Origin: Anaerolineales bacterium
GTDB taxonomy: Bacteria; Chloroflexota; Anaerolineae; Anaerolineales; Villigracilaceae
Assembly: GCA_025056175.1 (NCBI GenBank)
Contig: JANWWK010000021.1
Coordinates: forward strand, 1 to 47,165
Reading direction: 5' to 3'
Length of the DNA stretch: 47,165 nt
Part shown: one piece after another, positions 1-47,165 of the stretch
Position numbering within the stretch: position 1 is the stretch's first letter
Layout of the letters: each line of letters begins with the position of its first letter
The notes under the pieces: generated by a model
Told to the model about the DNA's origin: nothing
What the model saw: the letters and a program-made list of their open reading frames with translations, nothing else
The model's database searches: none
Position numbers and translations under genes: made by a program

Positions 1-1
1 T

Positions 2-1195
2 GTGAACCTGAATCAACAACTCGACCTGATTCGCCAATCAGCGACCGTCTCGCTCAACGACCGAATTGTAGCCGCGCGTGCCGTCGGAAAACGAGTCATC
101 CCCCTGCACGTTGGCGACCCGGACTTTCCCACCCCGCAGCCAGTTCTGGAAACCGCTTTTCGTGCGCTGGAGGCAGGTCTGACCCATTATGGTCCCAGCA
201 CAGGCGACCCGGAGTTGCGCCGTGCTGCCGCGCTGAAGCTGGCCCGCGATAATGGTTTGGAATATGACCCCCAAACGGAAATTTTGGTCACGCATGGCGG
301 CATTCATGCCTATTACCTTGCCATGCAGGCTATCCTCAATCCTGGCGACGAGGTCTTGATTCCTGACCCGACCTGGGCAACCCATGCCAACATGGCGTTG
401 ATGTTGCGAGCAAATGTGATTCGCGTGCCGGCGCCGCCAGAAAATGATTTCTTGCCAACCTTTCAGGATTGGGAGCGGGCTTTGACCCCTCGCAGCCGCG
501 TTATTGTCATCAATTACCCATCCAACCCAACTGGCAGGTATCCCTCCCGTATGTATTTGCAAACCCTGCAAGAATTTGCCGCTGCCCATGACCTGTGGGT
601 GGTCAGCGATGAAGTGTACGAGAACCTGTACTATGAAGAAAAACCCGTTTCGGCGGCAGCGTTCGATGGCGCCAAAGAGCGTACTTTGCTGGTTCATAGC
701 CTTTCCAAGACCTATGCCATGACCGGCTGGCGGGTGGGGTATCTGGCTGCACCTGCGCACGTCATTGCTCAGGCCATCAAGGTCGGTCAGAACTCGATAA
801 CCTGTGTTGCGCCATTTATCCAGAAAGCTGCCGCCTTTGCGCTGACCGACCCCGGTGTTCAACAAGCGGCTGCCGGGATGCGCGCCGCTTATGCCCGCCG
901 ACGCGACCTGGTTTTGCGCATCGCAGAGGAGATGGGCAGCACAAACGTCATCACCCGGCCTTCTCCGGGCGCGTTCTACTTTTTCCTCGATATTCGTCCA
1001 TTGCGGATGTCTTCCCTCGAATTTTGTGAGCGCATTCTGGATGAGGCTGACGTGGGGTTAGTGCCGGGGTCGGCCTTTGGGCAACAGGGAGAAGGCTTTG
1101 TGCGGATGACGATTGCCGCATCGGATGCCGAAGTTGAAGCCGGCTTTCGCGCCATTTTGATGTGGGCTGCGCGTCAAAAAACAAAGGGAGGCTAA
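2..1195 (+). CDS. PLP-dependent class I aminotransferase (aspartate/prephenate type)
   Basis: Fold-type I aminotransferase, about 397 residues, which is close to full length for the family. Visible landmarks are the NPTG motif (Asn about 175), SDEVY with the PLP-pyridine Asp (about 203), the Schiff-base lysine in SLSKTY (Lys about 236) followed by TGWRVGY, and a late Arg in the FVRMTIA segment that would bind the substrate carboxylate. The first codon is GTG at position 2, so the true start could lie before the window. The gene sits 2 nt upstream of prephenate dehydratase, so it is probably co-transcribed. A role in aromatic or aspartate transamination (prephenate to arogenate, or phenylpyruvate to Phe) is inferred from that neighbour. 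Substrate specificity cannot be read from sequence alone. Confidence 0.88.
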
Positions 1196-1197
1196 CG

Positions 1198-2016
1198 ATG
1201 AGAGTTGCGTTTCAGGGTGAGCCGGGCGCATATAGTGAACAGGCGCTGTTTGGGTATTTCGGCCTGGTTGAAACTGTGCCATGTGAAAGTTTTGACCTTG
1301 TCTTTGAGACGGTTGCAGGCGGTGGGGCCGATGCGGCTCTCATTCCCATCGAAAATTCGCTGGCGGGCAGCATTCACCAGAATTACGACCTGCTCTTACG
1401 GTATCATCTCCACATTGTGGGGGAATACTTTTTGCGCGTGCGGCACTGTCTGATTGCTGCTCCGGGTGTCACCAAACAATCGGTTCGCAAAGTCATCAGT
1501 CATCCACAGGCACTGGGACAGTGCGCTGCTTATCTGCGCCGCTGGGGAGTCAAGAGTGAAGCCGTTTATGATACCGCCGGCAGCGTGAAAATGCTAAAAG
1601 CCAGCGGTGCGCGCGATATGGCCGCGATTGCCTCGCGCCGCGCGGCGGAACTTTATGGCATGGAAATTCTCGAAGAAGGCATCGAAGACAACCCCGAAAA
1701 TTACACCCGCTTCCTTGCCGTAGCGCGTGAAGCCATTCAACCGCAGGGAGAAGCCAAAACCTCGATAGTGTTTACCCTGAAAAATGTCCCCGGCGCATTG
1801 TTCAAAGCCTTGAGCGTGTTTGCCCTGCGGGATATTGACCTGACCAAAATCGAATCACGCCCGTTGCAAGGCAAACCCTGGGAATACCTGTTTTATATTG
1901 ATTTTCTCGGCGCAGCGCACGAGCCGGGCGCTTCTCGTGCGCTTGAACATCTGGCCGAATATGCGCTAATGTTGCGCGTGCTGGGTTCGTATCCGCGCAT
2001 GAAGTTTGAGCCTTGA
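1198..2016 (+). CDS. pheA: Prephenate dehydratase with C-terminal ACT domain
   Basis: Converts prephenate to phenylpyruvate in phenylalanine synthesis. The 272-residue protein starts [14 protein letters not shown], the normal N-terminus of the family. This fixes the ATG at 1198, preceded by GGGAGG at 1186-1191, rather than an in-frame upstream extension. The catalytic domain shows the PIENS segment with the following SI-HQNYDLL stretch, SHPQALGQC and NYTRF (the TRF catalytic motif). From about residue 190 an ACT domain begins ([15 protein letters not shown]) and carries the ESRP effector-binding motif, so feedback inhibition by phenylalanine is expected. It is a monofunctional enzyme with no fused chorismate mutase, lies 2 nt after the aminotransferase stop, and is followed at once by a strong terminator. 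Confidence 0.95.
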
Positions 2017-2026
2017 CCGAAACGAA

Positions 2027-2052
2027 AGCGGCGCAACAAAGCGCCGCTTTTT
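2027..2052 (+). terminator. Rho-independent terminator after pheA
   Basis: Perfect 8-bp stem AGCGGCGC / GCGCCGCT with loop AACAAA, running directly into a short T tract. It starts 10 nt after the pheA stop and ends the aminotransferase-pheA unit. Confidence 0.9.
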
Positions 2053-2090
2053 ACTCACAAATTTCATTGTATAACGAAATCGTGGAAAGT

Positions 2091-2119
2091 TTGTCCAGAC
2101 AATCCCTTACAGTTATTAT
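2091..2119 (+). promoter_or_regulatory. Candidate sigma-70-type promoter for the 2126-2451 RNA
   Basis: TTGTCC at 2091-2096, a 17-nt spacer and TATTAT at 2114-2119, lying just after the pheA terminator. Predicted start of transcription is near 2126. No start codon with a ribosome binding site follows for more than 400 nt, so the transcript begins with a long non-coding segment. Confidence 0.45.
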
Positions 2120-2125
2120 GGCCTA

Positions 2126-2451
2126 TTTTAATGTTTTGGCCTGTGTTTTGGTGTATTCTATAGGTAGTAACTCATCCATCTACCCACTCAGTTACAGAAA
2201 GGAGGTCAGAATTTCGGTCCCAAACTATCCGGCTGGCACTCCTGGAGGTGAAATCGGGGACTGAGGAAATGGCAACAAGGCTTTCTGCCTGCGCCAGACG
2301 TCTCCCGGCACGATAGACCGGATTCCCGATTCACCTCGGATAGGCCACTCCATAAGAGTTTCCTTGAGACGTTGCGAGTCTCTTCTGCAAGTGCGAATGT
2401 ACAATCGAGATTAACCGACCGAGACGGATGGACATGCTCCATCCGTCTTCG
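2126..2451 (+). ncRNA. Candidate structured RNA or leader, family not recognised
   Basis: A gene-free stretch between pheA and the SCP2-like gene that contains strong pairing potential. Bases 2245-2258 pair with 2325-2337 (13 bp, one bulged A). Bases 2215-2221 can pair with 2257-2263, which competes with the first helix at two bases. Bases 2366-2370 and 2378-2382 form a small hairpin, and a 10-bp hairpin closes the segment at 2423-2447. A purine-rich AAAGGAGGT at 2198-2206 looks like a ribosome binding site but has no start codon at a usable distance. I could not match it to TPP, cobalamin, glycine, 6S, RNase P or SRP RNA. It may be a free small RNA or an attenuator for the downstream gene. 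Confidence 0.35.
2423..2451 (+). terminator. Terminator-like hairpin ahead of SCP2-like gene
   Basis: Perfect 10-bp stem GACGGATGGA / TCCATCCGTC with loop CATGC, followed by TTCGTTTG. The T tract is interrupted, so termination may be partial, consistent with either the end of a small RNA or an attenuator. Confidence 0.5.
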
Positions 2452-2565
2452 TTTGATTTGTCTTTCGCGTTTCTGAATTCTGTGGGTTTGCGGCTGTCGT
2501 TCGTTCCAGGTTTCTATGAAGTGGTACAATCATCCCAAGACCAACCTGTGCCAGGAGTGCTTCTG

Positions 2566-2973
2566 ATGTCTGCCATTTTTCCTTCTGCCGAGTGGCTTCA
2601 AACCTTTCAGGAAAAACTCAATTCCGATGAACAATATGCGCGCATCGCCAGCAAGTGGGAAGGTGATATGTACTTCATCATCGAACCGGAAGGCAATTTG
2701 AAAGAACGCATGGTCATGTACCTGGATTTATGGCACGGTCAATGCCGCCATGTTGAAATTGTGGATGACCTTGCTAAATATACTCCTGCGTTTACGCTCA
2801 AAGCGGCCTATTCCAACTTTGCCCGCGTACTGAAAGGCGAACTTGACCCGATGCAGGCCATGCTCACCCGAAAACTGGATGTGAAAGGCAACATGGCCGT
2901 GATGATGCGAAACGTACCGGTGGTTTTGGATTTTGTCCGCTGTGCGCGTGAGATAACCCGCGAGATTCGGTGA
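2566..2973 (+). CDS. SCP2 sterol-carrier-like domain protein
   Basis: A 135-residue single-domain protein starting MSAIFPSAEWLQTF. The pattern of an acidic N-terminal helix, beta strands (MYFIIEPEG, RMVMYLDLWHGQC), and a later FTLKAAYSNFARVLKGELDPMQAMLTRKLDVKG segment matches SCP2-type lipid-binding domains. In these, a hydrophobic tunnel binds acyl or sterol-like ligands. The ATG at 2566 has AGGAG at 2553-2557. A longer in-frame start at 2428 would put the 2423-2447 hairpin inside the coding sequence, which argues against it. A TACAAT at 2525-2530 could be its own -10 element. The biological ligand is unknown. Conserved Cys and Met residues near the C-terminus (MRNVPVVLDFVRCARE) have no assigned role. 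Confidence 0.75.
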   Translation: MSAIFPSAEWLQTFQEKLNSDEQYARIASKWEGDMYFIIEPEGNLKERMVMYLDLWHGQCRHVEIVDDLAKYTPAFTLKAAYSNFARVLKGELDPMQAMLTRKLDVKGNMAVMMRNVPVVLDFVRCAREITREIR

Positions 2974-2991
2974 CCCAGCCGATGGGAGACG

Positions 2992-3023
2992 AAAAAGCCC
3001 CTTGTTTGAAACAGGGGCTTTTC
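2992..3023 (+). terminator. Bidirectional terminator between convergent genes
   Basis: AAAAGCCCC and GGGGCTTTT arms around a TTGTTTGAAACA centre, with A and T tracts on either side. It can therefore terminate both the SCP2-like gene (plus) and the amino acid ABC operon (minus), whose last gene ends at 3051. Confidence 0.85.
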
Positions 3024-3050
3024 TGTTGAGAGGAGTACTCTACCCGTTGC

Positions 3051-3839
<789 letters not shown>

Positions 3840-3840
3840 T

Positions 3841-4695
3841 TCATCGGTCTCCTTTTGCCATACGGGCTTCGATTTTTCCTTGAATGTAGGAGAGAATCAT
3901 GGTCATCAGCCAGTAAAACACCGCCGCCATGATGAGCGCTTCCAGGTTCTTGAAGTTGGCGCGTCCTACTTTGGTTGCGCGCCACATCAATTCGTGAACG
4001 AAACCCGTCGCTGAGACCAGCGCCGAATCTTTGGTCATGGCAATAAATTCATTCCCCATTGGCGGAATAGCAAACCGCAAGGCTTGCGGAATGACAATAC
4101 GGCGCATCACCTGGACTGGCGTCATTCCCAGCGCCAGCGCCGCCTCGCGTTGCCCTTTGCCCACGGAACCAATTCCAGCGCGGAAAATTTCACTCATATA
4201 CGCGCCATAGTTCAGTCCCAATGCAACCACACCGGCAATGAAGCCCGGTAGAATGATTCCCAGTTGCGGTAGCGCCAGGAAGAAGAAAAAAATTTGTAGA
4301 TACAGTGGTGTGCCGCGAATCAGCGAGACATAAAACGTTGAGATGGCATAAAATGGCGGAAAACGTGAGAGCCTACCGAGTGCCGCAACCAGCGCCAGAA
4401 GGGTGGCAAGTAAAATCGAAAGCACTGAAATCAGAATCGTTTGTCCCATTCCGCCTGCAACGAACGCCAGATTGCGCTGGATGAAATCGAAATCCAGGCG
4501 AATCGTGTTGAATTCCAGGCTGCCGAGCGTCAAAGTCTGTCCGCTAAACAGAAACATTAGAAGCGCAAACATCACCAGCCAGGAAACGCCCACATGAATG
4601 CGGAAAACACGTTCTCTGCGCTGTTCTGCTGCGTAAAGCGCCTCTCCCAGTGAAACCGAGGGCGTGTTTTGTTTGGTATCGGCGGTATCGTTCAT
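3841..4695 (-). CDS. Polar amino acid ABC transporter permease
   Basis: Inner-membrane subunit of the HisM/GlnP family, 284 residues. A hydrophilic N-terminus (about 30 residues) precedes a first membrane segment ([16 protein letters not shown]). A periplasmic stretch follows, and then the conserved core [22 protein letters not shown] with further segments. The EAA loop is clear ([26 protein letters not shown]), followed by [16 protein letters not shown], which contacts the ATPase. The start MNDTADTKQ at 4695 has GGAGAA 5 nt upstream. A longer frame start at 4731 would run into the intergenic hairpin. Gene order on the minus strand is binding protein, permease, ATPase. Confidence 0.93.
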
Positions 4696-4717
4696 CACCT
4701 TCTCCCAGGAAACGCTG

Positions 4718-4749
4718 ACGTGGAGGCACATGCTGACGTGCCTCCACGT
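4718..4749 (-). promoter_or_regulatory. Intergenic 12-bp hairpin between binding-protein and permease genes
   Basis: Perfect inverted repeat of 12 bp (ACGTGGAGGCAC / GTGCCTCCACGT) with an 8-nt loop, lying between the stop of the binding protein (4765) and the permease start (4695). It has no T tract. In this position such hairpins commonly protect the 3' end of the abundant binding-protein message and reduce expression of the membrane genes. That role is inferred here. Confidence 0.7.
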
Positions 4750-4764
4750 CCAGACCAGGCATTT

Positions 4765-5670
4765 TTACTTTGGGGATTGCGTCAAATCCTGCCCAAACCA
4801 CTTTATCGAAAGCGCCGAAAGGCGACCATCGGCATGCATTGCCTGGAAGAGTTTATCCACTTCCGCGCGCAGGCTATCGGTAGGCAGTTTCGCGGCTTTA
4901 TCAAAGGCGGCTGCCAGTTCTTCCGAAAACACCGGCGACCCCAGTTTCTTGACCGGCATGCCGGCGGCGATGTTGGCATCTACCACTGTGGCCGAAGTCA
5001 CGTACCCTACGAAATCGGTTCTTCCGGCAGCAATCGCCTGCGCGCATTCCTGGTCGGTAGAGAGGGTGACGACCTTGACCCCCGCCGGAGCTTTGGCGTA
5101 AATCGAAGATTCGGGCAACCCCAGCGCAGCCATATCGCCATTCAGCCAGGCTTCATAGGTGGTGGCTGTTCCGGCACAGAGCGCCTGCCCGGCCAGTTCC
5201 TCCAGCGAAGCAAAACTCGCATCACTGCGCACCGCGACCACTGCTGGGGTGTAATAATACGGCACGCTAAAATTCAGCACTTTTTGCCGCTCTACGGTAA
5301 TCGTCATCGAGCCTACGCTCACATCCCACTTGTTGGCCCAATTTCCAGCGGTAATCATATCCCAATCTGGTGTGGCAAAGCAGGTCTCAACCCCTAGCGC
5401 CTTCCCGATTTCGATAGCAACATCCACATCGAACCCCTGCATCTGATTCGCGGTCAGGGCATCGGCAGGACACTTTGTTTGGGCCAGCCGCTGCTCGTTG
5501 GCATTCAAAAACGATTGCGGCTCGTAGTTTGGGTCGGTCGAAATCAGAATGTAGCCGCGCTGCTTGATTTCCTGCAACAAATCGGCAGCCGGCGGCTGAC
5601 CTCCCTGACAGGCCGAAAGAACGATGGCAAGCGCCAGCGTCACGATAGAAACGAAAGATAATTTTCTCAT
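4765..5670 (-). CDS. Amino acid ABC transporter substrate-binding lipoprotein
   Basis: Family 3 extracellular solute-binding protein, 301 residues. The N-terminus MRKLSFVSIVTLALAIVLSAC is a lipoprotein signal peptide with lipobox LSAC and lipidated Cys21, so the mature protein is anchored outside the membrane. Diagnostic segments are GFDVDVAIEIGKALG, WDVSVGSMTITVERQKVLNFSVPYY and LAGQALCAGTATTYEAWLNG. The ATG at 5670 has GGAGAAGGAG just upstream. A frame start about 70 codons earlier would destroy the signal peptide. It captures the ligand for the permease and ATPase that follow. Cys residues at about 66 (TKCPADA) and in ETCFATPDW may form a disulfide, but this is only a suggestion. Confidence 0.93.
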   Translation of the reverse strand: MRKLSFVSIVTLALAIVLSACQGGQPPAADLLQEIKQRGYILISTDPNYEPQSFLNANEQRLAQTKCPADALTANQMQGFDVDVAIEIGKALGVETCFATPDWDMITAGNWANKWDVSVGSMTITVERQKVLNFSVPYYYTPAVVAVRSDASFASLEELAGQALCAGTATTYEAWLNGDMAALGLPESSIYAKAPAGVKVVTLSTDQECAQAIAAGRTDFVGYVTSATVVDANIAAGMPVKKLGSPVFSEELAAAFDKAAKLPTDSLRAEVDKLFQAMHADGRLSALSIKWFGQDLTQSPK

Positions 5671-5724
5671 GCTCCTTCTCCTTATTGGCGTTTGAAATAC
5701 CAGCAGGGAACGCTGGATGGTATT

Positions 5725-5753
5725 AGGATAGACGAAAACCTCGCAAATTTCAA
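5725..5753 (-). promoter_or_regulatory. Promoter of the amino acid ABC operon
   Basis: On the minus strand TTGAAA (5753-5748), a 17-nt spacer, then TATCCT (5730-5725). Predicted start is near 5718, giving a leader of about 48 nt before the lipoprotein ATG. The leader contains a small CCAGC/GCTGG hairpin at 5700-5716. Confidence 0.6.
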
Positions 5754-5829
5754 GTTCAATTTGGAGGTAGTTTGCAGGCCGTTTGCTTTTCTTACGGAAC
5801 ATTAAGAAACATTTCCCATTCAACCGGAG

Positions 5830-5835
5830 TATACT
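5830..5835 (+). promoter_or_regulatory. Possible -10 element for the MoxR-CoxE genes
   Basis: TATACT in a gene-free, AT-richer stretch, 59 nt before the MoxR-type ATG. No convincing -35 element is seen 16-18 nt upstream, so this is a weak call. Confidence 0.3.
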
Positions 5836-5894
5836 GGTCTTGATAGTCTTATCTGTTTTCAAGCATCTTGTCCCCACCGAATCAGGCTACCGTT

Positions 5895-6848
5895 ATGAGT
5901 GACGCTCTCTTTACCTCCACCGAAACCGTAAAAAACCAGCTCTCGCAGCAAAAATACATTGCTACCGATGAAATTGCCACCATCGTCTTTCTGGCCGAAA
6001 AACTCGGTAAACCGTTACTGGCCGAAGGCCCTGCCGGTGTGGGCAAAACCGAACTTGCCAAAGCCATTGCTGCTGCCGCCGGACGCGAACTGATTCGTCT
6101 GCAATGCTACGAAGGCCTGGACGAATCCAAAGCCCTGTACGAATGGGAGTATTCCAAGCAGCTGCTTTACACCCAACTCTTGCGCGATAAACTCAACGAA
6201 ACCCTCGGCAAAGCCGAAACACTGGCTGAAGCCGCTGACAGACTGGCCGCCGAAGAAGATGTGTTCTTCTCCACCCGCTTCCTGCTTCAGCGTCCGCTCC
6301 TGCGTGCCATCCTGAGCGAAAAACCGGTCGTTCTGCTGATTGACGAAATTGACCGTGCTGATGCCGAATTCGAGGCCTTCCTGCTCGAAGTGTTGAGCGA
6401 TTTCCAGGTTTCGGTGCCAGAACTCGGCACACTGGCTGCCAAACATCGCCCGTTCGTCATTCTCACCTCCAACAACACCCGCGAACTGAGCGAAGCCCTC
6501 AAACGCCGCTGTCTGTACCTCTTCATTGACTACCCCGATTTGGAAGCCGAACTGGCGGTCGTGCGTCTGAAAGTGCCGGACCTGAACCCCAAACTGGCGC
6601 GCCAGGCCGTAGATTTTGTTCAGCGTCTTCGTAAGAGCGACTTGCGCAAATCTCCTTCCATCAGCGAAACGCTGGATTGGGCCAACGCACTGGTGGCTCT
6701 CAACGCTTCCAATCTCGATAAAGACACCCTCGAGGAAACCCTTTCCGTTTTGCTCAAGCACGAGGCCGACCTGCAAAAAGCCCGTCGTCAATTCATCCAT
6801 CCCCCGCCCTCTCGCCCCGACGAATTTCGACGCTTTTCGGGAAATTGA
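5895..6848 (+). CDS. MoxR/CoxD-type AAA+ ATPase
   Basis: AAA+ chaperone-like ATPase of the MoxR group, 317 residues. It has Walker A EGPAGVGKT (44-52), Walker B VVLLIDEIDRAD (Asp151/Glu152), sensor 1 LTSNN, and the SEALKRRCLYLFIDYPD segment that carries the arginine finger and MoxR signature. The tail after about residue 285 is basic and proline-rich. The chosen ATG (5895) begins MSDALFTSTETVKNQL. A TTG start at 5868 would add nine residues without family support. It lies 3 nt upstream of a CoxE-like VWA gene. Such MoxR-VWA pairs act as metal-cofactor or complex assembly machines, as CoxD/CoxE do for Mo-Cu CO dehydrogenase. No CO dehydrogenase genes lie in this window, so the client is unknown. 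Confidence 0.9.
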   Translation: MSDALFTSTETVKNQLSQQKYIATDEIATIVFLAEKLGKPLLAEGPAGVGKTELAKAIAAAAGRELIRLQCYEGLDESKALYEWEYSKQLLYTQLLRDKLNETLGKAETLAEAADRLAAEEDVFFSTRFLLQRPLLRAILSEKPVVLLIDEIDRADAEFEAFLLEVLSDFQVSVPELGTLAAKHRPFVILTSNNTRELSEALKRRCLYLFIDYPDLEAELAVVRLKVPDLNPKLARQAVDFVQRLRKSDLRKSPSISETLDWANALVALNASNLDKDTLEETLSVLLKHEADLQKARRQFIHPPPSRPDEFRRFSGN

Positions 6849-6851
6849 CCT

Positions 6852-8228
6852 ATGGAAAGCCGCATTCTACAGTTGATTGCTGCCTTGCGCGCCAGCGGTG
6901 TACGCATCAGCCTGGCAGAGAGCGCCGAGGCCTTCTCCGCAGTAGATTTGATGGGGATTCAAGACCGCGAACAATTCCGCCTCTCCCTGCGCGCCACACT
7001 CATCAAGGATGTGCGTGACATTCCCGTCTTCGAGAAACTCTTCCCGCTTTTCTTTGGCGCCGCGCCTCCGCCGCTGATGGGCGGTAACATCTCTGAGCAG
7101 TTGACGCCCGAAGAAGCCGGCCTGCTGGCCGAAGCCTTGCGCCAGTTTGCCCAGGATTTGCGTGAGCGCATGGACCGCCTGCTGAACGGGCAACCCCTGA
7201 CCCGTGAGGAACTGGAGCAACTCGCCCGCATGGTTGGCCTGAACAACACTCAGGATTTGCGTTACCAGAACTGGATGGCGCAGCGCATGATGCGCGCGCT
7301 GGCCTTCCCCGAAGTGCGCGAAGCCCTGAAAGAGTTGATGGAACAACTGGCCCAACTGGGGATGAGCCGCGAGCGGGTCGAGCAGGTGCGCGAACTGATT
7401 CGCCAAAACCTCGCCGGCCTGGAAGAACAGATGCAGCAGTTTGCTGGCGAGCGCATTGCCGAAAATTTGAGTCAACAGCCTCCCGGAGAAAGCACCGATT
7501 CCCTGCTCAATCGTCCGTTTCGCGCCTTATCCGATGCCGACAAAAAAGCCCTCCAGCGCGAAGTCCGCCGCCTGGCGGCTATCCTTCGCACGCGCATTGC
7601 CCTGCGCCAGAAGCGCGCCAAAACCGGGCAGCTCGACCCAAAAGCCACCATCCGCGCCAATCTCAAGCACCATGGCGTGCCAATGGAAATCCGCCACAAA
7701 GACCGCACCCGCAAACCGCGCATCGTCGTCTTGTGCGACATCAGCACGTCCATGCGTTTCTGTTCGGAACTCATGCTCACTTTCCTCTACGCGCTGCAGG
7801 GACAGGTACACAAAACCTACGCCTTCGCCTTCATTGACCACCTGGAATCCATCTCCGGCGATTTCGAGGCCACCAGTGCCGAAGAAGCCATTGCGTCCGT
7901 CTTGTGGCGTATGCCTGCCGGTTCGTACAACACCGATTTAGGTTGGTCGCTTCAGAATTTTGTGGATTCCTATCTCGATACGCTCACCGGCCAAACCACG
8001 CTGCTCATCGTTGGCGATGGCCGCAACAATTACAACGACCCTCGTTTAGACCTGTTCTCCTTGCTGGCCCGCCGCGCCGCCCGAGTCATCTGGTTCAACC
8101 CCGAACCACCCGCCTTGTGGAATGGTGATAGCGATATGCCTCGCTATGCTCCTCTGTGCAACTCTGTGCTAAAGGTGGGTAACCTGCGCGAGCTGGCCGA
8201 AGCCGTTGACCATTTGATGACAAACTGA
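6852..8228 (+). CDS. CoxE-like von Willebrand factor A domain protein
   Basis: 458-residue partner of the preceding MoxR ATPase. The N-terminal 270 residues are helical and rich in Glu/Gln/Arg (for example LAQLGMSRERVEQVRELIRQNLAGLEEQMQQF), probably coiled-coil. The C-terminal VWA domain has the MIDAS start VLCDISTSM (DxSxS, Asp296), a later threonine region (GSYNTDLGWSLQNF) and LLIVGDGRNNY with the distal Asp. No signal peptide or membrane segment is seen, so it should be cytoplasmic, as expected for CoxE. The gene starts 3 nt after the MoxR stop. The metal-dependent VWA face is expected to bind either the ATPase ring or the client. Confidence 0.87.
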   Translation: MESRILQLIAALRASGVRISLAESAEAFSAVDLMGIQDREQFRLSLRATLIKDVRDIPVFEKLFPLFFGAAPPPLMGGNISEQLTPEEAGLLAEALRQFAQDLRERMDRLLNGQPLTREELEQLARMVGLNNTQDLRYQNWMAQRMMRALAFPEVREALKELMEQLAQLGMSRERVEQVRELIRQNLAGLEEQMQQFAGERIAENLSQQPPGESTDSLLNRPFRALSDADKKALQREVRRLAAILRTRIALRQKRAKTGQLDPKATIRANLKHHGVPMEIRHKDRTRKPRIVVLCDISTSMRFCSELMLTFLYALQGQVHKTYAFAFIDHLESISGDFEATSAEEAIASVLWRMPAGSYNTDLGWSLQNFVDSYLDTLTGQTTLLIVGDGRNNYNDPRLDLFSLLARRAARVIWFNPEPPALWNGDSDMPRYAPLCNSVLKVGNLRELAEAVDHLMTN

Positions 8229-8257
8229 AAAAAGCATTAGGAAACCAAAGCCACCTA

Positions 8258-8286
8258 TTGACATCCGATTACTTCTATGTCATACT
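8258..8286 (+). promoter_or_regulatory. Promoter of the rtcB leader
   Basis: Consensus TTGACA (8258-8263), exact 17-nt spacer, CATACT (8281-8286). Predicted start near 8293 gives a leader of about 190 nt before the rtcB ATG, which holds the 19-codon ORF and the competing helices. Confidence 0.7.
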
Positions 8287-8338
8287 CCCATCATCATTAA
8301 GGGGCAAGTCAATTCATTCATCGCTATCCTTTAGAAAG

Positions 8339-8476
8339 GAGGAGGTGATGTCTCGCATGGACAGTAACAGTATCCAACGTGGCGCGGCGGCATCCCTCCT
8401 CGGTTAATCCGTCAGGAAGCCGCTGCGCCAAACCGAATGCCGTCCTTCAGGGCGGCGTTCTCGTTTGGGGAGGAGG
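8339..8476 (+). promoter_or_regulatory. Attenuator-like rtcB leader with competing helices
   Basis: Four pairings can be read directly. Helix A: 8339-8350 (ribosome binding site and ATG of the small ORF) with 8391-8401, 11 bp. Helix B: 8381-8391 with 8419-8429, 11 bp with one G-U. Helix C: 8435-8445 with 8450-8460, 11 bp with a TTCA loop, extendable by CAAAC/GTTTG (8429-8433 with 8463-8467). Helix D: the CCTCCTC at 8395-8401 can instead pair with the GAGGAGG ribosome binding site of rtcB at 8470-8476. A and B interlock and A and D share one strand, so the leader can hold either start site closed depending on ribosome position. This is the architecture of a translation-responsive switch. Its function is inferred. 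Confidence 0.55.
8348..8407 (+). CDS. Putative 19-residue leader peptide upstream of rtcB
   Basis: Starts ATG directly after the very strong ribosome binding site AAAGGAGGAGGTG (8335-8347) and encodes MSRMDSNSIQRGAAASLLG before TAA. An internal ATG at 8357 would give a shorter version. The 3' half of the ORF (8381-8401) forms one side of helices A, B and D, so translation through it must disrupt them. The peptide is not recognised and may have no function beyond its translation. It is too short for statistical gene calling, so the case rests on the ribosome binding site and the overlap with the helices. Confidence 0.5.
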   Translation: MSRMDSNSIQRGAAASLLG

Positions 8477-8482
8477 TCTCTC

Positions 8483-9658
8483 ATGAAAAAAATCGAAGGG
8501 ATTCCCGTATGGGGGGAGCCGGTCGATGAATCGGCGTTTGCCCAAATCAAAAACTGTGCCAGAACCGCCAATGCCGCCGCCCTCATGGCCGACCACCACA
8601 AAGGATATGCCGTACCAATTGGCGGTGTCTTGGCCTACTACCAACACATCAGCCCCTCGGGGGTGGGTTTCGACATTGCCTGTGGCAACAAAGCCGTTCT
8701 GATTGATATTCCCGCAGCTGAAATTCGCCGGAATATCGCCAAAATCATGGACGACATTTGGCGAAACCTGTCATTCGGAATCGGCATGAAGAATAACATC
8801 CGTGTTGACCATCCGTTGTTTGAAGACCCGGCCTGGAAACTGCCTGCTCTCTCGCCACTCAAGAAGATGGCGCAGGAGCAACTCGGCACGATTGGCGGCG
8901 GCAACCATTACGTAGATTTGTTGGAAGACGAGCAGGGACGCATCTGGATTGGAGTCCACTTTGGCTCGCGCGGCCTCGGCCACAAAACCGCCACCTACTT
9001 CCTGAAGGCCGGCGGCGCCAAAGATGGGATGGATGTGGACCCGCTCATCATCCCTGTCCGCTCAGCACTGGGGCAGGATTACCTGACAGCGATGGAACTG
9101 GCGGGACGCTATGCCTATGCCGGACGTGACTGGGTATGCGATTTTGTAGCAAAGATGCTCGGCGCACGCATCCTCGATTCAGTTCATAACCATCACAATT
9201 TTGCCTGGCGCGAAACGCATTACGGCGAGGCGATGTGGGTTGTCCGCAAAGGCGCTACTCCGGCGTTTCCTGGTCAGCGCGGGTTCATCGGCGGTTCGAT
9301 GGGGGATATTGCCGTCATCGTGGAAGGCGTAGATTCGCCTGAAGCACGCCAGGCGCTCTATTCCACCGTACACGGAGCGGGGCGGGTCATGAGCCGCAAC
9401 GCAGCGCGAGGCAAACGCGACCGGCGGACGGGAAAGGTCATCAGCCCTGGCCTTGTTTCGCGCGAGATGATGCTGGCATGGGTACGCGAGCAGGGTGTGG
9501 AACTGCGCGGTGCAGGCACCGATGAATCGCCACACTGCTACAAACGCCTGCCTGAAGTGTTGAAACACCACGCCGCCACCATCCGCATCTTACACACACT
9601 GCGGCCCATTGGCGTGGCGATGGCTGGTGAAGACGAATTCGACCCCTATAAAGATTAG
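8483..9658 (+). CDS. rtcB: RtcB-type RNA 3'-phosphate ligase
   Basis: GTP- and Mn-dependent ligase that joins 2',3'-cyclic-phosphate or 3'-phosphate RNA ends to 5'-OH ends, used in RNA repair. The 391-residue protein has the family landmarks in order: ADHHKGYAVPIGGV, GVGFDIACGN (metal-binding Asp and Cys), GGGNHYVDL, VHFGSRGLGHK, HNHHNFAW, RKGATPAF with GFIGGSMGD, HGAGRVMSR (the guanylated histidine motif) and GAGTDESPHCYK. It is shorter than the roughly 480-residue archaeal and E. coli enzymes, matching the compact bacterial subgroup. Start at 8483 follows GGGGAGGAGG (8467-8476), the ribosome binding site that can be sequestered by the leader. No archease (RtcA-type partner) or RtcR gene is nearby. 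Confidence 0.93.
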   Translation: MKKIEGIPVWGEPVDESAFAQIKNCARTANAAALMADHHKGYAVPIGGVLAYYQHISPSGVGFDIACGNKAVLIDIPAAEIRRNIAKIMDDIWRNLSFGIGMKNNIRVDHPLFEDPAWKLPALSPLKKMAQEQLGTIGGGNHYVDLLEDEQGRIWIGVHFGSRGLGHKTATYFLKAGGAKDGMDVDPLIIPVRSALGQDYLTAMELAGRYAYAGRDWVCDFVAKMLGARILDSVHNHHNFAWRETHYGEAMWVVRKGATPAFPGQRGFIGGSMGDIAVIVEGVDSPEARQALYSTVHGAGRVMSRNAARGKRDRRTGKVISPGLVSREMMLAWVREQGVELRGAGTDESPHCYKRLPEVLKHHAATIRILHTLRPIGVAMAGEDEFDPYKD

Positions 9659-9668
9659 CGGTCGCGCT

Positions 9669-9697
9669 TTGTGAAAACTCTAACAAGAAATTAATAC
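9669..9697 (+). promoter_or_regulatory. Promoter of the solitary cydA
   Basis: TTGTGA (9669-9674), 17-nt spacer, TAATAC (9692-9697). The decamer TTGTGAAAAC recurs at 9733-9742, giving two direct copies 64 nt apart, one over the -35 and one downstream of the start. TTGTGA is the half-site of redox regulator Rex, but no inverted partner TCACAA is present. Confidence 0.5.
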
Positions 9698-9766
9698 CAA
9701 GACGGTCTGAATTAGGTAAAATAAGGGCAGACTTGTGAAAACCACCACGAATTACAGGTATGCCCT

Positions 9767-11179
9767 ATGGATGTTGTTACCCTTTCCCGTCTTCAGTTTG
9801 GCGTCACCACCGCCTTCCACTTCCTCTTCGTCCCGCTCACGCTCGGTCTCATCTGGTTTGTGGCCTTCTTCCAAACCATGTATTACCGCACCGGCGAGGA
9901 GCGTTACCGCCGCATGACCAAATTCTGGGGTAAATTGTTTCTGGTCAACTTTGGCATGGGCGTTGTCACCGGAATCGTGCAGGAATTCCAGTTTGGCATG
10001 AACTGGAGCGAATACAGCCGTTTCGTCGGTGACGTGTTTGGTTCGCTGCTTGCCATTGAAGCCCTGGTGGCCTTCTTTCTTGAGTCAGTTTTCATCGGCA
10101 TCTGGATTTTTGGCGAAGGGCGCGTCTCGAAACAGGTGCATCTCTTCTCGATTTGGATGGCCGCTATCGGAAGCCTGTTCTCCTCAATCTGGATTCTGCT
10201 CGCCAATGGGTGGATGCAGCACCCGGTTGGATACGTCATCCACCCGGAAACTGGCAATGCTCAGCTGGTAGATTTTCTTGCGCTGGTGACCAACCCCAAA
10301 GGCTGGCTCCTGTTCTGGCACGCCATTTCGGCCGGGCTGGCCACGGCCGCATTCCTTCTTCTCGGTGTCAGCGCCTGGTATATCTTGCGGAAGCGTGAAC
10401 AGGATGTCTTCAAACCTTCGTTTACTGCTGGTGCCATTGTCGGGCTGATTGCCGCCTTTGCTCTCCTGATGACCGGCCACGAGCAGGGGCAGGAAATGCG
10501 CCTGTATCAGCCAATGAAGCTGGCGGCCATCGAAGCCATTTGGGAAACCGAACAACCCGCTTCTTTTTCCCTTCTCACCATCGGTGACCTGACCGGCAAA
10601 CAGGAAATCTGGTCTCTGCGTGTGCCATATCTGATGAGTTTCCTGGCCTGCAATAACTTCGCGTGCGAAGTGCGCGGCGTGAACGACCTGCAAGCCGAAT
10701 ACGAAGCTCTCTATGGTCCCGGAGACTACATTCCGCTGATGGTTGCCACGTACTGGTCGTTCCGAATTATGGTGGGCATCGGCTTTCTTCTGCTTGGCGT
10801 CGCAGCCTTTGCCTTGTGGGTCATTGTGCGCGGCTGGCCGGAGAAGCTCATCCCCTGGCTGAAGTGGATGCCTTACACCATCCCCCTGCCCTTTGCGGCG
10901 GGCGTGGCCGGATGGGTGACGACCGAAATGGGGCGTCAGCCCTGGGTGGTGCATGGATTAATGACGACCGCTCAGGCCATCTCCCCAAATCTGACGGTTC
11001 TGGACGTCACCATCAGCCTGACGGGCTTTACGCTCATCTACAGCATCTTAACCGTGATTATGGTGATGTTGATGTATCGCTTTGCACGCGAAGGCACCGA
11101 GGCTGCGCTTTCCAAATCGGTGGATGTGGCCGAAACGCGCCATCCACTCACGCCCAGCCTGGTTGGTGCGCAGGATTAA
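9767..11179 (+). CDS. cydA: Cytochrome bd-type quinol oxidase subunit I (solitary CydA paralogue)
   Basis: 470-residue haem-bearing subunit of a cytochrome bd oxidase, which reduces O2 with quinol at the membrane. Heme ligands are conserved: His18 (AFHFLF), His in LLFWHAISAG, and Met in SFRIMVG. The acidic pair region AIEALVAFFLES, the quinol-binding QPMKLAAIEA (equivalents of Lys252/Glu257 in E. coli) and GRQPW are present. The Q-loop is short and contains CNNFACEV, with two cysteines. Nine hydrophobic segments fit the family. ATG 9767 gives the normal MDVVTLSRLQFG start, with only a weak ribosome binding site. No cydB follows. A terminator closes it as a single-gene unit, so it may form a homodimer-like enzyme or borrow CydB from 13301. 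Confidence 0.92.
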   Translation: MDVVTLSRLQFGVTTAFHFLFVPLTLGLIWFVAFFQTMYYRTGEERYRRMTKFWGKLFLVNFGMGVVTGIVQEFQFGMNWSEYSRFVGDVFGSLLAIEALVAFFLESVFIGIWIFGEGRVSKQVHLFSIWMAAIGSLFSSIWILLANGWMQHPVGYVIHPETGNAQLVDFLALVTNPKGWLLFWHAISAGLATAAFLLLGVSAWYILRKREQDVFKPSFTAGAIVGLIAAFALLMTGHEQGQEMRLYQPMKLAAIEAIWETEQPASFSLLTIGDLTGKQEIWSLRVPYLMSFLACNNFACEVRGVNDLQAEYEALYGPGDYIPLMVATYWSFRIMVGIGFLLLGVAAFALWVIVRGWPEKLIPWLKWMPYTIPLPFAAGVAGWVTTEMGRQPWVVHGLMTTAQAISPNLTVLDVTISLTGFTLIYSILTVIMVMLMYRFAREGTEAALSKSVDVAETRHPLTPSLVGAQD

Positions 11180-11201
11180 GGCGCACCGATTTTGCCCAGT
11201 T

Positions 11202-11233
11202 ATCCCGAAGGCGGCCATCCTTCGGGATTTTTT
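11202..11233 (+). terminator. Rho-independent terminator after solitary cydA
   Basis: Perfect 10-bp stem ATCCCGAAGG / CCTTCGGGAT, loop CGGCCAT, then a run of six T. It starts 22 nt after the stop codon. Confidence 0.93.
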
Positions 11234-11317
11234 ATACCAAAAGTGTCATATTTACTACGACATTGATGTTACTTTTGTCATATAAAGATGGTTACATCTC
11301 TCATCTTAACGAACGGT

Positions 11318-11332
11318 TTGTAACGTTTACAA
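11318..11332 (+). promoter_or_regulatory. Inverted repeat upstream of Rrf2 gene (operator candidate)
   Basis: TTGTAA-CGT-TTACAA, a perfect 6-3-6 inverted repeat 46 nt before the Rrf2-type ATG. It overlaps a possible -10 element TACAAT at 11328-11333. It is likely to be an autoregulatory site of the Rrf2 protein or a site for another redox regulator. No consensus -35 is visible. Confidence 0.5.
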
Positions 11333-11378
11333 TATCGGTAAAGGTTGAGTTAATCTGTAAGTATTTGCGGAAGAAACC

Positions 11379-11834
11379 ATGCTCCGAATTAACCGTCAGA
11401 CCGATTATGCCGTGCGTGTGGTGCTGGCTCTTGCGAGAGCCGGCCAGGGGGCGCGAGTTTCTTCTGCGGCCATTCAGCGTGAAATGCAAATCCCCAAAGC
11501 CTTTATGGCACGCATTGTGGCACAGCTGGCTCAGGCAGGGCTGGTGACTACCTTTCCAGGCCGCGAAGGTGGCCTGAGCCTGCCCCGCCCGCCAGAACAA
11601 ATTACCTTGCTCGAAGTGGTCGAGGCCTTCGAGGGAAAACTTTTACTCTCGGAGTGTCTGCATTTGAATGGCGAGGATGACTGTCCCTTCGTGGGTCACT
11701 GCCCGGTGCGCCCCAATTGGGGACGGGTGCAGGGCGCGATGGCGCGCGAGATGGCTGCTATCCATTTTGCTCAACTGGCTGCCGATTCACTTTCTATACC
11801 GGTGAAAGAACCTGCCCTGTTTGTGGCAGGTTAG
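11379..11834 (+). CDS. Rrf2-family Fe-S transcriptional regulator
   Basis: 151-residue Rrf2-type repressor with an N-terminal winged helix (INRQTDYAVRVVLALA ... IPKAFMARIVAQLAQAGLVTTFPGREGGLSL) and three cysteines, Cys93, Cys102 and Cys108, in the region where NsrR/IscR bind an Fe-S cluster. The first spacing (8 residues) is longer than the 4-5 usual in NsrR and IscR. It lies 32 nt upstream of cydA2-cydB, so it most likely senses O2, NO or Fe-S status and controls the oxidase genes and itself. ATG 11379 is preceded by a modest GGAAG. Which cluster and which signal it senses cannot be deduced. Confidence 0.87.
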   Translation: MLRINRQTDYAVRVVLALARAGQGARVSSAAIQREMQIPKAFMARIVAQLAQAGLVTTFPGREGGLSLPRPPEQITLLEVVEAFEGKLLLSECLHLNGEDDCPFVGHCPVRPNWGRVQGAMAREMAAIHFAQLAADSLSIPVKEPALFVAG

Positions 11835-11866
11835 TTGTTTCATTCATCCCTTTTCGAGGAGAACCT

Positions 11867-13258
11867 ATGGATACAACGACCCTCATTCTCTCTCAGTGGC
11901 AATTTGCCATGACGTCTATCTACCACTGGCTTTTTGTCCCACTGACGCTGGGGCTGGGCTGGTTTGTAGCGTATTTCCAGACTCGCTACTACCAGACGCG
12001 CGATGAAGCCTGGCGTAAACACGCCAAATTCTGGGGCAAACTCTTTCTCATCAACTTTGCCATCGGCGTCGTTACCGGCATTGTACAGGAGTTTCAGTTC
12101 GGGATGAACTGGAGCGAGTACAGCCGGTTCGTGGGCGATATTTTCGGTGCGCCGCTGGCGGTGGAAGCGTTGCTGGCCTTCTTCATGGAAAGCACCTTCC
12201 TGGGCGTGTGGATTTTCGGTGAGGGCAAAGTGCCTGAAAAAGTTCACCTGGCCTCCATCTGGCTGGCCGCGCTTGGCTCGAATCTCTCTGCTATCTGGAT
12301 TCTGATTGCCAACGGCTGGATGCAGCACCCGGTGGGTTACACGATTGTAGATGGCCGCGCCCAGATGACCGATTTCTTTGCCGTCATTGGTAACCCCAAA
12401 GCGTGGGTGATGATTTGGCATACCCTGGCTGATGGCCTGACGATGGCTTCCTTCCTGCTCCTGGCCGTCAGCGCCTGGCATTTGTTCAACAAGAAAAACG
12501 TGGAGTTCTTCAAGACCTCGTTCCAGGCCGGCGCCCTGGTAGGGCTGATTGCCAGCGTTATCCTGTTCCTGGGTGGCCACACCATGGGTCAGTATATGTT
12601 TGAGACCCAACCGATGAAGTTCGCTGCCCTGGAAGCGCACTGGGATACCTCCGCCCCCGCTGATTTTTCTCTGCTTACCATTGGTGACCTGAGCGGGCGC
12701 CGCGAAGTCTGGTCGCTGCGCGTGCCGGCAGTGCTGAGCTTTCTGGCTTGCAACAACTTTTCTTGCGAAGTGCCGGGTGTGTATGACCTGCAAGCGCAGT
12801 ATGAAGCCCAATATGGTCCGGGTCAGTATATCCCGCTGATGGTCGTTACCTACTGGTCGTTCCGCATCATGATGACGTTTGGCTTCATTATGATTGCCGC
12901 CTCGGCCTGGTATCTGTGGTCCAGCCGCAAAGCGGGCTACGAAAAAGCCGGATGGCTCAAATACGTGCCGCTCACTTCGCTGGTTATGATGTACGGCGCC
13001 AATATGTCTGGCTGGATTTTGACTGAAATGGGACGTCAACCCTGGATTGTGCAGGGTCTGCTCAAGGTGCAGGATGCCGTTTCTCCGAAGCTAACCGCAC
13101 TCGACCTGACAATTTCGCTTATCGGGTATGTGGCGCTTTACGGTGTATTGGCCGTCGTCATGGTCAAGCTGATGCTCAAGTATGCCAAAGCCGGCCCCGA
13201 AGCCGCCATGCACGAATCGGTAGATGTTGCCCCTGCCCTGGTTGGAGCGCAAGATTAA
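11867..13258 (+). CDS. cydA: Cytochrome bd-type quinol oxidase subunit I (paired with CydB)
   Basis: 463-residue CydA, close paralogue of the protein at 9767. His20 (YHWLF), the His in MIWHTLADG, Met in SFRIMMT, and QPMKFAALEA (quinol-site Lys/Glu) are present, and the Q-loop again holds CNNFSCEV. It differs in replacing the conserved SRLQF by SQWQF and in having GGHTMGQYM where the first paralogue has TGHEQGQEM. Start ATG 11867 follows GAGGAGAA. An in-frame extension of 50 residues would overlap the Rrf2 gene and lacks family support. It is co-transcribed with cydB, 42 nt downstream. Confidence 0.93.
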   Translation: MDTTTLILSQWQFAMTSIYHWLFVPLTLGLGWFVAYFQTRYYQTRDEAWRKHAKFWGKLFLINFAIGVVTGIVQEFQFGMNWSEYSRFVGDIFGAPLAVEALLAFFMESTFLGVWIFGEGKVPEKVHLASIWLAALGSNLSAIWILIANGWMQHPVGYTIVDGRAQMTDFFAVIGNPKAWVMIWHTLADGLTMASFLLLAVSAWHLFNKKNVEFFKTSFQAGALVGLIASVILFLGGHTMGQYMFETQPMKFAALEAHWDTSAPADFSLLTIGDLSGRREVWSLRVPAVLSFLACNNFSCEVPGVYDLQAQYEAQYGPGQYIPLMVVTYWSFRIMMTFGFIMIAASAWYLWSSRKAGYEKAGWLKYVPLTSLVMMYGANMSGWILTEMGRQPWIVQGLLKVQDAVSPKLTALDLTISLIGYVALYGVLAVVMVKLMLKYAKAGPEAAMHESVDVAPALVGAQD

Positions 13259-13267
13259 TCAACACAG

Positions 13268-13286
13268 CGTAAGAGAACCTCTTACG
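13268..13286 (+). promoter_or_regulatory. Hairpin in the cydA2-cydB gap
   Basis: Perfect 8-bp inverted repeat CGTAAGAG / CTCTTACG with a 3-nt loop, ending 1 nt before the AAGGAG ribosome binding site of cydB. It lacks a T tract, so it more likely tunes message stability or cydB translation than terminates. Confidence 0.55.
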
Positions 13287-13300
13287 TAAGGAGAAGACTT

Positions 13301-14338
13301 ATGTCTCACGAAACTTTGCAAATCATCTGGTATCTGCTCATTGCCATTCTATGGATTGGGTTTTTCTTCCTGGAAGGCTTCGATTTCGGCGTGGGTATGC
13401 TTTTGCCCTTCATCGGCAAAAAAGATGAAGAACGCCGCGCCATCATCAACACGATTGGCCCGGTGTGGGATGGCAACGAAGTCTGGCTGCTCACTGCTGG
13501 TGGTGCAACCTTTGCGGCCTTTCCGCATTGGTACGCCAGCATGTTCAGCGGCTTTTACCTGGCGCTCTTCCTGCTCCTGGTCGGTCTGATTATGCGTGGG
13601 ATTTCTTTCGAATATCGTTCCAAAAGCCCCGACCCGGCCTGGCGCAACCGTTTTGATTGGATGATTGCGATTGGTTCTTTCCTGGCCTCTTTGCTGCTCG
13701 GTGCAGCTTTTGCCAACCTTTTGCGCGGTGTTCCGATTGACCAGGATGGCAATTACGTCAGCGCCAACGGCATCATGACGGTCGTGGGATTGCTCAATCC
13801 GTTCGGCATCTTGGGTGGCCTGACTACTGTAGCGGTCTTCCTGTTGCACGGCGCCAACTTTCTCGGCCTGAAGCTGGAAGGCGAACTCAAGAAGCGCGTG
13901 GATGACCTTGCAAAGAAGTTGTGGATTGCCGCGGTGGTGTTGTATCTCATCCTGACCGTGTTCACATACATTTCCGGTTACTGGCAGCGCGGCATGGTCA
14001 ACCCTGGCATTATTCCGATTACAGCAGTAGTGACTTTGCTGGTGGCAGGCTACTTTATCAATCAGAAACGCGATGGTTGGGCTTTTATCATGGTGGCGCT
14101 CAATATCGTTCTCACCCAGGTCACCTTCTTCAGCATCATGTTCCCGAACGTGATGATTTCCAGCCTCAACCCGGCGTGGAATCTGACCATCTACAACTCG
14201 TCTTCCTCCGCCTATACGCTGACAGTGATGTCCATCGTGGCGCTGGTGTTCGTCCCGATTGTGCTGGCCTATCAGGGTTGGACGTACTGGATGTTCCGCA
14301 AGCGCGTGACGACCGATAAGAAATCACTGGTGTACTAA
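13301..14338 (+). CDS. cydB: Cytochrome bd-type quinol oxidase subunit II
   Basis: 345-residue CydB, the structural partner of CydA that carries no quinol site but is needed for haem incorporation. It shows the family N-terminus IIWYLLIAILWIGFFFLEGFDFGVGML, then NTIGPVWDGNEVWLLTAGGATFAAFP and FRNRF-like WRNRFDWMIAIGSFLASLLLGAAFANLLRG. At least eight membrane segments are visible. AAGGAGAAG precedes the ATG. It closes the Rrf2-cydA2-cydB unit, followed by a strong terminator. It is the only CydB for two CydA paralogues in this window. Confidence 0.95.
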   Translation: MSHETLQIIWYLLIAILWIGFFFLEGFDFGVGMLLPFIGKKDEERRAIINTIGPVWDGNEVWLLTAGGATFAAFPHWYASMFSGFYLALFLLLVGLIMRGISFEYRSKSPDPAWRNRFDWMIAIGSFLASLLLGAAFANLLRGVPIDQDGNYVSANGIMTVVGLLNPFGILGGLTTVAVFLLHGANFLGLKLEGELKKRVDDLAKKLWIAAVVLYLILTVFTYISGYWQRGMVNPGIIPITAVVTLLVAGYFINQKRDGWAFIMVALNIVLTQVTFFSIMFPNVMISSLNPAWNLTIYNSSSSAYTLTVMSIVALVFVPIVLAYQGWTYWMFRKRVTTDKKSLVY

Positions 14339-14361
14339 GAGGAGCTCTCTTAGAGCGCAAC

Positions 14362-14398
14362 ATAGAGCGAGAGAAAGGTCTCTCGCTCTATTTCTTTT
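14362..14398 (+). terminator. Rho-independent terminator after cydB
   Basis: Perfect 13-bp stem (ATAGAGCGAGAGA and its complement) with loop AAGG, followed by TTCTTTT. It separates the oxidase genes from the SQR-like gene. Confidence 0.92.
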
Positions 14399-14474
14399 GT
14401 AAGAATTATCACAATGTAACTTTTTTGGGGAAGAAAAATCTAATTTGTACGAAATTTGCTTCAGGAGGCAGCAG

Positions 14475-15914
14475 ATGGCAAAAATTGTTGTGATTGGAGC
14501 GGGGTTTGCCGGACAAACCGCCGCCATTTACCTCGGCACACGGCTGGGAAAAAAGCACGAGGTCACGGTTATCAGCAATCGAGATGTATTCGGCTACGTT
14601 CCCTCGTGGGTGTGGGTGGGCGTTGGACATATGAAGCCCGAAGATACGGTGTTCAAACTCAAACCGGTGTACGATCGTATCAACGTCCGTTTTGTTCATG
14701 CCGCTGCCAAAGAGATTCACCCCGAACCCGGCGACCAGTATGTTCTTGGTGAAGAGATTGGCACGGGCAATCCGGTACGCCTGGATTACGACTACCTGGT
14801 GATTGCTCCCGGCCCTCTGCTCAATTTTGCTGGAACGCCTGGTTTGGGTCCCGACAACGGTTTCACGCATTCTATCTGCTCTTTGCCGCATGCCGTCAAA
14901 ACCCGCGATGCCTATCTTGCGCTGGTGGAGCGCATGAAAAAGGGCGAAAAGGTCAAAATTGTCATTGGAACGGGGCATCCGCTGGCGACCTGTCAGGGCG
15001 CGGCGTTTGAATACATCAGCAACGTTCACAAAGACTTGCTCAAACGCGGTCTGCGCGATAAGGCCGATATTCTCTGGCTTTCCAACGAACCCGCGTTGGG
15101 CGATTTCGGCGTCAACGGTGTACAGGTCAAGCGCAACGGCATCGTAATGAAGAGCGAGGAGTTCATCAAATCGGTCTTTCTGGATGCCGGTATCCGCTGG
15201 CAGGTGCAGACGGGCGTCAAAAAGGTTGAAGACGGCAAAATTTACTGGGAGAACTACGAAGGACAGGAAGGTGTAACCGAATTCGATTTCGCTATGCTCA
15301 TTCCGCAGTTCAAGGGACAGCCGTTCAAGTATATTGGCAAAGACGGTGAAGACATCTCTTCCAGAATCGTCAATCCTGCCGGTTTTGTGATGGTGGATGG
15401 AAAATATGGCCTGCCGTATGCAGAACTTTCTCAGACTCCCGAAGCCTGGCCGGCGCGCTATCAGAATCCCACCTATCCAAACATGTTTGCTGCCGGGATT
15501 GCCTTTGCGCCGCCTGGGCCGATTTCCAGGCCGTTTACCAATCCAAACAATTTTATGATTGCGCCTGCGCCTCCACGTACTGGCATGGTCAGCGGCATGA
15601 TTGGCCGTGTGGTGGCGCTCAATATTGTGGATATGGTCAATGGCCGCGAGCCGAGCCACAGTGAACGGATGACTGAAATGGTGGCAGCCTGTATCGCCAG
15701 CATGGGCGACTCGCTCTGGGATGGCAGCGCGGTCGCAATTGTCATGCGCCCGGTGGTGCCAGACCGTAAGAAATATCAGAATGAATATGGCCGCGACCTG
15801 TTCATTTCTCACCTGGAGATGGGGTTGGCCGGTGCATGGATGAAGTTCATGCTCCACCACACGTTTATCTGGAAGTTCAAAGCCCTGCCGGGCTGGCAAT
15901 TGATACCGGAGTAG
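14475..15914 (+). CDS. Sulfide:quinone oxidoreductase-like flavoprotein
   Basis: 479-residue FAD-dependent quinone reductase of the SQR/NDH-2 superfamily. The N-terminal dinucleotide motif is VVIGAGFAG (5-13). SQR-like features are Cys135 (HSICSLPHA), Cys173 (HPLATCQGAAFEY) and a late segment NMFAAGIAFAPPGP ... PPRTGMVSGMIG that corresponds to the FAD/quinone region. In classical SQR the late segment carries a third cysteine. Here that position appears to be alanine. The C-terminal 60 residues (GLAGAWMKFMLHHTFIWKFKALPGW) are amphipathic and probably bind the membrane. ATG 14475 follows AGGAGG. If it oxidises sulfide, electrons could pass through quinone to the neighbouring bd oxidases. The missing cysteine leaves the substrate open. 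Confidence 0.8.
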   Translation: MAKIVVIGAGFAGQTAAIYLGTRLGKKHEVTVISNRDVFGYVPSWVWVGVGHMKPEDTVFKLKPVYDRINVRFVHAAAKEIHPEPGDQYVLGEEIGTGNPVRLDYDYLVIAPGPLLNFAGTPGLGPDNGFTHSICSLPHAVKTRDAYLALVERMKKGEKVKIVIGTGHPLATCQGAAFEYISNVHKDLLKRGLRDKADILWLSNEPALGDFGVNGVQVKRNGIVMKSEEFIKSVFLDAGIRWQVQTGVKKVEDGKIYWENYEGQEGVTEFDFAMLIPQFKGQPFKYIGKDGEDISSRIVNPAGFVMVDGKYGLPYAELSQTPEAWPARYQNPTYPNMFAAGIAFAPPGPISRPFTNPNNFMIAPAPPRTGMVSGMIGRVVALNIVDMVNGREPSHSERMTEMVAACIASMGDSLWDGSAVAIVMRPVVPDRKKYQNEYGRDLFISHLEMGLAGAWMKFMLHHTFIWKFKALPGWQLIPE

Positions 15915-15962
15915 ATGCCGGGCTGATTTCAAACAGGATGAACCCCTGCAGGAGAATCTCTT

Positions 15963-16088
15963 ATGACTGAACAGCAATTTTCTCGAGCCGAAAAGTTCTG
16001 GATGAATTTCAAGCTCTATCAACTCTGGCGGTTTATTGTGTTGAACATCAAAATTTACACAATTGCCGTGCAGAGCAAATGGAAATAG
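15963..16088 (+). CDS. 41-residue putative membrane peptide after SQR-like gene
   Basis: Starts ATG after AGGAGAATCTCTT (15949 onward) and ends TAG. The N-terminal third is polar (MTEQQFSRAEKFWMN). The middle (LYQLWRFIVLNIKIYTIAV) is hydrophobic with interspersed basic residues and could cross or line the membrane, and the end is basic (QSKWK). It lies 48 nt after the SQR-like stop with no terminator between, so it should be co-transcribed. Size and position recall accessory peptides of respiratory enzymes such as CydX, CydH or CydS, but the sequence resembles none that I recognise. It may be a subunit of the SQR-like enzyme or of a bd oxidase. Confidence 0.6.
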   Translation: MTEQQFSRAEKFWMNFKLYQLWRFIVLNIKIYTIAVQSKWK

Positions 16089-16099
16089 TCACAAATTGA

Positions 16100-16128
16100 T
16101 TGACAAAACGGGGAACGCATAGTAACAT
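16100..16128 (+). promoter_or_regulatory. tRNA promoter
   Basis: Perfect TTGACA (16100-16105), 17-nt spacer, TAACAT (16123-16128), ending 13 nt before the mature tRNA 5' end. Confidence 0.75.
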
Positions 16129-16141
16129 ACTGTGCGCTCCC

Positions 16142-16213
16142 GGCGAGGTAGCTCAGCGGCAGAGCAAGCGGCTCATAATCGCTCGGTCGTGGGTTCAAAT
16201 CCCACCCTCGCCA
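16142..16213 (+). tRNA. tRNA with CAT anticodon (Ile2-k2C or elongator Met)
   Basis: Full cloverleaf: acceptor GGCGAGG / CCTCGCC, D stem GCTC/GAGC, anticodon stem AGCGG/TCGCT with loop CTCATAA (anticodon CAT), T arm GTGGG-TTCAAAT-CCCAC, discriminator A. CCA is not encoded. G1-C72 is paired and the anticodon stem lacks the three G-C pairs of initiators, so it is not the initiator. The anticodon-arm-plus-variable-loop sequence resembles E. coli tRNA-Ile2, whose C34 is converted to lysidine by TilS, but elongator Met tRNAs also carry CTCATAA loops. Confidence 0.95.
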
Positions 16214-16216
16214 CTC

Positions 16217-16243
16217 TTCCCACTCCTGGAGTGGGAATTTTTT
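16217..16243 (+). terminator. Rho-independent terminator after tRNA
   Basis: Perfect 9-bp stem TTCCCACTC / GAGTGGGAA with loop CTG, followed by six T. It starts 3 nt after the tRNA. Confidence 0.93.
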
Positions 16244-16324
16244 GTCGGTTTCCCGATTGGGACTTGTAGAAGAATCTGCATAAATTATCCTGCGGAACAG
16301 AACAAGCAAAGCCGTAATCAGCAG

Positions 16325-16330
16325 TATAAT
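16325..16330 (+). promoter_or_regulatory. -10 element of the AAA ATPase gene
   Basis: Perfect TATAAT 39 nt before the ATG at 16370. No matching -35 is evident. Confidence 0.4.
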
Positions 16331-16369
16331 TTCTCTATCCTGATTCTCTTCATTTTCCGGCAGGCATTT

Positions 16370-17788
16370 ATGTCGAATTTCCAATCTCGCCCCCCCTCTT
16401 CTGGAGGAAATCTGCCGCCCCGTGTGGGTGTTAGTCCGGCAGCGCCACGCCCGGCGGCTGCCGTGCCTTCGGCTTCTCCATCGCCGTCTTCTGGTTCCGG
16501 TTTCGTTCCGCCGCCGATTTCCCGCCTCGAAGATACTGGCCTTTCTCCTCTCTGGCTGCAAGACCTGGCGCTCAAGATTCTCTACTTTCAGGGGTATCTC
16601 TCTGGCTTCAAAATTGCGGAAGAGATAGCCCTGCCGTTTGCGGGCGTCACTGACCAGATTTTGGAATCGCTTAAGCGTGAGAAACTGGTCGAAGTCAAAT
16701 CGTCTGCGATGGGCGGGCTGGGCGAAGGGTCTTATCAGTATGCGATTACTGGAGCAGGCATCGAACGTGCGCGTGAGGCGTTGGAACGAAGTCAATACGC
16801 CGGGCCGGCACCCGTTCCCATCGAAATTTACAATCAGGCCATCCGCAAGCAGAGCCATCATCGTGTGGTGGTGACTCAGCGCCACATGCGGCAGTTGCTC
16901 TCTCAACTGGTGCTTTCCAACGCCACCTTCGAGCGTCTTGGCCCGGCTCTTAATTCAGGGACTTCGATTTTTCTCTACGGGCCGCCCGGCAACGGGAAAA
17001 CCAGCGTGGCGCGTGCGTTTGGCAATCTTATCCTTCAGCAAGATATGTATATCCCCTATGCGCTGTATGTGGATGGGCAGGTCATCAAACTGTATGACTC
17101 GGTCAACCACCAGCGCGCAGCAGATGATGATACGACCGCTGCCGGTACAGGGTCGCTGCGTTCCGGCCAGAAACGTGACCCGCGCTGGGTTCACATTCGG
17201 CGTCCCTTCATCGTAGTTGGCGGGGAATTGACGATGGCTGGCCTGGATTTGGTCTTCGATGACACGCACAAATACTATGAAGCCCCCTTTCAGGTCAAGG
17301 CGAATGGCGGCATTTTTCTGATTGATGACTTTGGTCGTCAGCAAGTGCGTCCGCGTGACTTGCTCAACCGGTGGATTGTCCCGCTCGAAAACCGGGTAGA
17401 TTATCTCACCCTGCACACCGGGCGTAAAATCGAAGTGCCGTTCGATGTACTGGTAGTCTTTTCCACAAATCTTCCGCCGCGTGACCTGGTGGACGAGGCC
17501 TTCTTGCGTCGTTTGCGCCACAAAATTGAAATTGGTGACCCAAATTTCGAGGAATATCGCCAGATTTTCCAGCGCGTTGCCCAGGCCAAAGGCGTGCAAT
17601 ACAACGACCAGGGATTGGCTTATCTGCTTCAGGAATGGTATATCAAACGCAACCGTAAATTGCGCGCTTCGCACCCCCGCGATTTATGCGACCAGATTCT
17701 CGATATTGCCCGCTATCGCGGTGTGGAACCGACCATGACCAAAGAACTGATTGACCTGGCGGCGCAGTCATATTTTGTCGAGTTATAG
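16370..17788 (+). CDS. AAA family ATPase with Pro/Ser-rich N-terminus
   Basis: 472-residue cytoplasmic ATPase of unassigned function. Residues 1-50 are a low-complexity Pro/Ser/Ala linker. Residues 55-140 look like a winged-helix domain (LKILYFQGYLSGFKIAEEIALPFAGVTDQILESLKREKLVEVK). The AAA core follows with Walker A YGPPGNGKT (203-211), Walker B GGIFLIDDFGRQQ, sensor 1 VVFSTNLPPRDLVDEAF and the arginine-rich LRRLRHKIEIG. A C-terminal helical lid contains ASHPRDLCDQILDIARYRG. Between Walker A and B is an insertion (KLYDSVNHQRAADDDTTAAGTGSLRSGQKRDPRW). It stands alone between the tRNA terminator and a convergent operon. Domain order suggests a nucleic-acid-associated remodelling ATPase, but that is only a guess. 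Confidence 0.82.
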   Translation: MSNFQSRPPSSGGNLPPRVGVSPAAPRPAAAVPSASPSPSSGSGFVPPPISRLEDTGLSPLWLQDLALKILYFQGYLSGFKIAEEIALPFAGVTDQILESLKREKLVEVKSSAMGGLGEGSYQYAITGAGIERAREALERSQYAGPAPVPIEIYNQAIRKQSHHRVVVTQRHMRQLLSQLVLSNATFERLGPALNSGTSIFLYGPPGNGKTSVARAFGNLILQQDMYIPYALYVDGQVIKLYDSVNHQRAADDDTTAAGTGSLRSGQKRDPRWVHIRRPFIVVGGELTMAGLDLVFDDTHKYYEAPFQVKANGGIFLIDDFGRQQVRPRDLLNRWIVPLENRVDYLTLHTGRKIEVPFDVLVVFSTNLPPRDLVDEAFLRRLRHKIEIGDPNFEEYRQIFQRVAQAKGVQYNDQGLAYLLQEWYIKRNRKLRASHPRDLCDQILDIARYRGVEPTMTKELIDLAAQSYFVEL

Positions 17789-17843
17789 GGTGCTATTCTC
17801 TTTCGCTGGAAATGCAAAGCACGCCAGTGGGCAGGGCAGGCAG

Positions 17844-18287
17844 TTATCTCCCCACAAGGTTTCTGAATAGTTCTTCTACCCTGAGCGCCAGCCGCGTTAG
17901 CGCGCTGGTGCTTTGTTCTTCTCCCAGGTCTCGAATATCCCAGTAAATCACTTCTTGCAAATCTGGAAAGCGCGCGCGGATAAGCGGCTCATGTTCGGGA
18001 CGGTTTAGGGCAACGATACGCGCGAACTCTCGCCACTCGCCCGGTTGTAACCCGCGCGGCCAGCGCACCGAAGAAGCCTGTGCTCCGCGTTTTTGTAATT
18101 CCCGAATCGCTTCCGGCGACATGGGCCCAGGGTTACGCCAGAGCAGGGGCTCCTCCGCGAGTCCGCGCGATTCGGCTGACCAATCCAATCCCTGCATCTT
18201 GGCCAGGTGATTGAACCAGTCTTCTGCAAAGCGGCTGCGGTAGTAGTTGCCGGTGCATAAAAACAAGACTTTTTGCTGTTCGCGCAT
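17844..18287 (-). CDS. Low-molecular-weight protein-tyrosine-phosphatase/arsenate-reductase-like protein
   Basis: 147-residue LMW-PTP fold. The catalytic loop is CTGNYYRSR (Cys11, Arg17; C-x5-R), right after the first strand VLFLCTGN. The general-acid Asp is probably in YWDIRDLGEEQ, replacing the usual DP motif. Middle segments SPEAIRELQKRGAQASSVRWPRGL fit the family. The two adjacent tyrosines in the P-loop are unusual. The ATG at 18287 overlaps the upstream NERD gene stop by one base (TGATG), with a GTG one codon earlier as an alternative. Function could be phosphotyrosine or related phosphomonoester removal. The substrate is unknown. Confidence 0.82.
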   Translation of the reverse strand: MREQQKVLFLCTGNYYRSRFAEDWFNHLAKMQGLDWSAESRGLAEEPLLWRNPGPMSPEAIRELQKRGAQASSVRWPRGLQPGEWREFARIVALNRPEHEPLIRARFPDLQEVIYWDIRDLGEEQSTSALTRLALRVEELFRNLVGR

Positions 18288-19273
18288 CACTTCATCATCT
18301 CCGCAATGTGCGCTATCTGCTCGGGGCGCAGGCTTTCATCCGTGAACCAGGTGATATATCGGACTATCTCGCCGGGCGGCAAAATCTTGACGTAAGGCGC
18401 ATGGGGGCTTTCGGGCGCATGGCCGGGACAGGCCAGCACTGCGCGCGCCGTCAGGCCGGGGAAATCGAACTTGAGCAGTTCGTAGCACAGATGCGCAGCG
18501 CGCCGCACCTGCTCTACGGGGTCGGGTTCGCCGGCTTCGGGCTTGCCGCCGCGCCAGACATTGACGGCAAACAGCCCGGCAGGGGTCAGGACCAGGTGGT
18601 CAATTTTGGCATTCCAAAAGGATTTGCCGTCCATCTTCACCGGGCTATCGGTTTCCAGACGGATGCCGTTTAGAATGAGAGCATTCTCCGGCAGACTGCG
18701 CAGATGTTCCAGTAGTTCCAGTTCCAAAAGCGCATCGGTCATCTGGCGGGATTCCAGCACGTTTTGCAGGGTGGTGATTTGGACGTTCAGTTCCTGATAT
18801 TCGCGGGCGGCTTCTGCTTCGATGGCCGCACGCCGCTCGGCCAGCAGACGGTCTTGCTCGGCCAGCAGGCGCTCTACCCGCGAGGTGATTTCGGCGCGCG
18901 CCGCTTCCAGACGCGCCAGTTTTTTTTCCTCGCGTCGGATGCGGTAAAGATTGCGTACCCGCCCGGTGATGCTTCGGTCCAGCCGAAATAATTCCAGATG
19001 CAGTCGTGCCTGGTGGATGTCTTCGTCTAACTCAGCCAGGCGTTCGGCGGGAGCATTGCGGATGTTTTCTTTTTCGGTCAGGATTTCTGCTTCAATGGGC
19101 TGCAATTGCGCACGCGCTTTTTGCGCGGCTTCGGCAGTTTTTTGTGCCAGGCGCGTGCGGCGTTCGGTCAGGAGCGGCGCAATTTCATCCGGCGCTGCAA
19201 CTTGCAGGCCGATTTCTGCCAGGGTATTGACAATCTCTTGCCACGAACCGCTTGTTCCTTCGATGCGCGCCAT
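18287..19273 (-). CDS. Coiled-coil protein with C-terminal NERD-like domain
   Basis: About 328 residues. Residues 35-180 are a long charged coiled coil (ERRTRLAQKTAEAAQKARAQLQ ... EEKKLARLEAARAEITSRVERLLAEQDRLLAERRAA). The C-terminal third reads ENALILNGIRLETDSPVK, FWNAKIDHLVLTPAGLFAVNVWRGG and so on. This matches the NERD nuclease-related fold, with Asp in KIDHLVLTP, although the usual Glu-x-Lys is replaced by VNVW, so catalysis may be lost. ATG 19273 follows GGTGGA; a GTG three codons earlier is possible. It lies in the YwiC-to-phosphatase operon with overlapping or short junctions on the 3' side. Confidence 0.65.
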   Translation of the reverse strand: MARIEGTSGSWQEIVNTLAEIGLQVAAPDEIAPLLTERRTRLAQKTAEAAQKARAQLQPIEAEILTEKENIRNAPAERLAELDEDIHQARLHLELFRLDRSITGRVRNLYRIRREEKKLARLEAARAEITSRVERLLAEQDRLLAERRAAIEAEAAREYQELNVQITTLQNVLESRQMTDALLELELLEHLRSLPENALILNGIRLETDSPVKMDGKSFWNAKIDHLVLTPAGLFAVNVWRGGKPEAGEPDPVEQVRRAAHLCYELLKFDFPGLTARAVLACPGHAPESPHAPYVKILPPGEIVRYITWFTDESLRPEQIAHIAEMMK

Positions 19274-19297
19274 GCTTTCCACCGGTTGTTTGCTTGC

Positions 19298-19636
19298 TTA
19301 CAGCGAAATGACTTTATCCGCTTTGGCTTGCGCTTCGAGAATATCACCCATGCCGCCGACAATACCCACACGCACTTTCTCCGTCAGCCCAAAGTAGTTC
19401 AGGCAGGTTGAGCAGAGAATCAGCCGCACGCCGCGTTCTTGTAGCGCTGTCAGTTGATTCAGGACGGGTGAGCCTTCGACAGCCAGTTTCACGCCATCGG
19501 TGTAGAAGCACAGGGCATTGGGCAGGTTCCCGCTCGACAGAAGAAGTTCCAGGTATTTGGTCATCAGTGTATGCTGGAGCGGGGTATCTGCTTTTCCCAT
19601 GCCGTCATTCGTTATCAGGATGACTGTGTTTTGCAT
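19298..19636 (-). CDS. DsrE-fold protein resembling the YedF C-terminal domain
   Basis: 112-residue protein. The run LPNALCFYTDGVKLAVEGSPVLNQLTALQERGVRLILCSTCLNYFGL is close to the DsrE-like half of YedF, a protein linked to sulfur/selenium trafficking. Two cysteines in ILCSTCLNYFG are the probable sulfur carriers. The TusA-like half of YedF is absent. Its start ATG 19636 overlaps the end of the DUF2007 gene by 32 nt, so the two are translationally coupled. The role is inferred as persulfide or selenium handling. No selD/selA is in the window. Confidence 0.8.
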   Translation of the reverse strand: MQNTVILITNDGMGKADTPLQHTLMTKYLELLLSSGNLPNALCFYTDGVKLAVEGSPVLNQLTALQERGVRLILCSTCLNYFGLTEKVRVGIVGGMGDILEAQAKADKVISL

Positions 19637-19904
19637 CGTTCACCTCCACGTTTTCCGATTCTTGGTTTTCCAGCTCTCCGTTTTCGTAAGCGTCCAGCCA
19701 GGCCTGGGCCTCCGTCAACCGGTCGCTGGGGACGCAGATTTCCACCATCGAAAGCGGCCCGACGCCGACCGGATAACCGAACTGTGCCGCGCCCTCCTGA
19801 AAGAAGACCGCCGGAATGCTTTGCGCTTCCAGCGCCTCTTTGATAATGGCTGCCTCCAGACGGTCATTCACTTCGAGCAGAGTAACCCATTCTCTTTCGG
19901 ACAT
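19605..19904 (-). CDS. DUF2007-type small signalling-like protein
   Basis: 99-residue protein. MSEREWVTLLEVNDRLEAAIIKEALEAQSIPAVFFQEGA, then VEICVPSDRLTEAQAWLDAYE, is the ferredoxin-like DUF2007 pattern (ligand-binding PII-like fold in known members). The last 20 residues are acidic and variable. The start at 19904 has GGAGGT just upstream, inside the end of the YwiC-like gene, only 2 nt away. A longer in-frame start would overlap the YwiC gene by over 100 nt without support. The function is unknown. Confidence 0.75.
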   Translation of the reverse strand: MSEREWVTLLEVNDRLEAAIIKEALEAQSIPAVFFQEGAAQFGYPVGVGPLSMVEICVPSDRLTEAQAWLDAYENGELENQESENVEVNDAKHSHPDNE

Positions 19905-19906
19905 GG

Positions 19907-20722
19907 CTACCTCCAAACGGCAAGAAACAAGACCGTGAATAACGTGCTGACGATGAGTTGCCGCACGCCGATGGCGGTTGGACGCATCCCCACTGCCGGA
20001 TTCAGCGTTCCCCAAACCGTCTCTCCGAATTGTAACAGATAGGGAAGGAAAATGAGCGCAGGGGCCAGGCCTAACCCTGCCAGAGCAACCGATAGCCCCA
20101 GGTTGAAACCAGTATAGGCCAGGGCGCGGCTTCCGGCCTGCAAACGCTCATGCAGTTTTGGCGTCGCTTGCCATTCCCGCTGTGTCAGCCGCAGGTAGGC
20201 ATGGACAATGGAAGCCGCCGATTGAAACCAGGTCAGTATCCACAACACCCAGCCGAGGGGGTCATCGGTGTTTTGTCCAACCCAGAAGGCGGCAGGGGCG
20301 GCAAGGGCCAGAACGCCTGCGGCAACGATTTCCAGCCCGGCCTGGCGGCGTTCCTCACGGCGGCTGACCAGCCAGAGATGCCAGGCAAACACCGGTGCGG
20401 CAGGGATGGCAAGGAGTAAAATTGTCGTGTAGCCATAATATAAGAGAGCGCTGGCGCTCATTAAAAGCAACAGGCCGTAACAGGTCGTCCAGAACCAGGC
20501 AGCAGGGAAGTCGCTTGCCGGGCGGCGGCCAGAGCGAATTTTGACCAGCGTGGTCACTGGTTGACGGATGAGAAAGGCAGCCAGCGCCGCAGTGATGATG
20601 AACAGCGAGGCCGGTCGCAGGCTGCTTCCGGCAAACAGGCCAATCAGCAAGGGGCTGAGCAGAAAGACCCATGCACCATGTTCCTGGGGCAGGGCAATGT
20701 GTCGGCGGAAGAGGCGGTTCAT
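19907..20722 (-). CDS. YwiC-like multi-pass membrane protein
   Basis: 271-residue protein with about eight hydrophobic segments and the family motif LPQEHGAWVFLLSPLLIG near the N-terminus. A cytoplasmic basic stretch VKIRSGRRPASDFPAAWFW and the HLWLVSRREERRQAGLEIVAAG segment match the YwiC family of uncharacterised integral membrane proteins. There is no ribosome binding site before ATG 20722. Instead a TAAAAT -10-like element lies 6 nt upstream on the minus strand, suggesting a leaderless start. It is the first gene of a five-gene minus-strand operon ending with the phosphatase. Confidence 0.8.
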   Translation of the reverse strand: MNRLFRRHIALPQEHGAWVFLLSPLLIGLFAGSSLRPASLFIITAALAAFLIRQPVTTLVKIRSGRRPASDFPAAWFWTTCYGLLLLMSASALLYYGYTTILLLAIPAAPVFAWHLWLVSRREERRQAGLEIVAAGVLALAAPAAFWVGQNTDDPLGWVLWILTWFQSAASIVHAYLRLTQREWQATPKLHERLQAGSRALAYTGFNLGLSVALAGLGLAPALIFLPYLLQFGETVWGTLNPAVGMRPTAIGVRQLIVSTLFTVLFLAVWR

Positions 20723-20728
20723 AGGAAA

Positions 20729-20734
20729 ATTTTA
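20729..20734 (-). promoter_or_regulatory. -10 element for leaderless YwiC-like transcript
   Basis: TAAAAT on the minus strand, followed by 6 nt and ATG (20722). No ribosome binding site is present. The local A/T richness weakens the call. Confidence 0.4.
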
Positions 20735-20829
20735 ATTGGATTTTCTGGCACAGTCGTCATCGAAGAGAAGTTTTTGCAGATTTTCATGAGAATTTTTTGA
20801 GAAAGCGCCGCTGGTTCACTCTGAAATTT

Positions 20830-20835
20830 TATAAT
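20830..20835 (+). promoter_or_regulatory. -10 element for leaderless DUF4491-like transcript
   Basis: Perfect TATAAT followed by 7 nt and ATG (20843), so transcription should start at or within a base of the start codon. No ribosome binding site precedes the ATG. Confidence 0.55.
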
Positions 20836-20842
20836 TGCGGGC

Positions 20843-21280
20843 ATGGGCATCAACTGGACTGGTCTGGTTTCTGCATGTTCGGCCTTTTTTGGCATTTGGC
20901 TGGGGCATGTGGCGGTGCGTTTCTTTGAGGCGCGCCTGACCGACATCCGCCCGGCGATGGCTGTGTGCATTGCTTTGGGGTTGGGGTTATGGGCAGGTGC
21001 ACTTTTTGCGCCTGTTGCCCCGCTTTCGGCGGCGCTTGGCATTTTGGGAGTGACTTTTTTGTGGGATGCGTTCGAGTTTTATCGCCAGGAGCGGCGTGTG
21101 CGGATTGGGCATGCGCCCGCCAATCCGCGCAACCCACGCCATGCTCGCATTCTGGCCGAGTGTCCCGCTGCTACGCCACTCGACCTGCTCGACCGTGACC
21201 CTGTTGGTCGTCCGGTGACGTCCGAAGAAGCGGTGCGCCTGGTTTCTGATGACCGTACGAAGGGGAGGGTGTCTCTGTGA
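20843..21280 (+). CDS. DUF4491-like membrane protein, long paralogue
   Basis: 145 residues: an N-terminal segment NWTGLVSACSAFFGIWLGHVAVRFFEA, a second membrane pair (MAVCIALGLGLWAGALF and LSAALGILGVTFLWDAFEFYRQERRVRIGHAPANPR), then a soluble tail of about 45 residues. The tail carries proline/cysteine residues and ends at a GTGA overlap with the next gene. The LGVLG-x-LW-x-x-E-x-EQE-R-V-K-G-W-x-P-x-NP pattern is typical of DUF4491. The function of this family is unknown. Expression probably comes from a leaderless promoter. Confidence 0.65.
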   Translation: MGINWTGLVSACSAFFGIWLGHVAVRFFEARLTDIRPAMAVCIALGLGLWAGALFAPVAPLSAALGILGVTFLWDAFEFYRQERRVRIGHAPANPRNPRHARILAECPAATPLDLLDRDPVGRPVTSEEAVRLVSDDRTKGRVSL

Positions 21281-21609
21281 ACTTTTTCGGCATTTCTCTC
21301 GGCATCGTCACACTTTTGATTATCGGACTTGGCTTTGCGTGGGTCATTCGCGGTGAACGCTACTTCGGCTACCTGTGGTGGCCGTATGTGTTGGGGCTGG
21401 GCCTGGTGTTGATTGTTGCTTCGCTCTTTCTCTCGAACGATTGGGCTTCGGGGGTGGTTGGTGCGCTGGGGGCTTCGTTTGTGTGGGGTGCGACCGAACT
21501 CAAAGAACAGGCTGTCCGCGCTGAGTTGGGCTGGTTCCCGTTTCGCAAGCAGAAAATTCATCCGCCAGGGGCTGCCGTGATTCGGAAGTGGCGCGCCCCG
21601 CATCTCTAG
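21277..21609 (+). CDS. DUF4491-family membrane protein
   Basis: 110 residues starting at GTG 21277, overlapping the previous stop by 4 nt (GTGA). Segments NFFGISLGIVTLLIIGLGFAWVIRGERYFG, PYVLGLGLVLIVASLF and GVVGALGASFVWGATELKEQAVRAELGWFPF match DUF4491. Together with the upstream paralogue it forms a tandem pair of three-helix proteins, plausibly a heteromeric complex. There is no assigned role. Its stop is only 12 nt from the convergent kynureninase stop. Confidence 0.75.
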   Translation: MNFFGISLGIVTLLIIGLGFAWVIRGERYFGYLWWPYVLGLGLVLIVASLFLSNDWASGVVGALGASFVWGATELKEQAVRAELGWFPFRKQKIHPPGAAVIRKWRAPHL

Positions 21610-21621
21610 CCGGGGCAGCCA

Positions 21622-22923
21622 TCAGGTCACCGATGCTCTGGTTTCAGAATAGGTCTGCCAGCGTGCTTCGTTCATCACGCGCTGAAGGCGTTGAATGGTT
21701 TCCCACACATCCAAAAAACGGGTGTAGAGCGGTGCCAGGCCAAAGCGGATGGTATCTGGCGCGCGGAAATCTGGCAAGACGTTCATGTTTTCGATGAGCG
21801 CACGGTTGATGCGGTATCCTGCCGGGTGGCGCAAACTGATGTGGCTGCCGCGCCGGGCCGGGTTGCGCGGAGAGCCGGGTGTGAATCCCTGTCCGGTGAG
21901 GGTTTGCTCGGCCAGGCACAGGAAGTATTCCGTCAGGGCAACCGATTTCTGGCGGATGGCGGTGATGCCGGCTTCCAGAACGATTTCAACGCCTGTTTCT
22001 ACGCCAGCCAGCGAGAGTATCGGCGGGGTTCCAGCCAGGAAGCGGGCAATGCCGGGTGCAGGTGTATATTCGAGCTCGAAATCGAAGGGCTGGTTTTGCC
22101 CAAACCAGCCCCAGATGGGCGAGCAGGTCTGTTCCTGAAGCCGCCGGTTGACGTAGAGAAATGCTGGCGACCCTGGTCCACCGTTCAGATATTTGTAAGT
22201 GCAGCCGATGGCAAAATCTACCTCCCACGCATCGAGTTCAATCGGGATGACTCCGGCGGAGTGACTCAAATCCCACAGCACCAGCGCGCCTTTTGCGTGT
22301 GCCTGTCGGGTGATTTCGGCCATATCGTAGAGATATCCGCTTTTGAAGGCGACGTGCGAAAGCGTTACCAGTGCGGTCTGCTCATCTATCAATGCTGAGA
22401 GAGCAGATGGCAGGGCAGATGGCTGTTCTTCGCTCTGCAACTCTGTTTCGATGAGCGACTGGGCGTCGAACACCCGGATTTCCAGTGGCGGGGTGTGGGA
22501 GGCCGCAATGCCCTGCAAAATGTAAATATCGGAGGGAAAGTTCAGGTTGTCGGTAACGATGTTACGACGTTCGGGGTTTATCTGCAGAGCCGCATGCACC
22601 AGTTTGTAGAGATTGACGGAAGTCGAGTCTGAGACGATGACCTGGCCGGCGTCTGCGCCGAGCAATTTGCCAATTTTGTCACCGATACGCGCGGGGGCGG
22701 TGTACCAGCCCTGATTCCAGCCACGAATCAGGCTTTGTCCCCATTCGTCTTTAATCGTCTGGTGCAAGCGGGCGGCCGTTCGGCGTGGCAGACGACCCAG
22801 TGAGTTGCCATCCATGTAGCAAAGCGCAGGGTCAGGGGATTCGAATTCTGTGTGGAAATGCGCCAATGGGTCGGCGGCATCGAGGGAGAGGGCAAAATCA
22901 CGGGAGGTCGAAATGTTTTTCAT
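21622..22923 (-). CDS. kynU: Kynureninase
   Basis: PLP enzyme that cleaves kynurenine or 3-hydroxykynurenine to anthranilate or hydroxyanthranilate plus alanine. The 433-residue protein shows YMDGNSLGRLP near the start, DSTSVNLYKLVHAAL, the FPSDIYILQG segment, WDLSHSAGVIPIELD, and the PLP lysine in DFAIGCTYKYLNGGPGSPAF, all diagnostic for the family. The end includes FRAPDTIRFGLAPLYTRF. ATG 22923 has AGGA upstream; the longer frame start at 22965 lacks support. No tryptophan dioxygenase or kynurenine formamidase is in the window, so it may serve tryptophan breakdown or NAD/anthranilate supply with genes elsewhere. Confidence 0.92.
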   Translation of the reverse strand: MKNISTSRDFALSLDAADPLAHFHTEFESPDPALCYMDGNSLGRLPRRTAARLHQTIKDEWGQSLIRGWNQGWYTAPARIGDKIGKLLGADAGQVIVSDSTSVNLYKLVHAALQINPERRNIVTDNLNFPSDIYILQGIAASHTPPLEIRVFDAQSLIETELQSEEQPSALPSALSALIDEQTALVTLSHVAFKSGYLYDMAEITRQAHAKGALVLWDLSHSAGVIPIELDAWEVDFAIGCTYKYLNGGPGSPAFLYVNRRLQEQTCSPIWGWFGQNQPFDFELEYTPAPGIARFLAGTPPILSLAGVETGVEIVLEAGITAIRQKSVALTEYFLCLAEQTLTGQGFTPGSPRNPARRGSHISLRHPAGYRINRALIENMNVLPDFRAPDTIRFGLAPLYTRFLDVWETIQRLQRVMNEARWQTYSETRASVT

Positions 22924-23101
22924 GCTTCCTGAGCGCAGGGGGGAGAAGGATGCCCGACTTTGCAAGACGGGATTGGGCGTTATTCACAGGAAGGAGGATA
23001 AAGCAAAGGCTTCAACCGGTCAAGCCATTCTCCGTGTGCTGGCTGCTCTCGTCGTTTGCGGTTGCTCCGCATTTGAAATTCTCGCTTTGGCGCGGATTGT
23101 T

Positions 23102-23107
23102 TATAAT
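23102..23107 (+). promoter_or_regulatory. -10 element for leaderless cyclase transcript
   Basis: Perfect TATAAT, 7 nt, then the ATG at 23115, the same layout as at 20830-20843. No ribosome binding site. Confidence 0.55.
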
Positions 23108-23114
23108 TGTGGCT

Positions 23115-24923
23115 ATGGCGCGAGAGTATTCCTTTGAGTGGTCTCTGAATTTACAATCTTCCCCTGAAATGCTCTGGCCTTTTGTGGCCGATACCAACCG
23201 TTTCAATCACGATGCCGGCTTGCCTGCTGTTCGAGCGGCGCAGAATGCTTCCAATGCGCGTGCGGGGACGAAACGTCTCCGGTTCTCGTTGTTGGGCCTT
23301 CTGGTTGAGTGGGATGAATATCCCTTTGAATGGGTGTATCCGTATCGTTTCAGCATTCATCGCTTGTATTTGCGCGGCCCATTTCGAGAAATTCGCGTTC
23401 AAGCCGAGATGACGCCTCTGGCCGAAGGCGGCACGCATTTGCGCTATCAGGTGCGCTTTGCGCCCGCGTGGCCGCTGATTGGTGATGCAGCCATTTTGTG
23501 GCAGGTGGGGGTGGTGAGCCGTTTTCGTTTCCTGCAAGTTTTTCGGGAGTATGACCGCCTGGCTCAACGTGGCGCTTCTCAGTTCGACATCCCCGGCGCG
23601 GCGCGTTTTGCCCCGGGTGGGCGTCAGCGGCTGGAATCGGCGCGTCAGGCAATTGTTGCTGAGGGAGAGCCGCGCGTCTTTGAGCGGCTGGCCTGGTTGT
23701 TGGAACATGCCGACGACCTGGCGCTGCAACGTTTGCGCCCGTATCAACTGGCAGATTTGTGGAATTTGCCGCGCCGCGCTGTTTTGGAGGCCTTTTTGCG
23801 CGCCGCCCGCGCTGGTGTGCTGGATTTACGCTGGGAGTTGCTCTGCCCTTCGTGTCGCGGCGCTGCCGAAACCCATGCCACTTTAGGCCAGGTACATTCC
23901 CATTTGCACTGCACCTCGTGCGGCATTGACTTTTCGGTCAATTTCGACCGTCAGGTGGAGGCTGTTTTTCGCCCTAACCCTGCGGTGCGCGTTTTGCCGG
24001 AGATGTATCAATTCTGCGTTTCGGGGCCACAATCTCAACCCCATGCTGTTTTGAAGGCACAGCTGCAACCGGGCGACGAAACCATACTTTCGCCAGTGTT
24101 GCAGGCCGGGAGTTATCGTTTTTATGCTTCAGGACTGCCGGGAGAATTGCCCGTGTCTGTTTGCGAGGAGGGTCAGGATGCAGTGACGCTGACGTTGCGG
24201 CCCGAGGGCTGGCCGGAGACGGAACTGCGGCTTACTCCCCGCCCGCTGTTGCGTTTGCAGAATGCCAGTGAACAGACGCAGTTTGTTCGCCTGGAACGCA
24301 CAGCCTGGCGGGATGATGCGGCGACCGCTGCCGATGTGACCGCTTTGCAAGTGTTTCGTGACCTGTTCTCGCGCGAAGCGCTGCGAACGGGAGAAGAGAT
24401 TGCGATTGGGAGCGTGACGCTTCTCTTTACCGACCTGAGAAACAGCACGCGCCTGTATCGTCAGATTGGGGATGCGCCTGCTTTTGGGCGCGTGCGCCAG
24501 CATTTTGAGGTGCTGCAACAGGCCGTTGCCGCTGAAGGCGGTGCGGTCGTCAAAACGATGGGGGATGCGGTCATGGCGGTCTTTCGTCAGCCGGTGGCGG
24601 CGCTGCGTGCAGTACGCTCGGCGCACACTGCGCTCTCGCGCCTGCAGGGCAATCCGGCGCTGGCCGTCAAATTTGGTTTGCACACCGGGCCGTGCATCGT
24701 GGTCACGCTCAACGAACGGCTGGATTATTTTGGCTCGACTGTCAACATCGCGGCGCGTTTACCCGGCCTGGCCGAAGGCGGTGAGCTGGTCTTTTCGGGG
24801 GAAATCAAAAATGACCCCGAAGTGCAGACCTGGCTGCAACAGAATGGCGTGCAACCGGTCTGGTTTCAGGCAAATGTCAAAGGTTACGACCAGCCGTTTG
24901 ATTTATGGCGGATGTGGGTGTAA
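23115..24923 (+). CDS. Class III adenylate/guanylate cyclase with START-like and zinc-ribbon-like N-terminal domains
   Basis: 602 residues. Residues 1-160 look like a START/SRPBCC domain (YSFEWSLNLQSSPEMLWPFVADTNRFN). A helical segment follows, then a zinc-ribbon-like CPSC ... CTSCG pair near residue 240-275, and a DUF5939-like beta region. The C-terminal 180 residues form the cyclase: VTLLFTDLRNSTRLYRQIG (first metal Asp), VVKTMGDAVMAVF (second Asp), FGLHTGPC, LDYFGSTVNIAARLPGLA. The transition-state Arg is in NIAARL. It should convert ATP (or GTP) to the cyclic nucleotide, probably controlled by a hydrophobic ligand bound in the START-like pocket. No signal peptide is present. The ATG at 23115 fits a leaderless start; a longer frame start at 22785 overlaps kynureninase. 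Confidence 0.85.
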   Translation: MAREYSFEWSLNLQSSPEMLWPFVADTNRFNHDAGLPAVRAAQNASNARAGTKRLRFSLLGLLVEWDEYPFEWVYPYRFSIHRLYLRGPFREIRVQAEMTPLAEGGTHLRYQVRFAPAWPLIGDAAILWQVGVVSRFRFLQVFREYDRLAQRGASQFDIPGAARFAPGGRQRLESARQAIVAEGEPRVFERLAWLLEHADDLALQRLRPYQLADLWNLPRRAVLEAFLRAARAGVLDLRWELLCPSCRGAAETHATLGQVHSHLHCTSCGIDFSVNFDRQVEAVFRPNPAVRVLPEMYQFCVSGPQSQPHAVLKAQLQPGDETILSPVLQAGSYRFYASGLPGELPVSVCEEGQDAVTLTLRPEGWPETELRLTPRPLLRLQNASEQTQFVRLERTAWRDDAATAADVTALQVFRDLFSREALRTGEEIAIGSVTLLFTDLRNSTRLYRQIGDAPAFGRVRQHFEVLQQAVAAEGGAVVKTMGDAVMAVFRQPVAALRAVRSAHTALSRLQGNPALAVKFGLHTGPCIVVTLNERLDYFGSTVNIAARLPGLAEGGELVFSGEIKNDPEVQTWLQQNGVQPVWFQANVKGYDQPFDLWRMWV

Positions 24924-24935
24924 GGTTGGTTTTCG

Positions 24936-24973
24936 ACAGGTGACAGACGTCAGGTCGGTCACCTGTGTTTTTT
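24936..24973 (+). terminator. Rho-independent terminator after cyclase
   Basis: Perfect 9-bp stem ACAGGTGAC / GTCACCTGT with a 13-nt loop, followed by GTTTTTTG. Confidence 0.8.
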
Positions 24974-25039
24974 GTTTGAGAAGTCTAACCCCGATTGTTC
25001 CGGTACGCTGCTTTTTGACCCGCTCAGGAGGAGATTTTC

Positions 25040-25594
25040 ATGGAATCGTTCGATTGGTACGCGCTCGTTATCTTACCGATTCTGGTATTCATTGCCCGTT
25101 TTGTAGATGTGACGCTTGGAACGATGCGCATCATCTTCACCTCGCGCGGACGTCGCCGCCTGGCTCCGCTGCTTGGCTTCATCGAAGTCTTCATCTGGAT
25201 TGCGATGGTGGGGCAAATCGTTAAGAGTGCCAACAGCCTGAACGCGTACCTGGGGTATGCTGCCGGCTTTGCGCTGGGGACGTATGTGGGGATGTTGCTG
25301 GAAGAACGCCTGGCGATGGGGACGCTGGTTGTACGGGTTATCCTTTCTAACGGTGCAGAAAGGCTGGTTTCTGCTTTGCGCGAGGCCGGTTTTGGAGTCA
25401 CGGCCGTCAATGGCGAAGGGGCGCAGGGACCGGTGAAGCTGCTTTATACGGTGGTGCAACGCAAAAATCTCGAAGTCGTCACCCGTATCATTCACGATAC
25501 CTGTCCTGGTGCGTTTTTTGCTGTGGAAGAAGTGCGCCTGGCTGAACGCGGCATTTTCCCCGTTACCCCTGGCAATATCGGGAATAAGACGTAG
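25040..25594 (+). CDS. DUF2179/UPF0316 membrane protein
   Basis: 184 residues. The membrane part has ARFVDVTLGTMRIIFTSRGRRRLAPLLGFIEVFIWIAMVGQIV, then LGYAAGFALGTYVGMLLEERLAMG, the signature of UPF0316 proteins. The C-terminal DUF2179 domain (RLVSALREAGFGVTAVNGEGAQGPVKLLYTVVQRKNL) has a small alpha/beta fold seen as a likely ligand-binding module. AGGAGGAG precedes the ATG. Members are widespread but uncharacterised. The gene ends 2 nt from the convergent glgX stop, an unusually tight convergence with no room for a terminator. Confidence 0.85.
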   Translation: MESFDWYALVILPILVFIARFVDVTLGTMRIIFTSRGRRRLAPLLGFIEVFIWIAMVGQIVKSANSLNAYLGYAAGFALGTYVGMLLEERLAMGTLVVRVILSNGAERLVSALREAGFGVTAVNGEGAQGPVKLLYTVVQRKNLEVVTRIIHDTCPGAFFAVEEVRLAERGIFPVTPGNIGNKT

Positions 25595-25596
25595 TC

Positions 25597-27663
25597 TCAC
25601 TTGCGCTGGGCCGCCAGAACGACCAGCGTGCGCGGTTGTACGCGGTAGATACCACCGGCGACAGGGGGCGCCGAATCGGGGTGGGAGATGCTTTCTTTTG
25701 GTGGCAGCCAGGTATCCAGCACGCGCTTCCACCCTGACCTGCCAGGCGCACGGGGCAGCTCGAAATCGAGCGCTTCCCAATAGGCATTGAGCATGATGTG
25801 AAACAAATGCCGTCCCGAAAGGCTTTGCACACTCAGCGCCAGGCTGTGCGAGTAATCGGCCCAGTCGGGCTGGTTCAGACGCACCCCATGCCAATGCACC
25901 GATACCTGATGCAAAATTTGCCGTAAGGGGGCGTTTTGCATCTGCCGTTGTGTGAGCGACATGCTCTTTCGCAAATGGATAAGCGCGCGTGTGAATTCCA
26001 ACAGGTCGGCGTGGCGCTCTACCAGGCTCCAGTCGAACCAGCTGATTTCGTTGTCTTGTGCGTAAGCATTGTTGTTGCCGTACTGGGTACGCCGTACTTC
26101 GTCGCCCATGCCAATCATTGGCACGCCAATTGAGAGCAGAGTGGTTGCCAGAAAGTTGCGAATTTGCCGGGCGCGCAGGGTTTCAATTTCCGGGTCACTG
26201 GTGGCTCCTTCGACGCCGCAATTCCAGCTCAGGTTATAGTCGCTTCCATCGCGGTTGCCTTCCCGGTTGGGCCAGTTGTGCTTGCGGTTGTAGGAGACGA
26301 CATCGTTGAGCGTGAAGCCATCGTGACAGGCCACAAAGTTGACGCTTTGCTCCGGTTCGCGTTCTTCGTGACCGTACAGGTCTGGACTGCCGATAAGCCG
26401 GTTGGCAAGTTTTCGCACGACGCCGTTGTCTCCTTTCCAGAAGGCGCGCACATCGTCGCGGAAGCGCCCATTCCATTCCAAGAAGAAATCTCCCATGAAG
26501 TTGCCGACCTGATACAAGCCACCCACGTCCCACGCTTCAGCAATCAGTTTGACTCCCGCCAGCACCGGGTCCGATTCGATGTCCCATAAGAGCGGCGGGC
26601 TGGGCAAAGGGTTGCCCTGCTCATCTCGTGAGAGGATGGAGGCCAGGTCGAAACGGAAGCCATCCACGTGCATGACCTGTACCCAATAGCGCAGACTATC
26701 CAGAATCATACGCCGCACGATGGCATGGTTGGCTTTGAGCGTGTTACCGCAGCCTGAAAAGTTAACGTATTGCGCGCGGTCGGCAGGGTCGAGCATGTAA
26801 TAGGCGCGATTTTCCAACCCGCGAAAGCACAGGGTCGGGCCATCGGCACCGTTTTCAGCGGTGTGGTTATACACCACATCCAGGATGACTTCGATGCCGG
26901 CGCGGTGCAAGGCTTTGACCATATCGCGGAATTCGTTTACCGGGCCGAGTGGGTCATGGCGCGAACTGTATGCGGCGTGCGGCGCGAAGAATGACACCGG
27001 GCTATATCCCCAATAATTGGTCAGTCCTGGCGGTGCGTCTTGCGGGTCGAATTGAAAGACCGGTAACAGCTCAATTGCTGTAATCCCCAGCGATTGCAGA
27101 TAGGGGATTTTTTCGATGAGGCCGGCAAAGGTGCCGCGTTTTTCGGGTGAAACGCCAGAATTGGGGTGACGGGTAAACCCGCCGACGTGCATTTCGTAGA
27201 TAATGGTGCGTGAAATGGGGTGCTTGAGCGGCTGGTCACCTTCCCAATCGTAAGCGCGCGGGTCCACCACCACTGACTTCATGCAGGCATGGACATTGCT
27301 GCCCGGACGGCAGGCCAGCGCACGCTGGTAATTGCTCCCCATGGCGACGCCGCGTCCGTAGGGGTCGAGCAAGACTTTCTCATCATCGAAGCGCAAGCCT
27401 TGTTCGGGCAGGTTCGGCCCGCTCACTCGCCAACCATACAGTTGGCCTGCGCCAATGCCCGGCACGCAAATATGCCAGTAATAACCGGTGCGGTTTTTCA
27501 GCGGGTCGAGCCGAAAGACATGCGAAGGCGCTTCGGCTTCGGCATCCTCGAACAGGAGCAGCTCAACCCCGGTGCAGTTTTTGGAAAACACGCTGAAGTT
27601 CACCCCACCGGGGGTGATGGTCGCTCCCAAGGGATGACTTTTTCCCGAATGTGCGTGAGACAT
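25597..27663 (-). CDS. glgX: Glycogen debranching enzyme GlgX (GH13)
   Basis: 688-residue isoamylase-type alpha-1,6-glucosidase that trims phosphorylase-limited glycogen branches. It has an N-terminal CBM48 domain (HPLGATITPGGVNFSVFSKNCTGVELLLFE) and then a GH13 barrel: VILDVVYNHTAE, DGFRFDLAS (nucleophile Asp), LIAEAWD (acid/base Glu) and NFVACHDGFTL (third carboxylate). The conserved RNFLATTLLSIGVPMIGMGDE and QYGNNNAYAQDNEISW follow. An AGGAGG site precedes the ATG. It starts 12 nt after the flavoprotein stop on the minus strand, so it is likely the last gene of that transcript. It may link glycogen turnover to the beta-glucoside genes nearby. Confidence 0.93.
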   Translation of the reverse strand: MSHAHSGKSHPLGATITPGGVNFSVFSKNCTGVELLLFEDAEAEAPSHVFRLDPLKNRTGYYWHICVPGIGAGQLYGWRVSGPNLPEQGLRFDDEKVLLDPYGRGVAMGSNYQRALACRPGSNVHACMKSVVVDPRAYDWEGDQPLKHPISRTIIYEMHVGGFTRHPNSGVSPEKRGTFAGLIEKIPYLQSLGITAIELLPVFQFDPQDAPPGLTNYWGYSPVSFFAPHAAYSSRHDPLGPVNEFRDMVKALHRAGIEVILDVVYNHTAENGADGPTLCFRGLENRAYYMLDPADRAQYVNFSGCGNTLKANHAIVRRMILDSLRYWVQVMHVDGFRFDLASILSRDEQGNPLPSPPLLWDIESDPVLAGVKLIAEAWDVGGLYQVGNFMGDFFLEWNGRFRDDVRAFWKGDNGVVRKLANRLIGSPDLYGHEEREPEQSVNFVACHDGFTLNDVVSYNRKHNWPNREGNRDGSDYNLSWNCGVEGATSDPEIETLRARQIRNFLATTLLSIGVPMIGMGDEVRRTQYGNNNAYAQDNEISWFDWSLVERHADLLEFTRALIHLRKSMSLTQRQMQNAPLRQILHQVSVHWHGVRLNQPDWADYSHSLALSVQSLSGRHLFHIMLNAYWEALDFELPRAPGRSGWKRVLDTWLPPKESISHPDSAPPVAGGIYRVQPRTLVVLAAQRK

Positions 27664-27675
27664 CCTGCCTCCTGC

Positions 27676-29721
27676 CTAAAGCCCGACTCGTTCTATCCGA
27701 AACGGCGTTCCATCTGCTGGCGGTTCGTCAAACGCGCGCGCTGCCAGATGTCCGGAAAAGATGGCCTGCGCTATCAGATTGGGCGCTTCAGCATCGCCGA
27801 TGACGCGCAGAGATTCAAGCTGGCCTGTGTCCAGGGCCGGCCGGAGTGCGTGGTATAACCCATCGTCAGGCAGGCGGTCGGTGACGAGAATCACATCATT
27901 TGCCGGAAGCATGCGTTGTACGCCGGTCAGGCTCTCAACCAGGCTTACGCTCTCAGCAGCGATGTCGGTCAACGTGTGGCGCGTCAGCAAGGTGACCCCC
28001 AAATGGCGCAAGCGGCTTTCCACCCGCTCCTGTTCAAGGGTGAATTGAGACCAATACGAAACCAGCGGCGCGGGTGTAACGAGCGTGGTCGCACAACCCT
28101 GCTGAACACACCATTCGGCCAGCAAGCCGCCCAGGATGTAGTGGTCATCGTCGTAGATGACCACCGGACTGGAGGGGACTCTGCCTGCGAAGATGTCATC
28201 TGGTGTGAGAGCGCGCTCATGGCCGGGAATGGGCTTCCAGAGCGTGCGCCCGATTCCATCGCGGCGGTAAACGGCGCCTGTGGCAATCAGAACGTTGGAA
28301 ATGCCGCTTTCCAGCACGTCGGCAGCCGTCATGGGGCTGGAAGGATACAGCTGGACGTTCTTCATCTTCGCCAGTTGGGTTAAGCGCCAATCAATCACCC
28401 GCCGCCATTCGATGAGACCAGGCAGGGCTGACTCGTAAAGTACCCGTCCACCCAATTCGCGCCGCGCTTCGGTGAGCGTAACGCGATAGCCGCGCTGACC
28501 CAACGCACGGGCGGCTTCCAATCCGGCTGGGCCGCCGCCGACCACCAGGATTTCCCTGTCGGATTTTTTGGGTTGGATAATTTCAGGATGCCAGCCGCGT
28601 CGCCACTCCTCGCCCATCGTGGGGTTTTGGGTGCAGCGGATGGGAACGTAGCGCGTATCGCCAGTGACGCAGATGTTGCAGCCGATGCACTCGCGGATGT
28701 CTTCGAGTCGCCCGGCCCGGATTTTGGCCGGCAGGAAGGGGTCAGCAATAGACGGCCGCGCCGCTCCGATGAAGTCCAGCACACCGCGCCGAATGGCCGA
28801 GACCATCGCATCGGGCGTGGTGTAACGGCCTACACCGACCACTGGTTTGCTGGTCAGCCGCTTGACGAACTGAATATACGGTTCCTGATGGCCTGATTTG
28901 CAGAAGCGTGAGAGGGTCGAGTCGTTGCTCCAGCCGCTCACGTTCACATCCCACAGGTCGGGCAGCTCGGCCAGCATGGCGACCACGTCGTGGCCTTCCC
29001 CCTGGTGGGTGATGCCATCTTCGCCGAGCAGTTCGTCCACGGCAAAACGCACGGCGACCGCACAACGGTCGCCGACCGCCTCTTTCGTATCCTCGATGAG
29101 TTCGCGCAGCAGGCGCACGCGGTTTTCGAGTGAACCGCCGTATTCGTCTGTGCGGTCGTTGTAACGGCGGATAATGAACTGGATGGGCAGGGTCATGCCA
29201 TGGGCTGCATAGCAATAAACGATGTCGAACCCGGCTTGTTTGGCGCGCAGGGCAGCCTGACGGTGCCATTTTCGCACGTTGCGGAGGTCTTCTTTATCCA
29301 GGCGGCGGCTTTGTACCGGCTCCCAGCCCGAACCGCCCAATACGCCCATCGAACGCGGTCCCAGGGGAGGGGTGCGGGTATAGAGGTTACAGGCATCTAT
29401 CCCGTTGTGGGCCAGCTGAATGCCTGCCAGTGCGCCGTGCCGATGGACGGATTCGACCATCAGTGCCAGGGCTGGCAGGTCGTCATCGCTCCACAGGCGG
29501 CCCTCGAAATACGGTGAAAGGTCGCTGGATGGGTGAATTTCTACTTCTTCTGTGCAAACGACTCCCCAGCCGCCTTCGGCTTTGATGCCGCGCATGGCCG
29601 CCAATCCTTGCGGCATACGATGACCGAAGCCGTTGCAATGCGGTACCTGATAAAAACGGTTGGGGGCGGTCACCGGGCCGATTTTGACCGGCTCAAAGAG
29701 AATATCGTAGGGGGAGGTCAT
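27676..29721 (-). CDS. Trimethylamine-dehydrogenase-like FMN/4Fe-4S oxidoreductase
   Basis: 681 residues, same domain order as trimethylamine/dimethylamine dehydrogenase. An old-yellow-enzyme barrel starts DILFEPVKIGPVTAPNRFYQVPHC, where Cys29 matches the covalent 6-S-cysteinyl-FMN site. A 4Fe-4S ligand set follows at Cys345, Cys348, Cys351 and Cys363. Then comes a dinucleotide-binding domain ILVVGGGPAGLEAARAL and a second flavin/ADP-binding segment. The catalytic Tyr/His (FDIVYCYAAH) and Asp267 are kept. The aromatic bowl that binds trimethylammonium is changed: of Tyr60/Trp264/Trp355 only the Trp remains, and the others align with Glu59 and Asp355. Substrate is therefore probably a different amine, or an enoate. 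GAGGAG precedes the ATG. Confidence 0.85.
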   Translation of the reverse strand: MTSPYDILFEPVKIGPVTAPNRFYQVPHCNGFGHRMPQGLAAMRGIKAEGGWGVVCTEEVEIHPSSDLSPYFEGRLWSDDDLPALALMVESVHRHGALAGIQLAHNGIDACNLYTRTPPLGPRSMGVLGGSGWEPVQSRRLDKEDLRNVRKWHRQAALRAKQAGFDIVYCYAAHGMTLPIQFIIRRYNDRTDEYGGSLENRVRLLRELIEDTKEAVGDRCAVAVRFAVDELLGEDGITHQGEGHDVVAMLAELPDLWDVNVSGWSNDSTLSRFCKSGHQEPYIQFVKRLTSKPVVGVGRYTTPDAMVSAIRRGVLDFIGAARPSIADPFLPAKIRAGRLEDIRECIGCNICVTGDTRYVPIRCTQNPTMGEEWRRGWHPEIIQPKKSDREILVVGGGPAGLEAARALGQRGYRVTLTEARRELGGRVLYESALPGLIEWRRVIDWRLTQLAKMKNVQLYPSSPMTAADVLESGISNVLIATGAVYRRDGIGRTLWKPIPGHERALTPDDIFAGRVPSSPVVIYDDDHYILGGLLAEWCVQQGCATTLVTPAPLVSYWSQFTLEQERVESRLRHLGVTLLTRHTLTDIAAESVSLVESLTGVQRMLPANDVILVTDRLPDDGLYHALRPALDTGQLESLRVIGDAEAPNLIAQAIFSGHLAARAFDEPPADGTPFRIERVGL

Positions 29722-29757
29722 GCTGGCTCCTCAGACAAAATGCTTTTAGAAAGGCTT

Positions 29758-32661
29758 TCAACGCCGGTTACGCTTTTTTGCCAGTAAAGTGCTGGCGATG
29801 GAATCGGAGGCTGTGCCGTCGGTGGGTTGGGACGGCATAGAAGTAGAGAGGTTCTCAGATGGCATAGAGGCGGGAAAATCGAACGGTTTGATTTCTGCGC
29901 CCTCCTGTGACGTCTGATTTGCCGGTGGAACCGTTGGTATGACGCGCTGTTTTGCCTTGCGCAAGGCTTCCATACTGGGGGTGGAGACCGTCACCGGTGC
30001 TGGTTGGGGTGTTGAACGCAGGAAACGCGTTCTGATTGTATGGCGTATCTGTTCCCAATCTTGACGGGTGAGAACCAGTCGGCGGATGGCGATGTCGAAG
30101 GGGAGCAGAAGCGTTGCCAGCGCAACCAGCCAGGGCCAGGCTGGTCGTGCTGCCCGCGCACCTTTCAAATCGTGGCGGAAGGCTTCGGCAGGGCTGGCGG
30201 AAGCCGCTCCACCGCCGGTCAGGGCAGCCAGGCGCAGAAGCAATTCAGGGTTGGTGTTTTCGGCGCGATATTCGGGCGAGTAAGGCAAAGCCCAACCCAA
30301 TGTTTCGGAAAACGCAGCCGCTTCGCTGTGTGCATCGAAGCGGAAGAGGTAAACCCCCGCTTCTTCGGGTCGGAAGACGCCTTCGTAACGTCCTGGCGCG
30401 CTTTGGCGCAGCGGAATGGTGAGCGTGTTTCCATTGGGGGCAATCACGTTAGCGTTGATTTGGTACCCGTTCAAGAACGCACCACCGATGTCTCGTGCCT
30501 CCAGGCTCAGGCGCGCCGTTTCTCCTTGCTGGCGAACATCCATTTGCAGTTGGGCGGTGGTCAGTTCGCCCAGCACATAGCGGGTCACTTGCGCCCAAAA
30601 GACGGGATAACCCGCCCAGCCGACCCAATCGCGCGCCCAGCGTCCGGTGGCATCGGAGGTAAAGGCGGCGGCGCGTCCCATGCCATACTGCCACACGGCC
30701 AGGAGAGGGTCATTTTCGGAGGACTCCGGGCCGCCAGGCGTCAGGATGACCTGTGCAAGCGCTTTGGGGCTGGAAGCAACGTAACCATACAGAGGCGGCA
30801 GGCTTTCCACGCCAGACAGGATGGGGGAGGGGTTGGTTTGTTGGGGTGCAAACAGGCCCTCCTCGATGTAGGCGCGGCTGGCGAGGGTGGTTTCTTCGGT
30901 AAAGATGCTGGGAATGGTGGATGCGTCTGCTGTGAAATGATAGCGTCCGTTCCCCAGTTTTGCCAGGTCTTTCAGGAAAGGTGCGGCATCGCGCCCTACG
31001 GCAACGGTGGAAAGGGTGATGCCATATTCGGTGTAAAGGTTCTGCACCAGTTCGGGAATGCCGGTGGGGTCGGCGATGCCATCGGTCAGCAGGATGACGT
31101 GTTTGACCCTCGCCGGGTCACCGGGCAGGACTCTTGCCATCGCTTGCAGACCGGCCATAATGTCAGTGCCGCCGCCGACCTGGATGCTGCCGATGGCTGC
31201 CTTGACCGCCGACGGGTCGTTCAGTGTGGTCATAGGGACGACCCACGCTGCAGAGTCATCGAACTCAATCACGCCGACCCGGTCGGTCGGAAAAAGCAAA
31301 TCTATCGAGCGGGCAGCGGCTTCTTTGGCAAGCTCCAGTTTGTTGACACCGCCAGATGTCTCGCCCATGCTGCCCGAATGGTCAATAATGAAGACGATTG
31401 CGATAGAAGGACGGCGTTGTTGGTCTTTGATTTGCATTTCCACCGGCAGAGTCTCTTCCAGCGGGGTTTGGAAATAGCCGCCTACGCCGTAACTGGTGGG
31501 TCCCCCAACGACCAGCAGCCCGCCGCCTAAATCGCGGACGTAGGCCTGGATGGTTTCCATCTGGCGCGGGCTCAGGTCGCGTGCGGGCAGGTTGACCAGA
31601 ATCAGCGCGTTGTAACCTGCCAGGCCGGGCAAATCGGCGGGCAAGCGGTTGGGTGGAACGAATTCCACCGTGTATCCGGCGGCCTGCAAGGCGGCTAGCA
31701 GGGCCGAATGCTCATCGGGACGCACGCTGCCGCCGGGCAGGCGTTCGCCGGGCAGAGGGGCGCTCATCAAGAGACGTGGTGGCCCTTCGATTTTGGAGAA
31801 AGCGTACAGGCGGTTATTCTGGTAGAACGTATCATCTTGGGGCGAAATCTCAACGATGTAACGCAAAATGCCGTTTTGCGCTTCATTTACCAGCGGCAGG
31901 CTAAACGTTTGTGTGCCACGCCGCAGCTCGTGCGCTTGTTCGTAGAGCAGCGTGCCATCGGCCAGCACACGCAAGGTGGCGCGGGTGGGGCGGTTGGCCT
32001 GCACCGAAACCTTCAGGTCGAATTGTTCACCAGGGCGCAGACGGGCAGGCGCTTCGAGCGCAGTGACCAGTGCTTCTGCCTCTGGTTCTGCAATGAATGG
32101 AACGACTATGATTTGCACACCGGAAGCAGCAGCCAGTTCGGCAGCTTTGAGCGCATCACCGGTGGTTTGTGCGCCGTCGGAGAGAATCACCATGCGCCGC
32201 GCCGACTCGGAAGGGAAAAGTGCCAATCCTAACTGAATGGCTTCGGCCAGGTCGGTTTGGGTGGTGACCGGCACGGAAGTCACTACTCCTAACTCTTTCC
32301 CCGGCAACATGGGGCGTTCAACCAGTGCATCGCCTCCAAACAGGATGACTGCGGCGCGGTCCTCAGGGGTCATGGCATTCATCGCCTGGCGCACATAGTC
32401 CAATGCGCTGTTAACGGCTGCTTCAGGCATCGAGTCGGAGACATCCACCAGAAAGACGACGGCCAGTTCGTTACCTCCGCGTGTAATTTCCATCCCGGCC
32501 AGTGCCAGAATCAGGCACAGAACGATGACCAGGCGCAGGACGAGGCTGGCGATTTCGCGTTTTTCGTAGCGCAAGACGCCGTTCTGAACAATGCCTGCCT
32601 GCCAGACGAAGAACGGCAGGAGTAGCAGCAGCAAAAGGGCGAGAGGGGACGTAAAGGACAT
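29758..32661 (-). CDS. Membrane-anchored protein with two VWA domains and a GATase1-like domain
   Basis: 967 residues. The N-terminus MSFTSPLALLLLLLLPFFVW plus a second helix (SLVLRLVIVLCLILALAGMEI) anchors it. VWA domain 1 begins VVFLVDVSDSM (Asp73, DxSxS). After an immunoglobulin-like stretch comes a class I glutaminase-like segment (YNALILVNLPARDLSPRQMETIQAYVRDLGGGLLVVGGPTSYG, about 350-392). VWA domain 2 begins FIIDHSGSM (Asp427), and beta-rich domains follow. A C-terminal helix (PWLVALATLLLPFDIAI) and a Pro/Ser-rich tail of about 100 residues close it. It lies 29 nt downstream of the BatA-like gene and likely acts with it in an extracytoplasmic complex. ATG 32661 is chosen because the membrane anchor starts there. 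Confidence 0.85.
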   Translation of the reverse strand: MSFTSPLALLLLLLLPFFVWQAGIVQNGVLRYEKREIASLVLRLVIVLCLILALAGMEITRGGNELAVVFLVDVSDSMPEAAVNSALDYVRQAMNAMTPEDRAAVILFGGDALVERPMLPGKELGVVTSVPVTTQTDLAEAIQLGLALFPSESARRMVILSDGAQTTGDALKAAELAAASGVQIIVVPFIAEPEAEALVTALEAPARLRPGEQFDLKVSVQANRPTRATLRVLADGTLLYEQAHELRRGTQTFSLPLVNEAQNGILRYIVEISPQDDTFYQNNRLYAFSKIEGPPRLLMSAPLPGERLPGGSVRPDEHSALLAALQAAGYTVEFVPPNRLPADLPGLAGYNALILVNLPARDLSPRQMETIQAYVRDLGGGLLVVGGPTSYGVGGYFQTPLEETLPVEMQIKDQQRRPSIAIVFIIDHSGSMGETSGGVNKLELAKEAAARSIDLLFPTDRVGVIEFDDSAAWVVPMTTLNDPSAVKAAIGSIQVGGGTDIMAGLQAMARVLPGDPARVKHVILLTDGIADPTGIPELVQNLYTEYGITLSTVAVGRDAAPFLKDLAKLGNGRYHFTADASTIPSIFTEETTLASRAYIEEGLFAPQQTNPSPILSGVESLPPLYGYVASSPKALAQVILTPGGPESSENDPLLAVWQYGMGRAAAFTSDATGRWARDWVGWAGYPVFWAQVTRYVLGELTTAQLQMDVRQQGETARLSLEARDIGGAFLNGYQINANVIAPNGNTLTIPLRQSAPGRYEGVFRPEEAGVYLFRFDAHSEAAAFSETLGWALPYSPEYRAENTNPELLLRLAALTGGGAASASPAEAFRHDLKGARAARPAWPWLVALATLLLPFDIAIRRLVLTRQDWEQIRHTIRTRFLRSTPQPAPVTVSTPSMEALRKAKQRVIPTVPPANQTSQEGAEIKPFDFPASMPSENLSTSMPSQPTDGTASDSIASTLLAKKRNRR

Positions 32662-32690
32662 TGGAAGTGCAGAATGATGAAGGTTGATAC

Positions 32691-34553
32691 TCAATACCGT
32701 TTTCTGAACACTGAATACTCCCTGCGGTGATAGACCATCCATTCCAGAAGCAGAACCAGCAGCGCCAGCCCAACCAGCCAGGGCCACAATTCGCGCAGAC
32801 CGGTGCGTTCCGTGGCAGCAGGCGGGATAACCTTCTGCCCGATTTGCAGAGACGAACGGGGGCGGATGTCGGATTCGTCTGGGTCAAACAGGTTGACGGC
32901 GAAGTATTCGACGCGGTTACTTTCGTTTGAGAGGAAGTTTATGGCATAGTAGCCGATTTCTTCGGTTGCCGTAAAGGTCAGGGATGCGTCGCTGGACAAA
33001 AAGGTGTGAAGTTTGCCGGAGGGGGCAGCAACCGTTACCTGTTGCGTGCCAGGCGGAGGGACGAGGGTCAGGCTTTCGCCGGGATGCAGGCTTTGCGAAG
33101 CGTCGAACGCAGTAGGCGGCACCAGGTAATCTATCAGATTGCTGAACAGGATGGGGTAGGCCACCTGAAGCGGCAGGTCGCTCTGACGCAGGTCGAACAT
33201 CACTGCTGCAATACGGCGGCCTTCAGTCTCTCCGGCAAAGACCAGTGGACGGCCATCGGCCTCGATGAGCGTCTCAGCCCAGTTGGGAAGAGTGGCTGCG
33301 TTGGCCTGCAAGATGTGGACATTGCTCCAATCCACATAGCGGGTGAGCGGATGTTCGCGCAGGCGCATTTCGGCAGGCTGGAAGGGTGAGCCAGGCGCAA
33401 AGAGCGGGTTAGGCGGCGGGTTCACGAACAGGAGCGCGCCTGGCGGCAGTTGGGGGGGATAGAGACCATCGAACAGATACAGGTCGAACCGCTCGGCGGG
33501 CAGTTCATCAGAGAGTGCCCGGAAGGGACGTATCCCCGGCAGGGCGGCCAGCAGTTGTTCCAGGTACAGGTTTCCTTTTGAGACGAGCAGCACGCGGCGG
33601 GTAGCGGTTTCGCGGTCTATGGCGAAGGCAGTGTCATCAAGCTGCAAGGCATCTGGCGGCGTGGTTGCCTGTGGAGAGGTGATTTGCGCCTGGTAGATAC
33701 CGCCGTTGGAGATGATATTTTCAAGCGTGATGTTACGCTGCTCACCGGGGGGAATTTCCAGCTGACGAGCGTAGCGTAACGCAGTTTCTTGCGCGGTGAT
33801 TTCGGAAATGGAGAGCAACACAGTGTGTGACGTGCTGCTGTAATTGCTGACTTCGGCAAACAGTTGCCCGCCGCGCAGTGCCAGGGCGCTGATTGCCAGG
33901 TTGTCCTGCGCAACGCCGACCGGTACATAGCGCACCTCACCAGGCAGAGCGGGCAGACCAGTGGTCGGCAGCCCGCCATCCGAGACGATGACAATGACCG
34001 GCTCGCTGGCGTTGCGGGCGGCTGCGGTGGCTAACGCAAACGCTGCCTGCCAATCGGCGCTGGTGGGGGTGGGACGCGCAGAGGCCAGTGCCTGGCGTAA
34101 CAGGGCTTTGTCATTTTCGGCAGCGATGAGTGTTTGGGGCGTGTTTCTGACCAGGATGAGCGTCAGGCGTGAATCGTCAGGTAGATTCTCGATGAGTGTT
34201 CCAACCGCGCGGCGGGCAGCCTCGAAACGGTTAGGCGCCACGTCGGTGGCGTGCATGGAGGCCGAGCCATCGAGCAGGACGATAACCGCTCCTGAGGCCA
34301 CTGCCGGCGTCAAGACTGCCGGGCGGGCAAAGGCCATCGTCAGGGCTGCCAGGATAAAAAGCTGCAGGAAGAGCAACAGATTACGCTTGAGTTTTTGCCA
34401 GGGGGTATTGGCCTGCCGGTCGCGCAGAATTTGCTGCCAGAGCAGAATCGAAGAGACCTGCGCGGGCTTGCGGCGCAGTTTGAGCATGTAAAGCAGGAGA
34501 ATGGGAACGGCCAACAGAAGCAAGGCCAGTCCACCAGGGACAAGCAATTGCAT
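32691..34553 (-). CDS. BatA-like membrane protein with VWA domain
   Basis: 620 residues. The N-terminal aerotolerance-type segment (LLVPGGLALLLLAVPILLLYMLKLRRKPAQVSSILLWQQILRD ... LKRNLLLFLQLFILAALTMAFARP) is the BatA/RND-like membrane hairpin. A VWA domain starts VIVLLDGSASM (DxSxS). The remainder is beta-rich and ends with a membrane helix (LWPWLVGLALLVLLLEWMVY). This is the paralogue-like partner of the double-VWA protein; both share the two-helix N-terminus and VWA layout. The start at 34553 has AGGAGAG upstream. Members of this cluster type are implicated in stress tolerance or complex assembly; its exact role here is not known. Confidence 0.84.
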   Translation of the reverse strand: MQLLVPGGLALLLLAVPILLLYMLKLRRKPAQVSSILLWQQILRDRQANTPWQKLKRNLLLFLQLFILAALTMAFARPAVLTPAVASGAVIVLLDGSASMHATDVAPNRFEAARRAVGTLIENLPDDSRLTLILVRNTPQTLIAAENDKALLRQALASARPTPTSADWQAAFALATAAARNASEPVIVIVSDGGLPTTGLPALPGEVRYVPVGVAQDNLAISALALRGGQLFAEVSNYSSTSHTVLLSISEITAQETALRYARQLEIPPGEQRNITLENIISNGGIYQAQITSPQATTPPDALQLDDTAFAIDRETATRRVLLVSKGNLYLEQLLAALPGIRPFRALSDELPAERFDLYLFDGLYPPQLPPGALLFVNPPPNPLFAPGSPFQPAEMRLREHPLTRYVDWSNVHILQANAATLPNWAETLIEADGRPLVFAGETEGRRIAAVMFDLRQSDLPLQVAYPILFSNLIDYLVPPTAFDASQSLHPGESLTLVPPPGTQQVTVAAPSGKLHTFLSSDASLTFTATEEIGYYAINFLSNESNRVEYFAVNLFDPDESDIRPRSSLQIGQKVIPPAATERTGLRELWPWLVGLALLVLLLEWMVYHRREYSVFRKRY

Positions 34554-34590
34554 AAGGATGCTCTCCTGCCTGGAGTTTACCAGAAAAGAG

Positions 34591-35421
34591 CTAATGATTG
34601 TCCTGGTATTTCATTTCCCCGGCTTCAATCGCAATCGGCAGGCGGTTATCGGGCGTGGGCAGGCCGCAGGTGGCGTAGGGGGTGTAGGCGCAGGGCATGT
34701 TATAGGCTTTGTTGAAGTCCAGAATCACCCGTCCGTTTTCGGGGGCTTCGGTCAGCAGATAGCGCCCGCCCGGATAAGATGTTTTTCCGCAGGTTTTATC
34801 GTGAAACGCAATAAAGAGACCGCCATCGCCGGCGTTTTCGGCATCCAGTTTGTATTCGCGGCCTTCCCAGGTGAAGATGACCTTGCCAATCATGTGCGTA
34901 TCGTGGGTTTCGCCGATGATGTCCTGCTGTTTGACGAGTTTGTACGGCGCATAGCCCTCGTAGCGGGCTTCCAGGCGGTATTCGGGTTTATAGGGATACC
35001 AGTTCAGACCGGTGAATTGCAGGCGGGCGGGGTTGTTTTTATCCCAAAGGCGGATGAGCGTGGCGCTGCCGCGTTTGAGAACGACCAGGATGAGACACTG
35101 CAATTCCAGGAAATCCGGTTTTTCTTTCTGGTCGTCTTGCAACGGCCCGGTTGGCACGGTACCGCCATTGCAGGTGATGGTCACATCCGGCGCGGGTTTG
35201 AGATATACCAGCCCATGTTTGAAAAGAAAACTGCCTGCCAGCGGCGGCGCGCAGGCAGGCAGGACGAAATCACATTTGGGGTTGCTGCCGAAGGTGTTTT
35301 CGCCCTCCTTCAGCCAGTACAGGCCTGCCAGTCCGAGCCAGCTTTTTTCGCTGGTGCGCAGGCGCTCGGCGCGGGCGGTGCGCCATTCCAGGACTTCAGT
35401 TTCGTCATCCCGACCGGTCAT
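34591..35421 (-). CDS. DUF1684 protein
   Basis: 276 residues. EVLEWRTARAERLRTSEKSWLGLAGLYWLKEGENTFGSNPKCDFVLP is the signature opening of DUF1684. Later segments RYEGYAPYKLV, EYKLDAENAGDGGLFIAFHDKTCGKTSYPGGRYLLTEAP and ILDFNKAYNMPCAYTPYATCGLPTPDNRLPIAIEAGE carry conserved residues of the family and several cysteines. No signal peptide or membrane segment is present. The gene sits between the DUF58 and BatA-like genes, 5 nt after DUF58, with no clear ribosome binding site, so it is probably translated by coupling. Biochemical function is unknown. Confidence 0.82.
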   Translation of the reverse strand: MTGRDDETEVLEWRTARAERLRTSEKSWLGLAGLYWLKEGENTFGSNPKCDFVLPACAPPLAGSFLFKHGLVYLKPAPDVTITCNGGTVPTGPLQDDQKEKPDFLELQCLILVVLKRGSATLIRLWDKNNPARLQFTGLNWYPYKPEYRLEARYEGYAPYKLVKQQDIIGETHDTHMIGKVIFTWEGREYKLDAENAGDGGLFIAFHDKTCGKTSYPGGRYLLTEAPENGRVILDFNKAYNMPCAYTPYATCGLPTPDNRLPIAIEAGEMKYQDNH

Positions 35422-35425
35422 GTTT

Positions 35426-36310
35426 TTATTTTACCACGTTTGCCTTGCGCATTTCCAGCAGGAGCATTTCGTCCCAGGGGCGGTTTGTGACCACAGACAG
35501 GTAGCGCATTCCTTGTTTGCGGCATTCAGCCTGGAGCGATTCGAGCCACGCTGCGGCACGCTTGCGATACAGGGAGCGCAGACCTCCATCGAGCGAAACG
35601 TCTTGTGTCTGGCCGGTTTCGATGTCGAGCAGCTGTAAATCGCCGGTGAGCGGCGGGTCGAGTTCATCGGGGGAGAGGACGTGTAAGAGAACAGCCTCTT
35701 GTTGACGGCGCAGAAGACGCAGGAAATGGTCTGGTGTTGTTTCGAACAAATCCGAAATCAGAATGAACAGGCCCGGACGGCGCGGCGTGAGTGCATAGGC
35801 CTGGAGCGCTTCACGTAGACGGGTTTCGCCGTCGGGTTGCAGGTTCTCAAGGAACGCAAACAGGCGTGGCAGGGCAATTTGTCCGCGCGTGGGGCCGAAT
35901 TCGGCGGTGACGCGCCCGTTTTGCAGAATGCCCACGGTGAGCGAATCGCCCGAAGCGAGTGCCACTGCGCCCAGCCCGGCGGCCAGGCGCAGGGCGTAAC
36001 GAAATTTATGCAGGGTGTTTTCCGCTTCGGGCGGCCAATCCATAGATTTGGACGCATCCAGAAGCAGGTGAACCGCCAGGTCTTCCTCTTCCTCCAACAA
36101 TTTGATGAAAGGCCGTTCCAGCCGGGCGTAGATGTTCCAATCCAGCCGGCGCAGGTCGTCACCGGGGGTGTAATCCCGGTAATCGGCAAATTCGATGCTG
36201 GAGCCGCGTTTGGAGGAGCGCCGTTCCCCTTTGATGGCGCCGCTGCGAATGCGTCTGGCAATCAGAGTTAGCCGATGAAGTTTGCGGAGGGTGGTTTCGT
36301 CCAGAAGCAT
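35426..36310 (-). CDS. DUF58 domain protein (VWA-like)
   Basis: 294 residues. RGSSIEFADYRDYTPGDDLRRLDWNIYARLERPFIKLLEEEEDLAVHLLLDASKSM contains the DUF58 motif and leads into a VWA-like fold with the MIDAS-type DASKSM. No membrane segments are seen. The start MLLDETTLRKL (36310) is taken because the family begins near LRKLHRLTL. Longer frames overlap the methylase gene. In other bacteria DUF58 genes sit with MoxR, transglutaminase and VWA genes. Here the MoxR is absent from the cluster and a DUF1684 gene and BatA-like and VWA genes follow. Confidence 0.86.
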   Translation of the reverse strand: MLLDETTLRKLHRLTLIARRIRSGAIKGERRSSKRGSSIEFADYRDYTPGDDLRRLDWNIYARLERPFIKLLEEEEDLAVHLLLDASKSMDWPPEAENTLHKFRYALRLAAGLGAVALASGDSLTVGILQNGRVTAEFGPTRGQIALPRLFAFLENLQPDGETRLREALQAYALTPRRPGLFILISDLFETTPDHFLRLLRRQQEAVLLHVLSPDELDPPLTGDLQLLDIETGQTQDVSLDGGLRSLYRKRAAAWLESLQAECRKQGMRYLSVVTNRPWDEMLLLEMRKANVVK

Positions 36311-36338
36311 GGCGTGGAGAGAGTGGGAAGGCGGGACG

Positions 36339-37151
36339 TTATTCGTTGCGGAATTGCAGGCAGTAGTGGTGAAAGGTGTTGCTGACCCAGGCGCTGCCCA
36401 GCCCAAACGGCGCCAGGCGTTGATTGTCTTGCAGCCAGAGTTTTTCGTCCTTCAGGGCGTAGATGTTTCCCAGTTCACGGCCTAAATCCCAGGCCAATGG
36501 GTAGATTTTACCGCCCTTTTTGACGTTCTTGACGATGATGGTCAGGTAGGCACCTGGGCGCAAGAGCGGTTTTAGCCCGGCATAGATGGCGACCAGTTGT
36601 GTGAGAAAGGCTGCGTAGTCGTGAACGTTGCCCAAATCACGCGGGTCGTCGGAGTACACCACGTCCAGCCCATCGGTGGCGCGTCGTCGTTTTTGGGTTT
36701 CTGCCCCGCGGGCGTGGAGCATATCCCAATAGGGCGGAGAGGTCAGGACGTAATCTACAGTGGGAAGGGCGTATTCAGTGGCGCGGGCAGCATCTCCCTC
36801 GATGATTTCTGCCGTTATCGGTGCAAAATCGGCATTTGCTTTCAGCAGTGCGCGCTCTTCGGCGAGAATCTGGCGCGCAATTGCGGCATATTTGGGGTTC
36901 AGTTCGATGCCGTAGGAGTGGCGTCCGGCACGCAGGGCGGCCACGAGGGTTGAGCCGGTGCCGCACATTGGGTCCAATACGGTTTGACCTTTTTTGGTGA
37001 AAAAGGTGATGAACTCCTGCGCCAGTGTCTCCGGAAATTTGGCAGGGTGAGTCAGAACGCCTTTCTTGCGCGGCGGTGGGTTGTGGATGAACCAGGATTT
37101 CTGAAATTTGAGCCAGGTTTTGGGGTCGAGGTCGTTGAGTTTGTTGTTCAT
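36339..37151 (-). CDS. Orphan DNA (adenine-N6 or cytosine-N4) methyltransferase-like protein
   Basis: 270 residues. Motif X/I block FPETLAQEFITFFTKKGQTVLDPMCGTGSTLVAALRAG with GIELNP is followed by catalytic motif IV TSPPYW. The cofactor motif thus precedes the catalytic motif, the reverse of the standard beta-type order. The long region after TSPPYW may serve as target recognition, including basic stretch TQKRRRATDGLD. No restriction endonuclease gene is adjacent, so it is an orphan enzyme. The ATG overlaps the lipoprotein stop by 4 nt (ATGA). A TSPPYW motif fits N4-cytosine or N6-adenine targets. An RNA substrate is also possible. Confidence 0.78.
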   Translation of the reverse strand: MNNKLNDLDPKTWLKFQKSWFIHNPPPRKKGVLTHPAKFPETLAQEFITFFTKKGQTVLDPMCGTGSTLVAALRAGRHSYGIELNPKYAAIARQILAEERALLKANADFAPITAEIIEGDAARATEYALPTVDYVLTSPPYWDMLHARGAETQKRRRATDGLDVVYSDDPRDLGNVHDYAAFLTQLVAIYAGLKPLLRPGAYLTIIVKNVKKGGKIYPLAWDLGRELGNIYALKDEKLWLQDNQRLAPFGLGSAWVSNTFHHYCLQFRNE

Positions 37152-37993
37152 CGTGGCGTGCGGGTGGGGGTGGGGGTGCGGCTGGGGGTGGGCGTTGGTG
37201 TTGGGGAAACGTAAGAAACGGCGCGAATTTGCAAAGAGGAAAACGAGACGTTCAGGCCAACCTCGCTGCGGATGACCGCAAAGTAACCGACGCTACCGTT
37301 GCGGAAGACCGAATCCAGAACGGTGAATTGATAGCGGTCGTTCAAAAAGAAGCGCATTTCGTTCCCGGCTGTCCAGATGCCGATTTTGAACTGTGCGGGT
37401 GCGCCGGGGGGCAGGTCACCGCTGGTTTCCCAATCCGAAAGCGGATAAACTTCGCCGCCGCGTGCACGTTCAACACGCATGCGGCCCTCGCACGTCAGGG
37501 TGAAGCGGTAGGCGTATGCCTCGGTAGCAGCGCGAAAGTACATCCCATACGCATCGCGCGCGCCGCAACGGTTGAGAGTCACGTTGCTCTCGGCGTAGAA
37601 ATCGTTCAGCACCAATCCCTGCCGCAGAGTAGAGAGGTTGACCGGGGCAACATTCGCAGCCAGGATGAGCCGATTACCGCTCATCAGCACATTGCTGCTT
37701 CCTGCGCTTTGCTGACGGGCGTTCGTCCATTCGAGTGGCTGCGAAAAGTCATCGCTGTAGAGCGTATTTCCCAGCCCGGGCAGGGGGTTGGGCGTTGGGC
37801 TGGGTTGAAAAGTGGGATAAGGCGTGGGTGTAGCGGTGGACGGGAACCACACGATGGTGGGTGTGGCGCTCGGCGTGGGAGCAACGGTGGCTGTTGGAGG
37901 GGAGGAGACCTGCGCGTTTGAGACGCAGGCCCCCAGAAGCACAGCCAGCAGGCCAGCCCAGACCCAGAATGAAGGAGCAAAACGGTTGTTCAC
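37148..37993 (-). CDS. Secreted lipoprotein with Pro/Thr linkers and a LamG-like domain
   Basis: 281 residues from GTG 37993. The N-terminus MNNRFAPSFWVWAGLLAVLLGAC is a lipoprotein signal with lipobox LGAC. Two Pro/Thr-rich low-complexity stretches surround a beta-sandwich domain (YSDDFSQPLEWTNA ... GMYFRAATEAYAYRFTLTCEGRMRVERARGG ... FLNDRYQFTVLDS) reminiscent of concanavalin/LamG-like sugar-binding folds. The C-terminus is a PT repeat. The GTG is supported by the signal peptide and by a TACAAT -10 element 6 nt upstream, giving a leaderless transcript. Longer frame starts add unrelated residues. The role could be cell-surface carbohydrate binding; uncertain. Confidence 0.72.
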   Translation of the reverse strand: MNNRFAPSFWVWAGLLAVLLGACVSNAQVSSPPTATVAPTPSATPTIVWFPSTATPTPYPTFQPSPTPNPLPGLGNTLYSDDFSQPLEWTNARQQSAGSSNVLMSGNRLILAANVAPVNLSTLRQGLVLNDFYAESNVTLNRCGARDAYGMYFRAATEAYAYRFTLTCEGRMRVERARGGEVYPLSDWETSGDLPPGAPAQFKIGIWTAGNEMRFFLNDRYQFTVLDSVFRNGSVGYFAVIRSEVGLNVSFSSLQIRAVSYVSPTPTPTPSRTPTPTRTPR

Positions 37994-37999
37994 GTTCGC

Positions 38000-38005
38000 A
38001 TTGTA
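38000..38005 (-). promoter_or_regulatory. -10 element for leaderless lipoprotein transcript
   Basis: TACAAT on the minus strand, then 6 nt, then GTG (37993). Predicted transcription start falls on the GTG. It likely drives the long 25597-37993 gene block. Confidence 0.5.
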
Positions 38006-38120
38006 CCCGAAAATGGGGGGTGTGAGTTTCATCCCGCTTTTTCGTGGCGTTTCGCAGATACCGGAATGGGACAGGTGTTGTACAATGGGGTTACCAAATC
38101 CCAAACAGAAGGAGAAATGT

Positions 38121-39158
38121 ATGCCCGATAAAGCCGTCCTCGTCACCGGAGCGTGTGGTGAGATTGGTCAGGCATTGGTTCAAAGTTTGGCACAGAAGGG
38201 AGGCTATCGCATTGTTACCACCGATTTGATGCCGCTTCCCGATTCGTTGAAGGCCTATTCAGCGGAACACGTGCAGGGAGACCTGGTGTACCGCGTCAAG
38301 CAGTTCTATGACTATAATTTCGACATCATGTTTCACCTGGCGGCTTCGCTTTCCTCAAAAGCGGAGGTAGCAACGGAGGAAGCGCACCGCATCAACGTCG
38401 AAGGGACGATGCAGTTATTGATGCTGGCAGCGTATAAGTCCGAAAAGCGCGGCAAAGCGGTCAAGTTCATCTTTCCGAGTTCGATTGCGGCCTATGGTTT
38501 TGATAGCCTGGAACAAAAACGCAAGGCCGGGCGGGTGAAGGAGGAAGAATACAATCATCCGCACACCATGTACGGCGCAAACAAGTTGTATTGCGAAAAA
38601 TTGGGAGAATACTACGGCAACTTTTACGGTCAACGTCATCTGGACCCCAATCCGCCGGTGATGCTGGATTTCCGTGCCATTCGCTTCCCCGGTTTGATTA
38701 GCGCCTACACTTTGCCCACCGGTGGAACCAGCGATTACGGCCCGGAAATGCTCCATGCGGCGGCGCAGGGACTTTCGTATTCGTGCTTTGTGCGCGAAGA
38801 TACCAAAATTCCCTTTATGGCAATGCCCGACGCCATCAAAGCCCTGTTGATGCTGACGGAAGTGCCGCGCGACTATCTCACCCGTCAGGTGTACAACATC
38901 ACGGCCTTCAGCCTGACCGCCGGCGAGTTTCGCAAGCGTGCTGATAATGCTTTCCCCGGTACGCGCATCACCTTTGAACCGAATCCGCGCCGGCAGGGGA
39001 TTGTAGATTCCTGGCCCGAAGATATGGACGACTCGGCAGCCCGCAACGATTGGGGCTGGGAGCCAGATTACGATTTAGACCGTTTCTTCGATGAGTATTT
39101 TCTGCCGGAAATCCGCAAACGCTATGCCTTTCGCCCCAGTTTGCGGACGAAGGAGTGA
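38121..39158 (+). CDS. NAD-dependent epimerase/dehydratase-family SDR, L-threonine 3-dehydrogenase-like
   Basis: 345 residues. NAD-binding GxxGxxG in VLVTGACGEIGQ, the HLAASLSSKAE active-site-adjacent run, and the catalytic YxxxK in MYGANKLYCEKLGEYY. The segment FRAIRFPGLISAYTLPTGGTSDYGPEMLHAAAQG closely recalls the short-chain type L-threonine 3-dehydrogenases, which oxidise threonine to 2-amino-3-ketobutyrate. Sugar epimerases remain an alternative. GAAGGAG at 38108-38114 precedes the ATG; an out-of-frame ATG at 38117 is not used. TACAAT at 38081-38086 may be the -10. Divergent from the lipoprotein operon and terminated by a bidirectional hairpin. Confidence 0.85.
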   Translation: MPDKAVLVTGACGEIGQALVQSLAQKGGYRIVTTDLMPLPDSLKAYSAEHVQGDLVYRVKQFYDYNFDIMFHLAASLSSKAEVATEEAHRINVEGTMQLLMLAAYKSEKRGKAVKFIFPSSIAAYGFDSLEQKRKAGRVKEEEYNHPHTMYGANKLYCEKLGEYYGNFYGQRHLDPNPPVMLDFRAIRFPGLISAYTLPTGGTSDYGPEMLHAAAQGLSYSCFVREDTKIPFMAMPDAIKALLMLTEVPRDYLTRQVYNITAFSLTAGEFRKRADNAFPGTRITFEPNPRRQGIVDSWPEDMDDSAARNDWGWEPDYDLDRFFDEYFLPEIRKRYAFRPSLRTKE

Positions 39159-39197
39159 CCAGAGCGCCAGACAGGCACACCGCTATCAGAATGAAAA

Positions 39198-39226
39198 AAC
39201 CGCCGGAAGTCTTCTTTCCGGCGGTT
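39198..39226 (+). terminator. Bidirectional terminator between SDR and CbiO genes
   Basis: 11-bp stem AACCGCCGGAA / TTCCGGCGGTT with 7-nt loop GTCTTCT. An A tract on the left provides a T tract for the minus-strand transport operon, and TTCGTTT follows for the plus strand. Confidence 0.85.
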
Positions 39227-39230
39227 CGTT

Positions 39231-39989
39231 TCAGGGCTTTTCCAGGCCGTGCGCTTCGAGCAAGGGCTGGTTCTCCAGCAATTCGGCGGTGGGGCCATCG
39301 GCAACGATGCGTCCTTCGTCCAGAATCACCATGCGCGGAAAGATTTCGCGCGCCAGTGCCAGGTCGTGGGTAGAGACGAGCATGGTCACCTGTAGTTCTT
39401 TCAGCAGACGGATGAGCGCACGACGGGCGCGCGGGTCCAGTCCCGCAGATGGTTCATCCAGAACGAGTAAATGCGGGTTCATAGACAGGACGGTGGCGAT
39501 GGCAATGCGTTTTTTCTCGCCCATGCTCAAGTGGTGTGAAAGCCGGTCGCGGTAAGCACTCATCCCTACCTGTGCCAGCGCCTGTTCGACTCGCGCGCGC
39601 ACTTCGCTTTCCGGGTAGCCCATGTGGAGCGGGCCAAAGGCCACGTCCTCGAAGACGGTAGGGGAGAACAACTGGTCATCCGGGTTTTGGAAGACCAGTC
39701 CCACAGCGGCGCGGATTTGCGGCAGGGTCTTTTCGGTCACTGGCAAGCCTGCGATATGAATGCTGCCTTTGCCACCGTTGAGAATGCCGTTCAGATGCAG
39801 CAACAGTGTACTTTTGCCTGCACCGTTCGGGCCGACCAGCGCCACTTTTTCGCCTTTGCGTAAGGTCAGGTGGATGCCGCGCAAGGCAACGTGCCCATCG
39901 GGATAGGAAAAATGCAGGTCGCAGATTTGCAGAATCTCGGCTTCGGACAGCGGAATGCCGGGTTGGGGAGCAGGGTGGACGATGGGCAT
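39231..39989 (-). CDS. cbiO: Cobalt/nickel ECF transporter ATPase CbiO
   Basis: 252-residue ATPase. Walker A ALVGPNGAGKSTLLLHLNG, Q-loop FQNPDDQLF (the NPDDQ of ECF ATPases), signature LSMGEKKRIAIA, Walker B LLVLDEPSAGLDPRARR and H-loop VSTHDLALA. The signature is LSMGE in place of the common LSGGQ, as in many CbiO proteins. ATG 39989 directly follows the CbiQ stop (TGAATG). Last gene of the fur-cbiMQO unit. It powers Ni or Co uptake with CbiQ and CbiM. Confidence 0.93.
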   Translation of the reverse strand: MPIVHPAPQPGIPLSEAEILQICDLHFSYPDGHVALRGIHLTLRKGEKVALVGPNGAGKSTLLLHLNGILNGGKGSIHIAGLPVTEKTLPQIRAAVGLVFQNPDDQLFSPTVFEDVAFGPLHMGYPESEVRARVEQALAQVGMSAYRDRLSHHLSMGEKKRIAIATVLSMNPHLLVLDEPSAGLDPRARRALIRLLKELQVTMLVSTHDLALAREIFPRMVILDEGRIVADGPTAELLENQPLLEAHGLEKP

Positions 39990-40784
39990 TCAACCAATCC
40001 TTCCAATCAGTTGTACGACCAGGAGCGCAGCAATCAGGAGCACCAGGCTCAACCAATCGCGTCGGCGCATCACGTGGGCGCGCAAGGTGCGGATGTGACC
40101 GGTGTATCCGCGCGCCAGCATAGCGTGGTAAATGCGGTCGGAGCGTTCGTAACTGCGTAAGAAGAGTTGACCGGCCATGTGGCCGGTGATTTGAGCGCGC
40201 CAGAAGACGCTGCGTCCGCTCTTCTGGCCCGGAATCGCGGCTGAGCGCGAATCGCGCGCACGAAGCAGGCGCAGCACTTCATCGCTCAGCACGAACAGGT
40301 AGCGGTAGAGAAATGCGATGATGGTGGTGAGGATTGCCGGAACGCGCAGATGCTCGAAGGCGTGAATCAGGTCGGGGAAAGGGGTGACGGCCACCAGCAA
40401 GATACCGGCCTGTACCGAGAGCCACGTTCGCAACAGGATGCTCCCAAAGCGGATGAGACCGGTATCCGTAGGGGTGAGTGATAGGCCCAACAGATTCCAC
40501 TCTGCCAGCGGCTGACCGTTGGGTGCAAAAAGGGCGGAAAGCGCCACCAGCATGAATGGCAAAGCAATGAAAGAGCGGCGGAAGGTGAAGTCGGGACCGA
40601 GGTGCGAGGCGAGATTGGCCAGCAAGAGCAACAACCACGTCAATCCAAAAGCGGCCCAGGCGCCATCGGGCAGCAGGGCGTTAGAAAGTACAAAGGCAAT
40701 CAGTCCCAGCACCTTCACGCGCGCGTCCAGGCGGTGCAGGGGGCTTTCGGTGGCGTAATAGCGGTCGAAGGCGTTGACGTGCAT
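39990..40784 (-). CDS. cbiQ: Cobalt/nickel ECF transporter T-component CbiQ
   Basis: About 264 residues with multiple membrane segments. The N-terminus FDRYYATESPLHRLDARVKVLGLIAFVLSNALL is diagnostic for CbiQ. A long coupling helix near VLSDEVLRLLRARDSRSA and the SYERSDRIYHAMLARGYTG motif (contacting CbiO) are conserved. ATG 40784 begins MHVNAFDRYY; a GTG four codons upstream (40796) is an alternative, and neither has a strong ribosome binding site. It links the ATPases to the CbiM substrate component. Confidence 0.92.
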   Translation of the reverse strand: MHVNAFDRYYATESPLHRLDARVKVLGLIAFVLSNALLPDGAWAAFGLTWLLLLLANLASHLGPDFTFRRSFIALPFMLVALSALFAPNGQPLAEWNLLGLSLTPTDTGLIRFGSILLRTWLSVQAGILLVAVTPFPDLIHAFEHLRVPAILTTIIAFLYRYLFVLSDEVLRLLRARDSRSAAIPGQKSGRSVFWRAQITGHMAGQLFLRSYERSDRIYHAMLARGYTGHIRTLRAHVMRRRDWLSLVLLIAALLVVQLIGRIG

Positions 40785-40812
40785 CAAGAAATTCACTCTG
40801 TGCGCTGTCGGG

Positions 40813-41754
40813 TCAAGCGCTTCGTTTCTTGAGCAATCCTCCCACCAGTATCATCAGCCCTAACACCACGAACGCACCAACCAGACCGGCGATGATGGTC
40901 GAAAGCGCGGTTTCTCCCAGGAAGGGGATGGTGTAATCTGGCAAAATCTGGTAAGGCGCGTCCAGTCCGGTGTCCAGGAAGCCCAGGTCTTCGGCCACAC
41001 GCTCCAGACCGTCGGGGTCGGCAGAAGCCAGGGGAGAAAGCAGAACTGCCACCAGCGAGACCAGGATGCCGGCAATGACCCAGCCGGTGCCACCTTTGGC
41101 GGCCACATTTTCGGCTTCCAGCAGGTCGGGCCGGGTTTGCATCAGGAAAGCCAGCGCGGCGACCGTAATCAGGGCCTCGCCGATTCCAATCAGCAGATGT
41201 ACGCCCAGCATGGCCGGCAAGACGATTTCCAGGCGGGAGGTGCCGCTCAGCCAGAGTTGCAGCGCGGTTAGCAGCGCTGCAGCGACGGTGGAGAGCCAGG
41301 CGGCCACGCCTGCGGCGGCCAGTTTCAGGGTTTTATTCGCAGAAGCCGAGACGATGCGGTACAACCCGAAGCCGATGATGGCCGTCAGGACGCCCATATT
41401 GAAAATGTTCGCACCCATCACCAGCAGTCCGCCATCCTGGAAGAGCAAGGCCTGAACGGCAATGACAGCGGTCATGACCAGAATGCCGGCCCAGGGGCCC
41501 AAAACGATAGCAGCCAGCGCACCGCCCAAAAAGTGGCCGGAGGTGCCGCCGGCAACGGGGAAGTTGAGCATTTGCGCGGCAAAAATGAAGGCTGCCATGA
41601 TGCCCATGAGCGGCACTTGTTTTTCCCCCAGTGCTTTGTTGGTTCGGCTAAGGGCGATGCCAACGAACAGGCCGGTCAGCGCCCAGAACACCAGCGAAGT
41701 AACCAGGTTGAGAAACCCATCGGGGATGTGCAGGGGAGCGGGGGCGTAGTGCAT
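40813..41754 (-). CDS. cbiM: Cobalt/nickel ECF transporter substrate component CbiM with PDGLE domain
   Basis: About 313 residues. N-terminal APLHIPDGFLN and later NFPVAGGTSGHFLGGALAAIVLGPWAG and ALLFQDGGLLVMGANIFNMG are classic CbiM motifs. The C-terminal part has a PDGLE domain (ADPDGLERVAEDLGFLD) plus a last membrane helix, the role of separate CbiN. Starting at 41754 gives MHYAPAP, keeping a His at position 2, with AAGGAG 7 nt upstream. ATG 41760 is the alternative and overlaps the fur stop by 4 nt. The motif usually at the extreme N-terminus (MHIPDG) lies eight residues inward. Cobalt versus nickel cannot be decided. Confidence 0.9.
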   Translation of the reverse strand: MHYAPAPLHIPDGFLNLVTSLVFWALTGLFVGIALSRTNKALGEKQVPLMGIMAAFIFAAQMLNFPVAGGTSGHFLGGALAAIVLGPWAGILVMTAVIAVQALLFQDGGLLVMGANIFNMGVLTAIIGFGLYRIVSASANKTLKLAAAGVAAWLSTVAAALLTALQLWLSGTSRLEIVLPAMLGVHLLIGIGEALITVAALAFLMQTRPDLLEAENVAAKGGTGWVIAGILVSLVAVLLSPLASADPDGLERVAEDLGFLDTGLDAPYQILPDYTIPFLGETALSTIIAGLVGAFVVLGLMILVGGLLKKRSA

Positions 41755-41756
41755 GT

Positions 41757-42188
41757 TCATTCTCCTTTCGGTTTGCAGCGTGGACAATAGCCGAGAAACG
41801 TGTGGTGTGTTTCGGTCAGCCGGTAACCGGTAGATTGCTCTAACCGTTCGTACAGCGGCTGTAAAAGACTATGTTCGATTTCAATTTCTGTTCCACAGTC
41901 CTGGCAGCGCAGGTGATGGTGTGGATGTCCGACGATTTCGTATTCCAGGCGTCCGTTACCGGTTGGCGTGGCACGCACGAAGCCGTTCAGACGCAGAAAA
42001 TCCAGGTTGCGATAGATGGTGGGTTCACTGACATGCGGTAACTTCGGGTGGAGATGCTCGAAAATTTCGGTAGGCGTCAGATGCCCACCGGCTTCGTATA
42101 GCACGTTCAGAATTGCCATGCGCGGCTGCGTCAGGCGGAATCCGCGCGCACGGATTTGTTCGGTAACATGAGTGGCAGAACAGGTCAT
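41757..42188 (-). CDS. Fur-family metalloregulator (Nur/Zur/Mur-like)
   Basis: 143 residues. Winged-helix RLTQPRMAILNVLYEAGGHLTPTEIFEHLHPKLPHVSEPTIYRNLDFL, then the metal-binding GHPHHHLRCQDCG and C-terminal ETHHTFLGYCPRCKP, i.e. two Cys-x2-Cys pairs for structural Zn and a His-rich sensor site. It sits at the head of the cbiMQO operon, so a nickel- or cobalt-sensing role is likely. The ATG has no ribosome binding site. A TACAAT lies 6 nt upstream, so the message is predicted leaderless. It overlaps or abuts cbiM at its 3' end. Confidence 0.9.
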   Translation of the reverse strand: MTCSATHVTEQIRARGFRLTQPRMAILNVLYEAGGHLTPTEIFEHLHPKLPHVSEPTIYRNLDFLRLNGFVRATPTGNGRLEYEIVGHPHHHLRCQDCGTEIEIEHSLLQPLYERLEQSTGYRLTETHHTFLGYCPRCKPKGE

Positions 42189-42192
42189 GTGC

Positions 42193-42214
42193 TTATTGTA
42201 ACTTATTACAATAA
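42193..42214 (-). promoter_or_regulatory. Fur-type operator overlapping its own -10
   Basis: Perfect 9-4-9 inverted repeat TTATTGTAA-N4-TTACAATAA directly upstream of the Fur-family gene. The minus-strand -10 TACAAT (42200-42195) is inside the left arm, so a bound repressor would block its own promoter and the cbiMQO genes. Confidence 0.75.
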
Positions 42215-42245
42215 AAAGGAATGGAAGTTGATGACTGATTTTTGA

Positions 42246-42273
42246 TTGACTTGCCCCGCAAACCTGCTATAAT
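42246..42273 (+). promoter_or_regulatory. Promoter of the lacI-type regulator gene
   Basis: TTGACT (42246-42251), 16-nt spacer, TATAAT (42268-42273). Predicted start near 42280 lies inside the operator at 42275-42292. Confidence 0.75.
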
Positions 42274-42274
42274 C

Positions 42275-42292
42275 ATTGAGAGCGCTCTCAAT
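42275..42292 (+). promoter_or_regulatory. LacI-family operator O1 at the transcription start
   Basis: Perfect 18-bp palindrome ATTGAGAGCGCTCTCAAT starting 2 nt after the -10. The GAGCGCTC core is typical of LacI-family sugar repressors, and its place gives direct repression. Confidence 0.8.
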
Positions 42293-42333
42293 CTGACGCA
42301 TCCCGCCGTGCGCGGTTGTTTTTTGACCTGTTG

Positions 42334-42347
42334 TGGGAGCGCTCCCA
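42334..42347 (+). promoter_or_regulatory. LacI-family operator O2 (CebR-box-like)
   Basis: Perfect palindrome TGGGAGCGCTCCCA 10 nt before the regulator ATG. It equals the consensus reported for the Streptomyces cellobiose repressor CebR. Shares the GAGCGCTC core with O1, 59 nt upstream centre to centre. Confidence 0.8.
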
Positions 42348-42357
42348 AACTGCTTGT

Positions 42358-43350
42358 ATGCCGCTCACTCTTGAAGATATTGCCCGAATCAGCGGGGTCT
42401 CCCGCTCAACCGTCTCGCGCGTGGTGAACGGGGGGGATAAGGTCAACCCGCAGACGCGCGAACGGGTGCTGGAAGTCATCCGGCAGTGGAACTATCAGCC
42501 GAATGCGGCAGCGCGCCGCCTGGCTGCCGGACGGAGCGATACGCTTGGCCTGCTCATTCCGGCGGGGGCCGGCGCGGCCTTCGAGGACCCGTATTTCTCG
42601 CAGGTGATTCGCGGCGTGGCCGCGGCGTGCAGTCGGCGCGATTATGCCCTGACGCTCTGGCTGACCGACCCGGAGCGCGAGCCGCGCGTGCTGCGCCGAC
42701 TGGCTGCCAACAACCTGGTGGATGGGGTAGTGGTCTCGTATACGCTGGCCGATGACCCGATTGTCGGCGAACTGCGGCGCGGTAATCTGCCGTTCGTGCT
42801 GATTGGCCATGCGCCCGACCCGGCCATCAACGCCGTGGCGCTGGATAACGTGGAAGCGGCGCGGGTGGCGGTGCGTTACCTGTTAGAACGCGGCTATCGG
42901 CGCATTGGCATCATTATGGGGGCGCCGAATCAGATAGACGCGCAAGACCGCCTGCGGGGGTTTACCGAAGTTCTCGAACAGGCCGGGGTCTTCGACCCAA
43001 CTCTGCTGGCGGAAGGCGATTTCTTGGAAGAAGGCGGCTATTCCGGGATGCGTTTGCTCTTGCCCCGTCGCCCGGAAGCCGTGTTTGCCGCCAACGACCT
43101 GATGGCGGTGGGCGCGTACCGCGCCATTCAGGAGGCCGGGTTGAGCATTCCGGCTGATGTTGCGATGGTGGGCTTCGATGATGTGCCGATGGCTGCGCAG
43201 CTGCATCCGCCGCTGACCACCATCCGCCAGCCGATGTATACGATGGGGCAGCTGGCTGTGGAGCGGTTGCTGGAGATTTTGCGCGACCCCCGCCAGCCGC
43301 CGCGTCAGATTCTCCTGCCGCCAGAACTGGTCGTCAGGCAATCGGCCTGA
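42358..43350 (+). CDS. LacI-family transcriptional repressor
   Basis: 330 residues. N-terminal helix-turn-helix LTLEDIARISGVSRSTVSRVVNGGDKVNPQTRERVLEVIRQWNYQPNAAARRLA with the hinge helix, followed by a periplasmic-binding-protein-like sensor core (LGLLIPAGAGAAFEDPYFSQVIRGVAAAC, VAVRYLLERGYRRIGIIMG, AVFAANDLMAVGAYRAIQEAGLSIPADVAMVGFDD). ATG 42358 is chosen for the MPLTLEDIA N-terminus. No good ribosome binding site is visible. The operators O1 and O2 imply self-repression. It is followed by GH3 and GH94 genes, so a beta-glucoside such as cellobiose is the likely inducer. Confidence 0.92.
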   Translation: MPLTLEDIARISGVSRSTVSRVVNGGDKVNPQTRERVLEVIRQWNYQPNAAARRLAAGRSDTLGLLIPAGAGAAFEDPYFSQVIRGVAAACSRRDYALTLWLTDPEREPRVLRRLAANNLVDGVVVSYTLADDPIVGELRRGNLPFVLIGHAPDPAINAVALDNVEAARVAVRYLLERGYRRIGIIMGAPNQIDAQDRLRGFTEVLEQAGVFDPTLLAEGDFLEEGGYSGMRLLLPRRPEAVFAANDLMAVGAYRAIQEAGLSIPADVAMVGFDDVPMAAQLHPPLTTIRQPMYTMGQLAVERLLEILRDPRQPPRQILLPPELVVRQSA

Positions 43351-43459
43351 ATGAAGGTGAAACCCTGAAATTGGCATTTCTTTGTGTACGTTGTGGTGAA
43401 AAAACTTTTGGACTCTGCTGAATTTGTTCAACCGAATCAGTCTATCTAAAGGAGAACGT

Positions 43460-46105
43460 ATGTCCCGTATTGAAACCCTGCTCCAGCAAATGACTCTCGA
43501 AGAGAAAATTTCCATGCTCGCCGGTGCCGACCTGTGGCACAGCGTGGCCGTGCCGCGCCTGAACATTCCGCAATTTCGGGTGACGGACGGTCCCAACGGC
43601 GCGCGCGGCACGTTGGGCAGCCTCAGCCCGCAGGCGGTGTGTACGCCCGTCGGGATTGCGCTTGGCGCGACCTGGAATCCTGACCTGGTGCGTCAGGTGG
43701 GCGAAGTGCTGGCCGATGAACTCAAGGTCAAAGGCGCGCAGATTCTCCTGGCGCCCACCGTCAACATTCACCGCACGCCGATTGCCGGGCGTAACTTCGA
43801 GTGCTTCAGCGAAGACCCGTTCCTGAGCGGGATGATTGCGGCGGCCTACATCCAGGGGATTCAGTCGAAAGGCGTGGGCGCCTGCATCAAACACTTCGTC
43901 GCCAACGACCAGGAATTTGAGCGCAATTCGATGAGTTCCGACGTGGACGAACGCCCGCTGCGCGAAATCTACCTGGAGCCGTTTCGGCTTGCCGTCCGCG
44001 CGGCCAGACCCTGGGCGGTGATGTCGGCGTACAACCGCGTCAACGGCGTGTATGCCTGCGAAAACGACCACACGCTCAAAGAGATTCTGAAAGGTGAGTG
44101 GGGCTTCGACGGGATTGTGATGTCGGACTGGATGGGGACGTATGACGAAGCCGTCCCGGCGGGCGGGCTGGATTTGGAAATGCCCGGCCCGGCGCGCTGG
44201 ATGTCGGCTGAAGTGGTGAAAAAGGCGCTCGAAAACGGCAGCCTGACCGAGAGCGCGCTCGATGACAAGGTGCGCCGTCTGCTGGGGGTGCTGGAAAAGG
44301 CCGGGTTGCTGGAGAATCCCCAGCCGCTTCCTAAAGAACGCAGCGAAGACCGCCCCGAACATCGCGCTGTGATGCGCGAGGCGGCGCGCGAGGCGATTGT
44401 CCTGCTCAAGAACGAGGGCGTGCTGCCGCTTCAAAATGTTCAGTCCATCGCGGTCATCGGGCCTCATGCCGCGCGCGCCAACATTTTGGGCGGCGGCAGT
44501 TCCAGCGTCAACCCGCATTACGCCGTTTCACCGCTGGCGGGCATTCGTCAGCGGGCTGGTGAATCCGTTCGGGTGGAGACGGCGCCCGGTTGTTTCATCA
44601 ACAGGACGCTGCCCGCGCCCCTGCCGGAAACGCTCACCACGCCCGATGGCAAGCGCGGCCTGCGCCTGAGCATTTTTGATAACGCGGAGTTATCGGGCGC
44701 GCCGGTTTTCACGCTGGATACGACCATCGTGCAGCATGGCTGGTGGGGCGGCGGCATCCCCAACATCACCGACCAATCCGTTTTTTCGGCGCGCATGGAG
44801 GGCTTCTTCACCCCACAGGAGAGCGGACGCCACACGCTGGGGTTGAATGTCACCGGGCGGGCGCGTTTGTATCTGGATGGCAGCCTGGTTGTTGACCATT
44901 GGGACCAGGCCGAAAGTGGACAGCAAAAGAACGCCGAACTTGACCTGGTAGCCGGACGCGCTTATGCGCTGAAGATTGATTATGTCTGGCAGGGCGACCC
45001 CTCCTGGCGCGCGCTGATGCTCGGACACCTGCCGCCGCAGGCCCCCGACCTGATGGACGAAGCGGTGGAACTGGCGCAACGTTCCGATGTGGCGGTGGTG
45101 GTGGTGGGGTTAAGCCCGGAATATGAATCGGAGGGCTTCGACCGCGCCGATATGAAACTGCCCGGTCAGCAGAATGAACTGATTCGCCGCGTGGCCGCCG
45201 TCAACCGCCGGACGATTGTGGTGCTGAATGCCGGTTCTGCGCTGGAAATGCCCTGGCTGGATGAAGTCGCGGCGGTTGTGCAGTTGTGGTATGCCGGACA
45301 GGAACAAGGCAATGCCCTGGCCGATGTCCTGTTTGGGGATGTCGCTCCGAGCGGCAAACTGCCCACCACCTTCCCCGTCCGCTTGCAGGATAACCCGGCC
45401 TACATCAACTACCCCGGCGAAAACGGCCACGTGCGCTATGGCGAGGGGATTTTTGTGGGCTACCGCTATTACGACAAGAAAGACCTGGCCCCGCTCTTCC
45501 CGTTTGGACACGGGCTTTCGTACACCACCTTCGCATATTCCAACCTGAAATTGAGCGCCGAACGGCTGACCGAAGCCGAGACGCTGACCGTGAGCGTTGA
45601 CGTGACCAACACCGGCGCGGTGGCAGGCAAAGAAGTGGTGCAGGTGTATGTGCGTGATGTTCAGGCGAAGGTCGCCCGCCCGGAAAAGGAACTGAAAGCC
45701 TTCCGAAAAGTGTCGCTGAAGCCCGGCGAAACACAAACCGTGACCGTTACGCTCGACCGCGAGGCCTTTTGGTACTTCGACACTGCCCGCAATGCCTGGG
45801 CCGTGGAACCCGGCCTCTTTGAGATTCTGGTTGGCGCTTCCAGCCGCGATATTCGCCTGAAGGCGCAGGTGGAGATTCTCGCTGCTGCGTCTGGGCGTTT
45901 GCACAGCGGCCTGACGTTGCGCGCCGTCTTGAATGACCCGCAGGGCAAAGCCGTGCTGAAGAAACACCTGGGCGAGATGCTGGAGATGCCCACTCTGGCG
46001 ATGGTGATGGATATGACCCTATCCGACATCGCCGAGAAGTTCGCCGCTTTTCTGCCCGAGGGATTGTTCGAGAAAATTATCGAAGATTTGAGCAAGGTGA
46101 AATAA
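43460..46105 (+). CDS. GH3 beta-glucosidase with PA14 insertion
   Basis: 881 residues. GH3 barrel with VTDGPNGARG, KHFVANDQEFERN and the nucleophile in GIVMSDWMGT (Asp223). After VIGPHAARANILGGGSSSV, a PA14-like domain (FSARMEGFFTPQESGRHTLGLNVTGRARLYLDGSLVVDHWD) is inserted before the C-terminal alpha/beta sandwich (VAVVVVGLSPEYESEGFDRADMKLPGQQNELIRRVA). A fibronectin-type III-like domain (VSVDVTNTGAVAGKEVVQVYV) follows. The last 70 residues (KKHLGEMLEMPTLAMVMDMTLSDIAEKFAAFLPEGLFEKIIEDLSK) form a helical tail found in some members. AAAGGAG precedes ATG 43460. No signal peptide, so cytoplasmic. Likely cellobiose or other beta-glucosides. Confidence 0.92.
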   Translation: MSRIETLLQQMTLEEKISMLAGADLWHSVAVPRLNIPQFRVTDGPNGARGTLGSLSPQAVCTPVGIALGATWNPDLVRQVGEVLADELKVKGAQILLAPTVNIHRTPIAGRNFECFSEDPFLSGMIAAAYIQGIQSKGVGACIKHFVANDQEFERNSMSSDVDERPLREIYLEPFRLAVRAARPWAVMSAYNRVNGVYACENDHTLKEILKGEWGFDGIVMSDWMGTYDEAVPAGGLDLEMPGPARWMSAEVVKKALENGSLTESALDDKVRRLLGVLEKAGLLENPQPLPKERSEDRPEHRAVMREAAREAIVLLKNEGVLPLQNVQSIAVIGPHAARANILGGGSSSVNPHYAVSPLAGIRQRAGESVRVETAPGCFINRTLPAPLPETLTTPDGKRGLRLSIFDNAELSGAPVFTLDTTIVQHGWWGGGIPNITDQSVFSARMEGFFTPQESGRHTLGLNVTGRARLYLDGSLVVDHWDQAESGQQKNAELDLVAGRAYALKIDYVWQGDPSWRALMLGHLPPQAPDLMDEAVELAQRSDVAVVVVGLSPEYESEGFDRADMKLPGQQNELIRRVAAVNRRTIVVLNAGSALEMPWLDEVAAVVQLWYAGQEQGNALADVLFGDVAPSGKLPTTFPVRLQDNPAYINYPGENGHVRYGEGIFVGYRYYDKKDLAPLFPFGHGLSYTTFAYSNLKLSAERLTEAETLTVSVDVTNTGAVAGKEVVQVYVRDVQAKVARPEKELKAFRKVSLKPGETQTVTVTLDREAFWYFDTARNAWAVEPGLFEILVGASSRDIRLKAQVEILAAASGRLHSGLTLRAVLNDPQGKAVLKKHLGEMLEMPTLAMVMDMTLSDIAEKFAAFLPEGLFEKIIEDLSKVK

Positions 46106-46148
46106 CCTGCTTGCCGCTCTTTCAGAGCGATGTGGAATGACCTGGCTG

Positions 46149-46176
46149 CCCTCGTCCCGCTGTACGGGGATGAGGG
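46149..46176 (+). other. Stem-loop after GH3 gene
   Basis: CCCTCGTCCCG and CGGGGATGAGGG pair (11 bp with one bulge and one G-U) around CTGTA. No T tract follows, so termination here is doubtful. Confidence 0.4.
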
Positions 46177-46225
46177 TGGCTGGATAATCACGTTTGAGTA
46201 ACGAGATGCGCTCTGCGCGCTCAAG

Positions 46226-46260
46226 TTCTCTCTCCTTATGGGAGAGGGTTAGGGTGAGGG
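46226..46260 (+). repeat. GGGAGAGGGTTAGGGTGAGGG-type palindromic repeat, copy 1
   Basis: TTCTCTCTCC TTAT GGGAGAGG hairpin followed by GTTAGGGTGAGGG. This resembles a class of dispersed intergenic elements. A related copy in the opposite orientation lies at 46813-46851, so the two flank the GH94 fragment. Confidence 0.55.
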
Positions 46261-46282
46261 CAAATATTTGCAAGGAGATGCT

Positions 46283-46858
46283 ATGAAATTCGGTTATTTT
46301 GATGATTCTCGCCGGGAATATGTCATCACCCGGCCCGATACGCCCCTGCCGTGGATTAACTATCTGGGCTGCGAAGCCTACTTTGGGCTGATTTCCAACA
46401 CCGCCGGGGGCTATTCGTTTTACCGAGATGCCCGCCTGCGCCGCCTGACGCGCTATCGCTATAACAACGCTCCGCTCGATATGGGCGGGCGATATATCTA
46501 CCTGCGCGATTCCGAAGGGTTCTGGTCGCCTTCGTGGATGCCCACCCGCGCCCCGCTCGATGAATATGAATGCCGTCACGGGCAGGGCTACACGGTCATC
46601 TCTTCCAAATCGCGCGGCATTCGCGCTTCGACGCGCTATTTTGTGCCGCTGGGCGAAACCCTGGAAGTTTGGGAACTGACTTTGACGAATGAGCGGCCTG
46701 TTTCCGCCGCGCTATCGGTTTTTTCGGCGGTGGAGTTCTGTTTGTGGGATGCGTGGGATGATGCCACGAACTATCAGCGCAATTATTCGACCGGCCAGGT
46801 GGAGGTGGAGGCCCTCACCCTCACCCCCAGCCCCTCTCCCACAGGGCGAGGGGGCTGA
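46283..46858 (+). pseudogene. GH94 cellobiose phosphorylase, N-terminal fragment interrupted
   Basis: The first 178 residues are good GH94 sequence: MKFGYFDDSRREYVITRPDT, PLPWINYLGCEAYFGLISNTAGGYSFYRD, LDMGGRYIYLRDSEG, YECRHGQGYT, SAVEFCLWDAWDDATNYQRNYSTGQVEVE. Real GH94 enzymes run to about 800 residues. After the VEVE the frame enters repeat DNA (LTLTPSPSPTGRGG) and stops at 46858. AAGGAG precedes ATG 46283. The position after the GH3 gene and the LacI regulator shows it was part of a cellobiose-use operon. The break is at about 46812. Whether the rest of the gene lies beyond the window cannot be seen. Confidence 0.75.
46813..46851 (+). repeat. Same repeat family, inverted copy, at the break in GH94
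   Basis: CCCTCACCCT ... CCCTCTCCC is the reverse complement of the 46241-46260 element, with a 10-nt insertion in between, and continues into CAGGGCGAGGGGG. It begins exactly where GH94 homology ends. Confidence 0.55.
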
Positions 46859-46861
46859 CAA

Positions 46862-46882
46862 TAGGGGCGTGCCGCGCGCGCC
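46862..46882 (+). repeat. GC-rich direct repeat, copy A
   Basis: TAGGGGCGTGCCGCGCGCGCC; copy B at 46951-46972 differs at one base in the shared part. The segment ATGCGCCCCTAC at 46915-46926 matches the reverse complement of the TAGGGGCG end. Confidence 0.6.
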
Positions 46883-46950
46883 TGCATTCTGGCACGACGG
46901 GGCGGGGTGCACGCGATGCGCCCCTACGCACCTATCAACCTAAGCCATTG

Positions 46951-46972
46951 TAGGGGCGCGCCGCGCGCGCCC
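46951..46972 (+). repeat. GC-rich direct repeat, copy B
   Basis: Second copy of the TAGGGGCG-(T/C)-GCCGCGCGCGCC element, 89 nt after copy A. Belongs to the GC-rich insert following the GH94 fragment. Confidence 0.6.
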
Positions 46973-47165
46973 GATGCGCACTCCCTGTGCTCCTCCCAGA
47001 GGGCTGCCAGAGATGCAGGCAATCAAAAGCCCTGCAAGGAGAGGGGGATGGGGATGACGCTGACGCACCTCACTGAACCAAGTCCGCGTTCAGGTCTACG
47101 TCGCTCTCCGCGTTCGCTGGCGCAGGCTGGGCTTGGGCGCGCTGCTTGCGGCGTTGGCGACGCGA
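46973..47165 (+). other. Window-end region without a recognised gene
   Basis: About 190 nt after the repeats. Short open frames in both directions exist, one preceded by AAGGAGAGGGGG at about 47035, but no family motif is visible, and it does not resume GH94 in any frame I read. A gene continuing beyond the window is possible. Confidence 0.3.

What the first reader, a model, noticed from the sequence alone, without database searches (positions are those of the whole stretch)
8293..8482. rtcB leader with a 19-codon ORF and interlocking alternative helices
A consensus promoter leads into a leader of about 190 nt. It has a small ORF with a very strong ribosome binding site, and that site (8339-8350) pairs with the end of the same ORF (8391-8401). 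The same 3' strand (8395-8401) can instead cover the rtcB ribosome binding site (8470-8476). Another 11-bp helix (8381-8391 with 8419-8429) interlocks with the first, and a third hairpin (8435-8460, extendable by CAAAC/GTTTG) precedes rtcB. Translation of the small ORF would decide which helices form, which points to a translation-coupled switch on an RNA-repair ligase. It could let damaged or stalled translation control RtcB. I know of no described motif of this kind.
Basis: partly seen in the sequence, partly recalled or inferred. Interest (0 to 1): 0.85.

Follow-up and report, generated by a model that had tools for sequence, protein, structure and literature searches.

The report
Class-wide RNA gene with mini-ORF
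The stretch is not a dedicated switch for the RNA-repair gene beside it but a small stand-alone RNA gene, found nearly always as a single copy across a class of bacteria, that is predicted to hide its own ribosome-binding site in alternative folds around a very short reading frame; its job in the cell is unknown.

Summary
The rtcB reading does not. The element occurs in 129 of 152 genomes of the family, 200 of 301 of the order and 226 of 396 of the class (Anaerolineae, inferred), nearly always once per genome, and in 0 of 345 other genomes of the phylum. Only 2 of 125 copies have rtcB nearby: this window and a sister species. The third hairpin is its terminator. It is a free-standing ~170-nt gene without a match in Rfam. 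An ORF of 15-20 codons is kept in 125 of 125 copies; the start-to-helix distance is a multiple of three in 123 of 123. The GC stem covaries strongly, the SD-hiding helix clearly. Predicted folding is a relay: SD hidden by an upstream strand, then by the ORF's own anti-SD strand, then upstream again once the GC stem forms. This resembles AapA3 toxin-mRNA folding without a toxin-like peptide. The likely start is 8357, not 8348. Output unknown; a ribosome-gated regulatory RNA is my best guess.

The parts
8258..8286 (+). sigma-70-type promoter, TTGACA-17-CATACT
   Evidence: same kind of promoter in 115 of 122 related elements, 17-nt spacer in 107 (shuffle rate 0.10)
8293..8318 (+). probable 5' end and leader of the transcript (start site inferred from the promoter)
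   Evidence: inference
8319..8332 (+). upstream anti-SD strand (5' arm of helix P1), pairs with 8338-8350
   Evidence: GC(C/T)ATCC part highly conserved; only one-sided changes
8332..8349 (+). extended SD UAGAAAGGAGGAGGUGAU: two overlapping stretches of 11 and 9 nt complementary to the 16S 3' tail GGAUCACCUCCUUUCUAG (exact 16S end not determined)
8339..8352 (+). 5' strand of helix ALT (GAGGAGG, U bulge, GAUGUC)
8357..8407 (+). mini-ORF from the conserved second ATG, MDSNSIQRGAAASLLG*
   Evidence: ORF kept in 125 of 125 elements; frame kept in 123 of 123
8389..8401 (+). 3' strand of helix ALT, the internal anti-SD GGCAUCCCUCCUC, inside the ORF end
8381..8391 (+). 5' arm of GC stem P2
8419..8429 (+). 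3' arm of GC stem P2
   Evidence: 9 of 10 pairs counted have changes on both sides, 99.4% of cells paired
8435..8460 (+). hairpin P3, the intrinsic terminator of the element (T run eroded in this species)
   Evidence: Strong hairpin after P2 (score 8 or more) in 116 of 124 elements against 3.2% of shuffles; median 6 T in the 12-nt tail; sequence
8483..9658 (+). rtcB, neighbour by chance or by read-through; not part of the element
   Evidence: Pfam PF01139; near 2 of 125 elements

Best explanation
The finding is a free-standing small RNA gene of the bacterial class in which the window lies (Anaerolineae, inferred from record titles): own promoter, about 170 nt, own terminator, nearly always one copy per genome. 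Shown by comparison: class-wide conservation, independence from rtcB, a mini-ORF kept in frame, covarying stems. Predicted: the SD is hidden at nearly every length of the growing RNA. First the upstream strand hides it (P1). When the end of the ORF emerges, an internal anti-SD strand that mimics the 16S 3' tail captures SD and start region (ALT). When the 3' arm of P2 emerges, P2, on average 9.6 kcal/mol better, breaks ALT and the SD returns to P1, leaving a CU-rich anti-SD loop partly exposed. Inferred: a 30S subunit must out-compete internal copies of its own anti-SD to start; a ribosome on the ORF would block ALT and reach the foot of P2; the act of translating, more than the peptide, sets which RNA form persists, so the gene works as a ribosome-gated regulatory RNA. 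Its output (target pairing by the loop, RNA decay, or the peptide) is not known.
For: Distribution: 129 of 152 family genomes by DNA, 200 of 301 order genomes with model R1, 226 of 396 class genomes with model R2, one match in each, 45 of 55 in-class and 0 of 345 out-of-class genomes of a phylum draw. Promoter in 115 of 122; strong terminator hairpin in 116 of 124 against 3.2% of shuffles. ORF in 125 of 125, 15-20 aa; ATG-to-ALT distance 30, 33, 36 or 39 nt in 123 of 123 (mending). P2: 9 of 10 pairs with double changes. ALT: 93.4% of cells paired, 18 double-changed cells against 4.4 shuffled (0 of 500); native ALT duplex -23.8 kcal/mol against -22.2 when partners are swapped (0 of 100 swaps as low). 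Relay: SD paired upstream in 115 of 125 at SD+12 nt, downstream in 123 of 125 when the ALT strand is out, upstream in 101 of 125 after P2; E(ALT)-E(P2) mean +9.6, range -0.9 to 23.9. 16S tail of this genome read.
Against: No expression data: promoter, terminator and translation are inferred from sequence. P1 has no two-sided changes, so it rests on prediction and conservation. pN/pS is 0.49 in the true frame but also 0.49 in one shifted frame, so the peptide itself is not shown to be under selection. The number of ALT pairs with a double change (3) is within the shuffles (171 of 500). ALT and P2 share bases, so part of their conservation is mutual. The relay is not universal: after P2 the SD is still paired downstream in 10 and not mainly upstream in 24 of 125. 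The anti-SD loop is mostly unpaired in only 74 of 125 final folds. 170 of 396 class genomes gave no hit, by loss or low sensitivity. The alignments lean towards P2 (see Tried and rejected). No output has been shown.
Confidence: 0.6

Rival explanations
1. The element is the mRNA of a functional tiny peptide, kept silent during transcription in the manner of type I toxin mRNAs; the peptide is the product and the folds only prevent untimely translation.
For: Frame kept in 123 of 123 elements; ORF in 125 of 125; two successive SD-hiding helices, one with a leader strand and one with an ORF strand, as in AapA3 (PMC6733600, sections 10 and 14 read); antisense promoter-like site at one fixed place in 27 of 122 elements.
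Against: Peptides diverge widely across the class and are not hydrophobic (GRAVY mean 0.21); most conserved residues (the A-V/A-A-S-L-L part) lie under the helices; Ser codons before P2 are AGT in 190 of 219 cases, and in 109 distinct ORFs the codons after the P2 5' arm are mostly GCA, TCC and CTC (105, 94 and 177 times), which suggests an RNA-level constraint; no peptide-level selection detected.
Confidence: 0.2
2. It is a trans-acting small RNA whose CU-rich loop blocks the SDs of other mRNAs, like NfeR1 or AbcR1/2; the ORF is secondary.
For: Loop strand highly conserved and more unpaired than paired in 74 of 125 final folds; stem plus terminator at the 3' end; anti-SD motifs described in NfeR1 and AbcR1/2 (PMC8844928, two passages).
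Confidence: 0.15
3. It is a translation-coupled leader that controls rtcB, as first proposed.
For: In the window rtcB starts 22 nt after the third hairpin, the T run is eroded and no other promoter-like site was found; the loop can pair with the rtcB SD; a sister species has the same gene order.
Against: 2 of 90 rtcB loci have the element, 2 of 125 elements have rtcB nearby; in the sister species 87 nt and another SD intervene; across the class the neighbours differ, with a convergent gene downstream in 48 of 125.
Confidence: 0.04
4. Chance: a GC-rich stretch that merely looks structured.
For: GC-rich stems are common; single promoter-like sites occur by chance (mean 1.4 per shuffle).
Against: Class-wide homologues with covariation and frame conservation.
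Confidence: 0.01

Closest known systems
AapA3 type I toxin mRNA of Helicobacter pylori (PMC6733600: abstract, sections 10 and 14 read)
   Same: Two successive, mutually exclusive SD-hiding helices during transcription: one with a 5' leader anti-SD, one with a CU-rich anti-SD inside a short ORF; a later, more stable fold takes over.
   Different: Final fold here is a GC stem over the ORF end plus return to the leader helix, not a 5'-3' long-distance lock; peptide of 15-20 residues is not hydrophobic or conserved; no antitoxin RNA shown; nearly always single copy, across a class.
timP/RyfA mRNA with a translation pseudoknot (PMC11228461: abstract and opening read)
   Same: mRNA of a small protein with mutually exclusive folds around the SD.
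   Different: There a pseudoknot is needed for translation and the product is a membrane toxin. The weak Rfam ryfA match at 8433-8461 (12.3 bits, cut-off 80) covers only the terminator hairpin and is chance level.
Anti-SD small RNAs: NfeR1, AbcR1/2 (PMC8844928: two passages); CcsR with the small protein CcaF1, linked to the cuckoo RNA type (PMC10253847: passages)
   Same: CU-rich anti-SD motif, in a hairpin loop in AbcR1/2; CcsR RNAs also share a transcript with a small protein.
   Different: Here the anti-SD lies inside the ORF and pairs with the RNA's own SD; no targets known.
Regulatory leader ORFs such as toiL upstream of topAI (PMC12121999: abstract read)
   Same: Translation of a short ORF remodels RNA around an SD.
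   Different: toiL controls a gene downstream; this element has no conserved co-directional downstream gene and hides its own SD.
RtcR control of rtcBA by tRNA fragments (PMC7790460: abstract read)
   Same: A known way to control an rtcB gene.
   Different: Protein-based transcriptional control; nothing seen here links it to this element (not searched for).

Membership tests
Type I toxin mRNA (AapA3 kind) | SD hidden by successive metastable helices during transcription | tested here: met
   By prediction only: 115, 123 and 101 of 125 at three lengths
Type I toxin mRNA (AapA3 kind) | Hydrophobic toxic small protein | tested here: not met
   GRAVY mean 0.21, range -0.87 to 1.13; peptides vary widely; toxicity itself untested
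Type I toxin mRNA (AapA3 kind) | Antisense RNA antitoxin | tested here: inconclusive
   Antisense promoter-like site at a fixed place in 27 of 122, but both hexamers fall in sequence already held by P1 and ALT
Type I toxin mRNA (AapA3 kind) | Final 5'-3' long-distance fold | tested here: not met
   SD mostly paired to the upstream strand in the full transcript in 99 of 125, downstream in 15
Leader or attenuator of a downstream gene (rtcB) | Conserved co-directional downstream gene | tested here: not met
   rtcB near 2 of 125; convergent PfkA near 48 of 125
Leader or attenuator of a downstream gene (rtcB) | Short ORF, kept in frame, interlocked with alternative helices | tested here: met
Anti-SD small RNA (NfeR1, AbcR, CcsR kind) | Exposed anti-SD loop | tested here: inconclusive
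   Unpaired above 0.5 in 74 of 125
Anti-SD small RNA (NfeR1, AbcR, CcsR kind) | Regulation of other mRNAs by pairing | not testable with these tools
Any Rfam 15 family | Match above the gathering score | tested here: not met
   Only a tRNA at 16142 in the window; none in seven element loci; only sub-threshold matches at relaxed settings for the window element and L249
tmRNA or 6S RNA | Being that gene of the genome | tested here: not met
   tmRNA at G000:C31 and 6S RNA at G000:C3 are elsewhere

The most novel reading that the evidence does not exclude
A stand-alone RNA gauge of initiation-competent ribosomes: internal copies of the 16S 3' tail compete with the real tail for one extended SD, and whether a ribosome wins in the short folding window decides which RNA form persists and whether its anti-SD loop can act on other mRNAs. 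The mini-ORF is kept for being read, not for its peptide. That would be a class-wide housekeeping regulator of a kind that my searches did not find described.
Probability: 0.25. Interest if true: 0.9.

Novelty: new variant of a known kind. Interest (0 to 1): 0.72.

Why it matters
An RNA gene with covarying stems and a frame-kept mini-ORF, nearly always single-copy, spread over a bacterial class and without a match in Rfam 15, is a new family in its own right. It suggests that the toxin-mRNA way of hiding an SD is used by a conserved chromosomal gene without a toxin-like product. It also corrects a tempting but unsupported reading, that rtcB is switched by translation, and gives concrete mutants (ALT and P2, broken and repaired) that can separate peptide, RNA and ribosome-sensing functions.

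Tried and rejected
rtcB leader: rejected as the conserved role. Known RNA families: none at gathering score; relaxed hits (ryfA, CC2171, BSnc120, Pxr and others) far below their cut-offs. tmRNA or 6S RNA in disguise: both genes are elsewhere. Multi-copy element: one full copy in this genome. With model R1 many genomes of the order showed two matches; I re-searched 41 such genomes, picked by eye from that listing, with model R2: in four (G154, G284, G315, G380) the second match is a separate place; in G376 both matches are weak and on different contigs; the other second matches listed lie on the opposite strand of the same place. Peptide selection by pN/pS: inconclusive, a shifted frame gives the same ratio. 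Hits outside the class: three weak model R1 hits (E 0.004-0.008) were read, looked unconvincing and were dropped; with model R2 none of 345 out-of-class genomes hit at E 0.001. Antisense promoter as evidence of an antitoxin: not accepted. Terminator by 'hairpin of at least 9 bp' (119 of 124) is a weak test, since 27% of shuffles pass; the stricter score of 8 or more is passed by 116 of 124 and 3.2% of shuffles. Literature searches for a description of this RNA listed nothing that appears to describe it, judged from titles and abstract starts; passages in PMC2864571 mention a Chloroflexi-1 motif of Chloroflexus aggregans, which is in Rfam and did not match. Not tried: whether named cultured species carry the element; target prediction over the genome; structure prediction of proteins; metagenome, viral, phage, plasmid and E. 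coli collections.

Rows dropped before counts: of 90 family loci, L127 and L154 did not fit my search pattern (88 kept), though both show the element by eye; L258-L260 (the weak out-of-class hits) were dropped; 125 remain, with 109 distinct ORFs. In two of 125 the anchor base was unpaired, hence 123. For L114 the script took a third ATG (14 aa, distance 27); one search mends this (17 aa, 36), so lengths are 15-20 aa and distances 30-39. L257 scores badly for ALT (-9.7) because the script placed its P2 elsewhere; it is kept in the counts. For the 88 family copies the trimming and, for all 125, the P2 arms were chosen by best pairing, and the other 37 copies were found by a structure model, so pair counts on A3 and A4 lean towards P2; alignment A2, trimmed by fixed offsets, shows double changes in 5 of 10 P2 pairs. 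Alignment A4 misregisters by one column the copies without the bulge, which lowers the ALT count. Shuffles keep base content only. Flanks used for one search are about 2 kb (median) but under 500 nt downstream in 5 copies. One search used wrong coordinates for L110 and was not used.

Full report
What is in the window. The stretch folds better than all 200 shuffles (z -4.5). The gene after it is rtcB (Pfam PF01139). No Rfam family matches the stretch at gathering score.

It is not tied to rtcB. A search of 81 genomes gave ten, this one included, with an RtcB relative at 60% identity or more, and 80 further loci came from the GTDB collection (some are the same loci). Among the upstream regions printed, only one from another species, of the same genus (G003, L010, RtcB 92% identical), shows the leader, and there 87 bases (65 more than in the window) and a different SD lie between the last hairpin and rtcB. 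A covariance model finds the element in 2 of 90 rtcB loci, the window's own and L010. Conversely, the leader DNA alone hits 129 of 152 genomes of the family.

It is a class-wide gene. From 64 family copies (A3) I built model R1: 200 of 301 genomes of the order match at E 0.01. Model R2 from 63 copies across the class (A4) matches 226 of 396 genomes of the class at E 0.001, one match in each. In a draw of 400 genomes of the phylum it matches 45 of 55 in the class and 0 of 345 outside it (the 55 and 345 are counted from its listing, which runs by kinship). Of 41 genomes re-searched because model R1 had shown two matches, four have a second, separate place. The class is Anaerolineae by inference: G002 and G005, of the same genus, agree in contig number and rtcB position with records titled 'uncultured Anaerolineae bacterium'.

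Anatomy, from 125 copies (88 family, 37 from other families of the order and class). A sigma-70-type promoter precedes 115 of 122 (shuffle rate 0.10), with a 17-nt spacer in 107. A strong hairpin follows P2 in 116 of 124 (3.2% of shuffles), with a median of 6 T in the 12-nt tail. Nearby genes are often a divergent DUF4153 gene (55 of 125) and a convergent 6-phosphofructokinase gene (48 of 125); rtcB is near 2 of 125.

The ORF is real in the sense of being kept. All 125 copies have an ORF that ends before or within the 3' arm of P2, of 15-20 residues. Measured from the conserved second ATG to the ALT strand, the distance takes four values (30, 33, 36 and 39 nt), each a multiple of three, in 123 of 123 copies where it could be measured (one search had 27 for L114, through a third ATG). 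The upstream NTG has A, G or T as its first base in 125 of 125 and is out of frame in 17, so 8357 is the likelier start. The peptide diverges, and pN/pS does not single out the true frame (0.49 against 0.49 in one shifted frame). I infer that translation is kept; whether the peptide matters is open.

The helices are supported. P2 pairs in 99.4% of cells, and 9 of its 10 pairs show changes on both sides (for the whole structure 0 of 500 shuffles as high); A2, trimmed without regard to structure, shows 5 of 10. ALT joins GAGGAGG-U-GAUGUC to GGCAUC-CCUCCUC. It pairs in 93.4% of cells with 18 double-changed cells against 4.4 (0 of 500), though the number of pairs with a double change, 3, is within the shuffles (171 of 500). 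At the N of NTG the partners are A-U 85, G-U 24, G-C 8, U-G 5 and U-A 1, with 2 unpaired. Swapping partners among 115 distinct copies raises the mean duplex energy in 100 of 100 trials. Some copies from other families of the class (L249, L256) pair without the bulge, the anti-SD strand there being CAUCACCUC, close to the 16S tail GGAUCACCUCCUUUCUAG read for this genome. P1 shows only one-sided changes.

How it probably works. Folding each copy at six lengths gives the same order in most of them: SD paired upstream in 115 of 125 once the start region is out, paired to a downstream strand in 123 of 125 once the ALT strand is out, and upstream again in 101 of 125 once P2 is complete. P2 beats ALT by 9.6 kcal/mol on average (range -0.9 to 23.9). 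The SD is thus predicted to be hidden at nearly all stages, and a 30S subunit would have to displace internal look-alikes of its own anti-SD. This is the logic reported for AapA3, where two CU-rich anti-SD strands, one in the leader and one in the ORF, hide the SD in turn during transcription (PMC6733600, sections 10 and 14). What follows is inference: since the peptide is variable and no conserved co-directional downstream gene was found, reading of the ORF may set which RNA form survives or whether its anti-SD loop is free (unpaired above 0.5 in 74 of 125 final folds). NfeR1 and AbcR1/2 show that such motifs can act on other mRNAs (PMC8844928, passages).

What it is not. By the tests made here it is not a type I toxin mRNA: the peptide is not hydrophobic, the final 5'-3' lock is absent and an antitoxin is unproven. 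It is not tmRNA or 6S RNA. It is not a conserved leader of rtcB. It works like the AapA3 kind at the level of SD hiding, by prediction, without being a member.

Verdict. Observation confirmed; interpretation partly supported; a new RNA gene family, best called a new variant of SD-hiding mini-ORF RNAs until its output is known. My searches of the paper library listed no description of it, within the limits of an open-licence collection.

Noticed in passing
window 9767-11176 and 11717-13255: Two cytochrome bd oxidase subunit I genes (PF01654) with an Rrf2-type regulator gene (11379-11831) between them.
   Followed up: no
G003:C60:6533-6563: A 31-nt, 97% identical copy of the first part of the search query (8310-8340: leader, 5' anti-SD strand, start of the SD) on another contig of the sister species.
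   Followed up: no
L150, L153, L157 (P2 loop): About 24 extra bases in the P2 loop that carry a second CACCTCC- or CACCTTC-like anti-SD motif.
   Followed up: no
27 of 122 elements, around the SD, minus strand: Antisense promoter-like site at a fixed place (NNGACA-like to TAGGAT-like, 16-18 nt), a possible antisense RNA over the leader, or a by-product of the P1 and ALT sequence constraints.
   Followed up: partly
L010 138-233, minus strand; window 8379-8474, minus strand: The reverse complement of P2 and P3 also resembles the element weakly (25.7 and 15.5 bits), since the complement of the anti-SD strand is SD-like; the same opposite-strand echo appears in other genomes.
   Followed up: partly
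G154, G284 (L264, L265), G315, G380: Two separate copies of the element in one genome, exceptions to single copy; could be paralogues or mixed bins.
   Followed up: partly
rtcB in the relatives: This RtcB subfamily is patchy: 10 of 81 genomes searched have it at 60% identity or more.
   Followed up: partly
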